Assembly: GCF_000735345.1 (NCBI RefSeq)
Contig: NZ_JMPJ01000065.1
Coordinates: 248,001-312,000 of the forward strand
Direction of reading: 5' to 3'
DNA: 64,000 bases
Source: Ewingella americana ATCC 33852
GTDB lineage: Bacteria; Pseudomonadota; Gammaproteobacteria; Enterobacterales; Enterobacteriaceae
Shown one piece after another: positions 1 to 64,000 of this stretch. The notes beneath the pieces are model-generated. The model was not told the DNA's origin. It did no database searches and saw only the letters and a list, made by a program, of their open reading frames with translations. The number at the start of each line of letters is the position of its first letter. Within the stretch, counting starts at the first letter, position 1. The position numbers and the translations under genes are program-made.

Positions 1-211
1 CAGTGTGCGAGGCTCGTCCATCACGCAGGTGAGTTTAATTATCGGAGTAAGTCCCTTCATTATTCCCGATACAGATGTGACTTACCGTAATAAGCCTCAA
101 AACTCTGTTTTAATTTGGGAATAATATTCTTGGGCGAGGCGGAAGGTGAACGCGGTGGAAAGGAGAGAAATTCCCCGCCGGCCGAGACAGGGAGTCCGAA
201 CTAATAAAGAG
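1..211. other. left-edge non-coding stretch
   Basis: I see no coding sequence, RNA gene or repeat here. It lies downstream of the lipoprotein gene that is read leftwards and may hold its 3' untranslated region, but no clear hairpin followed by a T-run is visible. Confidence 0.5.
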
Positions 212-1111
212 CTACTGCGCGTGGTTAAGGGCGGCGATGACCTGAGGATTAAAGTAGTTCACTCGTAGCATGTATTGTTTACCGAGAATATCTCCCTTCC
301 CCAGCCAGTTAATGCCGCCATAAGTCAGCAGCGCCCCCTCACTGTCGTAGACAAAGCGGTAGCCGTCTTCGTTACTGAATGTCACGTTGCCCTTGCTCAG
401 GGAGAGAAGCTGATACCCCGCGACTGACGGAGAGTAAAGCTCTTGAATACGCTTCAGGTAAGCAGGAGCCAGAGCCGCAAACTGGCTTTTGATAAGAGCC
501 GTATAGTTCTCTAAAGAGTGCCCCGGCATGGCTTCCAGACGTGAAGCAATAAGTGCATAAAACTCAGCATTAGTGCGAGCAATCGCGGTTTTGGTTGCCA
601 GCGAGGCTTGAAGTTTATTGTTTACGATGACGTCGACGGTCACTTTTCGCGTTTTATTTTTCTCTTTCACCTGCCGAGTTTGCTGTTCTGTTATCTCACT
701 CGCATTGAAAGGCTCGAGCATGCTGCTTGCCACCCAAGCAGCGCATAGCGTCTGGCGTGCTGGCTGATCGTTGTTCACCAGCAGGGATAGTGGCGCGCCC
801 TGAGGAGCTATTTGGCTGGCATCAATCCCCTCTCTGTTGAGCAGAATCGCAATGTCGTCCTTGGTCATCTCCTCTCGCGCCAACAGGCAAATCTTCTGCA
901 CTGCGGATAAATCAAACTGCCCGTTCAACTTAGGAACCAGCGTTTTAATGCTGTTTTGGATCATCGGCAGGGCTGGAATACTCAGCAAATTTTCGTCATT
1001 AGCCAACGCGCTTTGGTTCGCCTTCCCGGCTTCTGTGTTTTTCGAGGTGTTATCACAGCCTGACAGCAGAGCTGACAGCATGATGGCGATGCCTATTCCA
1101 GCAAATTTCAT
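212..1111 (-). CDS. putative inner-membrane lipoprotein next to trimeric adhesin
   Basis: A 299-residue protein of unrecognised family. It starts with a short lipoprotein signal ending in LLSGC, giving a predicted lipidated Cys19, followed by Asp-Asn at +2/+3. Asp at +2 is the classic signal for retention in the inner membrane, facing the periplasm. The rest is soluble-looking with no further membrane segment; several alanine/leucine-rich helical stretches follow. It is read in the same direction as the upstream adhesin gene, 78 bp away, with a strong terminator between them. In Salmonella the adhesin SadA has an inner-membrane lipoprotein partner, SadB, that helps its passage through the periplasm. 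I infer that this protein may do the same job, by position and signal type only, not by sequence similarity. Confidence 0.7.
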   Translation of the reverse strand: MKFAGIGIAIMLSALLSGCDNTSKNTEAGKANQSALANDENLLSIPALPMIQNSIKTLVPKLNGQFDLSAVQKICLLAREEMTKDDIAILLNREGIDASQIAPQGAPLSLLVNNDQPARQTLCAAWVASSMLEPFNASEITEQQTRQVKEKNKTRKVTVDVIVNNKLQASLATKTAIARTNAEFYALIASRLEAMPGHSLENYTALIKSQFAALAPAYLKRIQELYSPSVAGYQLLSLSKGNVTFSNEDGYRFVYDSEGALLTYGGINWLGKGDILGKQYMLRVNYFNPQVIAALNHAQ

Positions 1112-1144
1112 TTTTCTATCCGTGTTTCAAAAGATTAATTACCA

Positions 1145-1178
1145 GAAAACAAAAAGAGGAAGCCCTTAAGGCTTCCTC
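1145..1178 (-). terminator. terminator of the adhesin gene
   Basis: Arms GAGGAAGCC and GGCTTCCTC (9 bp, 5-nt loop) at 1156-1164 and 1170-1178. On the minus strand they are followed by a T-rich run from 1155 down to 1145. It lies between the adhesin stop and the lipoprotein start. Confidence 0.85.
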
Positions 1179-1189
1179 ATAGGGGTCAA

Positions 1190-3091
1190 TCAGAACTGGA
1201 AACCGACGCCCACCCCCCAGCCCACATTGCGTTGGGTATTGGTGTTGATTTGCGCCTTGGTTACCCAACGGCCGTTATCGGAAAGGTGAGAAGCACCCAG
1301 TGAAAGCGCTGATTCACCGTGGAAGCTCGCCCCGCCCAGAGCCATCATATTCGCGCCCGGCTCATAAGGCTGTGGCAAGCTGGCCATCGCCATCGCACCG
1401 GCAATACCCGCGCTCAGCACCTTCTTCTGCTTGTCCAAGTCGCCGCTCAGCTCATTAAATCTATTGTCGGTGTAGGAGTTTGCATTGCTGGTGCTGTTCG
1501 CCATGCTGTTGTTCAACTGGCCCATGTTCACGGCGTCGGTCTCACGCGTACCGGCGGCAACGTTAGTCACCTGGCGCTCATTACCCGCACTCCCCACTGA
1601 AACGCTGTTATCCCTGTCCGTCATGGAACCATTACCGAGCGCAACCGAGTTACTGTGGTTAGCCATCGCGCCATTACCCAGCGCGGTAGCATTTTTCCCC
1701 GCCGCTGAGGTGCCTGCCCCCGCCGCCATACTGTTGGCACCGGTTGGTTTTGGCTTAGCCGCCTGCGCGGTGTTATTCACTTGGAACATGCCATCGGTAC
1801 CGTTTTGCAGGTTGGTGACGTTTTGGATGGTTTCAGTCATTTGACCGCCCACGCTGCCAATAGACGAGCTCAGGTTAGCAATTGAAGTGTCGGTATATTT
1901 TTTCGACTCCGCCACCGCGCCGTCTAGCTGGCGAACGTTTACCGCATCGGTGTCCTGCATGCCATCAGCCACATTGCTGATAGAACGGGTTTCGCCTGTT
2001 GCAGCGTTACCCACGGAAACCGTACCCGACGTGTTGTTGGCCACATCAGAGTATTTGCCGGTATAGCTTTCTGCACCACGTCCATTATCAGACGCACCTG
2101 CCCCTACTGCGACGCTGCCGTCTGCCTGAGCAGAGGCGTCGTTCCCCATGGCAATCGCGTTATTACCCGCAGCTTGCGCATTCGCGCCGACGGCAACTGC
2201 ATTTTGCCCTGTCGCCACGGAGTCACTGCCGGTTGAATTAGAATGGAAGTACTTCACGCCGCCACCCGCGTTGAGGTTATTCACCACTTGTTCAACGTTA
2301 GAAACGCGGCCATCCATCACGACTAAATCACTGGTATTTTGGTCAACCTGATCGCCCACGGCTTTCAGTTGCGCCACATTCACTGCGTCATTGTTTTTAG
2401 TACCCGCAGCCAAACCGGTGATTTTGCGATCACCATTGCTGTTGCCGATGCCCAATTCACCAATCGACGCCTGCGAGCCTGATAGGCGATACGCGCTGTA
2501 GCTGCTCTCAGCTCCGATAGTGGTCACAGAGCCAGCGCCCAGCGCAATGCTGTTGGCGAAAGAGGAGTTAGCACCATTACCCAGCGCGAGGGCATTGGTT
2601 TGGCTAGCATTAGAGTTGTAGCCTAATGCAGTACTTTTAATCCCTGTTGCCTGGCTGAAATAACCGTAGGAAGATGCGCCATCTTGCGTAGCGGAAGAAG
2701 CCACACCCGTAGCCGTCGTTTCATCCGCGCTCGCGGTAGTTTGACGACCTAATGCGACGGCATTTTCACCTGTTGCATGTGCTGCATCACCAATCGCCAC
2801 GCTATAACTGCTTGATGTTGCACCGCTTCCTGCACCAATCGCGATAGAGAATGCATCACAGGTGGTCACTTCACTAGCGCCAGTACCCTTCACGGAGCCC
2901 GTGCCCAGCGCATCTTGTTGAATACAGGTGCCGGCAAATGCCGAGCTGGCGGCTGAAGTTAATAACAGAGCAGCCAGCCCTTTGAGCATAGTTTTACGCA
3001 TACCGCCTTTTTTCTGCTTGCTAGACAATTCAGAAGCAATCACCCAACGGCTTTGTGCCGCGTTCCATACCAGCGAATAAATTTTATTCAT
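1190..3091 (-). CDS. trimeric autotransporter adhesin (YadA/SadA type)
   Basis: A 633-residue type Vc adhesin. Residues 1 to about 50 form an extended signal peptide (ESPR) beginning MNKIYSLVWN and ending in a hydrophobic core and an AFA cleavage site. The passenger has many YadA-head repeats of the type SxAIGxxAxAxGxNAVALG and three neck motifs (DAVNVAQL, DAVNVRQL, DAVNMGQL) leading into short coiled-coil stalks. The last roughly 70 residues are the YadA outer-membrane anchor and end in Phe, as expected for a BAM substrate. Three such chains should form one pore and a surface fibre for attachment or autoaggregation. I chose the ATG at 3091 because it opens the ESPR; a TTG 57 bp upstream would add an atypical leader. 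A hairpin separates its Shine-Dalgarno from the start. The gene is medium length for the family. Confidence 0.95.
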   Translation of the reverse strand: MNKIYSLVWNAAQSRWVIASELSSKQKKGGMRKTMLKGLAALLLTSAASSAFAGTCIQQDALGTGSVKGTGASEVTTCDAFSIAIGAGSGATSSSYSVAIGDAAHATGENAVALGRQTTASADETTATGVASSATQDGASSYGYFSQATGIKSTALGYNSNASQTNALALGNGANSSFANSIALGAGSVTTIGAESSYSAYRLSGSQASIGELGIGNSNGDRKITGLAAGTKNNDAVNVAQLKAVGDQVDQNTSDLVVMDGRVSNVEQVVNNLNAGGGVKYFHSNSTGSDSVATGQNAVAVGANAQAAGNNAIAMGNDASAQADGSVAVGAGASDNGRGAESYTGKYSDVANNTSGTVSVGNAATGETRSISNVADGMQDTDAVNVRQLDGAVAESKKYTDTSIANLSSSIGSVGGQMTETIQNVTNLQNGTDGMFQVNNTAQAAKPKPTGANSMAAGAGTSAAGKNATALGNGAMANHSNSVALGNGSMTDRDNSVSVGSAGNERQVTNVAAGTRETDAVNMGQLNNSMANSTSNANSYTDNRFNELSGDLDKQKKVLSAGIAGAMAMASLPQPYEPGANMMALGGASFHGESALSLGASHLSDNGRWVTKAQINTNTQRNVGWGVGVGFQF

Positions 3092-3099
3092 ATTTAATA

Positions 3100-3118
3100 A
3101 TGGCGTGCGCCATCCTCC
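3100..3118 (-). promoter_or_regulatory. hairpin between Shine-Dalgarno and start of the adhesin
   Basis: GGAGG sits at 3114-3118, 22 nt upstream of the ATG at 3091, which is too far for normal initiation. Between them a perfect inverted repeat, ATGGCG-CA-CGCCAT (3100-3113), can fold out and leave an effective spacing of 8 nt. The sequence shows this directly; a role in translation is inference. Confidence 0.55.
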
Positions 3119-3710
3119 GAATACATTAGGGGGCACAAGCCACCACAAAGTATCTTTATTTATGCAGGTTGAGTTTATATTTTTATTAACCCGTCACCCT
3201 TTTGAGAATTGAACATGAGGTTCATTAAGTGACTTCGTTTACGGAGAAGATTATTATTTTTTATTTATAACTTTTGCAACAACCCGATTTTTTTGATGAT
3301 AACTCTTCACTAAAATTAACATTCAAATTCCCGGCAACATCAACACAACATAACGCAATGTATTTAAACAATAAAAACAAATTTTACTTACATTCCACAA
3401 AGCGTTAAATGCGCGACGAGTAAGCAATTATCCATATAGCTATCGTGATGAGCAATATATCCCACCATTAATGCATCATTATCTCTTCAGCCGATCAGAT
3501 TTATACCTATCGGTAAATGGATTTTTCTTACAATATAATTATCCAAATTTGTTTTTTAACATTCAATCAGGCAGGGATTATTCCAATGTCGATTTAATAA
3601 CTAGCACTCAATATATTTAGCGAAATAGAATCAACATCCGCGAGCTATAGATTTAGCGTGAAGTTATTAAGTTGGGAGATATAGCAAGAAAGGCGGTAAT
3701 GGCGGAATGC
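3119..3710. other. AT-rich intergenic region upstream of the adhesin
   Basis: About 590 bp of clearly AT-rich DNA with many A- and T-tracts, no convincing open reading frame and no RNA gene that I recognise. It must contain the adhesin promoter. Its composition, lower in GC than the flanking genes, suits H-NS-type silencing, which is common for surface adhesins. I cannot place a single promoter with confidence. Confidence 0.5.
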
Positions 3711-3751
3711 CGTAGAAAAAGCCGTCCCCTGGCGGTTCAAGCAGGGAACGG
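3711..3751 (-). terminator. terminator of the ThDP enzyme gene
   Basis: On the minus strand, CCGTTCCCTG pairs with CAGGGGACGG (one G-T pair, 10-nt loop; 3742-3751 with 3722-3731), followed by CTTTTTCT. It lies just beyond the stop codon at 3766. Confidence 0.75.
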
Positions 3752-3765
3752 TATTACAGCTTGAG

Positions 3766-5370
3766 TTAAATCACCGCCTCAATCAGCCGTGGACCTTTGG
3801 CGTTCATGGCGGCTTTGAATGTGGCTTCCAGCCCGCGACAGGTATCAACTCGCACGGCTTCCACCCCCATGCCTTCGGCGATTTTTACCCAGTCGAGCGT
3901 TGGGTTCACCAAATCAAACATCGCGGCGGTCTGCACACCCTCCGGTGCTCCGACCTTATGCAGCTCTTCGCGCAGCACGGCGTAGGCGCGGTTGGCGAAG
4001 ATGACGGTGGTGACATCCAGATTCTCGCGAGCCTGCGTCCACAGCGCCTGCAGGGTGTACATCGCACTGCCGTCCCCTTCCAGCGAAATCACTTTTCTGT
4101 CCGAGCAGGCCACGGCTGCGCCCGTCGCCACCGGCATTCCCTGCCCGATTGAACCGCCGGTCAGCTGCAAGTAATCACAAGGCGCGGCGCTGTCGAATAG
4201 ACCATAGCTTGGGAAGCTGGCGGTCAGGCTCTCGTCACTCACAATGGCGTTTTCTGGCATGTAGTGGCTAACAATCTGCATCACCGCCAGATTCGACAAC
4301 GGCTGGTCGCCGGAAGGCAGCTCTATCGGGCGACGCTGCGCAACCACTGGAGATCCGCTGGCATCCAGCGCCTCGGCCAAGGCTTCTAATGCCTGCGGAC
4401 CATCTTCGTGAGGCTGAGCCAGAACCAGCGGTCGGCAGTTGACCGGCGTCAGTTCGCTTGGCAAGCCGGGATAGGCGAAGAAGGCCACCGGCGCCTGCGT
4501 GCCGACCAGAATCAGGGTCTTGATACCTGCTAAAAACTCCATCGCCGGGCCGGGGCGGTATGGCAGTCGCTCGACCACCACGCGGCCCGCGCCACGCTCA
4601 ACTCTCGGGGTGAAGGTGTCGCAAATCAGCCGCACGCCGGTTAAAGCGGCAATGCGTCCGGCAGCTTCAAGTCCTCGGCCAATTAAGGCGTCGCCACGCA
4701 GCAGGAAGGCAGCCTCTCCCTGACGAATGGCTTTCACCGATTGCAAAATCGCTTCGCTGCTGACTGGCGCGGGCTGCATAATTGGCAACGGGTCGGCGGC
4801 GCGCTCGGCGTCATTCCACGCGGTATCCGCTGGTAGAATTAAGCTGGCGATTTGCCCCGGTGCGGCGCGGGCGGCCTGCACCGCGCGGGCGGCGTCGGAC
4901 GCCACATCGCGCGCACTGCGAGACTCATAAACCCAGTGGGAAACCGTGTTTGAGAAGGTTTTTACATCCGATGTCAGCGGCGCGTCATATTGCTGATGGC
5001 TGGTCGCGTGGTTGCCAATGATATTCACCACCGGGGTATTGGCTTTGCGCGCATTGTGCAAGTTGGCGAGGCCGTTGCCGAGGCCCGGCCCCAAGTGCAG
5101 CAGCGTGGCGGCGGGTTTTCCCGCCATGCGGGCGTAGCCGTCGGCCGCGCCGGTGACAATGCCTTCGAACAGGCCAAGGATCGGGCGAATGCCCGGCACG
5201 CGATCCAGTGCGCTAACAAAATGCATCTCCGAGGTCCCTGGGTTAGCAAAACAGACTTCTATCCCACTTGCCACCAGCGTTCTAACCAGACTTTCTGCAC
5301 CATTCATCGGTGTTTCGGTGCCAGATGTCTGGGTTGGCTCGGTATTGGCGATGGTACCCACTTCGGACAT
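3766..5370 (-). CDS. acetolactate synthase large-subunit-like ThDP enzyme
   Basis: A 534-residue thiamine diphosphate-dependent enzyme of the acetohydroxyacid synthase/benzoylformate decarboxylase superfamily. The N-terminal pyrimidine-binding domain carries the activating glutamate in FEGIVTGAADGYAR. The central domain follows, and the C-terminal domain has the GDGSAMYTLQALW motif that binds diphosphate and metal. Length matches single-chain members of the family. No acetolactate synthase small subunit is adjacent, so a role in branched-chain amino-acid synthesis is doubtful; the substrate is probably a 2-keto acid. The start has GAGG 8 nt upstream; the first 22 residues are poorly conserved-looking, so Met22 is a possible alternative. 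It is divergent from an Lrp/AsnC regulator across 135 bp that contain a perfect inverted repeat, which suggests control by that regulator. Confidence 0.85.
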   Translation of the reverse strand: MSEVGTIANTEPTQTSGTETPMNGAESLVRTLVASGIEVCFANPGTSEMHFVSALDRVPGIRPILGLFEGIVTGAADGYARMAGKPAATLLHLGPGLGNGLANLHNARKANTPVVNIIGNHATSHQQYDAPLTSDVKTFSNTVSHWVYESRSARDVASDAARAVQAARAAPGQIASLILPADTAWNDAERAADPLPIMQPAPVSSEAILQSVKAIRQGEAAFLLRGDALIGRGLEAAGRIAALTGVRLICDTFTPRVERGAGRVVVERLPYRPGPAMEFLAGIKTLILVGTQAPVAFFAYPGLPSELTPVNCRPLVLAQPHEDGPQALEALAEALDASGSPVVAQRRPIELPSGDQPLSNLAVMQIVSHYMPENAIVSDESLTASFPSYGLFDSAAPCDYLQLTGGSIGQGMPVATGAAVACSDRKVISLEGDGSAMYTLQALWTQARENLDVTTVIFANRAYAVLREELHKVGAPEGVQTAAMFDLVNPTLDWVKIAEGMGVEAVRVDTCRGLEATFKAAMNAKGPRLIEAVI

Positions 5371-5454
5371 ATAAACCTCACAGTTGATTGTTTTTAACCC
5401 TGTTTATAGGTTATCGCCAACCCACCGCCGATTCCCGGCTATATTCACCTTATA

Positions 5455-5476
5455 AATAACTCCGTTTGGAGTTATT
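5455..5476. promoter_or_regulatory. perfect inverted repeat, probable Lrp-type operator
   Basis: Arms AATAACTCC and GGAGTTATT (9 bp) flank GTTT. The repeat lies in the divergent promoter region of the ThDP enzyme and the Lrp-family gene, 29 bp before the regulator's start. Binding by that regulator is inference. Confidence 0.55.
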
Positions 5477-5505
5477 CTTCAATTTTACCTAGCACAGTGG
5501 TGATT

Positions 5506-5967
5506 ATGAGCGACCTCGACCAATTTGACTTAAAAATTCTGAAGGCGTTGCAAGACAATGCGCGGATAACCACTCAAGAGCTGGCTGAGTGCGTCGGCCT
5601 GTCGCCAACCCCCTGCGCGAGACGGGTAAAACGGATGGAGGAAGAAGGCTTTATCGACAAATACGTCACTTTGCTCAACCCGAAGAAGATGGGCGTCGGG
5701 CTGAACGTGTTCGTTAACGTTCGCCTGAATACGCAGGCCGCCAAGGCTTTCGAAGCCTTCGAAGAGGCGATAAGAAACCTGCCGGAAGTGGCAGGCTGCT
5801 ACCTGCTGGCGGGCAACTATGACTATCTGCTTCAGGTGCGAGTGCCGGACGTCGAGGCGTTCCGCAGTTTTATCCGTGAACGCCTGACCACCATCGAAGG
5901 CATTGGCGAAACCCAATCCAGCGTGGTGCTGCAACAAGCCAAACATACTACTGCGCTGCCTTTGTAA
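5506..5967 (+). CDS. Lrp/AsnC family transcriptional regulator
   Basis: 153 residues. Residues 1-60 form the AsnC-type winged helix-turn-helix (LKALQDNARITTQELAECVG, then SPTPCARRVKRMEEEGFI). The C-terminal RAM domain (about residues 65-145) binds an amino acid or similar ligand and forms the oligomer. I chose the ATG at 5506, which gives the usual MSxLDxxDxKIL opening; two GTG codons lie 6 and 9 bp upstream. It is divergent from the acetolactate-synthase-like gene and most likely regulates it and itself. The ligand cannot be told from sequence. Confidence 0.9.
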   Translation: MSDLDQFDLKILKALQDNARITTQELAECVGLSPTPCARRVKRMEEEGFIDKYVTLLNPKKMGVGLNVFVNVRLNTQAAKAFEAFEEAIRNLPEVAGCYLLAGNYDYLLQVRVPDVEAFRSFIRERLTTIEGIGETQSSVVLQQAKHTTALPL

Positions 5968-6134
5968 GAGTTGAGGGCTAGGCCGTCAGATGGCCCTCAC
6001 CAGCAGCATTTGCATTTCGACACAATTAAACGCCCCGTCCTGAGGTGCTTTTCTCGCTATTATCCTGTCTACAGATGAAGCACTGCTTCACGAATGACTA
6101 TTGCCACGGTTGATGGTTTTAAACGGGATACACT

Positions 6135-6452
6135 ATGCGTCTTTCTAAATGGGTTTTGTTATCGGCTTCTGCTTTGTCTTTCACGCTGTTGTCCGCTCAG
6201 GCAGCCAACGCCGCGTCCAACTCTCATGAGATTCAGTCGTTCTTCAGCGACTCAATTCAGTATTCGATCGGAAGCAAAGTGCCGGCGCTTTACCGCACCA
6301 AGCCTTACGAAATTGTTGAATGGCAAAAACGTAACCTGCCAGCACCAACGCCAGACACTCACTGGACCTACATCGGCGGCAACTACGCGCTGATCACCAA
6401 TTCCGACGGCACCATCACTAAAGCGGAATCTGGCGATATCTTCTTCCAATAA
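6135..6452 (+). CDS. rcnB: RcnB-like periplasmic nickel/cobalt homeostasis protein
   Basis: 105 residues with a Sec signal peptide (cleavage near AANA at about residue 26). The core VPALYRT...QKRNLPAPTPDTHWTYIGGNYALI closely matches E. coli RcnB, a periplasmic protein that tunes nickel and cobalt efflux by RcnA. The length is as in E. coli. No rcnA or rcnR is adjacent here, so it stands alone, and its role may differ. It is followed by a strong bidirectional terminator shared with the convergent LysE gene. Confidence 0.85.
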   Translation: MRLSKWVLLSASALSFTLLSAQAANAASNSHEIQSFFSDSIQYSIGSKVPALYRTKPYEIVEWQKRNLPAPTPDTHWTYIGGNYALITNSDGTITKAESGDIFFQ

Positions 6453-6467
6453 GCCCTGATAGCTATA

Positions 6468-6514
6468 CAAAAAGGCCGCCTGAGTGAGCATCACTCGGCG
6501 GCCTTTGTTGTTTT
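6468..6514. terminator. bidirectional terminator between rcnB-like and lysE-like genes
   Basis: A long hairpin: AAAGGCCGCC (6471-6480) pairs with GGCGGCCTTT (6497-6506), extended by GAGTGA/TCACTC around a 3-nt loop with one bulge. It is followed by TTGTTGTTTT on the plus strand and by T-rich DNA on the minus strand. Confidence 0.85.
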
Positions 6515-6535
6515 AATCCGTTATTAATCTTGGAT

Positions 6536-7165
6536 TTATTTGCTGGAAAGGATCAGTTTTAAGCCTAACAGCATTAAAACGGTCCCCGCCACGCGGTCAA
6601 TCACCGTCTTGAATCTAATATAGGCTTTTTGCGATTTCTCAACCGACAGCACATAAGCCACGAAGGAGTACCAGCCTGCGTCGATAATAAAAGAGACTAA
6701 AGGCAGGACCACATAATAGTAAGCCGGAATGTGCGCCGGAAGCAGCGCGGTAAAGATACTGGCAAACACCACCGCCGTTTTAGGGTTACTTAGCTGAGTA
6801 AACAGTCCGTCGCGGAAGGTCTTCAAATAGCGCGGTTTAGACTGCCCCGCGATAGCCGTTTCCACCACCATAGGATCTTTGGAATGCTTGAGGATTTTAT
6901 AGGCCAGATAGAGCAAATACAGCCCGCCAAACACCTTCAAACCCCAGTAAGCTAGCGGCACGGCGAGTAAAAATGCCTGCAACCCTAAGAGCGCGATGAT
7001 GGCGAAAATCGCCGCGCCGGTCCCCGTCCCCAGAGCCGTCGCCAGCCCGTGTTTACGGGATTTTGCAATCGCGTTTTGCGCGACGTACACAAAGCTTGGT
7101 CCCGGGCTCATCGCCCCGATACTTATTGTCCCTGCAATTGCTGCCACTGTCAGATAACTGTTCAT
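6536..7165 (-). CDS. LysE/RhtB family amino-acid exporter
   Basis: 209 residues with about six hydrophobic membrane segments and the family hallmark GAMSPGPSFVYVAQNAI near residues 17-33, which is typical of LysE/RhtB/LeuE exporters. Such proteins export amino acids or homoserine lactones from the cytoplasm by proton antiport. The length matches the family. The start ATG at 7165 is at the normal distance from the first helix. It is divergent from a LysR regulator 176 bp away, which is a common arrangement for regulated exporters. The substrate is unknown. Confidence 0.9.
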   Translation of the reverse strand: MNSYLTVAAIAGTISIGAMSPGPSFVYVAQNAIAKSRKHGLATALGTGTGAAIFAIIALLGLQAFLLAVPLAYWGLKVFGGLYLLYLAYKILKHSKDPMVVETAIAGQSKPRYLKTFRDGLFTQLSNPKTAVVFASIFTALLPAHIPAYYYVVLPLVSFIIDAGWYSFVAYVLSVEKSQKAYIRFKTVIDRVAGTVLMLLGLKLILSSK

Positions 7166-7341
7166 TTTTATTATTCACCCTAATTTTTCGATTAATACAT
7201 CACGCGTTTGTGCTACGAAAACAGGTACTCGTTGACAACATTACCTTGCGAATTAAGGATAGGGAATAAGCAGTTGTTAATGAATATGAGCAAAAAAGTG
7301 CCCGTGCGGTTCGCGCCTTCTAATCGACTGAGATAAAGACC

Positions 7342-8256
7342 TTGCAGCCAACTTTTAATCAACTCGTACACTTTTGTACTCTTGCCGAAATCGGCCATGT
7401 TGGCCGCGCCGCTGAGAAGCTGAATATGTCCCAGCCGCCCCTCAGCAGGCAGATTGCCATGCTAGAAAGCACCCTTGGCGTGAAGCTGTTTGAGCGCGGC
7501 GCCAAAGGGGTGTCGCTGACGCTGGCCGGGGAGCAGTTTTTGCAAGACGCGCGGGAAATCATCAACCTGATGCAACAGGCCAGCCGCAACGCGCAGGCCA
7601 TCGCCGCCGGGCAGCGCGGGCTGCTCAAGTTAGGCTCGACGATGTACGCCTCCTACAGCGTGGTGCCGCACATTGCCAAGCGCCACAAAGCCGAACGGCC
7701 AGATGTGGAGTTAAAACTGCAAGAGCTGGTTCCGGCAGAACTCACCAAATCGCTGTTAGATGGCTCGCTGGACGCCGCAATAAGCTTTATAGATATCGAG
7801 ACGCCCGGCCTGAACTCCATGATTTTATTGCAAGAAAAGCTGGTCGCCGCCCTGCCGGAGCACCACCCTAGCGCCAATTTGGACCACCTTTCGTTACACC
7901 AGCTGGCGCAGGATGATTTTATTACGGTGAGCCGGAATATGGCGCCGATGTACTACGACAGCATCGTCACGCAGTGCCAAAAAGCCGGATTCAGCCCCAA
8001 AATCGGGCTGGAAGTGTCGGTGCAGCAGACCATCGTCAACTTTGTCGCCCACGGCTTCGGCGTCGCGCTGGTGCCCGCTTCCATGCAATATGCACCGGTC
8101 AACGGCGTGATTTATAAACCCCTGACCGATGCGCCCACCATTCAAAACGTGTTGACTTGGTCTGCCAAAAACAAAAATGCCTGCCTCGACGGTTTTCTCG
8201 CGCTGTGCCGCGCTTTCAGCCAGAGCCGAACGCAGCACGGCACCGCCGCCGATTAG
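7342..8256 (+). CDS. LysR family transcriptional regulator
   Basis: 304 residues. The N-terminal LysR helix-turn-helix is clear (AEIGHVGRAAEKLNMSQPPL, then SRQIAMLE), followed by the substrate-binding domain from about residue 90. The start is TTG: it is the first start codon after an in-frame stop at 7321 and is preceded by AGATAAAG. An internal start would break the DNA-binding domain. It is divergent from the LysE exporter, its most likely target. The stop codon overlaps the stop of the convergent benzoylformate-decarboxylase-like gene, so the two messages share their 3' ends. Confidence 0.88.
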   Translation: MQPTFNQLVHFCTLAEIGHVGRAAEKLNMSQPPLSRQIAMLESTLGVKLFERGAKGVSLTLAGEQFLQDAREIINLMQQASRNAQAIAAGQRGLLKLGSTMYASYSVVPHIAKRHKAERPDVELKLQELVPAELTKSLLDGSLDAAISFIDIETPGLNSMILLQEKLVAALPEHHPSANLDHLSLHQLAQDDFITVSRNMAPMYYDSIVTQCQKAGFSPKIGLEVSVQQTIVNFVAHGFGVALVPASMQYAPVNGVIYKPLTDAPTIQNVLTWSAKNKNACLDGFLALCRAFSQSRTQHGTAAD

Positions 8257-9947
8257 GCCGCGCTGATCATGATTTCAATCAGGTTCGGCAATCCGCTGGC
8301 GATAGCCGCTTCGATAGCCGGAGCGATATCACCGCTGTGGCGGATTTGGCGTGCAGGCAGGCCCATTGAAGCCGCCAAAGCCTGATAATCCACCGCCGGG
8401 TCGACCAGATCCATCGCGATAAAGGTGTTGGTTTTGGCCGAAGAGTAATCCTTCTGCGAACGCATAAAGTTCTTCAACACATTGTATTCACGGTTATTCA
8501 TCACGATGAAAGTCACCGGCAGCTTCTCATGGGCCGCGGTCCACAGCGCCTGTGGTGAGTACATCGCCGCCCCGTCGCCCACCAGACAGACTACCGGCGC
8601 TCTGCCCAAGCCAAGGGAGAAACCTACCGAGGCGGGCATACCCCAGCCTAATCCGCCGCCGCGCAGGAAGGCGTATTGGTCAGCCCTGTCACTCGACAGG
8701 AATTTGCGCACGCTGGAAGAAGTCGCAATGGCCTCGTCGACAATCGCCACGTCGGGTCCAATGGCGCGAGTAGCCTCAAAGGCGGCGACCAGCGGCGTGA
8801 TGTCCGACAGCAGATGCTGCTCTTTCGCCAGCGATTCCCAGTAAGTGCGCCCGGTTTGATAGTCGCGCTGCGCTTGGGCAAAACGCCGTTGGTAAGCTTC
8901 GCGCTGGGCCTGCGTGGCCTGTTTCAGCTCCGGCAATAACACCTCGAGCGACGCCTTAATATCCCCCATGACCGACAGGCCGCTGCTGTAAGTGCGCCCC
9001 AAATCATTCACATCGGCGGAGAGCTGGAACAGCTGGCATCCGGCCGGAATGGCGCTGCCTTCGGTGTACAAAATGGTGATCAGCGACTTGCCGCCAAGAG
9101 CAAAAATGGCGTCGTACTGGCTCAGCGCCTGCGCGATGTCGGTGGCCCGCGTCGGCAGGTTGCCGCGCCATAGCGGGTGGGAGGTTGGGTAAGGAATACG
9201 CGACGGCCACGAGGAGCCATACACATCCGCCGCCAGCATCTCTGCCAGCGCCACGGTGGCGGCAGCCGCCTTGCTTGGGTGAATTTCATCGCCAGCAATA
9301 ATGGCAATTTTACCCGGCGCGAAGGCCGCCAGCTTGCTGGCCAGCAGAGGCAGCGAGCCCGCCACGGCCTGCCGGTCGATATGCGAAGGAGCGTCGGTGC
9401 CAATGGTGCTCATCTCTTCCATCACGTCCATCGGCAGGGAGAGAAACACCGGGCCGCGCGGCGCGGCGTCGGCATCGTGGAAGGCGCGGCGGATGAGGAT
9501 CGGCAGCTGTGACGGGTTAGTCACCTCTTTCGCCCATTTCACCGCCGGGGCGGCAATGCTGACTAAATCGCCGTAGAGCAAGGGGTCGGTGATGCTGTGG
9601 CGCGAGTCCTGCTGGCCCGCCGTCACCACCAGCGGCGTTTGTGAAACGCTGGAATTAAGCAGATTGCCCATGCCGTGCCCAAGGCCACCGGCAGTGTGCA
9701 AATTGAGAAAGCCGGGCTTGCCCGCCGCCTGCGCATAGCCATCGGCCATGGCCACCGCGCTCGCCTCCTGCAAAGCCAAAACATAGTGAATTTCAGGCTT
9801 ACGCAGCAGGGCGTCCATCAAGGGCAACTCGGTGGTGCCGGGGTTGCCAAAAATGTACTCTACTCCTTCACTTTCAAGCACTTCCAGCAAGACATCTGCG
9901 CCACGTCTGGCATTCGTTTGGTCAAGCTTAACAATTGAGTTAGACAC
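8253..9947 (-). CDS. benzoylformate decarboxylase-like ThDP enzyme
   Basis: 564 residues. It resembles bacterial benzoylformate decarboxylases (MdlC) more than acetolactate synthases: the ThDP-activating Glu lies in LALQEASAVAMADGYAQAA, followed by NLHTAGGLGHGMGNL, which keeps the active-site His region of that family. The C-terminal GDGAAMYSPQALWTAA and VIMNNREY form the diphosphate/metal site. It should decarboxylate a 2-keto acid to an aldehyde. I chose GTG at 9947 because GGAGAG lies 7 nt upstream; an ATG 111 bp earlier would add an unlike leader. No mandelate genes are nearby. Instead it is divergent from an aldo-keto reductase, and an MFS importer and an acid-sugar dehydratase follow. 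I infer that its substrate is a 2-keto-3-deoxy sugar acid. The substrate is unproven. Confidence 0.85.
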   Translation of the reverse strand: MSNSIVKLDQTNARRGADVLLEVLESEGVEYIFGNPGTTELPLMDALLRKPEIHYVLALQEASAVAMADGYAQAAGKPGFLNLHTAGGLGHGMGNLLNSSVSQTPLVVTAGQQDSRHSITDPLLYGDLVSIAAPAVKWAKEVTNPSQLPILIRRAFHDADAAPRGPVFLSLPMDVMEEMSTIGTDAPSHIDRQAVAGSLPLLASKLAAFAPGKIAIIAGDEIHPSKAAAATVALAEMLAADVYGSSWPSRIPYPTSHPLWRGNLPTRATDIAQALSQYDAIFALGGKSLITILYTEGSAIPAGCQLFQLSADVNDLGRTYSSGLSVMGDIKASLEVLLPELKQATQAQREAYQRRFAQAQRDYQTGRTYWESLAKEQHLLSDITPLVAAFEATRAIGPDVAIVDEAIATSSSVRKFLSSDRADQYAFLRGGGLGWGMPASVGFSLGLGRAPVVCLVGDGAAMYSPQALWTAAHEKLPVTFIVMNNREYNVLKNFMRSQKDYSSAKTNTFIAMDLVDPAVDYQALAASMGLPARQIRHSGDIAPAIEAAIASGLPNLIEIMISAA

Positions 9948-10055
9948 GATGAAGCTCTCCGGCGGTGTTGGCCTACCGGGCACAATACCCGATACCTTGC
10001 TCAAAAGAGTAGCTCCGCTCTCCTCTCCCTTTCCAATGCTAAATATGGCGAACTC

Positions 10056-10073
10056 CATACCCTTTTAGGTATG
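10056..10073. promoter_or_regulatory. inverted repeat between decarboxylase and reductase genes
   Basis: Arms CATACC and GGTATG are separated by 6 nt in the divergent promoter region between the decarboxylase (start 9947) and gpr (start 10226). It is a candidate operator; no regulator can be assigned. Confidence 0.35.
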
Positions 10074-10225
10074 AGATTTGCGGCGTGAAACCATTCATCT
10101 GCCGGATAGATACCTGCAATCTATACAATGAATTTCAAAGATAAAATCCGCTTTGCCATAATCCTCATCCTTTGTTTTGCCTCTTCGGCTGATACCTACA
10201 CTCCAGAACTTCGTGAGGAAATATC

Positions 10226-11257
10226 ATGAATTACCTTGCTTCCCCCTCTCGCTACGACAGCATGCAATACCGTAAAACCGGCACGAGCGGGCTGGTCTTG
10301 CCTTTGATCTCTTTGGGCCTGTGGCAGAATTTCGGCGGAGTCGATAATTTTGAAAATGGCCGCGCCGTGCTGCGTCACGCCTTTGATAACGGCATTACCC
10401 ACTTTGATTTAGCCAACAACTACGGGCCACCGGCAGGCTCGGCGGAACAGAATTTTGGCCGCTGGATGGCGAGTGACTTCAAGCCTTACCGCGATGAGTT
10501 GATCATCTCCACCAAGGCCGGATGGGACATGTGGCCCGGCCCTTACGGCGGCCCGACCGGCACGCGTAAACACCTGATTGCCAGCTGTAACAACAGCTTG
10601 CGCAGCATGGGACTGGATTACGTGGATATCTTCTACAGCCACCGCGTGGATGCCAATACGCCACTGGAAGAGACCATGGGCGCGCTGGTGCAGCTGCACC
10701 GTCAGGGCAAGGCGCTGTACGTGGGGATTTCCTCTTACTCGCCGGAGTTAACCCGACAGGCCGCCAAGATCCTGGCCGATGAGAAGGTGCCGCTATTCAT
10801 TCACCAGCCCAATTACTCGATGCTTAACCGCAGCATTGAAAACGGCCTGTTGGACGTGCTGAGTGATATCGGCAGCGGCTGTATCGCCTTCTCGCCTTTG
10901 GCGCAGGGGATGCTGACCTCGAAGTATCTGAACGGTGTTCCGGCAGGTGCTCGCGCCGACGCCGAGAACTCAGTGATGGCGAAAATGCTCAATGAGCAGA
11001 ATCTGGCAAACATTCGCGCGCTGAATGAAATCGCCGAAGGCCGTGGCCAGACGCTGGCGCAAATGGCGATTGCCTGGGCGCTGCGTGACCCACGCGTTAC
11101 CTCGGCGCTGATTGGCGCACGCAACGTTGAGCAGTTGAGCGACTCGCTGAAGTCCTTGAACAATCTGGAATTCTCCGCCGAAGAGCTGGCGAATATCGAT
11201 AAATACGCCAAAGAGGGCGATGTCGACCTGTGGCGCGTCTCTTCACAAATTAAGTAA
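10226..11257 (+). CDS. gpr: aldo-keto reductase Gpr (L-glyceraldehyde 3-phosphate reductase)
   Basis: 343 residues, strongly like E. coli YghZ/Gpr, which reduces L-glyceraldehyde 3-phosphate and other aldehydes with NADPH. Visible motifs are SLGLW, THFDLANNYGPPAGSAE (catalytic Asp and Tyr), STKAGWDMWPGPYG (Lys), FYSHRVD (His) and the NADPH-binding end VTSALIGAR. The start ATG at 10226 has GAGGAAATATC upstream. It has its own terminator, so it is transcribed apart from the next gene. It is divergent from the decarboxylase. In this context it could reduce the aldehyde made by that enzyme, although the family is also a general detoxifier of aldehydes. Confidence 0.9.
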   Translation: MNYLASPSRYDSMQYRKTGTSGLVLPLISLGLWQNFGGVDNFENGRAVLRHAFDNGITHFDLANNYGPPAGSAEQNFGRWMASDFKPYRDELIISTKAGWDMWPGPYGGPTGTRKHLIASCNNSLRSMGLDYVDIFYSHRVDANTPLEETMGALVQLHRQGKALYVGISSYSPELTRQAAKILADEKVPLFIHQPNYSMLNRSIENGLLDVLSDIGSGCIAFSPLAQGMLTSKYLNGVPAGARADAENSVMAKMLNEQNLANIRALNEIAEGRGQTLAQMAIAWALRDPRVTSALIGARNVEQLSDSLKSLNNLEFSAEELANIDKYAKEGDVDLWRVSSQIK

Positions 11258-11276
11258 ATGCCCAGCTAAACGCCAA

Positions 11277-11313
11277 GTCCCTGAAATCTCGGTTTCAGGG
11301 GCTTTTTTGTTTT
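11277..11313 (+). terminator. terminator of gpr
   Basis: Arms CCCTGAAA (11279-11286) and TTTCAGGG (11293-11300), followed by GCTTTTTTGTTTT. Confidence 0.9.
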
Positions 11314-11404
11314 CAGCTCGCCACTAAATTTCTGCTAAATCCTTTCAGCTCTAAATCTGCAACTTTGCTCGTTGATCCGCAAATTAACTGTGTTCATTAT
11401 TCGA

Positions 11405-11432
11405 ACTTGTATGCAAGTACCTCACATACAAG
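11405..11432. promoter_or_regulatory. GntR-type operator upstream of the MFS gene
   Basis: Two overlapping symmetric elements: ACTTG-TATG-CAAGT (11405-11418), and CTTGTATG (11406-11413) facing CATACAAG (11425-11432). The half-site ACTTG[T/C]AT recurs upstream of the gntR gene at 14058. The site lies 42 bp before the MFS start. Confidence 0.6.
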
Positions 11433-11473
11433 ATTTGGATCAATTAAGAATCCTAAAAATAAGGGTAATGAAC

Positions 11474-12814
11474 ATGCAACTTGCTGATTCTTCCATGGAA
11501 AAACAGGTTATTAGAAAACTCTCCTGGCGGCTGCTGCCGATTCTGGTCGCCGGGTACCTCATCGCAATTATCGACCGCGCCAACATAGGTATCGCGGCCC
11601 TGACCATGAATGCCGACATCGGGCTGACGGCGGCGACCTTTGGGCTGGCGGCCGGGATGTTCTTTATCCCATACATCCTGCTTGAGCTGCCTTCCAATCT
11701 GGCGCTGGAGAAGGTCGGCGCGCGCTGGTGGATAGCCCGCATTATGTTCACTTGGGGGATCATTTCTGGCGCTCATATGTTCGTCTGGAATGACAACAGC
11801 CTGTACGTGATGCGCGCCCTGCTGGGTGCGGCAGAAGCTGGGTTCTTCCCCGGCATCGTGTTCTACCTGACACTCTGGTTCCCAGCGGCGTGGCGCGGGC
11901 GCATCGTCTCCTCCTTTATGGCCAGTATTCCGGTGGCGCTGATCATCGGCACGCCTATCTCCAGCATGCTGCTGGAAATGCATGGACTGCTGGGGCTGAA
12001 AGGCTGGCAGTGGATGTTCTTGCTGGAAGCGATACCGGCCATTGCGCTAGCCTTTGTGGTGCTGTTCGCCTTGCCGAATCGCCCCGAAGACGCCACATTT
12101 TTAGCCGCAGATGAAAAGCAATGGCTGCTGACCACGCTGGCGGCAGAGCGCAACCTGCTGCCGCCGCGTAAACACGGTAACTTGCTGAAAATGCTGTGTA
12201 GTACGCGCGTTTTGCTGTTCTGTCTGGCCTATTACGGGCTGACCAACTTGAACGGCGCGATCAGCACTTTCCTGCCAAGTATTGTGAGCGAAACCGGCCT
12301 GAGCCATATCCAGACGGGCTTCGTCACCATCATTCCTTATGTGTTTGGGCTGGCGGGTATTCTGTTACTCGGCAAGCTTTCTGACCGCCCCGGCTCACGA
12401 CTGTTAGCCAACTATCTGGCGCTGTTTATTTCCATGTTTGGCCTACTGGGCGCGGGTTACTTCAGCGAACCGCTGGTGCGCATGACCTTCCTGTGCGGCG
12501 CGGCGTTCGGCTTCTTCGGCGCAATGCCGGTGTTCTGGTCGCTGCCTTCACAGTTCCTTTCGGCCTCGGTTGCGGCGGGCGGTATCGCGATGATCAACTC
12601 ACTCGGCAACCTTTCCAGCGTGATCAACCCGTGGATCATCGGCACCATCCGCGACAAAACCGGCAACTACAACGCAGGGTTCTTCTGGCTGGCAGCCATG
12701 GCGCTGCTCTCCGTGCTGACCCTCACCCTGATTTTCCGCCTGTGGAAAACCCCTTCCCAGCGCGATGAAAGCCCCAACGCTGAAAAATTGAAAAGTCCAA
12801 AAGGAGTCTGTTGA
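11474..12814 (+). CDS. MFS sugar-acid/organic-anion importer (ACS family)
   Basis: 446 residues with about twelve membrane segments. The N-terminal RKLSWRLLPILVAGYLIAII followed by DRANIG, and the loop ELPSNLALEKVGARWWIARI, are typical of the anion:cation symporter family, which takes up glucarate, galactonate, rhamnonate or tartrate. I chose ATG 11474 because AAGGG lies 8 nt upstream; another ATG 6 bp earlier is too close to that site. The stop overlaps the start of the dehydratase gene by one base, so the two are co-transcribed. A GntR-like operator lies in the leader. The pairing with a rhamnonate-dehydratase-like enzyme parallels rhmT-rhmD in E. coli. Confidence 0.88.
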   Translation: MQLADSSMEKQVIRKLSWRLLPILVAGYLIAIIDRANIGIAALTMNADIGLTAATFGLAAGMFFIPYILLELPSNLALEKVGARWWIARIMFTWGIISGAHMFVWNDNSLYVMRALLGAAEAGFFPGIVFYLTLWFPAAWRGRIVSSFMASIPVALIIGTPISSMLLEMHGLLGLKGWQWMFLLEAIPAIALAFVVLFALPNRPEDATFLAADEKQWLLTTLAAERNLLPPRKHGNLLKMLCSTRVLLFCLAYYGLTNLNGAISTFLPSIVSETGLSHIQTGFVTIIPYVFGLAGILLLGKLSDRPGSRLLANYLALFISMFGLLGAGYFSEPLVRMTFLCGAAFGFFGAMPVFWSLPSQFLSASVAAGGIAMINSLGNLSSVINPWIIGTIRDKTGNYNAGFFWLAAMALLSVLTLTLIFRLWKTPSQRDESPNAEKLKSPKGVC

Positions 12815-14007
12815 TGAAGATTATTGATGTGCGTTTGCGCCAGCTTGAGGGCGTCTTACCCACAGAAGGCCCAATCTGGGAGGAGCGGCTGGCCCGCCCG
12901 CTGGATATCTATGCCGACTACCGCGTGCGCGATGACCACGAGGGAGGCGAGCAGCTTAAAGACGGCTTTGCTATTAGCACTGTTTATCTGGAGATCGCAA
13001 CGGATGAAGGCGTCGACGGGCTGGCTGGGCCGATTCCGCGCTCTATTGCCTCGATCATCGCCAGCCACCTGCGCCGCCTGCTGATCGGCCAAGATCCGCG
13101 AGACAGCGAGCGCCTGTGGGACCAGATGCATCGCGCGCTGGTGCATGGCCGTCAGGGTGAAGCAATGATGGCGATAAGCACCGTCGACTGCGCGCTGTGG
13201 GACCTGCGCGCCAAGTGGATGCAGCAGCCGGTGTATCGCCTGCTCGGCGGATCGGCGCGAGAAAGCATTCCGGTTTACGCCTCGATGCTTGGCTTCTCGG
13301 TGCAAGATCTCGGGCTGGTGCGCGAACGCGCGCAATACTACAAATCGCTGGGTTATTGCGGGCAGAAATGGTTCTTCCGCCACGGCAGCATGAGCGGCCG
13401 CGAAGGGCTGAAGCAGAACATTGAGCTAGTCAAAACGCTGCGCGACGCGGTGGGGGAAGACTATGATCTGATGTTCGACTGCTGGCAGTCGATGGATGTC
13501 ACTTACGTGATGGAGCTGGCGCAGGCTATCGAGCAGTATCGCCCGCGCTGGCTGGAAGAGTGCGTGATGGCCGACCGCCTCGACAGCATGCGCCGCCTGA
13601 AAGACAAACTGACTATCCCGATGGCCGGTGCCGAGCATGAGTATACGCGCTGGGGCTTCAAACGCTTTTTCGACGCTCAGGTGCTGGACATCATCCAACC
13701 TGACATTTACTGGTGCGGCGGGCTGTCCGAGACGCTGAAAATCGCCGCAGCGGCCACCATGCATGACCTACAGGTGGTGCCGCACGGCCATTCGACCATC
13801 GCCACGGCGCATTTCACCGTCACCCAATCGCCAATTCACACCCCATTCCAAGAGTATTTGGTTAAATGGAATGACATCCACCAGCACTTCCTGCAAGCGC
13901 CATTGGTGCCGGAAAATGGTGTGATTCAGGTGCCGGAAACGCCGGGGATAGGCATGGCGCTGAACCGTGAGAATATTCACAAAGAGACGCTGATTTTCAC
14001 CGTCTAA
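12814..14007 (+). CDS. enolase-superfamily acid-sugar dehydratase (L-rhamnonate dehydratase-like)
   Basis: 397 residues. It fits the mandelate racemase subgroup: metal ligands Asp222 (FDCWQS), Glu248 or Glu249 (LEECVM) and Glu274 (GAEHEYTRWGF), spaced about 26 residues apart, and His324 in VVPHGHS as the probable general base. The phrase GQKWFFRHG and the end of the barrel (DIIQPDIYWCGGLSE) closely resemble L-rhamnonate dehydratase. Such enzymes convert a sugar acid to its 2-keto-3-deoxy acid. The start ATG has AAGGAG 8 nt upstream and overlaps the importer stop. No 2-keto-3-deoxy-rhamnonate aldolase gene (rhmA-like) is in the locus; a benzoylformate-decarboxylase-like gene is. The substrate could be rhamnonate, lyxonate, mannonate or another acid. 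Confidence 0.85.
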   Translation: MKIIDVRLRQLEGVLPTEGPIWEERLARPLDIYADYRVRDDHEGGEQLKDGFAISTVYLEIATDEGVDGLAGPIPRSIASIIASHLRRLLIGQDPRDSERLWDQMHRALVHGRQGEAMMAISTVDCALWDLRAKWMQQPVYRLLGGSARESIPVYASMLGFSVQDLGLVRERAQYYKSLGYCGQKWFFRHGSMSGREGLKQNIELVKTLRDAVGEDYDLMFDCWQSMDVTYVMELAQAIEQYRPRWLEECVMADRLDSMRRLKDKLTIPMAGAEHEYTRWGFKRFFDAQVLDIIQPDIYWCGGLSETLKIAAAATMHDLQVVPHGHSTIATAHFTVTQSPIHTPFQEYLVKWNDIHQHFLQAPLVPENGVIQVPETPGIGMALNRENIHKETLIFTV

Positions 14008-14057
14008 TCGGGCCTGTGGGCGGTAGCTGGCGCTAGCGCCCACATTGGCCGGGGTAA

Positions 14058-14086
14058 ACTTGCATATAAGAAGCAAGCATGTAAGT
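14058..14086. promoter_or_regulatory. probable GntR autoregulatory operator
   Basis: ACTTGCAT (14058-14065) faces ATGTAAGT (14079-14086), matching at 7 of 8 positions, with a 13-nt spacer. It shares the half-site seen before the MFS gene and lies about 44 bp before the gntR start. Confidence 0.5.
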
Positions 14087-14129
14087 ATTTCTTCCTCTTC
14101 GGATTCTTGTTGTAAAGGCACACCACGTC

Positions 14130-14807
14130 ATGAGTACAGGGAAAAGCGCCGCCAGTTGGACCATGAAAAAAATCGTTCGCCCGCAGTCGCTAGCCCTCAG
14201 GATGGCGGACCAAATTCGCGAGCTGATCGTCAATGGTGAAATTGAATTAGGCACGCTGATTTCCGAAAACGACATCGCCAGCAAGCTGCAAGTGAGCCGC
14301 ACCCCAGTGCGCGAAGCCCTGCAAAAGCTGGAAACCGAGCGTCTGGTACAAATCATCCCGCAGCGCGGCACCTACGTTTTCCAGTTCAATGAACAAGAGA
14401 TGCAGCAAACCTGCAAAATGCGCGAGATTTTAGAGTCCGGCGCCTTGGGTATTGCGCTGGCGCGTGACCGCGAGGGCTTAATTGCCGCGCTGGAGAAGCA
14501 GCTTAAGCTCGGCAACAAAGCGCTAAATGGCGACCCTGACAGCTTCCGCGCCGCCGATGCTGGCTTCCACATGGCTTTGATCGAGTTCAGCCAGAATCAG
14601 GAACTGATTTACGCCTACCACAACATCATCAATCGCATTCGCGCCCTGCTCAATCGCCTCGCCAGAACCACCGAGGAGTTATCGGGTTCGCAAAAAGATC
14701 ATGAGGATTTCGTCGCCATGCTGCGCGAAGGGCGAGACACCGACGCCGAGCAGCACCTGCGCTGGCACGTCGGCGGCCTGCTGCGGATGTTCCAGCAGAA
14801 GTACTGA
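14130..14807 (+). CDS. GntR/FCD family transcriptional regulator
   Basis: 225 residues. An N-terminal GntR winged helix (LGTLISENDIASKLQVSRTP, then VREALQKLE, about residues 35-75) is followed by an all-helical FCD effector domain with the metal/ligand histidines in DAGFHMAL and a late Arg-Trp-His. FCD regulators usually repress sugar-acid catabolism until the acid binds. Start: ATG 14130 with AAAGG about 11 nt upstream; ATG 14163 is an alternative. It lies downstream of the importer and dehydratase with its own operator-like leader, so I infer it controls the locus 8253-14007. Confidence 0.9.
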   Translation: MSTGKSAASWTMKKIVRPQSLALRMADQIRELIVNGEIELGTLISENDIASKLQVSRTPVREALQKLETERLVQIIPQRGTYVFQFNEQEMQQTCKMREILESGALGIALARDREGLIAALEKQLKLGNKALNGDPDSFRAADAGFHMALIEFSQNQELIYAYHNIINRIRALLNRLARTTEELSGSQKDHEDFVAMLREGRDTDAEQHLRWHVGGLLRMFQQKY

Positions 14808-14815
14808 GGCTAGCC

Positions 14816-15790
14816 TCAGCTCACCCCGGCCAGCAGCTGGCTGTAGCGGGCGATGTCCACATTGCCGCCGCTGATGATCACCCCAACTCGTTTACCTGCA
14901 AGCTGCTGCTTCACCGTGCGTGCGGCGGCGTGGCCCAGACAGCCGGTCGGCTCCACCACCATCTTCATGCGTTCGGCGAAGAAATGCATAGATTGCACCA
15001 GCTGTTCATCGGTCACGGTCAAAATGTCGTCCACGTTGCGACGGATAATTTCAAAGTTTTGCAGGCCCAGTTGCTGGGTCTGCACCCCATCGGCAATGGT
15101 TTTCGGCGTTTCAATCTTCACCAGCTTGCCGCTGCGAAACGACTGCTGGCCGTCATTGCCCGCCAGCGGTTCGACCCCGTAAACCTGGCAATTTGGCGAC
15201 AGCGCCCGCGCAGCCAGCGCCGAGCCGGAGAGCAGACCGCCGCCGCCCAGACAGACAAACAGCGCGTCCAGCTCGCCCACTTCCTCGAACAGCTCTTTGG
15301 CCGCCGTGCCCTGCCCGGCAATGATATGCGGATGGTCATAAGGCGGGATCAGCGTCAGGCCGTGCTTTTGCGCCAGATCGCGACCGATCTGCTCGCGATC
15401 TTCGGTGTAACGGTCAAACAGCACCACTTTGCCGCCATAGCCTTCGGTGGCGGCAATTTTGGCCTGCGGCGCGTCTTTAGGCATCAAAATGGTGGCTGGG
15501 ATCCCGAGCGTTCTGGCGCACAGCGCGATGGCCTGCGCGTGGTTGCCCGATGAGAACGCCACCACGCCCGCCCGCTTCTGCTCCTCGCTAAACTGCAGCA
15601 GGGCGTTCATCGCGCCACGGAATTTGAAAGCGCCCATGTGCTGGTAGTTTTCACATTTGAAGAACAGCTCGGCCCCCAGCTCTTCATCGGCGGTGCGCGA
15701 TGTCATCACCGGCGTTTTTCTCGCATAGGGTTCAATACGAACCGCTGCGGCGGCAACATCAGCATAAACAGGCAAGGCAACATCACTCAT
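14816..15790 (-). CDS. PLP-dependent serine/threonine dehydratase or 3-hydroxyaspartate ammonia-lyase
   Basis: 324 residues of the fold-type II PLP family. The cofactor lysine lies in GAFKFRGA, the substrate loop in SSGNHAQA, and the phosphate-binding glycine loop in CLGGGGLLSG. Length matches single-domain members (threo-3-hydroxyaspartate ammonia-lyase, serine racemase, catabolic threonine dehydratase); there is no C-terminal ACT domain. The reaction should be deamination of a 3-hydroxy amino acid to a keto acid plus ammonia. The start is ATG 15790; a TTG 9 bp upstream is also in frame. It is divergent from a DauR-like regulator with a small inverted repeat in between. The exact substrate is open. 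Confidence 0.87.
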   Translation of the reverse strand: MSDVALPVYADVAAAAVRIEPYARKTPVMTSRTADEELGAELFFKCENYQHMGAFKFRGAMNALLQFSEEQKRAGVVAFSSGNHAQAIALCARTLGIPATILMPKDAPQAKIAATEGYGGKVVLFDRYTEDREQIGRDLAQKHGLTLIPPYDHPHIIAGQGTAAKELFEEVGELDALFVCLGGGGLLSGSALAARALSPNCQVYGVEPLAGNDGQQSFRSGKLVKIETPKTIADGVQTQQLGLQNFEIIRRNVDDILTVTDEQLVQSMHFFAERMKMVVEPTGCLGHAAARTVKQQLAGKRVGVIISGGNVDIARYSQLLAGVS

Positions 15791-15838
15791 TTTTCTCAAC
15801 CTAAGGTCAGCGGGGATGAAATGACAAAATATACAATA

Positions 15839-15853
15839 TTAGACATAACGTCT
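15839..15853. promoter_or_regulatory. inverted repeat in divergent promoter, candidate DauR-type operator
   Basis: TAGAC-ATAAC-GTCTA lies about 50 bp upstream of the dehydratase start and 85 bp upstream of the regulator start, in an AT-rich stretch. Assignment to the adjacent regulator is inference. Confidence 0.35.
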
Positions 15854-15938
15854 ATGTTTACATTCGGCGTGTTTGACGAAAAATCTAATTGTAGATAACT
15901 TATCAGCCCCAGCCAGCCCGCAAACCGAGAGAAAAATC

Positions 15939-16562
15939 ATGTCAGGATCGTCAGAGAAGTGGCTGCTCGACCAGCTCAACGCCGTCGCCGCAGGACTAGG
16001 AGAGACCTTTGCGCCCTTCGCCGAAGTGGTGCTGCACGATCTTCGCGACCCGCAGCATTCGATCATCGCGGTACACAATAATTTGTCCGGCAGGCAAGTT
16101 GGCGAACCCACCACCGAGATGGGACTGGCGCGTATTGCTTCACCCGATTACCCAAGCCTTATCACCAATTACGCCAATAAATTCGCTGACGGCAGGCCCG
16201 CCAAAAGCACTTCGATTGGCATTAAAGATCAGCAAGGTAAGTACATCGCCGCGCTCTGTATCAACGTGGATATGACGCTGTTTCGCGGCATGCAGAGCGC
16301 GCTGGCGCAGTTCACCAGCATCGCCACTGACAGCGTGACTGAAACGCTGGGCCCGGCAGGCACCGAGGCGATTCGGCAATACATCGACAAGTTTGCTGCT
16401 CGGCTGGCCTCCACGCCGCGCGCGCTGAAAACCGCCGAGCGCAAACTGCTGATGCGCGAGTTGCAGGAAAACGGCCTGCTGGAAGTGAAGAAATCGATGG
16501 ACACCGTGGCGCAGCATTTGGGCGTGTCGCGCGCGTCGATTTACCTTTATGCCAAAGAGTAG
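15939..16562 (+). CDS. DauR/YheO family transcriptional regulator
   Basis: 207 residues. The first two thirds form a YheO-like PAS sensor domain (FAEVVLHDLRDPQHSIIAVH then NNLSGRQVG), and the end is the DauR helix-turn-helix (VAQHLGVSRASIYLYAKE). Members respond to amino-acid-like ligands, for example D-arginine in Pseudomonas. I chose ATG 15939 because GAGAG lies 7 nt upstream; a TTG 66 bp earlier would add a non-conserved leader. It is divergent from the 3-hydroxy-amino-acid dehydratase, which is probably its target. Confidence 0.85.
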   Translation: MSGSSEKWLLDQLNAVAAGLGETFAPFAEVVLHDLRDPQHSIIAVHNNLSGRQVGEPTTEMGLARIASPDYPSLITNYANKFADGRPAKSTSIGIKDQQGKYIAALCINVDMTLFRGMQSALAQFTSIATDSVTETLGPAGTEAIRQYIDKFAARLASTPRALKTAERKLLMRELQENGLLEVKKSMDTVAQHLGVSRASIYLYAKE

Positions 16563-16680
16563 GTCAGTCGGGCTAACTGGCTGATTCGCCGAATTTTCGC
16601 CCCTCGTCGGCCTATGTCGCCAATGGAAAAACCCGTTGTCGTAAAAGCCACTAGCTGCAAGCCGCTCCCCGCTCTATCTT

Positions 16681-16701
16681 CCTCACAACGTTGTTGTGAG
16701 G
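16681..16701 (+). promoter_or_regulatory. hairpin that contains the mdtL Shine-Dalgarno
   Basis: Perfect 9-bp arms CCTCACAAC and GTTGTGAGG flank a 3-nt loop GTT. The 3' arm contains the GAGG ribosome-binding site, 5 nt before the ATG at 16707, so the folded leader would hide it. It could equally be a DNA operator. The structure is visible; the function is inferred. Confidence 0.6.
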
Positions 16702-16706
16702 TCACT

Positions 16707-17906
16707 ATGCTTAGATTTTTGCTCTGTAGTTTTGCTTTGGTTTTACTCTACCCCACCGGCATCGACCTCTATCTGGTCGGCCTGCCGCAAATCGCTCAGG
16801 ATTTACAAGCCAGCGAGCCGCAACTGCATATCGCTTTTTCAGTTTATTTGGCCGGAATGGCCGCCACCATGCTGATTGCCGGCGGTTTAGCGGACCGCTA
16901 CGGGCGTAAACCCCTTACACTTTTTGGCTCGCTGGTCTTTATGCTGGCCTCACTGGCCGGCGGCATGGCCACCAGCAGCGAAGTGTTTCTGCTCACCCGT
17001 TTTATTCAGGGGATTGGCGCGGGCTCTTGCTACGTGGTGGCTTTTGCGATTTTGCGCGACACCCTCGATGACCGCCGCCGCGCCAAAGTGCTTTCAGTGA
17101 TTAACGGCGTGACCTGCATTATTCCCGTGCTGGCGCCGGTGGTGGGTTACCTGATTATGCTCAAGTTCCCGTGGCATAGCCTGTTCTTCACCATGGCCGC
17201 CATGGGCCTGCTGGTGTTCTTGCTCTGCACGCTGGTGCTCAACGAGTCTCTGCCGAAACGCGCGGTCACTCCACCCGATGCGCCACGCCAGCGACAGGCT
17301 GTGGATGAAAGCTTCAAACAGCGGTTTTTCATCAGCCGGTTAATCATCACCACGCTGGGCATCACCACCATTCTGACTTATGTGAACGCCTCACCTTTTT
17401 TAGTCATGGAACAGCTAGAATTTAGTCGCGGCCAGTACTCGCTGGTAATGGCGCTGACCGCGCTTGTGAGCATGATCTCTGCTTTTTCAACGCCTTACTG
17501 GCTGTCGCTTTTCAAAGAGAAGAACCTGATGCTGACCGCGCAAGTGTTGTTCGTCAGTGCAGCCGTGGTGCTGCTGGCAGCGCAAAAAGCCTTGTTGCCG
17601 TTGCGCGCCGAGCTGCTGGGCTTTGTGCTGATTTGCACCGCGTTTTCACTGGGTTTTGGCGTGACCATGAGTCAGGCTCTCAGTCCCTTTAGGCTGCGGG
17701 CGGGCATGGCAAGTTCGCTGCTGGGCATCACGCAGGTCTGTACTTCGGCGCTGTACATCTGGCTAATGGGCGCGCTGGGCGTTCAGGCACTCAACATGCT
17801 GCTGGTGATCCTTATCGCGGGTGGAGCTTTCAGCGCGGCCCTCATATTATGGGTCCCTACTTCCCCTCAGGCGAAACCACATGAAGAAGTCTCTGGCGCG
17901 ACTTGA
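16707..17906 (+). CDS. mdtL: multidrug efflux MFS transporter MdtL
   Basis: 399 residues, close to E. coli MdtL (YidY) along the whole length: [20 protein letters not shown] opens the first helix, followed by [14 protein letters not shown], the motif-A loop [13 protein letters not shown], and [19 protein letters not shown]. It is a 12-helix drug:proton antiporter of the Bcr/CflA type in the inner membrane; in E. coli it is linked to chloramphenicol tolerance. I chose ATG 16707 because it matches the E. coli start and has GAGG in front; an upstream ATG would add 31 foreign residues. The leader folds over the ribosome-binding site. The stop overlaps the next gene, yidZ, by 26 bp. Confidence 0.93.
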
Positions 17907-18861
17907 CCTCAATCTGCTGTTTATTCTGCAATTGCTGTTGCAGGAAAAAAGCGTCTCCAGAACGGCGAAGAGGCTAAACGTCACCCCTTCCACTGTTAGT
18001 AAGTCGCTGAATAAACTCAGAACCTGGTTTGATGATCGGCTGTTTATCAAAACGCCGCAGGGGTTGGAGCCTACGCCGCTGGCGCTCAGCATGGAGGCGG
18101 AACTGGCGGACTGGCTGCTGCTCAGCGGGCTGATTGCCGATAAGCAGGGTCATGAGATCCCACGCGGGGTGAAATTCGAGTTAGTGATTGAGTCGCCGCT
18201 GATGCTGCTGATGTTCAATCAGCTTTCGCAGCGTATTTATGACCAGTATCCCGAGGCCAAAATCAAGGTGCGGAACTGGGATGACAGCTCGCTTGAGGCG
18301 ATTATTCGCGGCGAGGCGGACATTGGCTTTACCGGGCGGGAGAGCCATCCGCTTTCCAGAGAGTCGCTGCATTTGCTGCCCAACTTCGTCAATTTCGAAG
18401 TGTTATTCAGCGACTTGCCGGTGGTCTATTTGCGTCAGGATCATCCGGCCTTGCAGCAAGAGTGGAATCTGGAAACCTTCCTCCAATACGCGCATATCGG
18501 CGTTTTTTGGGAACATAGCGAGATCTGGGCGCTGGACAATGTGTTGCAGGAGATGGGCACTCAGCGCAGCGTGTCGCTGACCCTGCCGAGCTTCGAGCAG
18601 TCGCTATTTATGGCGGCCCAGCCCGGCCATACCATGCTGGCGACCGCGCCGAGCTATTGCGGGCGCTACGCCCAACAGCTGAATTTAGGTCTGGTCACTC
18701 GGCCCATCCCCCTCGCCAAAGCGCATCAAGACAAGCTGATTATCCCTTTCACCATGATTTGGCATAAACGCAATGCCTACAGCTCGAAGCTGAAATGGCT
18801 GAAGCACACCATTCGTAGTTTGTATGACTCCGGCGAGTTCGGCTCCGGCCACCTCTCGTAG
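17881..18861 (+). CDS. yidZ: LysR family regulator YidZ
   Basis: 326 residues. It shows a LysR helix-turn-helix near the N-terminus ([20 protein letters not shown]) and a substrate-binding domain, and it is recognisable as YidZ by segments such as [17 protein letters not shown] and [13 protein letters not shown]. In E. coli yidZ lies just after mdtL and has been linked to survival of nitric oxide under anaerobic conditions. Here the ATG at 17881 sits inside the mdtL 3' end, which means translational coupling. Whether YidZ controls mdtL is not shown by the sequence. Confidence 0.92.
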
Positions 18862-18866
18862 CCGCG

Positions 18867-19496
18867 CTATTTTTGCAGGCTAGCCAGATAAGCGCAGAAC
18901 ATGTCGGCCATGGCATTGGCGTAAGTGTCGATTTCTGCGGCTGTGCGCGGGCTTTCGGAGAACTGCTTGCCCGTGGCGCTGAGCGCGTTGGTGATCAGGT
19001 CGCCCGTCAGTGCGCGCGTCTCCGGGCTGGCGTCGGGCAAGGCTTTTTGCATGAAAATGTCGACAATAGCGTCACCTTTTACCCTCACTTCCTGCGCCTC
19101 TGGCGCATCGCGATACAGCGGCGCGGCGTCATTCAGCGCCACGCGCATCTCCGCCTCTTCACACTCTGACTGAATAAAAGCGTGGACCAAATTACGCAGC
19201 CGCTGCAACGGCGTCTTCTCGTCATCATTCAAGATACTGCGCAGCATATCGGTGGTTTGCTGCCACTCGTCGCGCTGCAATCGGAACAGAATCGCCGCCT
19301 TATTGGGGAAATATTGATAGAGCGAGCCGATGCTCACCCCGGCTTTCTCGGCCACCCGCGCGGTGGTAAAACGCTGCGCACCTTCCTTGGCCAGAACCTG
19401 AGTAGCCGCCGTTAGGATAGTCGCCACCAGCTCGGTAGATCTCGCCTGAAGTGGTTGTTTTCTTGATGAAATTTGTGGGGCGCGGCGTTCAGTCAT
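18867..19496 (-). CDS. TetR family transcriptional regulator
   Basis: 209 residues. TetR DNA-binding domain at residues 20-70 (RFTTARVAEKAGVSIGSLYQ, then YFPNKAAILFRL), followed by a variable ligand-binding helical domain. The start ATG 19496 has GAGG about 5 nt upstream. It is divergent from an O-methyltransferase gene with 93 bp between them that hold repeated ATGCGAATA elements, so it probably represses that gene. Confidence 0.9.
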   Translation of the reverse strand: MTERRAPQISSRKQPLQARSTELVATILTAATQVLAKEGAQRFTTARVAEKAGVSIGSLYQYFPNKAAILFRLQRDEWQQTTDMLRSILNDDEKTPLQRLRNLVHAFIQSECEEAEMRVALNDAAPLYRDAPEAQEVRVKGDAIVDIFMQKALPDASPETRALTGDLITNALSATGKQFSESPRTAAEIDTYANAMADMFCAYLASLQK

Positions 19497-19508
19497 CGGG
19501 GCCTCGGA

Positions 19509-19536
19509 ATGCGAATAGTTAAATGCGAATAATTCG
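19509..19536. promoter_or_regulatory. repeat elements in the tetR/methyltransferase promoter region
   Basis: ATGCGAATA occurs at 19509-19517 and 19523-19531, and CGAAT-A-ATTCG forms a small palindrome at 19526-19536, just before a TATAGT -10-like box. This is a candidate TetR operator. Confidence 0.4.
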
Positions 19537-19589
19537 TCATATTATAGTGGCGTGCAACGTCGCACTCAATCTCAGACTGGAAATAGGCC

Positions 19590-20255
19590 ATGAATACACT
19601 GACTTCCGCCCCGCTGGCACCCCTACTTGATCGCTTATTTGCCGAGGCGCGAGAAAACTTACCGGCCGTCGATCCGGCGCTGCTCAACATGTCTGACGAC
19701 GAGCGAAAACGTCTGAAGCAAAGCAAAACTGAATACGTCAATCTGTACAGCATGCTGAAGGATTTCCCTCTTGCGGTATCGCGCGAAACCGGCGCACTGC
19801 TCTACATGCTGGCGCGCTCAAGCAAGGCCAAAAATATCGTTGAATTCGGCACGTCGTTTGGCATTTCCACCCTGCACCTCGCCGCCGCGTTGCGCGACAA
19901 CGGCGGCGGCTTGCTAATCACTAGTGAGTTTGAACCCTCAAAAGTGATTCGCGCCAGAGAGAATCTGCAAGCTGGCGGAGTCAGCGATTTGGTGGATATC
20001 CGCCAAGGCGACGCGCTGCAAACCCTGAGCGTCGACCTGCCAGAAAGCATCGACATGCTGCTGCTCGACGGCGCTAAAGCACTCTATCCGGAGATCTTAG
20101 CTCTGGTGGAAAGCCGCCTAAAACCGGGCGCGCTGATCATCGCCGACGACGCCGAAGACAGCCCGGCGTTCTTAGCCTATATCCGCGCTGAGAACAGCGG
20201 ATATCTCTCCGTCCCCTTCGCCGATGACGTCGAATTGTCGATGCGTCTGGGGTAA
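19590..20255 (+). CDS. class I SAM-dependent O-methyltransferase
   Basis: 221 residues of the caffeoyl-CoA/catechol O-methyltransferase type. The SAM site reads NIVEFGTSFGISTLHLAAAL, an acidic loop follows at TSEFEP, and the metal/catalytic aspartate region is MLLLDGAKALYPEIL and IIADDAEDSPAF. Substrate unknown; relatives methylate phenolic or small acid hydroxyls. It is divergently paired with a TetR repressor and ends at a good terminator. Confidence 0.87.
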   Translation: MNTLTSAPLAPLLDRLFAEARENLPAVDPALLNMSDDERKRLKQSKTEYVNLYSMLKDFPLAVSRETGALLYMLARSSKAKNIVEFGTSFGISTLHLAAALRDNGGGLLITSEFEPSKVIRARENLQAGGVSDLVDIRQGDALQTLSVDLPESIDMLLLDGAKALYPEILALVESRLKPGALIIADDAEDSPAFLAYIRAENSGYLSVPFADDVELSMRLG

Positions 20256-20275
20256 TGACATCAGCGTTAAGACAC

Positions 20276-20303
20276 AAAAAAGCCCCGAATTTGGGGCTTT
20301 TTG
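20276..20303. terminator. terminator after the methyltransferase
   Basis: AGCCCC (20281-20286) pairs with GGGGCT (20293-20298) around GAATTT, extended by A- and T-runs on both sides, so it can work in both directions; the toxin-antitoxin operon converges on it. Confidence 0.85.
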
Positions 20304-20336
20304 TTTGAGGCTTTGGGAGAAGAATCTATAGAGAAA

Positions 20337-20654
20337 TCAGGCCATGAAAACCTGCGGACCTTTCTCTTCAATCACGTTGATAATTCGCAGTGCAGCTTGG
20401 TTAGGTTTGCTCTCGTCGCGCTCCCACTTTGAGACGCTTTCAACCGACATACCAATCATCAAAGCCAGTGCCGACTGGGACATTTTATAGCGCACACGCA
20501 CTTCTTTAATCTGGCTCCCCGTCATCGGGCGAACCTTTGGAATCTTGCGCGCATCTACGGCTGCGTGAATTGCGGCAACTGTTTCATCTTTAACTACGCC
20601 CAATTTGTTATAGCGCTCGGCCATACCTTGAATGCGTTCCAGACGATCACTCAT
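20337..20654 (-). CDS. HTH antitoxin of a type II toxin-antitoxin pair
   Basis: 105 residues with a C-terminal Cro/C1-type helix-turn-helix (MSQSALALMIGMSVESVSKW) and an N-terminal helical part that probably wraps the toxin. Antitoxins of the HigA/MqsA kind look like this. It starts at ATG 20654, 8 nt inside the toxin gene, with GAGG 9 to 10 nt upstream, so translation is coupled. The toxin-first order is typical of higBA-type loci. It should bind the palindromic operator at 21058-21093. Confidence 0.82.
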   Translation of the reverse strand: MSDRLERIQGMAERYNKLGVVKDETVAAIHAAVDARKIPKVRPMTGSQIKEVRVRYKMSQSALALMIGMSVESVSKWERDESKPNQAALRIINVIEEKGPQVFMA

Positions 20655-21036
20655 CACAATTTACCTCTATGAGTTCTTTTGCTTTTAATAACTGTTCTAT
20701 TTGTACATTGGTCATGGCAATAAAGTCAGAAGCAATCTTACAGTAGGCTGCAATTTCGTCATCTTCCAGCTCCTTACCCTTTTTCTTCGAAAGCTGACTT
20801 TTCAGATACATATCAAAGAAGTAAAGATTTTCACCATTATTAAAAAACACGATTGATCGAGCGCCATCCTGTGGACTCACCGCAGGCAATGCTAAGCGTT
20901 TCTTGTAAGTGTACTTTCCTAGCTGGTCGCCGGGCAGACCTGAAGTGATTGCTCTGGCTGCTTTGCATAAGATTTTATCGTTAATCCGCGCATTCTTGCG
21001 CTCTTGCTCAAATTCAGGCGTTAAGTAAATTCCCAT
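20647..21036 (-). CDS. RelE/HigB-like toxin
   Basis: 129 residues. The pattern of a small basic RelE/ParE-fold protein is visible: N-terminal helices, then strands around GDQLGKYTYKKRLALPAV and ARSIVFFNNGENLYFFDMYL with a basic end (KSQLSKKKGKELEDDEI). RelE-fold toxins cleave mRNA at the ribosome. It precedes and overlaps the antitoxin gene. It is somewhat longer than the classic 90-110 residue toxin. The promoter lies inside a nested palindrome upstream. Confidence 0.75.
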   Translation of the reverse strand: MGIYLTPEFEQERKNARINDKILCKAARAITSGLPGDQLGKYTYKKRLALPAVSPQDGARSIVFFNNGENLYFFDMYLKSQLSKKKGKELEDDEIAAYCKIASDFIAMTNVQIEQLLKAKELIEVNCDE

Positions 21037-21057
21037 TTATGCCTTTACCGTCCATGT

Positions 21058-21093
21058 AACCCGTAAGCATGACTATAGTCTAGCTTACGGGTT
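21058..21093 (-). promoter_or_regulatory. toxin-antitoxin operator/promoter, nested palindrome
   Basis: Perfect 11-bp arms AACCCGTAAGC (21058-21068) and GCTTACGGGTT (21083-21093) enclose the 10-bp palindrome GACTATAGTC (21071-21080), which contains a TATAGT -10 box on the minus strand. Antitoxin binding here would block the promoter. Confidence 0.7.
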
Positions 21094-21145
21094 TGGACTA
21101 TCACAATCGGCTCAGTGTTGAAAAATACTGGCCTAAATCACCCCA

Positions 21146-21904
21146 TTACTTCGACAAGCTCTGCGCAGCTTTCTCGATCAGTTCGGCGACTTTTTGCGGC
21201 TGTGAGGCGAAGACGGCGTGGCTGGCTTTCACTTCAACCACTTTACTGTCGGCGCGTTTCGCCATGAAGCGTTCTAAGTCTGGATTGATGGCGCGGTCCT
21301 GCGTGGCGACTAATGCCCAGCTTGGTTTGGTTTTCCAGGCCGGTTCGGCGGCCGGGGTGCCGAAGATAGCGGCGGCTGGCATCACCTGTGAACGGGCCAT
21401 AAAGTTGGCTTGGGCGGCTGGCAGGTCGGCGGCGAAGTCGGCGTGGTAGACCTCAGGTTTCAGGTATAAGAAGTGGTCGCTGGTTTGTGCAATGCCTTGA
21501 GTCGCCTGAGGAATTTTTGCAGAAAGGCCTCCCAGCGTTTCGCCTTTTTCGGGTTGGAAAGCAGCGATATATACCAGCCCGGCTACTGACGGGTCCTGCC
21601 CCGCTTCACTAATAATAAAACCACCATAGCTATGCCCTACCAACAGAGATTTCCCCGTCTGCTGGCCCAAAATGCGGCGCGTCGCGGCGACGTCATCGGC
21701 AAGCGACGTTTGCGGCTCTTGCACAATCGACACGTGATAACCGGCTTTGTCCAAGATTTTGGTCACCGCCTGCCAGCCAGAACCATCGGCAAACGCGCCG
21801 TGGACCAAGACGATATTTTTTACAGGCTCAGCGAATGCCGCGCTTTGTGCCGCAAAAGCCAGTGCCAGACCAGCCGCCAGTGTTGTCAGGGTTTTCTTCA
21901 ACAT
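21146..21904 (-). CDS. secreted alpha/beta hydrolase
   Basis: 252 residues. A Sec signal peptide ends near AQSAAFA (about residue 24). The fold shows the oxyanion segment LVHGAFADGSGW, the nucleophile elbow GHSYGG and late Asp/His residues (DRAINPDL, KASHAVF). Such proteins are esterase- or lactonase-like; the substrate is unknown. I chose ATG 21904 because AAGGA lies about 8 nt upstream and it gives a clean signal peptide; two ATGs further upstream are less suitable. It is divergent from a MarR regulator with two perfect TATCGCGATA boxes between them. Confidence 0.87.
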   Translation of the reverse strand: MLKKTLTTLAAGLALAFAAQSAAFAEPVKNIVLVHGAFADGSGWQAVTKILDKAGYHVSIVQEPQTSLADDVAATRRILGQQTGKSLLVGHSYGGFIISEAGQDPSVAGLVYIAAFQPEKGETLGGLSAKIPQATQGIAQTSDHFLYLKPEVYHADFAADLPAAQANFMARSQVMPAAAIFGTPAAEPAWKTKPSWALVATQDRAINPDLERFMAKRADSKVVEVKASHAVFASQPQKVAELIEKAAQSLSK

Positions 21905-21967
21905 GATGATTTCCTTCATATTTAGGGTTGGGTAAGTGTTTATCATTTTATCTATTGCGATATTGTT

Positions 21968-21977
21968 TATCGCGATA
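21968..21977. promoter_or_regulatory. MarR-type operator box 1
   Basis: Perfect 10-bp palindrome TATCGCGATA, 64 bp upstream of the hydrolase start; an identical box lies 62 bp away. A partial copy (ATTGCGAT) is nearby. Confidence 0.65.
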
Positions 21978-22029
21978 ACTAAATTGAAGTTAAAACTATC
22001 AGTATTAAATTGAGTGTCAAGCTATTTGT

Positions 22030-22039
22030 TATCGCGATA
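22030..22039. promoter_or_regulatory. MarR-type operator box 2
   Basis: Perfect palindrome TATCGCGATA, 60 bp upstream of the marR-family start. With box 1 it probably lets the regulator control both divergent genes. Confidence 0.65.
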
Positions 22040-22098
22040 GATAAATACTCATCCGCAATGGTATGATGGTGCATAGTCCGACGCTAAAGGAGCACCCC

Positions 22099-22536
22099 GT
22101 GACACATCGTCCCCGCCTGGCGGAGCAGCTTTGTTATTCCATCTATTCCACTTCCATCGCCATCAAGCGGCTGTACAAACCCCTGCTCGATGCCATGGGC
22201 GTGACCTACCCGCAATATCTGGTGCTGAACGTGCTTTGGGAACAGGGGAAGCAGTCGATTGGCGGCATCGGTGATACCTTGGCGCTGGAGACCAGTACCC
22301 TGACACCGCTGCTTAAGCGTTTGGAAAATGAAGGTTTTATTGAGCGCGTGCGCAATCCGCAAGATGAGCGTCAGGTGATGATTTCCATCACGGACAAAGG
22401 CAAGCAGCTGGAAGAAGAGTCGATTCGACTGTCTGAGACGCTGTTTTGCAGCTCGAATCTGGAGTTAAAAGAGTTACAGCGGCTGAATCAGGAGATCGTT
22501 GCGCTGCGCGACAACATCGCACAGCGCAACGGTTAA
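22099..22536 (+). CDS. MarR/OhrR family transcriptional regulator
   Basis: 145 residues. The winged helix with ALETSTLTPLLKRLENEGFI and the wing RVRNPQDERQVMISITDKG are OhrR-like. The Cys in QLCYSIYSTS near the N-terminus is at about the place of the peroxide-sensing Cys of OhrR proteins. I chose GTG 22099 because AAAGGAG lies 7 nt upstream; ATG codons at 22063 lack a site. It is divergent from the hydrolase. Sensing of organic peroxide is an inference from the Cys and the family; no ohr gene is next to it. Confidence 0.87.
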   Translation: MTHRPRLAEQLCYSIYSTSIAIKRLYKPLLDAMGVTYPQYLVLNVLWEQGKQSIGGIGDTLALETSTLTPLLKRLENEGFIERVRNPQDERQVMISITDKGKQLEEESIRLSETLFCSSNLELKELQRLNQEIVALRDNIAQRNG

Positions 22537-22540
22537 GTCT

Positions 22541-23410
22541 TTATTTGGACTGGCGTTTATCTTCAGTACGCAGATCAAAATCCGAGGCGTCATGGCGCTC
22601 GTGGAGTTGGTCTGCTGGGTCACCGAAGGTGCGGTTTACCTTGCGCCCGCGCTTCACCGCCGGGCGGTTGGCCACTTCTTCGGCCCAGCGCTGGAAGTGT
22701 TTGTAGGATTTGAGATCGAGGAACTCAGCGGCGTCGTACAGGCCGCCCTGCGCCAGACTGCCATACCACGGCCAAATCGCAATATCCGCAATCGAATACT
22801 CATCACCAGCAATAAAGCGATGGTTGGCTAACTGGCGATCTAGCACGTCGAGTTGGCGTTTCGCTTCCATGGTAAAGCGGTTGATGGCGTATTCGATTTT
22901 GAACGGCGCGTAGTTGTAGAAGTGGCCAAACCCGCCGCCCAGATAAGGCGCAGAGCCTTGCAACCAGAACAACCAGTTCAGGGTTTCAGTGCGCGCAGCA
23001 ATCTCTTTCGGTAAGAAATGGCCGAACTTTTCTGCCAGATACAGCAGGATCGCGCCGGACTCGAAAACGCGAATTGGCGGCGTTGCCGAGTGGTCAAACA
23101 GCGCCGGAATTTTCGAGTTCGGGTTCACTTCCACAAAGCCGCTGGAGAACTGGTCGCCTTCGCCAATGCGAATCAGGTGCGCGTCATACTCGGCTTCTGT
23201 CACGCCCAGTGCCAGCAGCTCTTCCAGTAAAATCGTCACCTTCTGGCCGTTTGGCGTACCCAGCGAATAGAGCTGCAACGGGTGCTTGCCGATAGGCAGC
23301 ACTTTGTCGTGCGTTGGCCCGGCAATTGGACGGTTTATCTTCGACCAGTTACCGCCATCTTGTTGATTCCACACCCAAACTTTTGGAGGCTGATAGTTAT
23401 TTTCCGACAT
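22541..23410 (-). CDS. yghU: glutathione-dependent disulfide-bond oxidoreductase YghU
   Basis: 289 residues, nearly the length of E. coli YghU. It is a Nu-class glutathione transferase-like enzyme with disulfide-bond reductase activity: the N-terminal thioredoxin fold carries QLYSLGTPNGQKVTILLEEL and NPNSKIPALFDH, then ESGAILLYLAEKFG, and the C-terminal helical domain has the YSIADIAIWPWYG motif. The opening SENNYQPPKVWVWN also matches YghU. It ends 4 bp from the convergent marR-family gene. Confidence 0.94.
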   Translation of the reverse strand: MSENNYQPPKVWVWNQQDGGNWSKINRPIAGPTHDKVLPIGKHPLQLYSLGTPNGQKVTILLEELLALGVTEAEYDAHLIRIGEGDQFSSGFVEVNPNSKIPALFDHSATPPIRVFESGAILLYLAEKFGHFLPKEIAARTETLNWLFWLQGSAPYLGGGFGHFYNYAPFKIEYAINRFTMEAKRQLDVLDRQLANHRFIAGDEYSIADIAIWPWYGSLAQGGLYDAAEFLDLKSYKHFQRWAEEVANRPAVKRGRKVNRTFGDPADQLHERHDASDFDLRTEDKRQSK

Positions 23411-23515
23411 GGATCACTGCCCTCTGTTAATGGATTCATCGATGTTTATCCAGATTGAGCATAGCCGCGATGCGGGCAGATGATCTATTTACTTAGTGCT
23501 CAAGCGCGACGCATA

Positions 23516-23953
23516 TCAAATCGGTGGCAACCGCCGCTTTACCGGCGTGGTTTTCACCAGCGACGTGTTGCACTGTGCGTAGTCGGCAATAGGGTCCAAG
23601 ATCTCATCGAGATGCTGCATCGACCGCACCTGTAGGCGCATCACGAAGCAATCTTCCCCCGTGACTTTGTCGCACTCGGAGCATTCGGGCATTTGCTGAA
23701 TCAGCTTCTGCACATAGTTCAGTTGCCCAGCCAGCGGCTTGACGCGCACTATCGCCATCAGCGGATAGCCCAGCGCGTCAAGATTAATGGCGATGCTAAA
23801 TCCTTCAATAATTTCATTTTCTTCCAGCCTGCGGACGCGTTCGGCGGTCGCCGGAGCCGACAGCCCCACCTTCTCGCTGAGAGACTTAATCGACAATCTT
23901 GCGTCCTGCGCCAACAGCTTTAAGAGCAACCGGTCGGTTTTATCAATATTCAT
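23516..23953 (-). CDS. Lrp/AsnC family transcriptional regulator
   Basis: 145 residues. AsnC helix-turn-helix at residues 5-55 (LAQDARLSIKSLSEKVGLSA, then ATAERVRRLEENEII) and a C-terminal RAM domain (GYPLMAIVRVKPLAG onward). It is divergent from an alcohol dehydrogenase gene, its probable target, with a long imperfect inverted repeat between them. Confidence 0.9.
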   Translation of the reverse strand: MNIDKTDRLLLKLLAQDARLSIKSLSEKVGLSAPATAERVRRLEENEIIEGFSIAINLDALGYPLMAIVRVKPLAGQLNYVQKLIQQMPECSECDKVTGEDCFVMRLQVRSMQHLDEILDPIADYAQCNTSLVKTTPVKRRLPPI

Positions 23954-24004
23954 TTTTACTCTGCCTTATGCCAAACCCGCTCATTTTTAATAAAAAGGAT
24001 TTCA

Positions 24005-24040
24005 GGCTGATAAACCTTTTTTAACTAAGTTTATCCAGCC
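24005..24040. promoter_or_regulatory. long inverted repeat between Lrp-type gene and alcohol dehydrogenase
   Basis: GGCTGATAAAC (24005-24015) faces GTTTATCCAGCC (24029-24040); arms match fully except for one extra base. It is a candidate operator for the adjacent Lrp-type regulator. Confidence 0.5.
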
Positions 24041-24134
24041 TCAAGCCTTGCTATCTGCATATCAAGCCGCCCCTGAGATGAAGATAATAATCTGCATCTG
24101 CTCTCTTTATAAATAACAATTCACGGGGTAAAAA

Positions 24135-25151
24135 ATGAAACAACTTGAGATTGCCGACACCTACCTGCTGGAAGATTTACGCCTCGTTGAGCGCGAGAAA
24201 CCGGCGTCGCCCGGCCCCGGTGAAGTGATGGTGAAAATGGGCGCGGTTTCGCTTAATTTTCGCGATTTGCTGGTCGCCACGGGTAACGGGCACTGGCGAC
24301 CAACGCCGGGCCGCGTGCCGGCTTCTGATGGCGTCGGGCGGGTGGTCGAAGTAGGCGAAGGCGTTAGCCGTTTTGCCGTGGGGGATCGCGTCATCACCAC
24401 CATTTTGCCGAACTGGATCTCCGGGCCGATGACCGAAGAGAAGTCCCGAGGCTCGCTCGGCGGCGTGGCGGCAGACGGCGTACTGGCGGAATATCGCGTG
24501 CTGAATGCCGAGTCGCTGGTCTTGGCCCCCGACTATTTGACCGATGCCCAAGCAGCCACCTTCCCCACCGCCGGACTCACGGCGTGGCATGCTTTGCAGC
24601 GCGCCGGAGAACTCGGCCCGGACAGCACGCTACTGGTGCAAGGGACCGGCGGCGTCTCGCTGTTCGCCTTACAGATTGGCTTGGCTTCGGGAGCCAAGGT
24701 TTTGGCGACCTCTGGCTCGGATTCGAAGATTGAACGCCTTAAGGCGCTGGGCGCACACGCCACGGTGAACTACCAGCAGCGGCCCGAGTGGAGCCAAGAC
24801 ATTTTGGCGCTAACCGAGGGCAAAGGAGCCGATGTCACAGTGGACATCGGCGGCGCTTCAACCCTGCATCAGTCAGTGAAGGCTGCGGCGCATTATGGCG
24901 TGATTGGCATTGTTGGACTGACTGGCGGTCTGGAGGCGACCTTCAACGTGGCTCAGGTGTTCTTCAAAAACCTGCGTATTGAAGGGATAGAAACTGGCTC
25001 GCGCGAAATGCTTGAAGCAATGCTCAGCTGGTTTAGCGCCCGGAAGATTGTGCCAGTGGTGGACAGCATTTACAGCTTTGAGAACAGCCGCGAGGCCTTC
25101 CTCCACCTGCAATCTGGCCAGCACGTAGGCAAGGTCTGCATCACCTTCTAA
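24135..25151 (+). CDS. MDR-type NAD(P)-dependent alcohol dehydrogenase/quinone oxidoreductase
   Basis: 338 residues. N-terminal GroES-like domain (NFRDLLVATGNGHWRP, GRVPASDGVGRVVEVG) and C-terminal Rossmann domain with GTGGVSLFALQIGLASGAKV. The structural-zinc cysteine cluster of classic zinc alcohol dehydrogenases is absent, so it is closer to zinc-free quinone-oxidoreductase-like members. Its substrate is unknown. It is divergent from an Lrp regulator and ends at a terminator. Confidence 0.87.
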   Translation: MKQLEIADTYLLEDLRLVEREKPASPGPGEVMVKMGAVSLNFRDLLVATGNGHWRPTPGRVPASDGVGRVVEVGEGVSRFAVGDRVITTILPNWISGPMTEEKSRGSLGGVAADGVLAEYRVLNAESLVLAPDYLTDAQAATFPTAGLTAWHALQRAGELGPDSTLLVQGTGGVSLFALQIGLASGAKVLATSGSDSKIERLKALGAHATVNYQQRPEWSQDILALTEGKGADVTVDIGGASTLHQSVKAAAHYGVIGIVGLTGGLEATFNVAQVFFKNLRIEGIETGSREMLEAMLSWFSARKIVPVVDSIYSFENSREAFLHLQSGQHVGKVCITF

Positions 25152-25164
25152 GCCGATAAATAAC

Positions 25165-25198
25165 AAAAAAAGCAGCGGTTTAGGCCGCTGCTTTGCTT
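25165..25198. terminator. bidirectional terminator
   Basis: AGCAGCGG (25171-25178) pairs with CCGCTGCT (25185-25192). A long A-run on the 5' side makes it a good terminator for the minus-strand SMR gene and a weaker one for the dehydrogenase. Confidence 0.8.
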
Positions 25199-25209
25199 GA
25201 GGGTAAAAC

Positions 25210-25527
25210 TTACACAGAAACCAGTTTCAGGCCGATAACCCCTGCCAGAATCAGTGCAATGCAGAGTAATCGCATCGGCGATGCGGGATCCCCTAACAGC
25301 ATGATGCCCAGTAGCGCGCTGCCCGCCGCACCAATCCCGGTCCACACCGCGTAGCCAGTGCCCATCGGCAAGGTGCGCAGGGAGAAAGAGAGCAGCGCCA
25401 CGCTCGCCAACCCGCTGACCACGGTGAACAGTGAAGGGATCAGGCGGGTGAACCCCGCCGACGACTTCATGCCATAGGCAAAAGCGATTTCGAGCAAACC
25501 CGCCACGCTCAGCATTAGCCATGCCAT
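25210..25527 (-). CDS. SMR family transporter (SugE/Gdx-like)
   Basis: 105 residues with four membrane helices. The first helix has the SMR active-site glutamate (AGLLEIAFAYGMKSSAGFTR), and GYAVWTGIGAAGSALLGIML is the family signature of helix 3. The W-x-E-like spacing and sequence resemble SugE/Gdx proteins, which export guanidinium or small quaternary ammonium ions as dual-topology dimers. It lies 26 bp after the AhpD-like gene and is probably co-transcribed with it. Confidence 0.85.
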   Translation of the reverse strand: MAWLMLSVAGLLEIAFAYGMKSSAGFTRLIPSLFTVVSGLASVALLSFSLRTLPMGTGYAVWTGIGAAGSALLGIMLLGDPASPMRLLCIALILAGVIGLKLVSV

Positions 25528-25553
25528 AGGCTGCTACCTCACAGACCTGAGAT

Positions 25554-26009
25554 TTAAGCCTTGGCGGCAGCGGCTGGCGTGGCGCGGAAGGCTACGCCAA
25601 AACGGTTGAACGCGTTCATCAGGCTGACGGCATAAGTCAGGTCAGTCAGCTCCTGCTCGCTAAACTCGGCAATCGCCGCCGCGTATTGCTCATCCGGCAC
25701 GCCGGTTTCGCTAACGCGAGTGACGCTTTCCGCCCAGCTCAACGCCACGCGCTCGCGGGCGGTGAACACGGCACCGGCTTCATGCCATACCGGGACCAGC
25801 ACCAGCTTTTCAACCGATAAACCCGACTTCAGCAGGTCGCGGGAGTGCATATCAATACAGAACGCACAGCCGTTGATTTGCGAAACGCGCAGGTAAACCA
25901 GATCAATCAGCTCTTTCGGCAGGCTGCCCTTCAGCAGCGTTGAGTACACGGCGCCAAAGGCTTTGTAACCCTCAGGAGAGGCTTTTGCATAGTCGATACG
26001 TTGAGTCAT
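25554..26009 (-). CDS. AhpD-like carboxymuconolactone decarboxylase family protein
   Basis: 151 residues. The peroxidase-like core is visible: INGCAFCIDMHSRDLLKSG, a CxxC with a following His as in AhpD-type alkylhydroperoxidases. Such proteins act as thiol-dependent peroxide reducers. I chose ATG 26009 because AAGGA lies about 8 nt upstream; an upstream ATG adds 11 residues with no site. It sits between an SDR gene and an SMR gene on the same strand. Confidence 0.88.
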   Translation of the reverse strand: MTQRIDYAKASPEGYKAFGAVYSTLLKGSLPKELIDLVYLRVSQINGCAFCIDMHSRDLLKSGLSVEKLVLVPVWHEAGAVFTARERVALSWAESVTRVSETGVPDEQYAAAIAEFSEQELTDLTYAVSLMNAFNRFGVAFRATPAAAAKA

Positions 26010-26105
26010 GATACTTCCTTCGTAGTGTCGTTTTGAGAACACTAGAATGAAGAATCTTGGCCTGCATCAAAAGCGCCATAAAATGTCTATTATTCCAGAC
26101 CATGA

Positions 26106-26888
26106 TTAGGCGGTCGGTACAGTGCCTCCATCAATAACGAACTCGGTGCCGCTGATAGATGCCGCGCGCGGCGAGACGACAAAGGCAATCAGGTCGGCCA
26201 CTTCATGCGGTTTGGCCGGTCGCCCAAGCGGAATGCCGCCCAGCGAGTCCATAATAATCTGCTTGCCACCGGCGTAATCGGTGCCCGCCTCTTCGGCCAG
26301 ACGCTCGGCCATCGCCACCGCGGCGGTAGTTTCCACCCAGCCCGGCGAAACGCGCACCACGCGCACGCCCTGCGGCGTCACCTCTTTCGACAGGCTTTTG
26401 CTGTAAGTGGATAGCGCCGCTTTCGCCGCCGCATAGGCGGTGGTGGATTCCGGCAGCGGCAGCTGATGTTGAATTGAAGTGACATGGATAATCACTCCCG
26501 CGCCCTGTTTGAGCATTTCCGGCAGAAGTGCGCGATCAAGCCGCACGGCTGACAGCAGGTTGAGGTTCAACTCGGCCAGCCACTGCTCGTCATCCAGCAC
26601 GGCAAAACCGCCGCCCGGCGCGGTTGAACCGCCCACTACATTAACCAGCACGTCGATTCCGCCGAGTAGCTTTAAGGTGGCGGCAGCGACGTCGGCACAG
26701 CCCTGCGCGGTGCTAACGTCAGCAGCGATGTATTGCACATTGGCCTGCGCGCCTTGGGAGATATCGCGCGCGGTGGTGACCACTTTCGCGCCCACTTGCT
26801 GTAAAACCTGCACCACGGCTTCGCCCACGCCCTTAGTGCCGCCAGTAACCAAAACGCGTGCGCCCGTTAAACCTAATTCAAAACTCAT
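26106..26888 (-). CDS. short-chain dehydrogenase/reductase
   Basis: 260 residues. Classical SDR: cofactor loop [16 protein letters not shown] in place of NNAG, catalytic Ser in VTSIQHQ, Tyr-x3-Lys in YAAAKAALS and VSPGWVETT after the active site. The NNAG motif is changed to NVVGG, which is unusual. The substrate is unknown. It is divergent from an HxlR regulator. Confidence 0.9.
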
Positions 26889-26951
26889 GTTGATGCCCTC
26901 AGTGGATGTTCATTTCCAGCCAAGCATCGTGGTAAAATATATTGATAACAA

Positions 26952-26978
26952 GTACATACAATTAAGTCGGGTACATAC
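26952..26978. promoter_or_regulatory. direct repeats GTACATAC, candidate HxlR operator
   Basis: GTACATAC occurs at 26952-26959 and 26971-26978, 19 bp apart (about two helix turns), between the SDR and HxlR genes. HxlR proteins are known to bind paired direct repeats. Confidence 0.45.
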
Positions 26979-27038
26979 TTAAAAGTAAGTTTTTTGAATT
27001 TAAAGGCGAAAAGCGCAAATATTATTTACTATAAAAAA

Positions 27039-27419
27039 ATGACAACGATAAATGAAAACAGCGCGCCTCCGCCGCAGGGTCAGGGCCACAAGTACACCCG
27101 TGAAACCGCCGCCATTGGCGTCGAAAAGGTGATTAAACTGCTGGATGGGCGCTGGAAACTGCTCATTCTGTTTCAGCTTTTTGGCGGCCGGGTGCTGCGA
27201 TTCTCCGATCTCGAAAGGGCCATCCCCGCTGTCTCGCAAAAAATGCTGATTCAACAACTGCGCCAGCTAGAAAATGACGGCATCGTCAAACGCCTCGTCT
27301 ACCCCGAAGTCCCGCCGCGAGTGGAATACTCGCTGACGGAATGGGGGCAAGATCTCTGTCCGGTGCTCGACGCTTTGTTAAATTGGGCGGCACTGCGTGA
27401 AGCGCAGTCGGCGGACTAG
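27039..27419 (+). CDS. HxlR family transcriptional regulator
   Basis: 126 residues from ATG 27039. It shows the HxlR winged helix: LLDGRWKLLILFQLFGGRVL then RFSDLERAIPAVSQKMLIQQ and VEYSLTEWGQDLCPVL. No good Shine-Dalgarno is visible; a TTG 45 bp upstream is an alternative start. There is no Cys in the core, so redox sensing of the QorR/YodB kind is unlikely. It is divergent from the SDR gene. Confidence 0.85.
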   Translation: MTTINENSAPPPQGQGHKYTRETAAIGVEKVIKLLDGRWKLLILFQLFGGRVLRFSDLERAIPAVSQKMLIQQLRQLENDGIVKRLVYPEVPPRVEYSLTEWGQDLCPVLDALLNWAALREAQSAD

Positions 27420-27436
27420 CACGGCCTGCAGCTAGA

Positions 27437-28288
27437 TCACGGCACGGGCTTAGTCAGCTGGGATGCTTTCCACAGGGAGCCGGGATTCACGCGGGTTGGG
27501 TAGAGTGCCAGCATGGCTTGATAAAGCTCTCCGGCGCTGTCGGTTTCTTCGGCGAGGCGATTGAAGTCCAGCAAATACTGTTTGGTTTCGGCGATATTCT
27601 CCGGCGCGTCGTCGTTTTCCGGCACCTTATGGCCCGCCACCACGTAAGCCGGTTTCAGCGCCGCAAGGCTATCCAGCGTCTCAATCCACTCTACACGGCT
27701 CTGTTTATCCGTTTCGCCAAGGAAAGGATGAATGCCGTTATACACCACGTCGCCCGCCACCAGTAACTCGAGGGACGGGACATACAGGCTGGTCGATTCC
27801 GCCGTGTCCGTGCGGCCAGTATGCACCACCATCAGCTTGTGCCCTTCCAGCTCGAACTCGTCGCCGTTCAGCGGCTCGGCGACAACCAGCAGATCGTCGA
27901 TTTCACCCGGAAACAGCTTGTGCCAGAAGCCATCCACCCATGCTGGAGTAAGGTGCGACTGCATTGCCTTCACAATGGCCGGAGCCGCCACCGCGCGGGC
28001 CTGCGGGAAGTGTTCCAACAACGGAGCCAGCCCGAAGAAGTGGTCGCCGTGGCCGTGAGTGATGTAAATCGTGGTCAGATTTTTGCCGCTGGCAATCACC
28101 CAGTCCAACAGCGTTTGCGACTGCTCTTTGGTGAGGAAAGTGTCGACCAGCACGGCGTCTTTCTCGCCATAAATCAGCGTGGCGGAATTGGCGACCCACA
28201 TCAGTGACTCGAGTCCGGCTGGAATATCACGACTTAGGCCGGGGCGCTTAATGGTTAAAACATCCCATTTCAGGGCAGTTTTGCTCAT
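27437..28288 (-). CDS. MBL-fold metallo-hydrolase
   Basis: 283 residues. The metallo-beta-lactamase metal motif THGHGDHFFG is clear, with further ligands at VVHTGRTDTAE and VVAGHKVPEN. The family includes glyoxalase II, lactonases and quinolone-signal hydrolases; a specific substrate cannot be assigned. I chose ATG 28288 with GGAG 8 nt upstream. It is divergent from a TetR repressor whose operator TGACCGGTCA lies between them. Confidence 0.88.
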   Translation of the reverse strand: MSKTALKWDVLTIKRPGLSRDIPAGLESLMWVANSATLIYGEKDAVLVDTFLTKEQSQTLLDWVIASGKNLTTIYITHGHGDHFFGLAPLLEHFPQARAVAAPAIVKAMQSHLTPAWVDGFWHKLFPGEIDDLLVVAEPLNGDEFELEGHKLMVVHTGRTDTAESTSLYVPSLELLVAGDVVYNGIHPFLGETDKQSRVEWIETLDSLAALKPAYVVAGHKVPENDDAPENIAETKQYLLDFNRLAEETDSAGELYQAMLALYPTRVNPGSLWKASQLTKPVP

Positions 28289-28357
28289 GGTGTTTACTCC
28301 GAGGATGAACAGGGTTATCAATTGACAGCCGAATACGCAGCGGCTATAAATAAAATA

Positions 28358-28367
28358 TGACCGGTCA
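28358..28367. promoter_or_regulatory. TetR operator, TGACCGGTCA
   Basis: A perfect 10-bp palindrome in AT-rich flanks, 33 bp before the tetR start and 70 bp before the hydrolase start. Boxes with ACCGGT cores are common for TetR regulators of this kind. Confidence 0.65.
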
Positions 28368-28399
28368 GTTTATATTGTCAAGACAATCGGAGAAGCCAG

Positions 28400-29026
28400 A
28401 TGAACACCCCTGTCGATGTAGAAAAAAGAGGCCGCCGAGGGCCGAAGCCAAACCTCAGTACCCGTACCAATCTGGTTCAAGCCGGGTTGCAAACTTTCCA
28501 TCGCGAAGGTTTTGCCGCGACGGGCATTCAGAGCATCGTTGAGCAGGCGGGCGTGCCGAAAGGCTCTTTCTACAACCATTTCGACAGTAAAGAGACCTTT
28601 GGTGCTTCGGTGGTGGATGCCTATTTCGAGCGCGCGCAGGCCAGACTGGATAGCGCGTTCGGCAATACCGAGCTGGCGCCGCTGGCTCGGCTGGAGGCCT
28701 ATTTCGACAGCCTGATCGTGGCTTTTCGCGATAACCAGTTCAGCAAAGGCTGCCTGATGGGCAATCTCAGCGCCGAAATCGCCGACCACAGCGAGGCCAT
28801 TCGCCTGCGCTTAGTGGAGCAGTTCGCCGCATGGTGCCAGGTGATTGAGCACTGCCTGCTGGACGCTCAGCGCCAAGGGCAGCTTGACGGTAATTTGTCC
28901 GCCAAGTCGCTGAGTGACTTCATTCTGAATTCTTGGGAAGGCGCGCTGCTGCGCATGCGGGTGGAGAAGAATGAGACGCCGTTGCAGGAGTTTAAGCAGT
29001 TTATTTTTGGCCATTTGCTGGGCTAG
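28400..29026 (+). CDS. TetR family transcriptional regulator
   Basis: 208 residues. The N-terminus is basic (EKRGRRGPKPN), then the TetR helix-turn-helix (ATGIQSIVEQAGVPKGSFYN, then HFDSKETFG) and a C-terminal domain with KGCLMGNLSAEIADHSEAIR, typical of AcuR/NemR-like members. It probably represses the divergent MBL-fold hydrolase and itself. The conserved Cys in KGCLMGNL may be a reactive sensor residue. Confidence 0.9.
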   Translation: MNTPVDVEKRGRRGPKPNLSTRTNLVQAGLQTFHREGFAATGIQSIVEQAGVPKGSFYNHFDSKETFGASVVDAYFERAQARLDSAFGNTELAPLARLEAYFDSLIVAFRDNQFSKGCLMGNLSAEIADHSEAIRLRLVEQFAAWCQVIEHCLLDAQRQGQLDGNLSAKSLSDFILNSWEGALLRMRVEKNETPLQEFKQFIFGHLLG

Positions 29027-29029
29027 GTA

Positions 29030-29066
29030 ATAACAAACGCCGCGCTGAAATAGCTCAGGGCGGCGT
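29030..29066 (-). terminator. terminator of the PTS operon
   Basis: On the minus strand ACGCCGC-CTGA pairs with TCAG-GCGGCGT with one C-C mismatch (29037-29066), followed by TTGTTATT. Confidence 0.55.
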
Positions 29067-29079
29067 CCGTGTTCCACTT

Positions 29080-30546
29080 TTACGCGTTGTTTTGATTGGC
29101 CTTAATATATTCAACAATGCCGTCGTACTGGCTGCCTTCGATAAAGTTGGTTATCGACATAAACTCGAATCCTTTATCGGCATGGAGTTTCTTCGCCCGG
29201 TCCAACAGCTGAACATGGGTGATGACTAAATCGGTATCGCTGGGGATCTCCTCGATTTTCGAGTTCGTCACCTTGATGTCGATCATCGCCTTCTTCAGCT
29301 TGCTCTTCAGGACAGACGCCCCCATCGCGCTCGACCCCATCCCGGCGTCGCAAGCAACAATGATTTTGTCGATGTGTTTTGCGGCAAGGCGCTGCAAAGT
29401 TTCGCTGTTGCTGCTTAACGCTGCGCGGCGAGTTGCATCGCTGACATCAGTTGTGTTGAGCTCGTCAGACACGGCTTCTTCCGGGGTTCGGTCGAATTTC
29501 AATAGCACCGAGGCGATAGCAAAGGCCACGGCCATTCCGGCAAAGAAGCCGACTAAATTCCCCAGCATCGCCCCTTTTGGTGTCAGGATCAGCATCGCAA
29601 AGAAGCTGCCCGGAGAAGGCGTCGCCACCGTGCCGCCGCCCAGCAACATAAAACAGGCAAGTGACGTGGTGATGCCGCCCATCGTGGCGAAAACCAGCAC
29701 CGGTTTCATCAATACGAAGGGGAAGTAGACCTCACCAATCCCACCCACGCCGGCTATCAGCGCAGCCGTTGGCGCGGTTTTCTTCGCCATGCCTTTGCCA
29801 AAAAATGAGATGGCTAACAGCGTGCCGACAGAAGGGCCACAGTTGGCATCCACCAAGAACAGAATCGATTTCCCGTGCTCAGCAACCTGCTGTAAACCCA
29901 GCGGGGCCATGATGCCGTGGTTAATTGCATTGTTTAAAAAGAGTACCTGGGCTGGCGCAACAAAAACTGAAATGAAAGGCAGTAAATCATGGGCGATGGT
30001 CCAGTTCACGCCGCTAGACAGTAAGTGGATCATGCCCTCAATGATTGGGCCTATTATGATGTATCCGGCTAAGGTAATAACCAGACCGATGATCCCCATA
30101 CTGAAGTTGCTGATTAACATCTCAAAACCTGCGCGGAATTTCCCGTCGAGGAATTGGTCCGTTTTCTTCATTATCCAAGCTGCGAATGGCCCGATAATCA
30201 TGGCACCGCTGAGCATGGTGACGTCAGAACCAATGATCAGGCCCATGGTCGCTAATGCCCCTATCGCCCCACCACGCTGCCCGTGAACAATAAATCCGCC
30301 GGTGAACCCAACCAGCAGTGGCAAAAGATAGGTTAAGATCGGGCTAACCAATGCACCAAGATGCTGGTTAGGGATCCAACCCGTCGGGATAAACAGCGCG
30401 GTAATTAAACCCCAAGCGACGAAAACGCCGAGGTTGGGCATCACCATGCCGCTCAGGAAATTCCCGAACCGTTGTACTTTTACCAATACTGTTTTGTCTT
30501 TTGTTTTACGTTCATTTTTTATAGTAAGCATTTTCATATTTCCCAT
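29080..30546 (-). CDS. mannitol-type PTS transporter, EIICB component
   Basis: 488 residues. Residues 20-350 form the EIIC membrane domain of the mannitol family (FGNFLSGMVMPNLGVFVAWG, then INHGIMAPLGLQQ, and GGIGEVYFPFVLMKP with the conserved GGIGE-type substrate motif). The C-terminal EIIB domain has the phosphorylated Cys in IIVACDAGMGSSAMGAS. There is no fused EIIA, unlike E. coli MtlA; EIIA is a separate gene at the operon start. It is the last gene of the operon. It should import and phosphorylate a polyol. The start is uncertain: ATG 30546 or ATG 30537. The substrate need not be mannitol, since no mtlD is present. Confidence 0.88.
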   Translation of the reverse strand: MGNMKMLTIKNERKTKDKTVLVKVQRFGNFLSGMVMPNLGVFVAWGLITALFIPTGWIPNQHLGALVSPILTYLLPLLVGFTGGFIVHGQRGGAIGALATMGLIIGSDVTMLSGAMIIGPFAAWIMKKTDQFLDGKFRAGFEMLISNFSMGIIGLVITLAGYIIIGPIIEGMIHLLSSGVNWTIAHDLLPFISVFVAPAQVLFLNNAINHGIMAPLGLQQVAEHGKSILFLVDANCGPSVGTLLAISFFGKGMAKKTAPTAALIAGVGGIGEVYFPFVLMKPVLVFATMGGITTSLACFMLLGGGTVATPSPGSFFAMLILTPKGAMLGNLVGFFAGMAVAFAIASVLLKFDRTPEEAVSDELNTTDVSDATRRAALSSNSETLQRLAAKHIDKIIVACDAGMGSSAMGASVLKSKLKKAMIDIKVTNSKIEEIPSDTDLVITHVQLLDRAKKLHADKGFEFMSITNFIEGSQYDGIVEYIKANQNNA

Positions 30547-30603
30547 TGTAGGGTTACGAGGAAACGTAAAGCGAAATAAATACTGTCCTGTCGTCGACTT
30601 TCC

Positions 30604-31401
30604 TTACCGGGATTTTCCTCCGGAAATATTTATCGTCGTTCCACTAATATAGCTTGAGTGATTGGAGACTAAATAAGTCACTAAATCGGCTATCTCATGA
30701 TGTTCTCCTGCCCGGCCCAGAGGAATAGACCCGGTGTAGTCATTGTCGATATTATTCGGATCAAGGCCACGGGTATAAGCCAGCGCCCGATAATTCTCAT
30801 CACTGTTCATATTGGTTCTTTTATTAATACCCGGCGCAATACCGATAACCCGGATATTAAATCGGCCGAGTTCTTTAGCCCATGAGCGAGTAAAGCTATT
30901 GAGCGCGCCCTTGGTCGCCGAATAAATACTTTGCCCGGCTGACCCTTCGGTTCCTGCTTCGGAAGAAATATTAATGATAACGCCGGATTGACTTTCAATC
31001 ATATGCCGGGCAACTGCCTGCGCGCATAAAAAGGGTCCCTTCTGGTTAACATTAACAATAAAATCAAAGTCCGCCTCGGTGGCTTCATAGGCATTATTTT
31101 TCTTATAGAAGTCGACTAATAAACGCGGGCGGTTAACACCAGCATTATTAATCAAAGCATCGATTCGGCCATATTTGTTAATCACTTCCAGCACCATGCT
31201 TTCTACGCTATTTTTATTGGTGATGTCGCACTCAACAAAAAAATCCGCATTGGCTTTCGACTCTTCGCTTTCACGTAAATCACTGATCACCACAATGCTG
31301 TTATTAGCGTGCAGATTCTGCGCTATTTTCGCGCCAATGCCCGAGGCACCGCCGGTGACAATCACGACTTTTTGTTCTAGATCGATCCAATTTTTACTCA
31401 T
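30604..31401 (-). CDS. SDR family polyol(-phosphate) dehydrogenase
   Basis: 265 residues. SDR motifs: TGGASGIGAKI, NNAGVNRPR, catalytic Ser in NISSEAG, YSATKGALNSF and IAPGINKRTN. It resembles sorbitol-6-phosphate 2-dehydrogenases of the SDR type (SorD-like). In this PTS operon it should oxidise an imported polyol phosphate to a ketose phosphate. The Shine-Dalgarno is GGGGA before ATG 31401. The gene is clearly richer in AT than the regulators outside the operon. Confidence 0.85.
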   Translation of the reverse strand: MSKNWIDLEQKVVIVTGGASGIGAKIAQNLHANNSIVVISDLRESEESKANADFFVECDITNKNSVESMVLEVINKYGRIDALINNAGVNRPRLLVDFYKKNNAYEATEADFDFIVNVNQKGPFLCAQAVARHMIESQSGVIINISSEAGTEGSAGQSIYSATKGALNSFTRSWAKELGRFNIRVIGIAPGINKRTNMNSDENYRALAYTRGLDPNNIDNDYTGSIPLGRAGEHHEIADLVTYLVSNHSSYISGTTINISGGKSR

Positions 31402-31412
31402 GGTATTTTCCC

Positions 31413-31970
31413 CTATTCAAGATTGGCGTGTAATTGCCATAAACTGTGCATATCGATTTTCTTCTCTTCGACAATCATTAACGCGATGGTGTCGCCGAGA
31501 ATAAGTAAGGATTGTTCAAACAGGCTGGTCATAGGTTGAATCGACGGAATTTCGCCCGGCAGGTTTAATTTCGTCTGTACCGGAATTCGGATAAACAGGT
31601 CAGTAAATTCGCCCATTGAGCTGTTAGGATTAGCGCCAATATGTGCCACCGTGGCATTGAAGGTTTTGGCTTTGCGCGCAATTCCTAATGGGAACATGCT
31701 CTCACCACTGCCGGAGCCTACAATCAGCAGGTCGTTGCTGGTGATCGCCGGCTCGGTGATTTGGCCCACGACATAAGTTTTCACTCCGAGATGAGCCAGA
31801 CGCTTGGCTATTGCCTCTAATGACAGCAGCACTCGCCCCACGCCGACAAAGAAAACTTTGTCCGCTTTTTCAATCTTATCAACCAGCGCCAGAATACTTT
31901 CCGCCGAAATGCTATTGAGCGTGGTATCCAGTTCGCGAACTATTTTTTCTCTGGCCATGCTGTAATTCAT
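31413..31970 (-). CDS. SIS-domain 6-phospho-3-hexuloisomerase-like protein
   Basis: 185 residues with one SIS sugar-isomerase domain (ADKVFFVGVGRVLLSLEAIA, KTYVVGQITEPAI, LLIVGSGSGES). It resembles HxlB, which interconverts 3-hexulose 6-phosphate and fructose 6-phosphate. There is no HxlA (hexulose phosphate synthase) here, so a formaldehyde pathway is not indicated. I infer it handles the ketose phosphate made by the SDR. Start ATG 31970 with GAGGG upstream. It lies 11 bp before the SDR gene. Confidence 0.82.
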   Translation of the reverse strand: MNYSMAREKIVRELDTTLNSISAESILALVDKIEKADKVFFVGVGRVLLSLEAIAKRLAHLGVKTYVVGQITEPAITSNDLLIVGSGSGESMFPLGIARKAKTFNATVAHIGANPNSSMGEFTDLFIRIPVQTKLNLPGEIPSIQPMTSLFEQSLLILGDTIALMIVEEKKIDMHSLWQLHANLE

Positions 31971-32024
31971 TATAAAACCCTCGTATTGCGCTAAGGCCTG
32001 TAAAACAAAAATCAGGCCATGGGT

Positions 32025-32720
32025 TTATCGCTGAGATAAGCCGTTTTTGACCGCCATATCCAAATAGACTTTATTTTGCGCCAACGTATTACCGGAGATA
32101 TAGAGGCTGGTACTGCCCAGTACTAAATTATCCGCACCGGCACCAATCAGCTCGGGGATAGAATCTAAGGAGACTCGCCCGTCGACTTGGATTTCACAAT
32201 TCACCTGTCGTGAAGAAATTAACTGCGCTAAATCTCGGACTTTCTCCGCGGAATATACTGCCTGTTTTTCACTTCTATCACCGGCAAAGCCCGGATTAAT
32301 CAGCATAAGTAATACATTATCGAGCTGGGGTAAAAGGTAATCCAAACAGGAGAGCGGCGTTCCGGGATTTAACGCCAACCCTGCTTTCACTCCGCTGTTT
32401 CTAATCAGATTAATCAATCTGTCAGCATGTAAACTGGTTTCAATATGGAAGGAAATTTGCTGCACGCCAATCGCTAATATTTGCTCGACAAACCAATCGT
32501 TATTGCGCGACATGATATGTACATCAAATGCCAGATTAGTGATATCTCTTAATTTCTTAACAGTATCAATGCCTAATGGCATGCTCGGGCTAAATGCTCC
32601 ATCAATAATATCAATATGAAGCGCATCAATGCCTATCTCTTCCAGTTCTTTCACTGACCTTTCAAGATTTAATAAATCGGCACACATTATTGAGGGAGAA
32701 AGTACTATTTTCCTTTCCAT
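32025..32720 (-). CDS. ribulose-/allulose-phosphate 3-epimerase family protein
   Basis: 231 residues of the RPE barrel family: LSPSIMCADLLNLERSVKEL, the catalytic Asp in ALHIDIIDGAFSPSMPLGID, VHIMSRNN, LMLINPGFAG and IQVDGRVS with the second catalytic Asp. Sequence features such as MSRNNDW make it nearer to AlsE-like hexulose-phosphate epimerases than to Rpe, but this is uncertain. The start ATG 32720 has AAGGAA 6 to 8 nt upstream. It would feed a ketose phosphate into fructose 6-phosphate or xylulose 5-phosphate. Confidence 0.82.
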   Translation of the reverse strand: MERKIVLSPSIMCADLLNLERSVKELEEIGIDALHIDIIDGAFSPSMPLGIDTVKKLRDITNLAFDVHIMSRNNDWFVEQILAIGVQQISFHIETSLHADRLINLIRNSGVKAGLALNPGTPLSCLDYLLPQLDNVLLMLINPGFAGDRSEKQAVYSAEKVRDLAQLISSRQVNCEIQVDGRVSLDSIPELIGAGADNLVLGSTSLYISGNTLAQNKVYLDMAVKNGLSQR

Positions 32721-32827
32721 TTCAATTTCCTTAATCATTGAGTTAACTTTTAAAAAATGACCCACTGGTGATTAATGGCTAAATAAAATAAGGCCTTACC
32801 CACTATTTTCCGCGTGTTCTGCGTTAT

Positions 32828-33127
32828 TTATTCATTGGTTAGTGCTTCGCCCAAGCCGCTGGCAATAGCATCCTGTAATGCGGCTAATGTTTGCTGGGCG
32901 TCATCGCCATCAATAAATACGCGAACATGGTGGCCACGCTTAATGCCCAACACCATTAAGTTGAGCAAACTGCGGGCGCTGACGGTTTTTCCCGGCCGAT
33001 CGGTGTTGGTAATTTTCACCTCGCTGGTGAAAGGCTTGAGCGCCGCCACCAAATAGGCGCCGGGGCGCGCATGCAGCCCGTTAGGGTTATTAATTTGGAA
33101 ATCGGCCACTAAGCTGGTCTGACTCAT
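32828..33127 (-). CDS. HPr-family phosphocarrier protein of the PTS operon
   Basis: 99 residues. The HPr active site is complete: NPNGLHARPGAYLVAAL with the phosphorylated His, and SARSLLNLMVLGIKRGHHV in place of the regulatory serine region. It is not the general ptsH product (85 residues, ptsHI-crr context); it resembles the HPr-like domain of FruB. A dedicated HPr inside a polyol operon would let EI donate directly to this pathway. Start ATG 33127 with AGGG upstream. Confidence 0.87.
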   Translation of the reverse strand: MSQTSLVADFQINNPNGLHARPGAYLVAALKPFTSEVKITNTDRPGKTVSARSLLNLMVLGIKRGHHVRVFIDGDDAQQTLAALQDAIASGLGEALTNE

Positions 33128-33167
33128 GTTGCTACCCTACTGTTTTCACATGGATTAATGTCCGAAA

Positions 33168-33596
33168 TTAGACGCCCAGCACCTCAAGCACTTGCTGCTT
33201 GTTGGTCGCCCGACGGATGATTTCGACGTTTTCCTCTTCCATGCAGGCAATAGCAATCTGATTCAAAATATCCAAATGGCTGCCATCTTTACCGGCAATA
33301 CCAATCACCACATATGCCGTGGTGCCCTCGCCATAACTCACGCCTTCCGGGATCTGAATAACCGAAATCCCCGAGTGAATGATCTCGCTTTCAGAACCAT
33401 CCACGCCGTGGGGAATGGCTAAGTGATTGCCCATATAGGTCGATGTCAGCGCTTCACGCTTCACCATCAACTCAACATACTTTTCGCTGACATAGCCCGA
33501 GGCCACCAGCACGTCTCCCGCTTTGCGGATGGCATCAAACTTGTCGCTAAACGCCGCCCCTAACAGGATGCTGTCGGCATGCAGAATGCTGTTCAT
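33168..33596 (-). CDS. PTS EIIA component, mannitol/fructose type
   Basis: 142 residues. The phosphorylated histidine is in TYMGNHLAIPHGVD, as in EIIA of the mannitol/fructose class. It receives phosphate from an HPr and passes it to the EIIB Cys of the downstream EIICB gene. I chose ATG 33596 because AAAGGAG lies 7 nt upstream. It is the first gene of the operon, 40 bp before the HPr-like gene. Confidence 0.9.
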   Translation of the reverse strand: MNSILHADSILLGAAFSDKFDAIRKAGDVLVASGYVSEKYVELMVKREALTSTYMGNHLAIPHGVDGSESEIIHSGISVIQIPEGVSYGEGTTAYVVIGIAGKDGSHLDILNQIAIACMEEENVEIIRRATNKQQVLEVLGV

Positions 33597-33959
33597 TTTG
33601 ACTCCTTTAACTGGCAAGAAACTTCAAAAAGCCCAATTACTCACAACCAATAAACACATCAAGTCACAACTTAAAACCCAAATATCGCAACCTCAATCGC
33701 AATATTCATAACTAGTGGTTCACTTATCAAGCGAATAAATGTCAAAACCAGAGATCAATCACAATTTTTCGCCAGCATCTGTATGATTGTGGATCCTTGA
33801 TGTAGAGTGCTTAGGCACAATTTCAGGGTCAGAAAATTGCTCAATAGCCGATGCATGCTTTTTCTTTATTAAGAGGAAAGGCCCACAATTAAAATAAGCA
33901 TCTGAATATATTGAATTTATATGAATTTCTTTGTCAGACACTTTTAAAAGGTAGCTAGA
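33597..33959. other. divergent promoter region of PTS operon and deoR gene
   Basis: 363 bp without a gene. It is AT-rich and contains two ATCGCAA elements near 33680-33705, of which one faces GCAATATT. This is the likely operator zone for the DeoR repressor. A TCACA half-site near 33760 could belong to a weak CRP site, but the other half is poor. Confidence 0.5.
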
Positions 33960-34730
33960 ATGGCTAACTCTTTGACGATTGAAAGGCGCAACAAACTCGC
34001 GCAGATATTGATATCCGAAGGCAGCGTTAAGGTTGGGAAAATTGCGGAAATGTTTGCGGTTTCCACCGAGACGATCCGTAAGGATCTGATCTATCTTGAT
34101 AAGAAAGGGATCGCAACCAAAGGTCACGGCGGAGCCATTGCCTCTGGGAATATCTTGGCTATAGAGCAACCTCTGGCCAGAAAAAATACCGAGTACCTTG
34201 AAACGAAAGATAAAATTGCCCAGATTGCCGCGCAACTGATCCCGGAAAAAGGGGTGGTGATCCTCGACACTGGCAGTACCGTGCAGTGCGTGGCCAAAGC
34301 GCTGGTGATGAAAAGCCGCCTGACCATTATTTCCAACGCCATTAATATCGTTCAGCCACTGAGCGGCACGGACAATGATATTTTTTTGGTAGGGGGGAAA
34401 TTCAGACCCAGCAGTCTAGCGACTGTCGGCATGTGGGGCGTAAATGCCTTCCAGTCGATCAACGCCGACATTGTATTTTTGGGCAGCGACGGCCTCAAAC
34501 ACCGCAACGGCCCCTGCACGGCGTCGTATGAAGAGGCGGAAATCAAATCCGCAATGGTGAAAAGCGCCCGCCTTCGGGTGGTGGTTAGCGACAGCACTAA
34601 ATTTAGCAGCTCTGGCTTATTCCAGTTCTGCGATTGGTCAGATATCGATTACTTCATTACCGATCCGGGCATTCCCGAGGATGAACTGAAGAAGATGGAA
34701 AATCTGACTGAAGTGATCATTATCGATTAA
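33960..34730 (+). CDS. DeoR/GlpR family transcriptional regulator
   Basis: 256 residues. The N-terminal helix-turn-helix (SVKVGKIAEMFAVSTETIRK, then DLIYLDKKG) is followed by the sugar-phosphate sensor domain (ILDTGSTVQCVAKAL, VFLGSDGL, VVSDSTKF). DeoR proteins of this kind release DNA when a sugar phosphate binds. It is divergent from the PTS operon at 29080-33596 and most likely represses it. AAGG lies 8 nt before ATG 33960. Confidence 0.92.
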   Translation: MANSLTIERRNKLAQILISEGSVKVGKIAEMFAVSTETIRKDLIYLDKKGIATKGHGGAIASGNILAIEQPLARKNTEYLETKDKIAQIAAQLIPEKGVVILDTGSTVQCVAKALVMKSRLTIISNAINIVQPLSGTDNDIFLVGGKFRPSSLATVGMWGVNAFQSINADIVFLGSDGLKHRNGPCTASYEEAEIKSAMVKSARLRVVVSDSTKFSSSGLFQFCDWSDIDYFITDPGIPEDELKKMENLTEVIIID

Positions 34731-34781
34731 GCCCGTTAGCAGCTATGCTGGCAGGAATTTCGCACTATATAGAGATAGCCG

Positions 34782-34967
34782 ATGAGCAATAAAAAGCAGC
34801 CAACTCCTTCGATCTTCGACCATTTGCAAGAAGACGACGGCTTTGATCTTTGGGGTCGCTCCAAGTTGAGTAGCGCCTTGAATAAAGCCAAACCCGCGAC
34901 GCCGGACAATGACGCATTAGCCGCCGCGCGCAAGCTGATCAAAGGCGACAAAAAAGCGGCGGAGTGA
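34782..34967 (+). CDS. small charged protein of unknown function
   Basis: 61 residues, rich in Lys, Asp and Ala, with no signal peptide or membrane segment. It carries a short patch FDLWGRSKLS and an Ala/Lys-rich helix at its end. I do not recognise a family. A GAG-type site precedes the ATG, and a strong terminator follows at 34990, which supports a real gene. Confidence 0.6.
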   Translation: MSNKKQPTPSIFDHLQEDDGFDLWGRSKLSSALNKAKPATPDNDALAAARKLIKGDKKAAE

Positions 34968-34989
34968 TCTTCCTCTTCCCGCTAATATT

Positions 34990-35022
34990 AAAAAACCCGC
35001 CAGTTGGCGGGTTTTGTTTTTT
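34990..35022. terminator. terminator after the small gene
   Basis: AAAACCCGCCA and TGGCGGGTTTT (11 bp) with a 2-nt core loop at 34992-35015, followed by GTTTTTTTT. The A-run on the other side lets it serve the convergent pnuC gene too. Confidence 0.9.
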
Positions 35023-35032
35023 TATAGAATGC

Positions 35033-35800
35033 TCAAACTTTCTCGGAAACCAGCCCCTCGGCGAGCGGGCTTGAAGAGGCCGGCCGCAGCGGCCGCGAGC
35101 CGTGCTCTTTCGCCGCCTTGATCCACGACCATGAGCCGAATGCCGCGATACCAATCAGGATCGCGTACTCAATCGACATCACATACACCCCTTGCACCGC
35201 GTAGAGCGCCACGCTGATGACATCCAGCGCGCACCAGATGATCCAGTTCTCCACATACTTCTTGATCATCAAAACCGTCGCCACGATAGACAGCACCAGA
35301 ATAGTGGAATCCGCCAGCGGCCAGGCGTCCGGCAGCAGCTGCGGCGCGGCGGCGTTGACGCCCATTTTTGACAGCAGCGCGAAGGCGACGCCGGTCAGCC
35401 ATGAGAAGATCCCGTCAATGTTGAATGTCATCAGCAGGATAAACAGCACGCTGACCACCGCCGTCACCACAAAGCTGTTGAGCGACATCCAGCGGATCTT
35501 GATCGCCGGCGCCTCTTTTTTGTCATCTTTGTACCAAATCACCCAGCCGACCACGTTGGCGACGAAGAAGAACACTTGCAGCATCATGCTGGCGTAAAGC
35601 TGAATTTGGAAAAAGATCGCCGTAAACAGGGTGACGTTTAACAGGCCAAACAGATAGTTGATGGTCTTCTCGCGGCTGGCGAGCCAGATATTGATCAAGC
35701 CAAACAGCGTGCCGATCGCCTCGATCCAAGATAATTGATAGCCATCTTTGCCGAGCGGGATATTAACCATGATGTTGTGAATGCTGAAATAGGAAAGCAT
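35033..35800 (-). CDS. pnuC: PnuC nicotinamide riboside transporter
   Basis: 255 residues with about seven membrane helices. PnuC features are visible: EAIGTLFGLINIWLASREKT then NYLFGLLNVTLFTAIFFQIQ, and the C-terminal WIIWCALDVISVALY with the conserved Trp/Asn residues that bind the riboside. PnuC takes up nicotinamide riboside by facilitated diffusion, trapped inside by NadR. It follows an isochorismatase-fold gene on the same strand by 58 bp; both may belong to vitamin salvage. The last 25 residues are a charged tail. Confidence 0.9.
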   Translation of the reverse strand: MLSYFSIHNIMVNIPLGKDGYQLSWIEAIGTLFGLINIWLASREKTINYLFGLLNVTLFTAIFFQIQLYASMMLQVFFFVANVVGWVIWYKDDKKEAPAIKIRWMSLNSFVVTAVVSVLFILLMTFNIDGIFSWLTGVAFALLSKMGVNAAAPQLLPDAWPLADSTILVLSIVATVLMIKKYVENWIIWCALDVISVALYAVQGVYVMSIEYAILIGIAAFGSWSWIKAAKEHGSRPLRPASSSPLAEGLVSEKV

Positions 35801-35858
35801 GGTGCGACTCCTGTGTTTTCTTTGTTTTTATGAAGTTAACGAGCAAGTTGTAAAAGCT

Positions 35859-36512
35859 TTAGTAGGCGCTGGCGGAGCTTAAATAATCAATCACCTCGCC
35901 CGACTCGGCGACCCAGCCATAGTTCTCATCCAGCACGGCCAAACATTCTATTTTGCGCGATGGGCTCATGGACTCCACGGCGTCGGAGACCACGATTGAG
36001 GTGTAATGGTGATACAGCGCCTCGCGCACGGTGTCTTCGACGCAGCACTCGGCCACCACGCCGGTGACCACCAGCGTGTCGACACCCAGTTCAGAGAGAT
36101 GCTGTTGCAGCGTGGTGTCATAGAAGCCGCCAAAGCCGTGCTTCTGCACGATGATTTCACCGTCGATAGGTGCGAGTTCGGCGATGATGCCTGCGCAATC
36201 CACTTCGGCCTCACTGTCTTCATAGCGGCGCAGGTGCCCTACGCGGCAGGCTTTGGTCTGCTCGTCGAGGAAGGAGGTCCAGCTGAATTTGCTCTCCAGC
36301 CTGCGCCACGCGTCGTTTTCCACGCTGACCCATTGCAGGAAGATCACCGGATAGCCGTTGTCTCGAAAATGCTGGAGCAGGCGCTGCTGCGGCGCGATAG
36401 TTTCCCGCCCGCCCGGCACTTCAAAGGGCGCGCCCTGACGAATAAAATCGTTTTGCATATCCACGATAATCAGCGCGGGCTTAGTTATTTTTGGAAGCAT
36501 CTGCAATGGCAT
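35859..36512 (-). CDS. isochorismatase-fold cysteine hydrolase
   Basis: 217 residues. The triad is visible: Asp in LIIVDMQNDFI, Lys in IVQKHGFGGFYDT and the nucleophile Cys in VTGVVAECCVEDTVREAL. Family members include nicotinamidases, ureidoacrylate and biuret hydrolases. Its place upstream of pnuC makes a role in nicotinamide salvage attractive, but the metal-binding pattern of nicotinamidase is not evident to me. The start ATG 36512 has AGGGG upstream. Confidence 0.85.
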   Translation of the reverse strand: MPLQMLPKITKPALIIVDMQNDFIRQGAPFEVPGGRETIAPQQRLLQHFRDNGYPVIFLQWVSVENDAWRRLESKFSWTSFLDEQTKACRVGHLRRYEDSEAEVDCAGIIAELAPIDGEIIVQKHGFGGFYDTTLQQHLSELGVDTLVVTGVVAECCVEDTVREALYHHYTSIVVSDAVESMSPSRKIECLAVLDENYGWVAESGEVIDYLSSASAY

Positions 36513-36936
36513 GGTGTGACCCCTAATTAAAAATCTTCTTTTGAGATGTATTTAATTAAGAACATGAGCAAGGAGCATGCCAGCCGGTGAGCAAGGGCGG
36601 GAATTCTGACTATTTGCGGCGTAGAAATAAGAAAAATTTATGCAAAGCGGCTTTAAAGTGATTTTTCCAATACTTTTAGACGCTTTTTAAAATTCTTTTA
36701 ACGTCAGGTGGGCCACTATTTAGCTTAGGGAAAGCCTATGGGGAATCTTCATTTTCCGACGATTAAGAGTAACGCACCTTTATAATACCATTGCCTCTTT
36801 TTGGGGCGTGCAGCCCACTTATCCATGAGCCGGGAAACAACAGCATTATTTGAAACTGGACATCTATACGTCCAAAACGTAATCTGACATTCCATTAACA
36901 TTCGTTCAATCAGGTTATGTAAGGAAAGCCACGCCC
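36513..36936. other. divergent intergenic region with MetJ-like site
   Basis: 424 bp between the hydrolase and the ABC binding-protein gene. There is no credible gene in it. It holds AT-rich promoter-like DNA on the left and, at 36858-36873, two adjacent met-box-like octamers described separately. Confidence 0.5.
36858..36873 (+). promoter_or_regulatory. MetJ-like operator (two met boxes)
   Basis: GGACATCT followed directly by ATACGTCC matches two tandem AGACGTCT boxes at 12 of 16 positions. It lies 64 bp before the ABC binding-protein start. Boxes on either side match poorly, so only two are present. Confidence 0.45.
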
Positions 36937-37758
36937 ATGCGCCTACCCGCTCTTGTTGCCACTCTGCTTGCCACCACGCTGTTCTCCGCTGTTACCCATG
37001 CTGGCGCGACATTAGACCGCGTCACCAAAACCGGCGTGCTGCGAAACGTGATTGTTAATGACTACCCGCCATTCGGTTTTATTGATGACAACAACCAGCT
37101 GGCGGGCTTTGACGTGGATGTCGCCAAAGCCGTGGCTGAACGCATGGGTGTGAAAGCTGAAATCACCGCGCCGGGCTGGGAAACCATTATTGGCGGCAAC
37201 TGGCGCGGACGCTGGGATACCTGTATTTGCTCAATGACGCCAAACACCGAGCGCGCCAAGGTGCTCGACTTCCCGACGCCTTATTACAGCTCACCGGCGG
37301 TGCTGGTAGTGAATAAGAAAGATGATCGCATCAAGTCAGCCGCCGACCTGAGCAATAAAAAAGTCGGCATCGGCATGGGTTCCAGCTACGAAACTTACCT
37401 GCAAAAAACGTTGGTTATCCCCGGCGCGAAGCCCATCGACTTCCCCTTCAATAATGTTCAGGCCATTCCGAGTGACGAAGAAGTGGCTTTCCAGAACTTA
37501 GCCTTGGGGCCGGGCGTGCGTCTGGATGCCATCGTGTCCGACCTTGCTACCGCCAATTCGCGTATCAAACGTAACCCTGACCTGTTCAAAATCGTCACCG
37601 AGCTGTACGCCGAGCCTAACTGGGTCGCCACCGATAAGGGCGATCCTGAGTGGGATAAGAAAGTGGCGGACACCATAAAATCACTACGCGACGACGGCAC
37701 TTTGGCGAAGATTTCTCAGCACTGGCTGGGCGAAGACATCACCAAAGAGGAGCCGTAA
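36937..37758 (+). CDS. ABC transporter periplasmic amino-acid-binding protein
   Basis: 273 residues. A signal peptide ends near THAGA (about residue 23), then comes a family 3 solute-binding protein: KTGVLRNVIVNDYPPFGFID, the LAGFDVDVAKAVAERMG signature, SMTPNTERAKVLDFPTPYYS and the DALVS-like loop LDAIVSDLA. It captures a polar amino acid or analogue in the periplasm. The permease gene starts 3 bp downstream. A MetJ-like site in the leader hints at methionine-linked regulation. Confidence 0.9.
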   Translation: MRLPALVATLLATTLFSAVTHAGATLDRVTKTGVLRNVIVNDYPPFGFIDDNNQLAGFDVDVAKAVAERMGVKAEITAPGWETIIGGNWRGRWDTCICSMTPNTERAKVLDFPTPYYSSPAVLVVNKKDDRIKSAADLSNKKVGIGMGSSYETYLQKTLVIPGAKPIDFPFNNVQAIPSDEEVAFQNLALGPGVRLDAIVSDLATANSRIKRNPDLFKIVTELYAEPNWVATDKGDPEWDKKVADTIKSLRDDGTLAKISQHWLGEDITKEEP

Positions 37759-37761
37759 CGG

Positions 37762-38610
37762 ATGGCGCAGCTCCCGGATGTGAAACCTATTGTGGCGGAA
37801 AAGTCTAACCCGGCGCTGGCCGATGCCAGCCTGTCGGCCACGCCGCGCGCCTTCAAAATCAAAACGCTGATCACCTGGCTGGTGCTGCTTAGCCTGCTGT
37901 TCAGCCTGTTTGGCAAAATGGGGCTTCAGTGGGATTTGATTGAGCAGAAGCTGCCGTTCCTGCTCGGCCTTCGCCTGTCGCCGGATGGTTTTATTCAGGG
38001 CGCGGCGCTGACTCTGCTGATCACCGCTTGTTCGATGTTTTTCTGCCTATTATTGGGGTTGATCACCGCTTTAGGGCGCATGTCGGATAACGCCGTGGCT
38101 TTTGGCTGCGCGACTTTCTACGCCTCGCTGTTTCGCGGCACCCCGCTGCTGGTGCAGGTGTTAATCATCTATCTGGCGCTGCCACAGGCCGGAATTGTGC
38201 TGGGCGCGCTCAGCTCGGGGATTATCGCGCTGTCGCTGAACTACGGTGCCTATCTGGCGGAAACCATTCGCAGCGGCGTGCTGTCCGTGCCGCGCGGACA
38301 GAAAGAGGCCGCGATGGCGCTCGGGCTGTCGCCGTGGACCGTCGCGGTACACGTCACCGCGCCACAGGCCCTGCGCATCATCATTCCGCCTGCCGGTTCG
38401 ATGTTTATTTCCATGCTGAAAGACTCGTCGCTGGTGTCGCTAATGGGCCTGTGGGAGCTGAATTTCCTCGCGCAGTCTTATGGGCGCAGCACCTATCGCT
38501 ATATGGAAATGCTGGCTACCGCCGCCGCGATTTACTGGATTATGTCTATTGTGTTCGAGCTGATCCAAAGCCGACTCGAGCGCCGCTTCGGCCAAGGTTA
38601 TCGCCGCTAA
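37762..38610 (+). CDS. ABC transporter permease (polar amino-acid type)
   Basis: 282 residues with about five membrane segments. The HisM/GlnP-type sequences YASLFRGTPLLVQVLIIYLA and the EAA loop SGVLSVPRGQKEAAMALGLS are clear. It pairs with the binding protein upstream. There is no ATPase gene in this cluster, so an ATPase encoded elsewhere must be used. The N-terminal 35 residues are a soluble extension. The next gene is an aminotransferase 42 bp downstream. Confidence 0.92.
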   Translation: MAQLPDVKPIVAEKSNPALADASLSATPRAFKIKTLITWLVLLSLLFSLFGKMGLQWDLIEQKLPFLLGLRLSPDGFIQGAALTLLITACSMFFCLLLGLITALGRMSDNAVAFGCATFYASLFRGTPLLVQVLIIYLALPQAGIVLGALSSGIIALSLNYGAYLAETIRSGVLSVPRGQKEAAMALGLSPWTVAVHVTAPQALRIIIPPAGSMFISMLKDSSLVSLMGLWELNFLAQSYGRSTYRYMEMLATAAAIYWIMSIVFELIQSRLERRFGQGYRR

Positions 38611-38652
38611 ACCTCGCCGTTAAACACGGTCCAACATCCTTGCAGGTACGCC

Positions 38653-39801
38653 ATGTCGCGCTTTCCACAAGATTTCCGTTTGATCTCCTATTTGTCGAAG
38701 CTGGAGCACGCGGTGCGTTTCCCGCTCTCCTCTTCTTACCCTGAGTCCATGAGCATCGAGCAGCTGTTCGCCCTTGCCGGGGAGCAACATCGCCAGCCGG
38801 TGCTTGACGCCATTCTCGACTACCCGCCATTGCGCGGTACGCCTGAGTTGCTTGAGGCAATTGCCTCGACGTATGACCACGCCACGGCGGAAAACATTAT
38901 TAGTTTTGCCGGTGCCGATGAGGCGATTTACGCCAGCTTCCACGCGCTGCTGGACGCCGACGATCACGCCATTGTTGTCACGCCGAACTACCAGTCTTTG
39001 GAGAGCGTGGCGATGTCGCGCTGCGCGGTGAGCGGCGTGGCGCTGAATGCCGACCAAGGCTGGGCGCTGGACGTGGCGGAGGTTCGAGCGGCTTTGCGCC
39101 CTAACACCAAGGCGCTGGTGATTAACTTCCCGCATAATCCGACCGGCGCGCTAATCAGCCGCCAGCAGCTAGACGAGCTGGTTGAGCTGTGCCGCGAGCG
39201 CGGTATCTGGCTGTTTTCTGACGAAGTTTATCGGCTGACCGAGTTTGATGTCGCCGACCGCCTGCCGCAGGTGGCGGACATTTATGAGCGCGGCATTTCT
39301 CTGAATGTCACTTCAAAAGCCTATGGCTTGCCCGGCCTGCGCATTGGCTGGGTGGCCTGTCAGGATGCGGAATGGCTGTTGAAGCTGGAACGCATGAAGC
39401 AGTATTTATCCATCTGCAACTCCCTACCGGGCGAGATGCTGACCACTATCGCGCTCAATGCCCGCGAGGCCATTTTGCAACGCGTGATGCAACGCTCCCA
39501 CGAGCAGCTAGGCCAATTGACCGACTTTTTGGCGCGCTATCCGCAGCTTTTCGAGCTGGCTCCTCCGAAGGCTGGAGTGCTGGCCTTCGTGCGTTATAAA
39601 GGGCCGGAGGGCGCGGAGCGTTTCGCTACGCGTCTGGTGGAGGAAACCGGCGTGATGACCATTCCATCCGTGACTTATGCATCTGAATTAACAGCCGTTT
39701 CAGAAGATTTTCTGCGTATTGGCTTTGGTCGAGCGAATCTGAATAAAGCTTTGGAAGTGTGGGGCGAATGGCTGGATAAGCAAGGTTTAGCGAAGAAGTA
39801 A
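38653..39801 (+). CDS. class I/II PLP-dependent aminotransferase
   Basis: 382 residues of the aspartate aminotransferase fold. Visible motifs are FAGADEAIYASFHAL, INFPHNPTGALI, FSDEVYRLTEF and the PLP lysine in VTSKAYGLPGLRIGW. Length and pattern fit aminotransferases of methionine, aromatic or kynurenine type. It lies in an operon with an amino-acid ABC system and a MetJ-like leader, so I infer that it transaminates the imported compound, perhaps methionine or its keto acid. Specificity cannot be read from the sequence. Confidence 0.88.
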   Translation: MSRFPQDFRLISYLSKLEHAVRFPLSSSYPESMSIEQLFALAGEQHRQPVLDAILDYPPLRGTPELLEAIASTYDHATAENIISFAGADEAIYASFHALLDADDHAIVVTPNYQSLESVAMSRCAVSGVALNADQGWALDVAEVRAALRPNTKALVINFPHNPTGALISRQQLDELVELCRERGIWLFSDEVYRLTEFDVADRLPQVADIYERGISLNVTSKAYGLPGLRIGWVACQDAEWLLKLERMKQYLSICNSLPGEMLTTIALNAREAILQRVMQRSHEQLGQLTDFLARYPQLFELAPPKAGVLAFVRYKGPEGAERFATRLVEETGVMTIPSVTYASELTAVSEDFLRIGFGRANLNKALEVWGEWLDKQGLAKK

Positions 39802-39831
39802 AAAGCCAAGCCCGCCGGGGAACGGCGGGCT
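39801..39831 (-). terminator. terminator of the MXKDX gene
   Basis: AGCCCGCCG (39809-39817) pairs with CGGCGGGCT (39823-39831); on the minus strand it is followed by TGGCTTTTTA. Confidence 0.6.
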
Positions 39832-39880
39832 GAGATGAAACGCTCAGACACAGGAGAGCGGTATCACGTTAGACGCGGAC

Positions 39881-40159
39881 TTACTGGCTCATCGCGTCTT
39901 TCTTCATGCCATCTTTACTCATAGAATCTTTGCTCATGGAATCCTTACCCATGCTGTCTTTTTTCATGTGATCTTTAGACATACAGTCTTTACCCATCGA
40001 ATCTTTACCCATAGTGTCTTTACCCATGCTGTCTTTCTTCATGCAGTCGTGGGACATCTTGCCCATGGTGTCTTTAGACATAGAGTCAGCAGCCTGAGTC
40101 ACGCCAGCGAAGCCCATCATTACGGTAGAGAACATCAGAACAGTCATCAGCTTTTTCAT
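39881..40159 (-). CDS. periplasmic methionine-rich MXKDX repeat protein (MrpX-like)
   Basis: 92 residues. A Sec signal peptide ends at TQA (residue 23). The mature part is about 69 residues with 14 methionines (20%). From residue 40 to 90 methionine falls on every fifth position in M-[G/S/K]-K-D-x units. It also has two Cys (39, 59) and two His (37, 64). The type is known as pentapeptide MXKDX repeat protein. In Azospira suillum a similar periplasmic peptide, MrpX, is oxidised by hypochlorite and repaired by a molybdenum methionine sulfoxide reductase. The next genes upstream encode such an oxidoreductase and a cytochrome partner. AAGGAAATACC precedes the start. Metal binding is an alternative role. 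Confidence 0.88.
   Translation of the reverse strand: MKKLMTVLMFSTVMMGFAGVTQAADSMSKDTMGKMSHDCMKKDSMGKDTMGKDSMGKDCMSKDHMKKDSMGKDSMSKDSMSKDGMKKDAMSQ
39890..40042 (-). repeat. 15-bp tandem coding repeats (MXKDX)
   Basis: About ten imperfect 15-bp units encoding M-x-K-D-x. The units vary at synonymous and non-synonymous positions, so they are not a recent expansion. It is a coding repeat, not a CRISPR array. Confidence 0.85.
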
Positions 40160-40183
40160 GGTATTTCCTTTTTTTAAAGTAGT

Positions 40184-40197
40184 TGCACAGTTGTGCA
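40184..40197. promoter_or_regulatory. 14-bp palindrome upstream of the MXKDX gene
   Basis: TGCACA-GT-TGTGCA, 25 bp upstream of the start codon. It may be an operator or part of the leader; no regulator can be assigned. Confidence 0.4.
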
Positions 40198-40231
40198 GGT
40201 AAGGTTCACGTTCAACTTCTTATTAATTAAC

Positions 40232-40375
40232 TCGGGCCGAAGGCCGTTATTGTTGCAGCCAGTTTGGACACGGCCAGCGCGGAAAAACCGGAGCGTACAC
40301 GTAGTACGTGAGCCAATTCATCCAAAAAAAGTGAGCACTGCCCGGGTTCAAAATGGCAAATAAAATAGGCCTTTT
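40232..40375. repeat. probable dispersed intergenic repeat
   Basis: The stretch between the oxidoreductase and MXKDX genes has features I associate with a family of repeats found between genes in Enterobacterales: a segment reading toward CTGGCTGCAACAATAACGG on the minus strand, a central palindrome CACGTAGTACGTG (near 40299-40311), and the segment CACTGCCCGGGTTCAAAAT. I see only this one copy in the window, so repeat status rests on memory of the pattern. Confidence 0.45.
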
Positions 40376-40376
40376 T

Positions 40377-41180
40377 TTAACTCCCGCCGTACCAGTTGTA
40401 GCCTTGATCCTCCCAATAACCTCCGGTGAACTTATTGGTAATTTCAATCACTTCGATATGCTTTGGATTCTTGTAGCCAAGCTTGGTTGGCATACGCAAT
40501 TTCATCGGGAAACCGTATTTACGCGGCAGGATTTGCCCGTCGTAAGTCAGTGCCAGCAGGGTCTGCGGGTGCAGCGCGGTTGCCATGTCGATACTGGTGT
40601 AGTACTCGTCAGCACACTTGAAGCTGACATATTCCGCCGTCAGGTCAGCGCCAATCAGTCGCAGGAAATCGCCAAACGGCACGCCGCCCCATTTACCAAT
40701 TGCGCTCCAGCCTTCGACACAGATGTGGCGAGTGATCTGACTGACCTGTGCCATTTTGTACAGCGTCGCCAGTGACCATTCGCGTTTATCCAGCGCCAGC
40801 CCGGCGATTTTCAGGCGATAGGTATTGCCATCTACCTCGGGGGCGTCGTCCTCGGCGTAAAACGCGTTGAACGGGAAAGGTCGGGTTATCATCGATTCGG
40901 CATAAACCGGGGCCAGCCGGGTAGAGCCAAACAGCCAGCCCTGCACTCGGTCATTAAAGGTGGAGACGGTGTTCAAGGCTTTCTCAACCCCGGCGTTATC
41001 ACTGATATCGCAGCCGGTCAGCATCGCCATGCCGCCCAGCGTCAGCCCTTGCTGCAAGAAGCGACGGCGCGATGGGGCGTCGAGGTGGCGAATAATCTGC
41101 TTCTGCGCCTCCTGCACGATGACCTGAGTGTCTGAAGGCGTGAAAATCTGATTGATGCTCTTTTTAAAAATGTTCTTCAT
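40377..41180 (-). CDS. Tat-exported molybdopterin oxidoreductase (MsrP/YedY1-like)
   Basis: 267 residues of the sulfite-oxidase/MsrP fold. A Tat signal RRRFLQQGLTLGG starts at residue 38 and ends in MLTGC (Cys57), which is also a perfect lipobox with Asp at +2. The molybdenum ligand Cys154 is in TRHICVEGWSAIGKWGGVPF. The family uses Mo-molybdopterin to reduce periplasmic methionine sulfoxide. It is shorter than E. coli MsrP (334 residues) and resembles the YedY1 type. It lies 9 bp after a membrane cytochrome b gene, the likely electron donor, and upstream of the methionine-rich MXKDX gene. I infer a repair system for oxidised periplasmic methionines. Confidence 0.86.
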   Translation of the reverse strand: MKNIFKKSINQIFTPSDTQVIVQEAQKQIIRHLDAPSRRRFLQQGLTLGGMAMLTGCDISDNAGVEKALNTVSTFNDRVQGWLFGSTRLAPVYAESMITRPFPFNAFYAEDDAPEVDGNTYRLKIAGLALDKREWSLATLYKMAQVSQITRHICVEGWSAIGKWGGVPFGDFLRLIGADLTAEYVSFKCADEYYTSIDMATALHPQTLLALTYDGQILPRKYGFPMKLRMPTKLGYKNPKHIEVIEITNKFTGGYWEDQGYNWYGGS

Positions 41181-41189
41181 GACCTTTCC

Positions 41190-41831
41190 TCAGCGTCCGC
41201 GCAGCATCGCCAGCAGCGTTTTCGGCACCAGCGCCACCATCACCAAATGCACGGCAACAAATCCCACCAGCGAAGCCATCGCGAAAAAATGCACCACGCG
41301 GGCCGTGTCAACCCCCCCTAACAACTCTCTGAGCAGGGGAAACTGCACCGACTTCCACACCACCAGCCCTGACAGCACCAGCACGATGCCGTCGAGCATG
41401 ACGAAGACATAGGCCGCGCGCTGCACCATGTTGTAGTGGCGCAAATCGGCGTGAGCCAGCTTGCCGCGCAGCGCCGCGCTTAAGTCTCGCAGCACGCCCC
41501 TTGGGGTCAGCGGCCAGAATTTGCGTTTCATCCGGCCAGTGACAATATTCATCAGCAGGTAAAACACGCCGTTAAAACCAAACAGCCACATTCCGGCGAA
41601 GTGCCACTGTAAGCCGCCTCCCAGCCAGCCGCCGAGGGTCAGGCTGCGGGAAAATTCAAAATCAAACAGTGGCGAGGCGTTATAAATTTGCCAGCCGCTG
41701 GTGACCATAATCAGCACCGCCAGCGCATTCAGCCAGTGGCACAGACGCAGCCACAATGGGTGGACAATCTCTGTCTTGGCCTTGTTTTGCTGCGGCTCAC
41801 TCTGCGGTGAGAAGTCGGTATGTAGTGTCAT
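41190..41831 (-). CDS. cytochrome b561-type membrane protein, electron donor to the Mo enzyme
   Basis: 213 residues with four to five membrane helices. Conserved histidines suited to haem binding lie in PLWLRLCHWLNAL, QWHFAGMWLFGF, VVHFFAMASLVGF and VAVHLVMVALVPK. It is of the cytochrome b561/Ni-hydrogenase type and not the MsrQ (YedZ) type. I chose ATG 41831 because GAG is near it and it places the first helix normally; an upstream TTG/GTG region would add 22 odd residues. The gene is co-transcribed with the oxidoreductase (9 bp gap). It is divergent from the two-component system, which suggests control by that system. Confidence 0.85.
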   Translation of the reverse strand: MTLHTDFSPQSEPQQNKAKTEIVHPLWLRLCHWLNALAVLIMVTSGWQIYNASPLFDFEFSRSLTLGGWLGGGLQWHFAGMWLFGFNGVFYLLMNIVTGRMKRKFWPLTPRGVLRDLSAALRGKLAHADLRHYNMVQRAAYVFVMLDGIVLVLSGLVVWKSVQFPLLRELLGGVDTARVVHFFAMASLVGFVAVHLVMVALVPKTLLAMLRGR

Positions 41832-41985
41832 TTTTTGTTTCTCACTCGCCCTGTCGATGAAGCCAGTATTGAGCGGATTTGTTCCCCAAGACCTCACGCA
41901 AAGTTAAATAAAATGTGATAACTCTGAGTAAGCCGCTTGTGTAGACTGCTACTCATACCCTCCCCTCCCCGCAGGCTCGACAGAG

Positions 41986-42708
41986 ATGGAAAAACCCAAA
42001 AAGATTTTGATCGTGGAAGACGACAGCAACATCGCCGAGCTGCTCAATCTGCATTTACGCGATGAAGGCTATGAAATAACTCACGCCGCCGATGGCAATC
42101 TGGGCGTCGCGCATTTAGAGAAAGGCGGCTGGGACGCGCTGATTCTGGACCTGATGCTGCCCGGCGTTGACGGACTGGAGATTTGCCGCCGCGCCCGCAA
42201 CATGACGCGCTACACGCCGATCATCATCATCAGCGCCCGTTCCAGCGAAGTGCATCGCGTGTTGGGGCTGGAACTGGGTGCCGACGACTATTTGGCGAAA
42301 CCCTTCTCTATGCTGGAGTTGGTGGCGCGGGTCAAAGCGCTGTTCCGCCGTCAGGAAGCCATGAGCCGCAATATGAAGATGGACGCCGGAACTCTGAGCT
42401 TCTCCGGGCTGGTCATTGACCCGATTGCCCGCGAAGTGGCGTTGAACCAGCAGCCGGTAGAACTGACGCCGCGCGAGTTCGATCTGCTTTACTTCTTCGC
42501 CAAAAATCCCGGCAAGGTGTTCTCGCGCCTGAGCCTGCTCAATCAGGTGTGGGGCTATCAGCATGAAGGCTATGAACACACGGTGAACACCCATATCAAC
42601 CGGCTGCGTATCAAGATTGAAAGCAACCCGGCGGAGCCAGAGCGCATCCTGACCGTCTGGGGAAAAGGCTATAAATTCACGTCGTCAGCGGAAGACGCGC
42701 AAGGATAA
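41986..42708 (+). CDS. OmpR-family response regulator
   Basis: 240 residues. The receiver domain has the acidic pair in IVEDDSN, the phosphorylated Asp in ALILDLMLPGVDGLE, and the Lys in YLAKPFSMLEL. The C-terminal OmpR winged helix (LTPREFDLLYFFAKNPGKVF, then NTHINRLRIKIE, GKGYKF) binds DNA. The histidine kinase follows 3 bp downstream. It is divergent from the cytochrome-oxidoreductase genes, its likely targets. Confidence 0.95.
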   Translation: MEKPKKILIVEDDSNIAELLNLHLRDEGYEITHAADGNLGVAHLEKGGWDALILDLMLPGVDGLEICRRARNMTRYTPIIIISARSSEVHRVLGLELGADDYLAKPFSMLELVARVKALFRRQEAMSRNMKMDAGTLSFSGLVIDPIAREVALNQQPVELTPREFDLLYFFAKNPGKVFSRLSLLNQVWGYQHEGYEHTVNTHINRLRIKIESNPAEPERILTVWGKGYKFTSSAEDAQG

Positions 42709-42711
42709 ATC

Positions 42712-44178
42712 ATGAGTAAAATGACGCTTTCGCAACGACTTACGCTGGTTTTTATTCTGCTGCTGCTGGCCTGCTCGGTGATTTCTGGGGTGATGCAAGT
42801 GCGCTCCAGCGACAGATTCAGTCAGGCGGTTATTCAACGTTTGTCTGCCAATTTAGCAACGCAGATTGCCGCCAATAACCCCTTACTGAGCCAGAACGGC
42901 TTAGATCCCAACGCGGTACACAACCTGTTTAACCAGCTGATGGCGGTGAACCCGAGCGTTGAGGTTTACCTGCTCGACAGTGAAGGCGACATCGTCGGCA
43001 ACGCGGCGCCTGCGGGAAAACTGCTGCGCCAGAAGATAGATTTAACGCCCGTTCACGAGCTGCTTAACGGTAAAACCATGCCAGTGTATGGCGACAACCC
43101 GCGCACCACCGACCAGCGGCAGGTGTTTAGCGCCGCACCGCTCAAATCCAATGGCGTGCTCAAAGGCTATGTCTACATCGTGCTGCTGGGTGACGACTAC
43201 ACGGCGCTGGCCAGTAAGGCGGAGTACCAGTCGGCCATTTATATGGCGGTGCGGTCTATGGGGATGGTGGTGCTGTTTGGCCTGCTGGCCGGGGCGCTGG
43301 CCTTCCGCTGGGTCACGCGACCGGTGCGTAAACTCACGTCGCAAATCGCCAAGCTGGACGATGGCGGCATGGAGGCGATTCAGGCGTTAGCGAAAACCCA
43401 GCCGCCGGTCGGGCAGCAGAAAGATGAAGTGGCGCAGTTGCAGCAGGCGTTTGTCGGGCTGGCAAAACGCATTGACCAGCAGTGGCAGAGCCTGACCGCG
43501 CAGGACCAGCAGCGCCGCGAGTTTATCGCCAATATTTCGCACGATCTGCGCACTCCGCTGACCTCGCTGCATGGCTATCTGGAAACCTTGTCGATGAAGG
43601 CAGACCGCCTGAGCGGCGACGAGCGCCAGCGTTATCTCGACATCGCCCTCGCCCAGAGCCGCAAAGTGGGGCGGCTGGCACAGGAGCTGTTCGAGCTGGC
43701 GCGACTGGAATATGGCGTGGTGAAACCGCAGAAAGAGCCGTTCTCACTGTGCGAGCTGGTGCAGGATGTGTTCCAGAAATTCGAGCTCGCCGCCGAGGCG
43801 CGCGGCCAGAAACTCAATGCCGACATTATGCCGGATATTCCGCTGGTGAACGCCGACTTGGGGATGATTGAACGGGTGCTGACCAACCTGCTAGACAACG
43901 CCCTGCGCCACACGCCAGAGGGCGGCACCATCAATGTCCGCCTGTGGAAACAGGCTCACGAAGTGATGGTGCAGGTGAATGACAGCGGGCCGGGCATTGC
44001 GCCAGAGTTAAAAGCTAATCTTTTTGTACGGCCTTCAATTCTGAGCACCAATAAACACCGCGCAGGGGGCCTCGGCCTGATGATTGTGCGCCGCATTTTG
44101 CAACTGCACGGCAGCGATATCGAACTGCTCGACCAGCCGCACAGCGGCGCCAGCTTCCAGTTCGCGGTGCCGCTTTAG
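42712..44178 (+). CDS. sensor histidine kinase
   Basis: 488 residues. A first membrane helix (about 10-28), a periplasmic sensor of about 145 residues, a second helix (about 180-200), then HAMP (WVTRPVRKLTSQIAKLDD), a phospho-accepting His in FIANISHDLRTPLTSLHGYL and the ATPase boxes NLLDNALRHTPEGG and NDSGPGIAPE. The periplasmic part has no cysteine, so oxidant sensing by disulfide is unlikely; methionine oxidation is possible. It acts with the response regulator encoded just upstream. No family name is certain. Confidence 0.93.
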   Translation: MSKMTLSQRLTLVFILLLLACSVISGVMQVRSSDRFSQAVIQRLSANLATQIAANNPLLSQNGLDPNAVHNLFNQLMAVNPSVEVYLLDSEGDIVGNAAPAGKLLRQKIDLTPVHELLNGKTMPVYGDNPRTTDQRQVFSAAPLKSNGVLKGYVYIVLLGDDYTALASKAEYQSAIYMAVRSMGMVVLFGLLAGALAFRWVTRPVRKLTSQIAKLDDGGMEAIQALAKTQPPVGQQKDEVAQLQQAFVGLAKRIDQQWQSLTAQDQQRREFIANISHDLRTPLTSLHGYLETLSMKADRLSGDERQRYLDIALAQSRKVGRLAQELFELARLEYGVVKPQKEPFSLCELVQDVFQKFELAAEARGQKLNADIMPDIPLVNADLGMIERVLTNLLDNALRHTPEGGTINVRLWKQAHEVMVQVNDSGPGIAPELKANLFVRPSILSTNKHRAGGLGLMIVRRILQLHGSDIELLDQPHSGASFQFAVPL

Positions 44179-44182
44179 TCGG

Positions 44183-44695
44183 TTAGTTAAACCATTTACC
44201 GGCTTTGGTTTCCAGCGCTTTCCCTTGGCTGGTCATCAAGGCCTTGTTTCCCTCGGCATTATCACGGTTGGCATCAGCCTGCGACTGAATCACATCGGTT
44301 TCAGCTGCCTGCTTTTTCAAGTCCTGTGTAAGAAACTCATCATTACGCTGGGTTCGCCCCGCTAATTGTTGGACTTCAAGCTTACCTTTTTCAACCTGCA
44401 ACTGACGAAGCTGATCCTGATAAGCCTGATCCCGCGCTTTATCTTTTAGGCGCTCGACTTCACGCGCGTGAGCACGGGCATTCGCCGCCGCAATTCTGCG
44501 GTTGCGCTCTTTGATATATTGCTCGTAATGATACTCCCGCTCCTGCTGATAATATTCCCAACGCGCTTGCTCCTCTGATTGCCCCTGCTGTTCAGCTTGC
44601 GCGACATCAGATAATTGTTGTTGTAACGTCGCCGCGTGAGAAATAAGGGGGAATGCGGTACCAAAAATAAATCCAAACAATAGGATATTCTTCAT
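44183..44695 (-). CDS. periplasmic coiled-coil protein of unknown function (DUF5384-like)
   Basis: 170 residues with a signal peptide ending at SHA (about residue 21). The mature part is almost all charged helix with many Glu, Gln, Arg and Lys, predicted to form coiled coil (QSEEQARWEYYQQEREYHYE onward). I think of DUF5384 proteins, but function is unknown. It is 3 bp downstream of a lipoprotein gene and ends 4 bp from the convergent kinase gene. Confidence 0.72.
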   Translation of the reverse strand: MKNILLFGFIFGTAFPLISHAATLQQQLSDVAQAEQQGQSEEQARWEYYQQEREYHYEQYIKERNRRIAAANARAHAREVERLKDKARDQAYQDQLRQLQVEKGKLEVQQLAGRTQRNDEFLTQDLKKQAAETDVIQSQADANRDNAEGNKALMTSQGKALETKAGKWFN

Positions 44696-44698
44696 GGT

Positions 44699-45223
44699 CT
44701 ATTCCTTATTCATACTATTAGCGCATACGTTATTCGGCTGAATACGAGTTTCATTGCTCTTAGTGGAAATAACCATTGCTAAGCCCGGAGAGAATTGACA
44801 GGCGTATCCCATTTGTACTGAGGTATAAATTCGCGTGTCGTCTTTGTAGGTTAACGATACGCCTTCTACATATTTTTTATCGTTAACTGATGTACCCGTT
44901 AATGCGCCCACGGCCCCGCCGACTAATACACCGCCGGCAATCGCACCATCTGAGGTAGAGCCCAAGGCAGCTCCGACTACGCCCCCTGCTACTGCGCCGA
45001 TGATCAAACCTACAGTAACTGCCGTATTCCTATTATCCGTGTTATCCACCACGACCTTAGCGGGTAATACGGAAATAATGTTGATCGTTTTTGCTTCTTG
45101 TCGGGTATTAAGTTGTGAAGTAGTAAAAACGTCAGCTTGATAATTATTCGCATCAGACTGACAGCCAGAGAGAAATAATATAGAGAGCAATGTGCTCGCT
45201 ACTAAGCTGCGTTGAAGTGGCAT
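44699..45223 (-). CDS. glycine-zipper outer-membrane lipoprotein (SlyB/Pcp-like)
   Basis: 174 residues. Lipobox LFLSGC with lipidated Cys21 and Gln at +2, so it should go to the outer membrane. A glycine-zipper region (GLIIGAVAGGVVGAALGSTS, then GAIAGGVLVGGAVGALTG) follows, as in SlyB/Pcp/OsmB-like proteins that help envelope stability. It is co-transcribed with the coiled-coil protein. Confidence 0.83.
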   Translation of the reverse strand: MPLQRSLVASTLLSILFLSGCQSDANNYQADVFTTSQLNTRQEAKTINIISVLPAKVVVDNTDNRNTAVTVGLIIGAVAGGVVGAALGSTSDGAIAGGVLVGGAVGALTGTSVNDKKYVEGVSLTYKDDTRIYTSVQMGYACQFSPGLAMVISTKSNETRIQPNNVCANSMNKE

Positions 45224-45398
45224 AACCTTTCCCTGTGTATGTTGTTAAGGGAGAGAATACGCCGAGGCGGTAAAATATAAAGTCAGGAATTGTAATCGCT
45301 CTTACGCTTTCTTAACGCTATTTCCATTATTTGTGAAAATAAGCCATTTCTTCACTGACATTATCTTCACAATATACTTCAGAATTATCTGAATCTAT

Positions 45399-46286
45399 TT
45401 ATTGATCCACCAAGATCTGTTTCTCAGTCAGGAAATCGATAAAGACGCGGACCTTGGGCAACATATGACGGCTGCTTGGCCAGACAATGGAAAACTTGCC
45501 GTCGTCATATAAATAGTCACTGAGAACGGATTTCAGCACTCCGGTTTTTAGCTGTTCGCGTACCAGAAACTCGGGGATATAGGCAATGCCGACGCCGTGC
45601 AACACGGCCTGAAGCAGCGCTTCCAGATTATTACTGCTCACCACTACCGGCAGCTCTAACGCCATATCACTGCGAATATCCCACGGCTGAATCTGCCCGC
45701 TGCCCGGAAAACGGTAGCGCAGGCAGGCGTGCTGGGCCAAGTCCTGCGGGTTATGAGGTTCGGGATGTCGGGCGAAATAGTCCTTGCTGCCGACAATAAC
45801 AAAATGGAAAGGCCCGAGGCGGCGTGACATCAATTGCGAAGTCGGCAGGTCGCCGCTGCGCACCGCGACGTCAATGCCTTCGGCAATCAGGTCTACCATG
45901 CGATCGCTGAAATCGAGTTCAAGCTCAACCTGCGGATAACATTGCATAAATTCCGCCAAATACGGCAGCAGCATGCGATAGCCAATGGCTGGCATGGTGA
46001 CTCGCAGCTTGCCGCGCGGCTCGGCGGAAACACGTGATAACTCCTGCTCTGCCTCCTCCATCTGCGCCACGATTTGCTGGCAACGCTCGAAAAACAGCTG
46101 GCCTTCGTCAGTCAGGCTAATGCGCCGCGTACTGCGGTTGAACAGCCGCACGCCGAGTCTCTCTTCCAGTCGCGCCACGCTTTTACCGATGGCCGAGGCA
46201 GAGATCCCCATGCTCTCGCCCGCCGCCGCAAAGCTTTGATGCTGCGCCGCACGCACGAATGCCAACATGCCGTTTAGGTTTTCCAT
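45399..46286 (-). CDS. LysR family transcriptional regulator
   Basis: 295 residues with a LysR helix-turn-helix (SFAAAGESMGISASAIGKSV, then ARLEERLGVRLFNRSTR) and substrate-binding domain. I chose ATG 46286 with GGAG 5 nt upstream; a GTG two codons earlier is also in frame. It is divergent from an MFS drug transporter, its probable target. A small inverted repeat TCCG...CGGA lies in the 116-bp gap. Confidence 0.9.
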   Translation of the reverse strand: MENLNGMLAFVRAAQHQSFAAAGESMGISASAIGKSVARLEERLGVRLFNRSTRRISLTDEGQLFFERCQQIVAQMEEAEQELSRVSAEPRGKLRVTMPAIGYRMLLPYLAEFMQCYPQVELELDFSDRMVDLIAEGIDVAVRSGDLPTSQLMSRRLGPFHFVIVGSKDYFARHPEPHNPQDLAQHACLRYRFPGSGQIQPWDIRSDMALELPVVVSSNNLEALLQAVLHGVGIAYIPEFLVREQLKTGVLKSVLSDYLYDDGKFSIVWPSSRHMLPKVRVFIDFLTEKQILVDQ

Positions 46287-46402
46287 CTTCACTCCGCGTG
46301 GTGATTAGAGCCATTTTGTCCGCAATCTACGGACTTTAAGCCCATTTCGGCAAAATTGCAGACATTTTATCATCCTTGGACTATTCATCTTCGGAGAAGG
46401 CC

Positions 46403-47914
46403 ATGAGTCCATCTAACCAAACCAAGGGCGGGCAACTGAGCGTGTTATTCACCGTCTGCCTCGCGGCGCTGATTTTGCCACTCAACTTTGTCAGCGGCGC
46501 GGTGGCGACCCCGGCGATTGCCCGCGAGCTAGGCGGCAGCGCGCAGGCGCTAAGCTGGATAACAAACGCCTTTATGCTCAGCTTCGGCTGCTTTTTGATG
46601 GCGGCGGGCACGCTGGCCGATGAGTTTGGCCGCAAAAAAGTATTTGTGATTGGCGTGGCGGGCTTTGCCCTGCTCTCTTTGCTGCAAAGCTTTAGCAGCA
46701 GCCTGCTGTGGATTGACCTACTGCGCGGCGCGCAGGGTGTGGCGGCGGCGGCCGCGCTGGCGGGAGGCTCGGCGGCTTTGGCGCAAGAGTTTGACGGCCC
46801 GGCGCGCACCCGCGCGTTCAGCCTGCTCGGCACCAGTTTTGGCGTCGGTCTGGCCTTTGGGCCTTTCTTGGCGGGACTGCTTATCGCCCACTTCGGCTGG
46901 CGTTCGGTGTTTTATTCCGCCACGGTGATTGCTCTGCTGGCCCTGTTAACCGGCGCATCCAGAATGCGCGAATCCCGCAACCCTGACGCCACCGGTATCG
47001 ACTGGCCCGGCACGTTGACCTTCACCCTGATGCTGGCTTTACTGACTTGGGCACTGATGGCTATTCCGCAATATGGCCTGCAAAGCCTGCCAGTGCTGGG
47101 TTTGCTGTTCGGTGCTGCCCTGCTGCTGGCGCTGTTTATTGCGGTTGAACTGCGCGTGCGCAATCCGATGCTCGACCTGTCGCTGTTCCGTTTCCCACGT
47201 TTTATTGGCGTTCAGGCACTGCCGCTGGCTACCGGATTCTGTTTTGTGGTGCTGCTGGTCATTCTGCCGATGCAGTTTATCGGCATCATGCAGATGAGCG
47301 AGGAGCAGGCTGGGTTAATGATGATGGCGCTCTCCCTGCCGATGCTGGCCGTGCCGCTGATTGCCGCCAGCCTGACGCGCTGGGTCAGCCCCGGCCTTTT
47401 GTGCAGCGCGGGTTTGTTGGTCGCCACCCTTGGGCTGTGGTGGTTAAGCCTTGCCGTCGAGGCGCAAAACGCCGGGCAGATGATCCTGCCGATGCTGGTC
47501 ATTGGTCTTGGAGTAGGCGTGCCTTGGGGATTGATGGACGGGCTGTCGGTCAGCGTGGTTCCCAAGGAGCGCGCGGGCATGGCGACGGGGATTTTTAGCA
47601 CCACCCGCGTAGCAGGCGAAGGGCTTTCGCTGGCTACCGTCGGCGCGCTGCTGGCGGCTTTCGCCCAGAGCGGGCTAAGCCAACACTTTTCAAGCCAGAG
47701 CCTGAGTGATGCCAGCCAGCGTCTGGCGACCGGCGATTTAACTCAGGCTCTACGCCTACTCCCGCAGGCCAACACCGCCCAACTGCAACAGATTTACGCC
47801 GCCGCCCTTCACCACGTCCTGCTCAGTCTGGCGGCGATCACCCTGCTGTCTGCCATCGTGGTGATGGTGGCGATGGCGGGGAAAGAAACGACGACAGAGG
47901 TCGCAGAGGTTTAA
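46403..47914 (+). CDS. MFS transporter, 14-helix DHA2 drug-exporter type
   Basis: 503 residues with about fourteen membrane segments. Motif A appears as GTLADEFGRKKVFVIG and motif C-like sequence GTSFGVGLAFGPFLAGLL, typical of DHA2/EmrB-like drug exporters. I chose ATG 46403 because GGAG lies about 7 nt upstream; an earlier ATG at 46376 is less suited. The stop overlaps the stop of the convergent ydcF gene by 3-4 bp. Probably regulated by the divergent LysR protein. Confidence 0.9.
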   Translation: MSPSNQTKGGQLSVLFTVCLAALILPLNFVSGAVATPAIARELGGSAQALSWITNAFMLSFGCFLMAAGTLADEFGRKKVFVIGVAGFALLSLLQSFSSSLLWIDLLRGAQGVAAAAALAGGSAALAQEFDGPARTRAFSLLGTSFGVGLAFGPFLAGLLIAHFGWRSVFYSATVIALLALLTGASRMRESRNPDATGIDWPGTLTFTLMLALLTWALMAIPQYGLQSLPVLGLLFGAALLLALFIAVELRVRNPMLDLSLFRFPRFIGVQALPLATGFCFVVLLVILPMQFIGIMQMSEEQAGLMMMALSLPMLAVPLIAASLTRWVSPGLLCSAGLLVATLGLWWLSLAVEAQNAGQMILPMLVIGLGVGVPWGLMDGLSVSVVPKERAGMATGIFSTTRVAGEGLSLATVGALLAAFAQSGLSQHFSSQSLSDASQRLATGDLTQALRLLPQANTAQLQQIYAAALHHVLLSLAAITLLSAIVVMVAMAGKETTTEVAEV

Positions 47915-48714
47915 AACGACCGATCCCCATGACTTTCACCCAATAGCGGGAGCAGTCGCGCGTAGGCTTCTTCCAGTTCGGGGGAGATGTCGACGGCGGC
48001 GATAAAATCTTTGCCGCGCGGGCCGTAGCCTTGCGGGGTATTGCGCAGGCGGGGGATCTCACCCAATAGCAGCGAAGCGAAGCGCGGCCATGACCACAGG
48101 CTGTGCTGCGTTTCGCCTGCGTAGTGGAGTTCTTCTGCCAGCTTGTCGAGCTGCGGCACAAAGGTCGGCCAGTTGATGAATTCCACCTCTGGCCGGTCCT
48201 GCCAGACTTTGCGGAAACTGGCGTCGGTGCGCCGCTGCATCAGCGGATCTTGGGTCAGAATAATGCGCGATGAGCCGTCTCCCGCCAGATCCAGCACCCG
48301 CCGAGCCTGCGTGGCGTTGTCGCCGCAGTTGGTGGAGAGCGTCTCCAGAAGCAGTTTGGCGGGATCGATGGCGAAGAAGTTGATAGCGATATCATGCAGG
48401 ATTTCTGCCTCGCTGCGCCCTTCGGTGGCAATCGATGCATACTGCGGATGGTTTTTTACCGCCTGATAGAGCAACTCGGTCGAATGACCAATCCCTCCCG
48501 CGATCAGAATTTTACTCACAGCACCGCTGGCGAGAGCAGCAAAGGCACTTTCGGCGACCGGCAAAATCGCGTTGCCAAGCAAAATCAGCAGAGGTGCCTG
48601 ATAACGGGACAGCTCGCTGGGTGAAGCGCCGTCGGTTTGATCAAAAGCCAAAAATTGCGCCAGTGCATTAATGTCGGCCAGTCGGCTGGCTGTATACGAT
48701 TCAGCTAAAGACAT
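47911..48714 (-). CDS. ydcF: YdcF family protein (DUF218)
   Basis: 267 residues, same length as E. coli YdcF (266). The conserved segments PLLILLGNAILPVAESA, KILIAGGIGHSTELLYQAVK, ILTQDPLMQRRTDASFRKVW, and PRLRNTPQGYGPRGKDFIA match YdcF. E. coli YdcF binds S-adenosylmethionine; its function is not established. I chose ATG 48714 with GAG 6 nt upstream. Confidence 0.92.
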   Translation of the reverse strand: MSLAESYTASRLADINALAQFLAFDQTDGASPSELSRYQAPLLILLGNAILPVAESAFAALASGAVSKILIAGGIGHSTELLYQAVKNHPQYASIATEGRSEAEILHDIAINFFAIDPAKLLLETLSTNCGDNATQARRVLDLAGDGSSRIILTQDPLMQRRTDASFRKVWQDRPEVEFINWPTFVPQLDKLAEELHYAGETQHSLWSWPRFASLLLGEIPRLRNTPQGYGPRGKDFIAAVDISPELEEAYARLLPLLGESHGDRSF

Positions 48715-49234
48715 AAAAATCTCATCGGGTTGTAAGCAGAGCAAAACGCGATGTTATCAGACAGTAAAATTTATCTGTAAACACCTGAATCTCTGATGTT
48801 TTGGACATAATTCAATCAGTTGGACAACAAGTGATCTTTAGTAAATTAGTGTTACATAAATCAAATTAAGACTACTCTTAGGTTTAAATATCCAAATATT
48901 TCAATTTATCAGTATTTACACCCACTAAATGTGAAAATTCAGATTTTTCTATCTTTTTGCCAAAAGTGCTAAAAAGTTCTCCTTAAGTTAAATTTATTAA
49001 CTTATATTTAACTCAATTATAAGAAACTTCTTATGAATTGATTAAAAGATCTGCTCATTTTCTAATCAAAAAACACTGAAAAACGCAGTGATAAATCTCC
49101 AAAAGTGAGATCGAGGCAGCGCCTCAACCTGATGACTTTTTTTTTATTTTTTAAATGTTATCGCCAGAGAAATTACACATGCAAACGCCTTTGCATGCAC
49201 ACACAGCACGAGTTAGTTGTTATTGGGAGTCATC
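48715..49234. other. AT-rich leader region of the csu-type pilus operon
   Basis: About 520 bp without a gene. It holds three perfect inverted repeats: TAAGTTAA/TTAACTTA (48984-49004), ATAAGAA/TTCTTAT (49019-49034) and a leader hairpin CATGCAAA/TTTGCATG (49178-49197). T-rich DNA lies near 49138-49152 after a small GAGGC/GCCTC hairpin at about 49113-49125. A regulated promoter is expected. Confidence 0.5.
49178..49197 (+). promoter_or_regulatory. leader hairpin 38 nt before the major pilin
   Basis: Perfect 8-bp arms CATGCAAA (49178-49185) and TTTGCATG (49190-49197) flank CGCC. It stands just upstream of the Shine-Dalgarno of the first pilin and may stabilise the mRNA or bind a regulator. Confidence 0.5.
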
Positions 49235-49786
49235 ATGGACGTAAAAAATCAATCATTACTGGGTTTAATCACCGCAGCTTTACTCACCCTTCCTCTGGGT
49301 GCGCAGGCGGCAGGCACACTGACAGGTCAAGTTGGTGTTCAACTAATCATCAGCACTGGTTGTACTGTCGGAAACGGCTCCACTACAGGCGGCACCAACC
49401 AGTGGGGTACTTTGAACTTTGGTAACTACGCCGATTTAACCAGCATTATCAATGGTACCGTCACCGGCACCAACGGCAGTGCGGTGACAATCACCTGTAG
49501 TACTGGCCTGACACCTTCACTTTCGCTCAATGGCGGGCTGGCAGCAACCGGCGCAGTACGCGCAATGACCTTTGATGCCAACAAAATCTCCTATCGCCTC
49601 TATTCTGACGCCGCGCGTACTACTGAAATTGGCATCAATACGCCGATCGCGTTAACCACGGGCACCACCGCGCAGAATATCCCAATCTATGGTCGCGTGT
49701 TACCTGGCGACCAAACGGGCGCTGGCGGCACCGCTCCTCCAGCTGGAACCTATAACGATACCGTAGTCGCCACTATTTCCTGGTAA
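49235..49786 (+). CDS. csuA/B: archaic chaperone-usher major pilin (CsuA/B-like, SCPU domain)
   Basis: 183 residues. A signal peptide ends near AQAAG (about residue 26), then a spore-coat-protein-U (SCPU) domain with the early Cys in IISTGCTVGN, GTLNFGNYADLTSIINGTVT, ITCSTG and the C-terminal YNDTVVATISW. The first gene in a six-gene operon usually encodes the main shaft subunit. I chose ATG 49235 with GGGAG 6 nt upstream. No donor-strand N-extension can be proven, but the sequence before Cys could serve. Confidence 0.87.
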   Translation: MDVKNQSLLGLITAALLTLPLGAQAAGTLTGQVGVQLIISTGCTVGNGSTTGGTNQWGTLNFGNYADLTSIINGTVTGTNGSAVTITCSTGLTPSLSLNGGLAATGAVRAMTFDANKISYRLYSDAARTTEIGINTPIALTTGTTAQNIPIYGRVLPGDQTGAGGTAPPAGTYNDTVVATISW

Positions 49787-49849
49787 TAGCTTATTGAGTC
49801 AGGGCCGTTCGCGGCCCTGAACCTACTGCCATTCAAGGAAGGAAAGACC

Positions 49850-50368
49850 ATGGATATCAAGGCGCTGTTGTTGCTGCCCCTTCGCTGTATGCTCCTGATG
49901 CCAGCACTACTCTCAACCAGCCATGCGGCCACGATTGGGGTAACGGCTACCCTGCTTCCTGCCTGTAGCGCGGGCACAACCTCTGGCGGTTCAACCACTT
50001 TCGGCACCTTGAGCTTTGGCAATTATGCCAGTTTGAGCAGCATTATTAGCGCCACCAGCGCCCAGCTGGCGGGTTCGATTCGCGTCAACTGCATCAATGG
50101 CCTGAGCTACAAAATTCTGATGGACGGGGGCAACAGTGGCAATGTGAACAGCCGCAATATGGTCAACACCAGCAATGCCGCGCTGAAGGTGCTTTATAAC
50201 CTCTATACCAGCGCGACCTTCGCCACTATCTGGGATAACACCACTGGCCTGAGTGACATCGGCAATGGCGCCGATCAATGGCATACCGTTTATGGTCGAG
50301 TACCAGTACAAACCACGCCTGCCGCGGGAACTTATCAAGATACGGTCAATGTTACGGTCAGTTGGTAA
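49850..50368 (+). CDS. csuA: minor pilin with SCPU domain (CsuA-like)
   Basis: 172 residues. Signal peptide ending in SHA (about 26), then one SCPU domain: TLLPACSAGTTSGGSTTFGT, FGNYASLSSIIS, IRVNCINGLSYKILMDGG and the end TYQDTVNVTVSW. It resembles the first pilin and lies 63 bp downstream. It is probably a minor subunit near the tip or base. Which Csu letter it corresponds to is given by order only. Confidence 0.83.
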   Translation: MDIKALLLLPLRCMLLMPALLSTSHAATIGVTATLLPACSAGTTSGGSTTFGTLSFGNYASLSSIISATSAQLAGSIRVNCINGLSYKILMDGGNSGNVNSRNMVNTSNAALKVLYNLYTSATFATIWDNTTGLSDIGNGADQWHTVYGRVPVQTTPAAGTYQDTVNVTVSW

Positions 50369-50380
50369 CGGAGGCTGAAT

Positions 50381-50923
50381 ATGATCATTAGGTCTTCGAC
50401 GCCGTTTCATCTGCTACTGCTGCTGTCCGTTCTGGCTTGCCCAAACGCACAGGCGGCAACGGCAAACTCATCTTTTACCGTCAATGCCACCATTGTCAGT
50501 GGCTGCGCGTTTGGTAATTCACTTGCTACGCCAATCACCAACCTCGGCACCATCAATTTTGGCTCGATGTCTTCCATCACCAATAACGTTGACGTCACCA
50601 GCGCCAGCGGGACAGGCAGCATTGTCGTGACCTGCACCACCGGCGCCAACGTCACCATTGCTATCGATTACGGCGTTAATGGCGGCACCTCAACGGGTCG
50701 CTTTATGGCGAACACCAGCAATGCCGCGCAAAAACTGCGTTATCAGCTTTATCAGGATTCAGGACGAAGCCAAGTATGGGGGACCGGCACGCTGGCGCGG
50801 ACCATCAACAATTTCCCGGCAACCACCCAAACCTATCCGGTGTATGCACGATTATTTGCCGTGACCCCATTACCCTCAGCGGGAACCTATAGCGATACGG
50901 TCACTGTTACCTTAACTTATTGA
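50381..50923 (+). CDS. csuB: minor pilin with SCPU domain (CsuB-like)
   Basis: 180 residues. Signal peptide ending AQA (about 25), then an SCPU domain with TIVSGCAFGNS, LGTINFGSMSSITNNVDVTS, IVVTCTTGANVTIAIDYG and the end TYSDTVTVTLTY. It lies 12 bp after the previous pilin. Function as a minor pilin is by family and position. Confidence 0.83.
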   Translation: MIIRSSTPFHLLLLLSVLACPNAQAATANSSFTVNATIVSGCAFGNSLATPITNLGTINFGSMSSITNNVDVTSASGTGSIVVTCTTGANVTIAIDYGVNGGTSTGRFMANTSNAAQKLRYQLYQDSGRSQVWGTGTLARTINNFPATTQTYPVYARLFAVTPLPSAGTYSDTVTVTLTY

Positions 50924-50941
50924 ATCATCAGGAAATGAACT

Positions 50942-51739
50942 ATGTATCGAACTTTATTACGCGCACTGATTAGTTTGCTTTCACTGAGCCTGTTTTTGGT
51001 GGCGGCTCCCGGCTGGGCCGCCAGTTCGGTACTGGTGTGGCCGGTGTATCAAATCATCGAGTCTGACCAAAACGGCTCGGCGCTGTGGTTGGAAAACCGT
51101 GGCGCAGCGCCAGTTTCCCTGCAAGTCCGCGTGCTGGCGTGGAAACAGGAAAACTTCAACGAGCGCTATGCGGACCAAAATGACGTGGTCGCCAGCCCGC
51201 CTTTCGCCACCGTCGCTCCCGGCCAGCGCCAGCTGATTCGCTTGATTCGTAATACCCAAGTCGCGCCGAAGACCGAAAAAGCGTTTCGCATCATCATCGA
51301 CGAAATTCCTTCGCCATTGCAGCCTTCCGAGCAGGGTAAAGAGAAAGCCGTGGTCGGGTTGCAGCTGCAAATGCGCTATTTGCTGCCGCTGTTCCTTGAC
51401 GGTGAAGGCATCTGGACCAATGAACGTGCTGATATCAAACGCAATCTGGCGGATGCCACCAAGCCAGTTCTTACATGGAGCATTGAGAGCGGCGGCGGCA
51501 AGTCCTTCCTGAGAATTCGCAATACTGGCGTGGTTCACGCGCGCCTGAGCAACGTCTTCTGGTCAATGACTGGCGACGCCAAGCGCGGGGTTAAAGCCAT
51601 GACTACCGGCTTTATGGGCTATGTGTTGCCGGGGCAAGAGATGCGCTGGCCGGTGCCTGCGGGAGTGATCCCCGGCGGGCAGCTCAATGCGCAAATCGCT
51701 GATAATGCTGAACCTATTGTGATCCCTCGCGGCGAATAA
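50942..51739 (+). CDS. csuC: periplasmic pilus chaperone (CsuC-like)
   Basis: 265 residues. Signal peptide ending AAPGWA (about 27) and an FGS-type two-domain immunoglobulin chaperone fold: LVWPVYQIIESDQNGSALWL, the conserved VAPGQRQLIRLIRN basic cleft, and RIIIDEIPSP. Archaic chaperones keep SCPU pilins soluble and pass them to the usher. It lies 18 bp after the pilin gene. Length is typical of the family. Confidence 0.92.
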   Translation: MYRTLLRALISLLSLSLFLVAAPGWAASSVLVWPVYQIIESDQNGSALWLENRGAAPVSLQVRVLAWKQENFNERYADQNDVVASPPFATVAPGQRQLIRLIRNTQVAPKTEKAFRIIIDEIPSPLQPSEQGKEKAVVGLQLQMRYLLPLFLDGEGIWTNERADIKRNLADATKPVLTWSIESGGGKSFLRIRNTGVVHARLSNVFWSMTGDAKRGVKAMTTGFMGYVLPGQEMRWPVPAGVIPGGQLNAQIADNAEPIVIPRGE

Positions 51740-51756
51740 TCCCGGAGCCGCAACCC

Positions 51757-54342
51757 ATGGAAACCAGAGGTTTCGCCCTGAGGACGGGGCTATTGGCTTA
51801 CCAGGTAGCGTGCCACACGGCGCGCCGCACGGTTCGCCACGGTATCACGCTGATGTATGCCAGCGGTATGAGCCTACTGCTGCTGCCCCAGTGCGGACAG
51901 GCAGCGGAGTATGACTCCCTGCCCGCCGCGCCGCGCGCGCTGCCCACGCAGGCGGAGGCGACCTATTATCTGGCGATCATGGTCAATGGTCAGACGGATA
52001 ATCAGGTGGTGCCGGTGATTTTTCGTGACAACGCGTGGTTCGTTGAGTCCGGCGTGCTGGCGAAAAACCACGTGCATCTCAACGGCCAGCAGCAAGGTTT
52101 GGTTAACGTCAGCGCGCTGCCAGAGGTGAAAACCGAGTACAACTCGGCCAGCCAGCAGTTAGTGTTGAAGGTGCCGGATGCGTGGCTGCCGCAGCAAAAT
52201 ATCAGCGGTGACAGCTTACTGAGCTATACGCCGTCGCAGAGCAGCAACGGCCTGCTGTTCAACTATGACTCTTACTACACTGACCCACACGACGGGCCGC
52301 GTTCAATTGCCACTTGGATGGAGCAGCGGCTGTTCAGCGACGTGGGCATCCTGACCAACACCGGCACTTGGCGCTACAACATGGACACGCCGCCGGGCTT
52401 TACCGATAGCTCAACCTCTGACGGCTATATCCGCTACGACACCTACTGGCGCTACTCGGACGAGCAGAGTTTGGTCAGCTATCAGGTGGGGGATTTCGTG
52501 AGCAACTCGCTGACCTGGAGCAATTCGGCGCGCATGGGCGGCCTGCGGGTCAGCCGCAACTTCGGCGTTCGCCCGGACTTAGTGACCTATCCGCTGCTGC
52601 AATACAGCGGAACCGCCGCCGTGCCGACCACCGTCGACCTGTTCCTCAACGGCTTTAAGGCCAGTACCAATAATCTGAATTCCGGCCCCTTCACCCTGAC
52701 CAACGTGCCTTATATCAACGGCGCGGGCGAGGCGACGGTGGTCACCACTGACGCCCTTGGGCGGCAGGTTTCCACCAGCGTGCCGTTTTATGTTTCCAAC
52801 ACCCTGTTGCGCAGCGGGCTGTCTGATTTCGACTTATCCCTTGGCGCGGTCAGGCAGAATTACGGTATCAGCAGCGGCGACTACTCCGACGCGGCTTTCA
52901 GCGGCATTTACCGCTACGGCATCACCAATTACCTGACACTTTCCAGCCACGGCGAGGCAACCAACGGGCTGGCCTTAGGCGGATTGGGGGCTGATCTGGC
53001 GGTCGGCCACTGGGGGACGCTCAGCGTTTCTGGCAGCCAGAGTCAGGCTAACCACGCGCCGCGCACTGTGGGTGAGTTTGATATCAATGGCAATAATCCG
53101 GCGAACAATGTGATTGGCGGCATACCCAATAACAGCGGCGAAATCACCAATCCGAAAGACCCCACCAGCGTTACCGAGGACAAAAGCGGCAACCAATACA
53201 CGGTCGGCTACTCCTACTACTCCACCCTATTTAGCCTTTCGGCGCTGCGCTCGTCGCGCACGCCGGGCTATCAGGATTTAACCTCTTACACCAGTGATAC
53301 CAGCCTGAGCCGCCGGGCCGATCAGGTGACATTCAGCACCTCGCCTTTCGGCCAGTCTAGCGGCACGGTGGGGATTGGTTATTACGACGTGGAAGCCTAT
53401 GACCAGAGCCACACGCGGCTGCTCAACCTCTCTTACAGCCGCTCGCTATGGGGGCAGTCGAGCATGTTCCTGTCACTGAATAAAACCCTCAGCGACAGCG
53501 GCTACAGCGCCCAGCTTCAGTTCATCATCCCGCTGGATATGAACACCAGCATCAATGCCGGGTTGCAGCGCGACAGCGGCGGTCACTACCGCGAACAGAT
53601 TGGGGCCAGCAGAACCGCGCCGACCGAGGGCGGGCTGGGGTGGAACTTGGCTTATACCGGCGGCAGCGACCCTTATCAGCAAGCCGATGCCACATGGAAA
53701 ACGCGCTACGCCACCTTGCAGGGCGGGCTATATGGCGAAAGCGGCAACTACACCAACTGGGCAGACCTGAGTGGCTCGGTGGTGTTTATCGCCAATGACT
53801 TCTTCCTGTCGGACAAGATTAACGACGCGTTCATGGTGGTGGATACCGACAACTACGCCGACGTGCCGGTGATGTACGAAAACCAGAAAATGGGCAAAAC
53901 CGATAAAAAAGGCCACCTGCTGATCCCAACCGTCAGCTCCTATTACCCGGCGAAGGTGGAAATTGACACCCTGCCTCTGCCTGCCGATGCCGTGGCGAAT
54001 CGCGTGGTGGACAATATTTCCGTGCGCGAAGGCAGTGGCGTAGTGGTGAAGTTCCCGGTGAAACGCGAGCTTTCGGCCACCATCAAAATCAACGATATCC
54101 ACGGCGAACCGCTCAAATTGGGGACAGTGGTGACCGAGCAAAACAGCCAACAAACCACGGTGTCTGGCTATGAGGGGCTGGTTTACTTCAGCAACCTTCA
54201 GCAGCACAACGTGTTAGTGATTCGGCAGGAAGATAATTCAGTTTGTCGGGTCGGCTTTGACCTGAATCTCAACCATCACAGCATTGAGCAAATTGGCCCG
54301 CTGGTTTGCAATCCCAACGCAGGGTCAGGAGGTAAGATATGA
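51757..54342 (+). CDS. csuD: outer-membrane pilus usher (CsuD-like)
   Basis: 861 residues. A long N-region with a hydrophobic signal (ending near QAAEYD at about 50) is followed by the usher N-domain, a large beta-barrel with typical motifs (DGPRSIATWMEQRLFSDVGI, GDFVSNSLTWSNSARMGGL, FGVRPDLVTYPLLQYSGTAA, the plug region) and C-terminal domains ending in VGFDLNLNHHS. It exports and assembles the pilins. GGAG precedes the ATG. Its stop overlaps the adhesin start (ATGA). Confidence 0.94.
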   Translation: METRGFALRTGLLAYQVACHTARRTVRHGITLMYASGMSLLLLPQCGQAAEYDSLPAAPRALPTQAEATYYLAIMVNGQTDNQVVPVIFRDNAWFVESGVLAKNHVHLNGQQQGLVNVSALPEVKTEYNSASQQLVLKVPDAWLPQQNISGDSLLSYTPSQSSNGLLFNYDSYYTDPHDGPRSIATWMEQRLFSDVGILTNTGTWRYNMDTPPGFTDSSTSDGYIRYDTYWRYSDEQSLVSYQVGDFVSNSLTWSNSARMGGLRVSRNFGVRPDLVTYPLLQYSGTAAVPTTVDLFLNGFKASTNNLNSGPFTLTNVPYINGAGEATVVTTDALGRQVSTSVPFYVSNTLLRSGLSDFDLSLGAVRQNYGISSGDYSDAAFSGIYRYGITNYLTLSSHGEATNGLALGGLGADLAVGHWGTLSVSGSQSQANHAPRTVGEFDINGNNPANNVIGGIPNNSGEITNPKDPTSVTEDKSGNQYTVGYSYYSTLFSLSALRSSRTPGYQDLTSYTSDTSLSRRADQVTFSTSPFGQSSGTVGIGYYDVEAYDQSHTRLLNLSYSRSLWGQSSMFLSLNKTLSDSGYSAQLQFIIPLDMNTSINAGLQRDSGGHYREQIGASRTAPTEGGLGWNLAYTGGSDPYQQADATWKTRYATLQGGLYGESGNYTNWADLSGSVVFIANDFFLSDKINDAFMVVDTDNYADVPVMYENQKMGKTDKKGHLLIPTVSSYYPAKVEIDTLPLPADAVANRVVDNISVREGSGVVVKFPVKRELSATIKINDIHGEPLKLGTVVTEQNSQQTTVSGYEGLVYFSNLQQHNVLVIRQEDNSVCRVGFDLNLNHHSIEQIGPLVCNPNAGSGGKI

Positions 54343-55301
54343 ATCTACTCAGAATAGGGCTGCGCGCACTTGCCGCGCTGGCGCTGTTAGTGGTTGGCCT
54401 GCCCTCGGCCTATGCTGCCTGTTCAAGCAGTCCCGGAACAGGGAGCTTTGGCACTCTCAGCTCATTTGTGGCGGGCAGCACCGCGCAACAGGTGACGGCC
54501 ACCAGCGGCTTTAAGTGCAGCGGCTCGCTGCTCTCCTTATTAAGTACCAACACGGTCACGGCCACTATTGCAACCTCAGTCAACGGTGTCGGCACTCAGG
54601 CAGCAATGCTCGGGCCGAACGGCGTAAAACTGCCTTATCAGATTTGTCAGGACAACGGCTGCGGCACGGTGGTGAACCTTGGCAGTTCGACCACGTGGAG
54701 CAGCACCACGCTGCTCGGCCTGCTGGGCTTATTCAACGCCAGCGACGGCTCGCTGCCGCTCTATCTGCGCACGGTGACCGGAGTGAATTTACCGGCGGGG
54801 AGTTATAGCGATACGCTGGGGATCAACTGGACCTACCATATTTGCTTCATCGGCGTGCTGGGGCTGTGCGTCTATACCGATGGCGCTGACAGCACCACGG
54901 TGACGGTGAACATGACAGTGACCAACTTCTGCTATATCGATAACGCGCCGAATGTGAACTTTGGCTCGGCGGCCTTCCCGGCGGGGTTTGCCTCGGTGAC
55001 CAACAACTCGCTGAGTATTCGCTGCACGCTGAACGCGGCTTATAGCGTCAACCTGACCAGCACGGTGCCGGGCAGCGGGCAGTATCGGCAGATGTCCTCG
55101 ACCAATAATGGCGTGACCAGCTATTTGCAGTATCAAATCTTTAAAGGGGATGCATCAGTGTGGACCGCCGCGACCAATACCGCGATGACCGGCACCGGCG
55201 CGTCGCAAAACGTCGCCTATTCCGCAACGGTTAACCCGAGTCAGGCTAACCCACCGCCGGGAACTTATAGCGATACCGTGCTGGTGACAGTGACTTATTA
55301 G
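54339..55301 (+). CDS. csuE: two-domain pilus tip adhesin (CsuE-like)
   Basis: 320 residues. Signal peptide ending AYAAC (about 26), then two SCPU domains, one starting near residue 25 and one near 190 (FCYIDNAPNVNFGSAAFPAG, ending TYSDTVLVTVTY). In Acinetobacter CsuE is the two-domain tip adhesin that binds hydrophobic surfaces. Here it begins 4 bp inside the usher gene and closes the operon. The N-terminal domain has hydrophobic leucine-rich loops (LLGLLGLFNASD), in line with hydrophobic tip loops. Confidence 0.9.
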   Translation: MNLLRIGLRALAALALLVVGLPSAYAACSSSPGTGSFGTLSSFVAGSTAQQVTATSGFKCSGSLLSLLSTNTVTATIATSVNGVGTQAAMLGPNGVKLPYQICQDNGCGTVVNLGSSTTWSSTTLLGLLGLFNASDGSLPLYLRTVTGVNLPAGSYSDTLGINWTYHICFIGVLGLCVYTDGADSTTVTVNMTVTNFCYIDNAPNVNFGSAAFPAGFASVTNNSLSIRCTLNAAYSVNLTSTVPGSGQYRQMSSTNNGVTSYLQYQIFKGDASVWTAATNTAMTGTGASQNVAYSATVNPSQANPPPGTYSDTVLVTVTY

Positions 55302-55314
55302 AGGGAAAATCATG

Positions 55315-55346
55315 CCCGCCGGTCAGCCGTTCGCGGCACCGGCGGG
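55315..55346. terminator. hairpin between convergent pilus and cold-shock genes
   Basis: CCCGCCGGT (55315-55323) pairs with ACCGGCGGG (55338-55346). It is a perfect 9-bp stem at the end of both genes but has no good T-run on either side, so factor-independent action is doubtful. Confidence 0.45.
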
Positions 55347-55355
55347 TATTCGGGC

Positions 55356-55835
55356 TTACAGCCCTTTGAGGATCTTCATGGTGGCGTCGACGTCGATTTC
55401 ATCTTCCGAGAAGATGTAAGTGGTGTTCTGGAAGGTGGTGATGGCCAGCTTCTTCAAGGTGCGCGTCGCGGCCTTTTTCTCTTCTTCTTTAGGGCGAATG
55501 CGGTTCATCAACAGGCCAACGGACAGCACGGCATTCTCTTTGTCGACTTGTGATTCGGCGGGTACTTCTTCGCTGTAAGCCAGGAATGACTTGATGCTGG
55601 TGATTTTGATGCGTTCACCGGCAATAAAGATGTATTTGCTTTCAGGCTCGACTTTGACGGCAAACGCCGACAGGCCTTTGTTGTTAGTGGTCGGCTCGAA
55701 CGTCACCACGGCATCTTTCTTGATAAGCTCGGGGTTGGTGACTTTAATCACGTGGAAATAACGGTTATCGCCGTTTTCATCTTTGATAAAGCCGAAACCT
55801 TTATCTTCAAACCAAGTTGTGATTGTCCCGTTCAT
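55356..55835 (-). CDS. cold-shock-domain protein with C-terminal extension
   Basis: 159 residues. The first 65 are a cold-shock OB fold (GTITTWFEDKGFGFIKDENGDN, the RNP1-like element; then RYFHVIKV in place of the usual VFVHFS). The remaining 95 residues form a separate alpha/beta-looking domain of no known function. It binds RNA or single-stranded DNA by family. It is convergent with the pilus operon. Confidence 0.82.
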   Translation of the reverse strand: MNGTITTWFEDKGFGFIKDENGDNRYFHVIKVTNPELIKKDAVVTFEPTTNNKGLSAFAVKVEPESKYIFIAGERIKITSIKSFLAYSEEVPAESQVDKENAVLSVGLLMNRIRPKEEEKKAATRTLKKLAITTFQNTTYIFSEDEIDVDATMKILKGL

Positions 55836-55919
55836 CGCTCTTACCGCCTAATTAATCGTTCAATATGTCAATTTTTGCAGCGCGCAGTTTAATGCAGAAT
55901 GCGTGCAAAGTCCTGTGCT

Positions 55920-56579
55920 TTACCGTCCAGCCGCCTTTCTAAAGGTGAGATTGAAACGATAGCCGCCGGTCAGCGGATGTTCGCCCGCTTTTAACGGCAA
56001 AATGCCGTGATAACGCAGCCGCGACGGCCCGCCCCACACCACGATATCGCCGTGAGTGAGCGTCACTCGCTGGGTTTTATCGCTGCGCTCCATGCCGCCA
56101 AACTGAAATATCGCCGGTAACCCCAGCGACACCGAGACAATCGGCGCGCCGAAGTCGTGCTCGTCTTTGTCCTGATGCAGCGACATTTTGGCCCCCGGCT
56201 GGTAACGGTTGATCAGGCAGGCGTCGGGCGCGAACCCGCCAAAGCCAGCCTGCTCGGCGGCGTCCACCGCCAAGGTGCGGAACAGCTCGGGCATCGGCGG
56301 CCAAGGCTGCTGGCTCTCCGGCGAGGTGTTCTGGTAACGATAGCCCTGACGGTCGGTAACCCAGCCGACATCGCCACAGTTGGTCATGGCGACCGACATC
56401 GCATAGCCGCCCGGCGTAGAGCGATATTGGAAAGGCACCAGACCGGCGATTCGGTCGATTTCCGCCAGCAGCGCGGTGTCGTCTCGCAGCGCGCCACCGC
56501 GCAGCACCACGGCCCCCGGCGCGAGCTCTTCCCGCCAGTGCGGGTGAAAATCTGGATGATCGAACAAGTCTAAATTCAT
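55920..56579 (-). CDS. alkB: AlkB DNA/RNA dealkylase
   Basis: 219 residues. Fe(II)/2-oxoglutarate dioxygenase: the metal site HxD...H is in LSLHQDKDEHDFGAP and YHGILPLKAG, and the 2-oxoglutarate arginine in YRFNLTFRKA. GGYAMSVAMTNCGDVGW, GYRYQ and NRYQPGAKMSLHQDKDE closely match E. coli AlkB, which removes methyl groups from 1-methyladenine and 3-methylcytosine. I chose ATG 56579 with GGAGG 5 nt upstream. No ada gene is adjacent. Confidence 0.95.
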   Translation of the reverse strand: MNLDLFDHPDFHPHWREELAPGAVVLRGGALRDDTALLAEIDRIAGLVPFQYRSTPGGYAMSVAMTNCGDVGWVTDRQGYRYQNTSPESQQPWPPMPELFRTLAVDAAEQAGFGGFAPDACLINRYQPGAKMSLHQDKDEHDFGAPIVSVSLGLPAIFQFGGMERSDKTQRVTLTHGDIVVWGGPSRLRYHGILPLKAGEHPLTGGYRFNLTFRKAAGR

Positions 56580-56696
56580 TTTCACCTCCGATGACGTATT
56601 GATTAAGTATATAGCCTGATAAGGCTAGCGGCGGCGGGAAGCTTTGGCTAAGGTTGAAACATTACGCGTTTTAAACATCACTGATAAGGAAGGATC

Positions 56697-57515
56697 ATGG
56701 CTCGCGAAATCAACAAGGACACTCAGCTCTGTATGTCGTTGTCCGGCCGCCCCGGCAATTTTGGCACACGCTTTCATAACTATTTGTATCAAGCTCTGGA
56801 CCTGAATTTTATCTACAAAGCCTTCTCAACCCAAGATATTGAAGCCGCCGTGAAAGGCGTTCGCGCGCTGGGTATTCGCGGCTGCGCGGTGTCGATGCCG
56901 TTCAAAGAAGCCTGCATCCCCTTCCTCGACCAGCTTGACCCCTCCGCCACCGCCATTCAATCGGTTAACACCATTGTGAATGATGACGGCTTCCTGCGGG
57001 CTTACAACACCGACTACATCGCCGTGGCGAAACTGCTGGAGCAGTATCAGGTGCCGAAAGACGCGGTGTTCGCCCTGCGCGGCAGCGGCGGCATGGGCAA
57101 AGCCGTGGTGGCGGCCATTCGTGATGCCGGCTTCACCAAGGGCTATGTGATTGCCCGCAATGAGAAAAGCGGCCGCGCGCTGGCCAAAGAGTATGGCTAC
57201 GAGTGGCGGAGCGAGGTTGGCGACGCCGCCGTGGACATGCTGGTTAACGTCACGCCAATCGGCATGGAAGGCGGCCCGGACGTCGACGCGCTGGCCTTCG
57301 ACAAATCCGTGATTGACCGCGCCTCGGTGGTGTTCGACGTGGTGGCATCGCCGGTAGAAACCCCGCTGATTCGCTACGCGCTGGAGCAGAACAAGCAGGT
57401 GATCACCGGCGCGGAAGTCGCGGCGTTGCAGGCCGTCGAACAGTTTGTGCTGTATACCGGCAAAAGGCCGGATGACGCCCTGATTGAGAAAGCCGCGGCC
57501 CACGCGCGAGGCTAA
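56697..57515 (+). CDS. shikimate 5-dehydrogenase-like protein (AroE family)
   Basis: 272 residues. AroE-family fold: N-terminal CMSLSGRPGNFGTRFHNYLY, the catalytic Lys in GCAVSMPFKEAC and Asp in AYNTDYIA, then the NAD(P) loop LRGSGGMGKAVVAAI and NVTPIGMEGG. Residues around the substrate differ from standard AroE (for example SMPFK in place of TIPHK, GSGG in place of GAGGA), so it is likely a paralogue like YdiB or SdhL, with an uncertain substrate. It stands alone between alkB and exbD. Confidence 0.85.
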   Translation: MAREINKDTQLCMSLSGRPGNFGTRFHNYLYQALDLNFIYKAFSTQDIEAAVKGVRALGIRGCAVSMPFKEACIPFLDQLDPSATAIQSVNTIVNDDGFLRAYNTDYIAVAKLLEQYQVPKDAVFALRGSGGMGKAVVAAIRDAGFTKGYVIARNEKSGRALAKEYGYEWRSEVGDAAVDMLVNVTPIGMEGGPDVDALAFDKSVIDRASVVFDVVASPVETPLIRYALEQNKQVITGAEVAALQAVEQFVLYTGKRPDDALIEKAAAHARG

Positions 57516-57528
57516 CGGACGACGAAGC

Positions 57529-57561
57529 ATAAAAAAACCCTCTCGGATTAGGAGAGGGTTT
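57529..57561 (-). terminator. terminator of exbBD
   Basis: AAACCCTCTC (57535-57544) pairs with GAGAGGGTTT (57552-57561); on the minus strand it is followed by seven T, so it ends exbD transcripts. It may also act on the AroE-like gene. Confidence 0.85.
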
Positions 57562-57596
57562 ATGGCGATGCGCTTTAGGGCAATGCGGCTTAGGCT

Positions 57597-58028
57597 TTAC
57601 TGCGCGGCGGCAGCAGTCTGTTCGGCGCCCACCAGACCCACCTTCAGATAACCTGCTTTACGCAGCGTATCCATCACGTTCATCAGCGTTTCATAATCCA
57701 CCGACTTATCAGCCTGGAAGAAAATGGTGCTTTGCTTGTTGCCCTGAGTGCGCTGGTCAAGCATGGACGTCAGATTGGCGCTGTTTACCACGTCGTCGCC
57801 CAGATAGAGCTGCTTATCAGCTTTCACCGTCAGGAACACCGGCTTTTCAGGGCGCGGCTGAGGCTTGGCGGTTGAAGCCGGTAAATCGACACGCACATCA
57901 ACGGTCGCCAACGGAGCGGCCACCATGAAGATGATCAGCAACACCAACATCACGTCGATAAAAGGCGTGACGTTGATGTCATGCATTTCACCGCTTTCGT
58001 CGAGATCGTCGTTTAAACGTATGGCCAT
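57597..58028 (-). CDS. exbD: TonB-system energy-transducing protein ExbD
   Basis: 143 residues. One N-terminal membrane helix with the essential Asp (INVTPFIDVMLVLLIIFMVA), followed by a periplasmic domain. ExbD works with ExbB and TonB to energise outer-membrane siderophore and B12 receptors. It lies 6 bp after exbB. Sequence and length fit E. coli ExbD (141 residues). Confidence 0.95.
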   Translation of the reverse strand: MAIRLNDDLDESGEMHDINVTPFIDVMLVLLIIFMVAAPLATVDVRVDLPASTAKPQPRPEKPVFLTVKADKQLYLGDDVVNSANLTSMLDQRTQGNKQSTIFFQADKSVDYETLMNVMDTLRKAGYLKVGLVGAEQTAAAAQ

Positions 58029-58034
58029 GATTAA

Positions 58035-58985
58035 TTACCCTACGCGCAGCTGGCGGTCTGCCTGAGGACGTGGCGTCTCGCCCGCGCTCGCAGCCAAGTC
58101 CAGATCACGACCTTGCAACAGTAAAATTTGTGCAGCCACGTCACCCACCTGATGGCGGTAAGAGGCAATGGTACGCGCGAAGATGTTGTAGATAACCACC
58201 GCAGGGATTGCAGCGACCAGACCAACCGCCGTTGCCAGCAGGGCTTCGGCGATGCCCGGTGCCACAACCGCAAGGTTAGTGGTCTGAGTTTGTGCGATAC
58301 CGATGAAGCTGTTCATGATGCCCCAGACGGTGCCGAACAGACCGACAAACGGAGAAATCGCCCCGATGGTCGCCAGAATACCGTTACCACGGCCCATGTG
58401 GCGGCCCGCGGCACTAACACGGCGCTCAAGGCGGAAGCTGGTGCGCTCTTTGATGCCGCCGTTGTCGGTAGAACCAGCAGACAGCTCGAGTTCGTTTTTG
58501 GCGTCACGCAGCATTTGGCTGCTGATGCTGGTGGCGGCGAAGCTTTCAGCTTCTTCAGCGGCTTCGTCTAAGGTGCGAGCACCGGCCAGCGCGGAGAACT
58601 CACGGCGCAGGCGGCGTTTGCCACTCCACACTTCCGCGCCCTTGCTGAACAGCAGAGTCCAGGTGACGACGGATGCCAGCAGCAGACCAATCATCACGGT
58701 CTTCACCACCACGTCAGCGTGGTGATACATGCCGAGCACGGAGAGATCTTTCGGGATAACCGGCACCGCGGCGGTATTGGCGGTAGGTTCAGAAGAGGTG
58801 CTAACCGGAGTGACTGCCGTTGGCGCGTCGTTGCTGTTGGTTGGAGAAGGCTGAGCTGTTTGCGTTACGGCGTTGGCCGCCGGAGAAGAAGGTGCTGCTA
58901 ACGCGGTGCCACTCAGACCGGCTACCAAAACGAAGGACATCAAAGCTGACGCCACTTTTTTCATATTATTGCGAGCCGTTTTCAC
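58035..58985 (-). CDS. exbB: TonB-system proton channel protein ExbB
   Basis: 316 residues. Three membrane helices: VVVKTVMIGLLLASVVTWTL, IGAISPFVGLFGTVWGIMNS and APGIAEALLATAVGLVAAIP, as in ExbB. It has an extra N-terminal region of about 75 residues with a signal peptide and a Pro/Thr/Ala-rich linker, as in the longer ExbB form of Serratia and Pseudomonas and not in E. coli (244 residues). I chose GTG 58985 because GGAGG lies 6 nt upstream; ATG 58964 is an alternative. A Fur box lies 75 bp upstream. Confidence 0.93.
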   Translation of the reverse strand: MKTARNNMKKVASALMSFVLVAGLSGTALAAPSSPAANAVTQTAQPSPTNSNDAPTAVTPVSTSSEPTANTAAVPVIPKDLSVLGMYHHADVVVKTVMIGLLLASVVTWTLLFSKGAEVWSGKRRLRREFSALAGARTLDEAAEEAESFAATSISSQMLRDAKNELELSAGSTDNGGIKERTSFRLERRVSAAGRHMGRGNGILATIGAISPFVGLFGTVWGIMNSFIGIAQTQTTNLAVVAPGIAEALLATAVGLVAAIPAVVIYNIFARTIASYRHQVGDVAAQILLLQGRDLDLAASAGETPRPQADRQLRVG

Positions 58986-59059
58986 GCGTCGCCTCCAGCA
59001 AAAATCAGTGTTTAAGGGTAAAGACAGCCCCAAATCATATCAAACTAAAAGCCCGAATT

Positions 59060-59078
59060 GATAGTGGTTCTCATTATT
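59060..59078 (-). promoter_or_regulatory. Fur box of exbB
   Basis: GATAGTGGTTCTCATTATT matches the 19-bp Fur consensus at 14 positions, 75 bp upstream of the exbB start. Iron repression of exbBD is known for the family. Confidence 0.75.
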
Positions 59079-59279
59079 ATTTACATTATCGCGCCTTGTG
59101 CTGGCGCCGTCTTTGACTGAAAACAAGGCTTTCATACCGCTGATTAAAAACCACACAATCTTACCGAGTTCACACTTTCAGAAAAAATTCACACCGAAAT
59201 CAACAGACTGCCGCCAGATTCAAACATTAAAACAATGTTTTAAATATTAAGTAATGACATTTCAAAACTGTTTACACTT

Positions 59280-59295
59280 TGTGATAACGCTCAAA
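59280..59295 (+). promoter_or_regulatory. CRP site upstream of the TRAP operon
   Basis: TGTGA-N6-TCAAA matches the CRP core (TGTGA-N6-TCACA) at 9 of 10 positions. It lies 129 bp upstream of the SBP start, in AT-rich DNA. Confidence 0.6.
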
Positions 59296-59423
59296 TAACC
59301 GACAAACCTAATCGGGTATCTTGCTTGTGAAGACATAGACCGGATACCGGCAGTCTTCGTGCAGGTCATTCAATTCCCTCTTTTTTGATGTTCACTTTTA
59401 CTGAGTACCCTGGAGACAAACTG

Positions 59424-60401
59424 ATGAAAATGCAGCAAGCACTTCTCAGCCTTTGCCTGAGTTCCGCGACCCTAGTTTTTAGCCACAGCCTGCTGGCGCA
59501 AACCATTAAAGCCGCCGATGTCCATCCGCAGGGCTATCCCAACGTCGTCGCCGTGCAAAAAATGGGCGAAAAACTCAAACAACAAACCGATGGCCGACTG
59601 GAAATTAAAACCTTCCCCGGCGGCGTACTGGGTGATGAAAAGCAGGAGATTGAACAGGCGCAGATTGGCGCGCTGGATATTATCCGCGTCTCCATGACGC
59701 CGGTGGCCTCGATTCTGCCTGAGATTAACGTCTTCACCCTGCCTTACGTCTTCCGCGATGAAGACCATATGCACAAGGTGCTGGATGGCAAAATCGGGAA
59801 AGAAATTGGCGACAAGATAACCAACAACCCAAGCTCCAAGCTGGTGTTCCTCGGCTGGATGGACGGCGGCACGCGTAACCTCATCACCAAACAGCCGGTA
59901 GTGAAGCCGGACGATCTGCACGGGATGAAAATCCGCGTTCAGGGCAGTCCAATTGCGCTGGCTACCCTGAAAGCCATGGGCGCCAACCCCGTCGCCATGG
60001 GGGTGAGTGAAGTGTTCAGCGGCATGCAAACCGGGGTGATTGACGGCACGGAGAACAACCCGCCGACTTTCGTCGCTCATAACTACATGCCGGTGGTGAA
60101 AAACTACACCTACAGCCGCCACTTCATCATTCCTGAGCTGTTCCTCTACTCGAAAGTGAAGTGGGACAAGCTGTCCAAAGACGATCAACAGCTGATGCTG
60201 AAGCTGGCCAAAGAGGCGCAAGACGAGCAGCGCCAGCTGTGGAAAGCCTATAACGACGAGTCTTTGGCGAAAATGAAAGCCGGTGGCGTGAAGTTTTACG
60301 ACATCGACACTCAGCCTTACTTCAAAGCCACTCAGTCGGTGCGTGACGAATTCGGCAAAGGTCATGAAGACCTGATGCAGCAAATTGCCGACGTTCAATA
60401 A
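59424..60401 (+). CDS. TRAP transporter substrate-binding protein (DctP family)
   Basis: 325 residues. Signal peptide ending SLLAQ (about 25), then the DctP fold: VHPQGYPNVVAVQKMGEKLK, FRDEDHMHKV, the conserved Arg region GMKIRVQGSPIAL that binds carboxylates, and EVFSGMQTGVIDGTENNP. It captures an organic acid or acid sugar in the periplasm. I chose ATG 59424 with GGAG 8 nt upstream. A terminator-like hairpin follows, limiting readthrough to the membrane genes. Confidence 0.92.
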   Translation: MKMQQALLSLCLSSATLVFSHSLLAQTIKAADVHPQGYPNVVAVQKMGEKLKQQTDGRLEIKTFPGGVLGDEKQEIEQAQIGALDIIRVSMTPVASILPEINVFTLPYVFRDEDHMHKVLDGKIGKEIGDKITNNPSSKLVFLGWMDGGTRNLITKQPVVKPDDLHGMKIRVQGSPIALATLKAMGANPVAMGVSEVFSGMQTGVIDGTENNPPTFVAHNYMPVVKNYTYSRHFIIPELFLYSKVKWDKLSKDDQQLMLKLAKEAQDEQRQLWKAYNDESLAKMKAGGVKFYDIDTQPYFKATQSVRDEFGKGHEDLMQQIADVQ

Positions 60402-60409
60402 CTTGAGAT

Positions 60410-60436
60410 GAGGCAGCCGGTCTGCCTCGTTTTTTG
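60410..60436 (+). terminator. intra-operon attenuator after the TRAP binding protein
   Basis: GAGGCAG and CTGCCTC (7 bp, loop CCGGT) followed by GTTTTTTG. It lies between the SBP stop and the DctQ start and probably makes the binding protein more abundant than the membrane subunits. Confidence 0.75.
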
Positions 60437-60456
60437 CGCACCCTTGGGGAGGTTTT

Positions 60457-60969
60457 ATGCTTTCTAGCTATCAACGTCTGATGGACGTTCTCTACATTTT
60501 CGCCATGTGGCTGGCGGGCATCGCCCTGCTGTTTATGGTCGCCGTTATCCCCATCGGCATTTTCGCCCGCTACGTGCTCAATAGCGCCCTGTCGTGGCCG
60601 GAACCCATCGCCATTATGTGCATGGTGACCTTCACCTTTATTGGTGCGGCGGTGGCCTATCGCGCCGGTTCGCACATCATGGTGGCGATGGTGACCGACC
60701 GCCTGCCGCCCGCCTTGAAAAAATTCTCCGCCCTGCTGGCCGACATCATGATGCTGGCGATCAGCCTATTTATCTTCTGGTACAGCCTGCTGCTGTGCAG
60801 CGAAATGTGGCATCAGCCGGTGGCTGAGTTCCCGCTGCTGACCGCCGGGCAGACCTATCTGCCGCTGCCAATCGGCTCCGCGCTCACCGTGCTGTTTATC
60901 ATTGAGCAGATTTTTGCCGGCCCTCAAGGCCACCGTCCGGTGGTGCAAATGGGTAATTCTGAAGCCTGA
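60457..60969 (+). CDS. TRAP transporter small membrane subunit (DctQ family)
   Basis: 170 residues with four membrane helices. DctQ features: IGIFARYVLNSALSWPEPIA, VTFTFIGAAVAYRAGSHIMV. It forms the membrane complex with DctM. GGGGAGG precedes the ATG. The DctM gene begins 25 bp downstream. Confidence 0.9.
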   Translation: MLSSYQRLMDVLYIFAMWLAGIALLFMVAVIPIGIFARYVLNSALSWPEPIAIMCMVTFTFIGAAVAYRAGSHIMVAMVTDRLPPALKKFSALLADIMMLAISLFIFWYSLLLCSEMWHQPVAEFPLLTAGQTYLPLPIGSALTVLFIIEQIFAGPQGHRPVVQMGNSEA

Positions 60970-60994
60970 TAGCCCTATTCTTGGAGACGACATC

Positions 60995-62287
60995 GTGGAT
61001 GCATTAATTTTACTCTTAACGCTGGGGGTAATGCTGGCCATCGGCGTGCCGGTGGCTTACGCCGTGGGTTTGAGCGCCGTCGCGGGCGCGCTGTGGATTG
61101 ATTTGCCGCTGGAAGCCTTGATGATCCAGCTGACCAACGGCGTAAATAAGTTCTCACTGCTGGCTATTCCGTTCTTTATTTTGGCCGGGGCTATCATGGC
61201 GGAAGGCGGCATCGCGCGCCGTCTGGTGAGCTTCGCGTACATCTTTGTTGGCTTTATTCGCGGCGGGCTGTCGCTGGTGAATATCGTCGCGTCCACCTTC
61301 TTCGGCGCGATCTCCGGCTCTTCGGTGGCCGACACGGCCTCCATCGGCTCGGTCATGATCCCGGAGATGGAGAAGAAGGGTTATCCGCGCGACTTCGCGG
61401 CGGCGGTGACCGCCAGCGGCTCGGTGCAGGCCATTTTGACGCCGCCTAGCCATAACTCAGTGATTTACTCGCTGGCGACTGGCGGGACGGTGTCGATTGC
61501 CGCGCTGTTCATCGCCGGTATTCTGCCGGGGCTGCTGCTCAGCCTGACACTGATGGTGATGTGCGTGGTGTTCGCCCATAAACGCGGCTATCCGAAAGGC
61601 GAGCGCGTGCCGTTCAAGCAGGCGCTGAAGATCTTCGTCGACACCCTGTGGGGCCTGATGACCGTGGTCATCATCATGGGTGGCATTCTCAGCGGCGTTT
61701 TCACCGCCACGGAGTCCGCCGCCATCGCCTGCCTGTGGTCCTTCTTCGTCACTATGTTTATCTACCGCGACTACAAATGGTCTGAGCTGCCAAAACTGAT
61801 GTACCGCACGGTGAAAACCGTCAGTATCGTGATGATTTTGATTGGTTTTGCTGCTGCCTTTGGTGCCGTGATGACCTACATGCAGCTGCCGATGCGCATC
61901 ACTGAGTTCTTCACCAGCATTTCGGACAACAAGTATGTGATTCTTATGTGGATCAACATCATGCTGCTGCTGATCGGCACGCTGATGGATATGGCGCCAA
62001 TCATCTTGATCCTCACCCCGGTGCTGCTGCCGGTCATCAACTCATTGGGCATTGATCCAGTGCATTTCGGCATGATCATGCTGGTGAATCTGGGGATCGG
62101 GCTTATCACACCGCCGGTGGGCTCGGTGCTGTTTGTCGCCAGCGCGGTGAGTAAGCAGAGCATTGAGAAAGTGGTCAAAGCCATGCTGCCGTTCTATCTG
62201 GTGCTGTTCGCCGTGTTGATGATGGTGACCTATATTCCGGCTATTTCCCTGACGCTGCCGAAGCTGTTTGGGGTCTACACCGGCTAA
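60995..62287 (+). CDS. TRAP transporter large membrane subunit (DctM family)
   Basis: 430 residues with about twelve membrane segments. DctM signature regions: FSLLAIPFFILAGAIMAEGG, FFGAISGSSVADTASIGSVM, LTPPSHNSVIYSLATGG, and NLGIGLITPPVGSVLFVASAV. It uses a sodium gradient to import the substrate handed over by DctP. I chose GTG 60995 because GGAG lies 8 nt upstream; an ATG 93 bp earlier overlaps dctQ and adds a non-family leader. Confidence 0.92.
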   Translation: MDALILLLTLGVMLAIGVPVAYAVGLSAVAGALWIDLPLEALMIQLTNGVNKFSLLAIPFFILAGAIMAEGGIARRLVSFAYIFVGFIRGGLSLVNIVASTFFGAISGSSVADTASIGSVMIPEMEKKGYPRDFAAAVTASGSVQAILTPPSHNSVIYSLATGGTVSIAALFIAGILPGLLLSLTLMVMCVVFAHKRGYPKGERVPFKQALKIFVDTLWGLMTVVIIMGGILSGVFTATESAAIACLWSFFVTMFIYRDYKWSELPKLMYRTVKTVSIVMILIGFAAAFGAVMTYMQLPMRITEFFTSISDNKYVILMWINIMLLLIGTLMDMAPIILILTPVLLPVINSLGIDPVHFGMIMLVNLGIGLITPPVGSVLFVASAVSKQSIEKVVKAMLPFYLVLFAVLMMVTYIPAISLTLPKLFGVYTG

Positions 62288-62373
62288 CCCGCGTTGCAAA
62301 GAGGCTGAAATTTTCTCATACATGCAGGCAAAACCTGATCCAGCCTAATCATCATGTTAAGTTAAAGAAAAAG

Positions 62374-62395
62374 GCTCGTGCCGCAAGGCACGAGC
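62374..62395. promoter_or_regulatory. perfect hairpin in the metC leader
   Basis: GCTCGTGCC and GGCACGAGC (9 bp) close a GCAA tetraloop. On the plus strand no T-run follows; on the minus strand a CTTTTTCTTT run does, so it looks like a terminator facing away from metC. Confidence 0.6.
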
Positions 62396-62425
62396 TCAAA
62401 AACACTAACAGGGTGAACAGGCATC

Positions 62426-63640
62426 ATGTCTTCCAAGAAAGCCATCTCTTCCAAAAAAATTGAAACCACGTTGGTCAGCGCCGGGCGCGACAAAAAATAC
62501 ACGCTGGGCTCGGTCAATGCGGTTATCCAGCGCGCCTCTTCTCTGGTGTTTAACTCGGTAGAAGAGAAGAAATTTGCCACCAAGAATCGCGCCAACGGCG
62601 AGCTGTTTTATGGCCGTCGCGGCACCCTGACCCACTTCTCATTCCAGCAAGCCATGGTCGAGCTAGAAGGCGGCGCGGGCTGCGTGCTCTACCCTTGCGG
62701 CGCGGCGGCGGTCAGCAACGCTATCTTGTCGTTTGTCTCCACCGGCGACCACATTCTGGTTGCCAGCTCGGCCTATGAGCCGACGCAAGACTTCGCCGAA
62801 AAAGTGCTGCGCAAGCTTGGCGTCAGCACCACTTATTTCCCGGCAGATATCGGCGAAAACCTTGGCTCCCTGATGCAGCCAAACACCAAAGTGGTGTTCC
62901 TCGAAGCACCGGGTTCGATCACCATGGAGATGCCGGACCTGCCTGCGATGGTGCGTGCGGTTCGCGCCGTGTCGCCAGAAGTCATCATCATGATCGACAA
63001 TACTTGGGCGGCGGGCATTCTGTTTAAAGCGCTGGATTTCGACATTGATATTTCCATTCAGGCGGGCACCAAGTACATCATCGGCCACTCCGACGCGATG
63101 ATTGGCACCGCCGTGGCCAACGATCGCTGCTGGGAGCAGCTTCGCGAGCACTCTTACCTGATGGGCCAAATGGTTGATGCCGACACTGCTTACGTCGCCA
63201 GCCGTGGCCTGCGTACCTTGGGCATCCGCCTGCGCCAACACGAAGAGAACAGCATTCGCGTGGCCCAGTGGCTCAGCCAGCGCCCGGAAGTGGCGGTGGT
63301 CAATCACCCTGCGCTGCCGGGCAGCAAGGGCCATGAGTTCTGGAAGCGTGATTTTACCGGCAGCTGCGGCCTGTTCTCCTTTGTGCTGAAAGATCGCCTG
63401 AACGACCAACAGCTGGCTGAATACCTCGATAACTTTGAGCATTTCAGCATGGCCTATTCGTGGGGCGGCTTTGAATCACTGATTTTGGCTAATCAGCCGG
63501 AAGAGATTCAGGCCATTCGCCCGGCGGAAACCGTGGATTTCACCGGCACCTTAGTGCGTCTGCACATCGGGCTGGAAAACGTTGAAGACCTGATTGAAGA
63601 TCTGGACGCGGGTTTCGCACGTATTGCCACTTCAGCGTAA
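62426..63640 (+). CDS. metC: cystathionine beta-lyase MetC
   Basis: 404 residues. PLP enzyme of the Cys/Met metabolism family: the N-terminal [20 protein letters not shown], the segment [20 protein letters not shown]-binding Asp in [11 protein letters not shown] and the lysine in [13 protein letters not shown]. It splits cystathionine to homocysteine, pyruvate and ammonia in methionine synthesis. Length and start fit E. coli MetC (395 residues). It is followed by yghB as in E. coli. I see no met box in its leader, unlike E. coli. Confidence 0.95.
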
Positions 63641-63647
63641 GGATTGC

Positions 63648-63679
63648 GACAGAAGGCGCAGTTTTGTGTGCTTTCTGTC
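63648..63679 (+). terminator. weak terminator-like hairpin after metC
   Basis: GACAGAAGGC (63648-63657) faces GCTTTCTGTC (63670-63679) with one mismatch; only TATTTC follows. It is a possible weak terminator. Confidence 0.35.
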
Positions 63680-63760
63680 TATTTCAGATCAACCCACCGG
63701 GTGCGGATCTGCGTTACACTAGCCACGTTGTCGTTTTTCAGCACTCTGACAGGACAGACT

Positions 63761-64000
63761 ATGGCAGTACTTATCGATATCCTTCATGCACTTTGGCAGC
63801 ATGACTTTAGCGTTCTCGCCGATCCGAAGGTTCTTTGGGTGGTGTACGCCGTCTTATTTATTACTCTGTTTCTGGAAAATGGCCTGCTCCCTGCTTCTTT
63901 CCTGCCGGGTGACAGCCTGCTGCTGCTGACCGGCGCGCTGGTGGCGCGTGGCGTGATGAGCTTTGTGCCAACGCTGATTATTCTGGTGGTGGCGGCAAGC
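63761..64000 (+). CDS. yghB: DedA family membrane protein YghB (partial)
   Basis: The first 80 codons of a DedA-family protein; the window edge cuts the gene. [40 protein letters not shown] and [10 protein letters not shown] match E. coli YghB, which with YqjA is needed for cell division and membrane homeostasis and is a likely flippase-like protein. Its place after metC repeats the E. coli order. AGGA precedes the ATG at 63761. Confidence 0.92.

What the first reader, a model, noticed from the sequence alone, without database searches (positions are those of the whole stretch)
39881..44178. Methionine-rich repeat peptide, Mo-dependent reductase, cytochrome b and two-component system form a candidate hypochlorite scavenging module
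The window shows a periplasmic peptide with Met at every fifth position, a Tat-exported MsrP/YedY1-fold enzyme with its Mo-ligand Cys, a four-helix cytochrome b and a divergent two-component system. In Azospira suillum a peptide of this kind (MrpX) with YedY1/YedY2 scavenges hypochlorite under an extracytoplasmic sigma factor; in E. coli the HprSR two-component system controls MsrPQ. This locus combines the MrpX-type cycle with two-component control. I infer that Met in the peptide is oxidised, then repaired by the Mo enzyme using quinol electrons through the cytochrome b.
Basis: partly seen in the sequence, partly recalled or inferred. Interest (0 to 1): 0.8.

Follow-up and report, generated by a model that had tools for sequence, protein, structure and literature searches.

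The report
OrhRK-type periplasmic methionine oxidation-repair module
This is a relative of a gene set already described in Escherichia coli that seems to soak up oxidants with a methionine-studded peptide and repair the damage with a molybdenum enzyme; the added finding is evidence that its control switch is widespread and also sits before a second set of methionine-repair genes in Pseudomonas.

Summary
The five genes match, in order and orientation, the E. coli OrhK/OrhR-c3566-c3568 locus (Gu 2021, PMC8550376), so an MrpX-like peptide with a Mo enzyme under two-component control is in print. There the inducers tested were tert-butyl hydroperoxide and macrophage oxidants; I saw no hypochlorite test.

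Corrections: the cytochrome is b561-type (PF01292), not MsrQ-type (PF01794). The Mo enzyme misses the MsrP model cut-off (72 of 207 bits). It carries a Tat motif plus a lipobox, kept in 79 of 80 relatives.

Additions: (1) a 25-bp operator (41894-41918), one base off the published OrhR repeat, stands before the cytochrome gene in 37 of 38 loci with linked OrhRK, 26 of 31 with OrhR elsewhere, 0 of 11 without OrhR. (2) In 27 of 31 genomes with unlinked OrhR, orhR is divergent from msrB; 9 of 9 examined have an operator there. (3) Around the operon itself MsrB lies in 8 and MsrA in 13 of 80 loci.

Methionine-sulfoxide repair is therefore well supported; peptide oxidation, the signal and the electron path remain inferred. 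New member of a known kind.

The parts
39881..40159 (-). Met-rich MXKDX pentapeptide-repeat periplasmic peptide (MrpX/C3568-type)
   Evidence: TIGR02953 66.6 bits, cut-off 41; Met periodicity; a peptide hit near the Mo gene in 77 of 80 relatives
40377..41180 (-). Molybdopterin oxidoreductase with Tat motif plus lipobox (C57, Asp at +2); C154 the expected Mo ligand
   Evidence: PF00174 99 bits; below the MsrP cut-off, 72.3 against 207 bits; lipobox in 79 of 80 relatives
41190..41831 (-). b561-type (Ni_hydr_CYTB) membrane cytochrome b, presumed quinol-to-Mo electron carrier
   Evidence: PF01292 83 bits; conserved His; a PF01794 search of the genome finds one match, on contig C17 beside a PF00174 gene, not here
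41894..41918 (-). OrhR-type operator TCACA-N15-CGTGA
   Evidence: only site in the genome as a 30-base pattern at up to 3 mismatches; conserved upstream of relatives; published candidate repeat TCACA-N15-TGTGA upstream of c3566, within a fragment bound in gel shift
41986..42708 (+). OrhR-type OmpR-family response regulator (D55)
   Evidence: PF00072 and PF00486; 68% identical to an E. coli plasmid relative
42712..44178 (+). OrhK-type sensor kinase, two hydrophobic helices, PAS/Cache-like periplasmic domain, H277
   Evidence: PF00512, PF02518, PF00672; helices; 51% to an E. coli plasmid relative; sensor fold only a weak match
39809..39831 (-). terminator-like hairpin after the peptide gene
   Evidence: 9 pairs, 8 G-C; 3 sites found in the region, 2.5 expected by chance

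Best explanation
The locus is an OrhRK-controlled envelope methionine oxidation and repair module. Proposed working: oxidants in the periplasm activate OrhK (inferred); phosphorylated OrhR binds at the 25-bp operator and switches on cytochrome b, Mo enzyme and peptide (promoter-fragment binding and kinase/regulator-dependent induction are published for the E. coli relative; here inferred from the conserved operator). The peptide with Met at every fifth position is oxidised first and acts as a sacrificial sink (inferred; reported for Azospira MrpX, cited in papers I saw). The Mo enzyme, exported by Tat and probably lipid-anchored on the inner membrane, reduces Met sulfoxide in the peptide and perhaps in other periplasmic proteins, with electrons from quinol through the b561-type cytochrome (inferred from the families, the 9-bp gene spacing and the linked MsrA/MsrB genes).
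For: Same gene order, orientation, phospho-sites and operator as the E. coli loci and as published for OrhKR. Peptide and Mo enzyme co-occur 7 of 7 in 295 order genomes, always adjacent, and in 77 of 80 loci found through the Mo enzyme. Operator upstream of the cytochrome gene in 37 of 38 linked, 26 of 31 unlinked-OrhR and 0 of 11 OrhR-less loci. orhR divergent from msrB in 27 of 31 unlinked genomes, with an operator between in 9 of 9 examined, a twin-arginine motif in the MsrB leader in those 9 and MsrA following in all 6 whose longer stretch was read; family assignments by Pfam. MsrB in 8 and MsrA in 13 of 80 loci close to the operon itself. Lipobox in 79 of 80.
Against: No biochemistry. The Mo enzyme misses the MsrP cut-off and weakly matches sulfite dehydrogenase models. 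The window genome has a single operator site, so the MsrAB link comes from relatives, not from this organism. Operator and OrhR presence make only 1-2 independent contrasts on the tree. The residue after the lipid Cys is Asp in the 28 Enterobacterales-type loci and one Pigmentiphaga locus, Asn in 25 Pseudomonas, Ser/Thr/Val in 25 others (tally), so inner-membrane retention is a guess outside Enterobacterales. Five unlinked-OrhR loci (L019, L027, L043, L067, L077) and one linked locus (L084) have no operator at up to 7 mismatches.
Confidence: 0.8

Rival explanations
1. The Mo enzyme and cytochrome repair periplasmic proteins in general, as MsrPQ does, and the Met-rich peptide is a separate oxidant buffer that is not the enzyme's main substrate.
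For: In UPEC, deletion of c3566 or c3567 sensitises cells to tert-butyl hydroperoxide. The window genome has a Mo+cytochrome paralogue on contig C31 without a peptide hit in the stretch held, and 3 of 295 order genomes carry such a second Mo copy, so the enzyme pair can exist without the peptide.
Against: A peptide stays near the main Mo gene in 77 of 80 loci and in 7 of 7 order genomes.
Confidence: 0.3
2. The peptide binds copper, silver or another soft metal through Met, and the two-component system is a metal sensor.
For: Heavy-metal kinase and regulator models match (TIGR01386 161.8 bits, TIGR01387 162.8 bits) but below their cut-offs of 292.55 and 279.2; Met-rich periplasmic peptides can bind Cu(I) (recalled).
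Against: The genes sharing the operator or flanking the operon that I identified are methionine sulfoxide reductases; a Mo reductase and a quinol cytochrome stay unexplained; the published inducer of the E. coli relative is a peroxide.
Confidence: 0.07
3. The Mo enzyme works on a small S- or N-oxide or on sulfite, and the peptide is an accessory.
For: Same superfamily as sulfite dehydrogenases (SorA model 48.3 bits, cut-off 600); solved sulfite oxidases are among the matches.
Against: MsrP is the best specific model and 1xdq the best solved match (deposited as bacterial sulfite oxidase, YedY/MsrP by recall); linkage with peptide and MsrA/MsrB.
Confidence: 0.08

Closest known systems
OrhK/OrhR-c3566-c3568 of uropathogenic E. 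coli CFT073 (Gu et al. 2021, PMC8550376; abstract, found passages and sections 6, 9, 10, 11, 12 read)
   Same: Gene order, divergent two-component pair, phospho-His and phospho-Asp, operator repeat, cytochrome-Mo-peptide operon
   Different: In CFT073 a hemolysin operon follows and is cotranscribed; in the window an aminotransferase gene and a solute-binding-protein gene lie beyond the peptide. Window proteins are 48-68% identical to the two E. coli copies fetched. CFT073 itself was not fetched.
MrpX/YedYZ with SigF/NrsF in Azospira suillum (Melnyk 2015; paper not held, known here from a passage of PMC4623255 and from citations)
   Same: Met-rich peptide plus YedY-type enzyme and cytochrome
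   Different: Sigma/anti-sigma control instead of a two-component system; the Azospira proteins were not compared by sequence
BcrXQP of Brucella melitensis (PMC8315932, abstract and passages seen)
   Same: MXKDX peptide plus MsrQP-like pair, induced by HOCl
   Different: ECF sigma/anti-sigma control; not compared by sequence
MsrPQ-HprSR of E. coli (passages of PMC10151825 and recall)
   Same: Periplasmic Mo Met-sulfoxide reductase with membrane haem protein and two-component control
   Different: No peptide; MsrQ belongs to PF01794 (recalled); the window genome has a PF00174/PF01794 pair of its own on contig C17

Membership tests
OrhK/OrhR-c3566-c3568 module | Order peptide-Mo-cytochrome divergent from regulator-kinase | tested here: met
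OrhK/OrhR-c3566-c3568 module | Inverted repeat TCACA-N15-TGTGA upstream of the cytochrome gene | tested here: met
   TCACA-N15-CGTGA in the window, one base off; exact in E. coli ATCC 25922
OrhK/OrhR-c3566-c3568 module | Regulator Asp55 and kinase His278 | tested here: met
   D55 and H277 in the window; D55 and H278 in both E. coli copies
OrhK/OrhR-c3566-c3568 module | Peroxide induction through the kinase and regulator | not testable with these tools
   needs expression data
MXKDX repeat peptides (TIGR02953) | Score above curated cut-off 41 | tested here: met
   66.6 bits
MsrP equivalog (NF003767) | Score above curated cut-off 207 | tested here: not met
   72.3 bits
MsrQ (Ferric_reduct, PF01794) | Cytochrome belongs to PF01794 | tested here: not met
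   PF01292 only; the genome's one PF01794 match lies on C17
HprR regulator (NF008567) | Score above cut-off 353 | tested here: not met
   153.4 bits
SigF/NrsF-controlled MrpX loci | Adjacent ECF sigma and NrsF genes | tested here: not met
   A two-component pair is there instead. Among OrhR-less relatives, the four sigma candidates tested are sigma factors (L070, L073, L075, L080) and the two NrsF candidates tested are NrsF (L070, L075)
MrpX sink function | Peptide oxidised in vivo and reduced by the Mo enzyme | not testable with these tools
   biochemistry needed

The most novel reading that the evidence does not exclude
OrhRK is not a uropathogen virulence switch but an old, widespread regulator of periplasmic methionine-sulfoxide repair in beta- and gammaproteobacteria. 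Through one conserved operator it commands two parallel reducing routes: quinol to a b561-type cytochrome to a Tat-exported, membrane-anchored Mo lipoprotein with a sacrificial peptide; and a thiol-dependent route of Tat-exported MsrB with MsrA, in about half of the genomes read with a thioredoxin/DsbD-like partner.
Probability: 0.5. Interest if true: 0.55.

Novelty: new member of a known kind. Interest (0 to 1): 0.4.

Why it matters
It places a system known from a uropathogen's pathogenicity island in ordinary environmental bacteria, suggests that the hemolysin link there is a local add-on, and gives an operator motif by which OrhR targets can be read off genomes. Joint control of a quinol-fed and a thiol-fed Met-sulfoxide repair route would make it testable why cells keep both.

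Tried and rejected
Metal-binding reading: considered; none of the co-operator or flanking genes I identified supports it. HprSR/MsrPQ membership: rejected by curated cut-offs and by the cytochrome family. Idea that Pseudomonas loci use another regulator: not supported, an OrhR relative (411-430 bits) lies elsewhere in 25 of 25 Pseudomonas genomes searched. Invariant M77 of the kinase sensor (38 of 38) as a redox switch: left open; it may be structural, and my pattern did not find that stretch in the E. coli chromosomal copy L131. Sensor fold: AlphaFold mean pLDDT 74, pTM 0.60; best match a PAS domain (E 2e-4), with CodY hits also near the top: only suggestive. Operator against OrhR with kinship: 1 pair on supported branches, 2 on the best tree, no power; the Fisher p of 1e-6 ignores kinship.

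Recount (nine genomes with unlinked OrhR): a relative of the L125 protein adjoins msrB in 5 of 9 (G295, G296, G300, G302, G305) and is absent in 4 of 9 (G297, G298, G299, G301). Its DsbD_TM match in L125 is 25.4 bits, below the cut-off of 27.1, and L130 shows only thioredoxin-type domains. For this I lowered the novel reading from 0.55 to 0.5. I also read section 11 of PMC8550376: the chemical used in vitro was tert-butyl hydroperoxide, which the authors treat as H2O2 stress.

Counting notes. Left out of counts: L001-L003 and L088-L091 (own genome) and L004-L007 (annotated records). 'Peptide 77 of 80' includes L086, where it lies upstream on the other strand; L019 ends just after the Mo gene and is uninformative; L043 and L077 lack a hit. 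'msrB 27 of 31' was read by eye from the tables (divergent, under about 1 kb); exceptions L019, L026, L027, L067. The order sample also has 6 genomes with peptide-model matches below the cut-off and no such Mo enzyme. 'OrhR absent' means no match at E 1e-70 or, for L075, a best of 200.8 bits; L046 has a 272-bit match and was counted as absent. Of the 13 loci with MsrA, 4 (L073, L075, L078, L082) are OrhR-less; the 8 with MsrB all have linked OrhRK. In one search, 12 genomes were searched: the nine unlinked ones have two sites each, Enterobacter-type L036 one, Polaromonas L075 none, and Serratia L015 two, of which the second (3 mismatches) was not looked into. Operator shuffles: 60 mononucleotide shuffles per locus, best 7 in one locus (L076) and 8 or more in the rest.

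Literature. The Azospira paper (PMC4436054) is not held. Seen as passages only: PMC8315932, PMC4623255, PMC3420878, PMC12846084, PMC10151825, PMC7464077; other papers as search listings. That OrhR in Pseudomonas or an OrhR-MsrAB link is not in print rests on searches of the held open-access library, with capped listings; it may exist elsewhere. Exported MsrA/MsrB beside mrpX in perchlorate islands (PMC4623255) and ECF control of an exported Msr with DsbD-like partners in Bradyrhizobium (PMC3420878) are in print.
Full report
What is there. On the minus strand, in transcription order: cytochrome b (41831-41190), Mo enzyme (41180-40377), Met-rich peptide (40159-39881); divergent on the plus strand: response regulator (41986-42708) and kinase (42712-44178). 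Cytochrome and Mo genes are 9 bp apart, Mo and peptide genes 217 bp; a terminator-like hairpin follows the peptide gene, though such sites are no rarer in shuffled sequence. The peptide passes TIGR02953 and its Met spacing is far beyond chance: 12 of 13 steps are 5, never reached in 100,000 shuffles.

Families. The Mo enzyme is PF00174; its best specific model is MsrP, at 72 bits against a cut-off of 207, so it is a relative rather than MsrP itself. The cytochrome is PF01292, not PF01794, the family I recall for MsrQ. The window genome has a PF00174/PF01794 pair on contig C17, most simply its msrPQ, and a third PF00174 gene with a b561-type cytochrome on C31, with no peptide, two-component or operator hit in the stretch held. 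The Mo enzyme's N-terminus reads SRRRFLQQGLTLGGMAMLTGC-D: a Tat motif followed by a lipobox. All 80 relatives contain the other search pattern GGYWEDQ, and 79 of 80 have an [ST]GC lipobox. The next residue is Asp in the Enterobacterales-type loci, which by the rule I recall for E. coli keeps a lipoprotein in the inner membrane; it is Asn in Pseudomonas and mostly Ser or Thr in the others.

It is a known system. E. coli carries the same layout: a plasmid copy (L004) and a chromosomal copy in ATCC 25922 (L131; its cytochrome gene is annotated as frameshifted). Identities of the window proteins to L004 are Mo 67, cytochrome 58, kinase 51, regulator 68, peptide 49%; to L131 Mo 63, kinase 49, regulator 64, peptide 53%. 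L131 has kinase His278, regulator Asp55 and an exact TCACA-N15-TGTGA, the features published for C3564/C3565 of CFT073; CFT073 itself was not fetched. Gu et al. report that the regulator binds a 260-nt promoter fragment holding that repeat, that the promoter is induced by tert-butyl hydroperoxide and inside macrophages in a kinase- and regulator-dependent way, and that c3566 and c3567 protect against tert-butyl hydroperoxide; they already compare c3568 with MrpX. Of 5426 complete E. coli genomes, 349 have a match to the Mo-cytochrome pair, 287 places on chromosomes and 75 on plasmids.

Co-occurrence. In 295 genomes drawn from the window's order the Mo enzyme occurs in 7 (E at most 1e-60); the peptide model over its cut-off occurs in the same 7; in all 7 the two are neighbours by coordinates. 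All 7 belong to the window's own family. Six further genomes have peptide-model matches below the cut-off and no such Mo enzyme. Among 80 loci found through the Mo enzyme in named genomes, 77 have a peptide hit and 38 an adjacent two-component system.

Operator. TCACATTTTATTTAACTTTGCGTGA occurs at 41894-41918 and, as a 30-base pattern, nowhere else in the genome at up to 3 mismatches. A copy with at most 7 mismatches stands upstream of the cytochrome gene in 37 of 38 loci with linked OrhRK; 60 shuffles of each upstream stretch gave 8 or more at best in all loci but one (7, L076). It also stands there in 24 of 25 Pseudomonas loci that have no OrhR gene nearby. That predicted an OrhR elsewhere: one is found at 411-430 bits in 25 of 25 Pseudomonas genomes, while the next-best regulators in the eight listed in full score 180 bits or less. 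Over all 42 loci without linked genes: operator in 26 of 31 with OrhR and 0 of 11 without. On a tree of the Mo enzyme these states cluster and give only 1-2 independent contrasts, so the association is consistent but not independent of kinship.

Second target. In eight Pseudomonas genomes and Bordetella genomosp. 13 the operator search returned two sites each: one before the cytochrome gene and one just upstream of orhR. The gene divergent from orhR there is an MsrB whose leader has a twin-arginine motif in 9 of 9 (PF10518 over its cut-off only in the one L125 case). MsrA follows in 6 of 6 longer stretches, and a thioredoxin/DsbD-like gene adjoins msrB in 5 of 9. MsrB lies divergent to orhR in 27 of the 31 genomes with unlinked OrhR; Citrobacter L026, Edwardsiella L027 and L067 and Rahnella bruchi L019 are the exceptions. 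In 8 loci with linked OrhRK an MsrB, and in 13 loci (4 of them OrhR-less) an MsrA, lies close to the peptide operon itself. I found no report of an OrhR-MsrAB link in the held library. Exported MsrA/MsrB beside mrpX in perchlorate islands (PMC4623255, passage) and ECF control of an exported Msr with DsbD-like partners in Bradyrhizobium (PMC3420878, passages) are in print.

Alternative regulators. Eleven loci lack OrhR and the operator. The four sigma-factor candidates upstream of the cytochrome that I tested are sigma factors (L070, L073, L075, L080) and the two NrsF candidates tested are NrsF (L070, L075), as described for Azospira in PMC4623255. The other loci were not tested.

How it most likely works. 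In print for relatives: promoter binding, peroxide induction and protection (E. coli); HOCl induction (Brucella); hypochlorite scavenging by a Met-rich peptide (Azospira, cited). Shown here: conservation, operator, co-operator or neighbouring MsrA/MsrB, lipobox. Inferred: which oxidant OrhK senses, that the peptide is the enzyme's substrate, the electron path quinol-b561-Mo, membrane anchoring.

Verdict. The added value is the regulon: one operator before both the Mo/peptide operon and, in Pseudomonas and Bordetella, a thiol-dependent MsrB-MsrA operon.

Noticed in passing
L001 (own genome contig C31), 1465-2887: A second Mo enzyme plus b561-type cytochrome pair with no peptide, two-component or operator hit in the stretch held; 3 of 295 order genomes carry such a second Mo copy.
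   Followed up: partly
L125 3234-6323, L126 5475-6754, L127 7236-8504, L128 4838-6120, L129 4680-5980, L130 7160-10625: MsrB and MsrA genes divergent from orhR in Pseudomonas and Bordetella, with an OrhR operator between; thioredoxin/DsbD-like gene between them in L125 and L130 only.
   Followed up: yes
L007 (Klebsiella variicola 6.4-kb plasmid) and L006 (Yersinia ruckeri plasmid): Cytochrome-Mo-peptide genes on a very small plasmid with an IS3 transposase, and on a plasmid between IS6 transposases, without the two-component genes: the unit moves.
   Followed up: no
window 40160-40376: The 217-bp Mo-to-peptide gap holds a palindromic stretch (GTACACGTAGTACGTGAG) with one more copy in the genome at 2 mismatches; in Rahnella L005 the gap is about 50 bp.
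   Followed up: partly
L131 2632-3230: The cytochrome gene of the E. coli ATCC 25922 copy is annotated as frameshifted; left as it is.
   Followed up: no
window 39881-40159 and peptides: 22 of 27 enterobacterial-type peptides carry Cys after my rough signal cut (e.g. KDCM, HDCM); 5 of 24 Pseudomonas rows do, but by eye those Cys lie in over-long starts or signal sequences.
   Followed up: partly
L071 1526-1550 and 6363-6387: The Bordetella genomosp. 2 contig holds two copies of operator, peptide and MsrB about 4.8 kb apart: tandem duplication or assembly effect.
   Followed up: no
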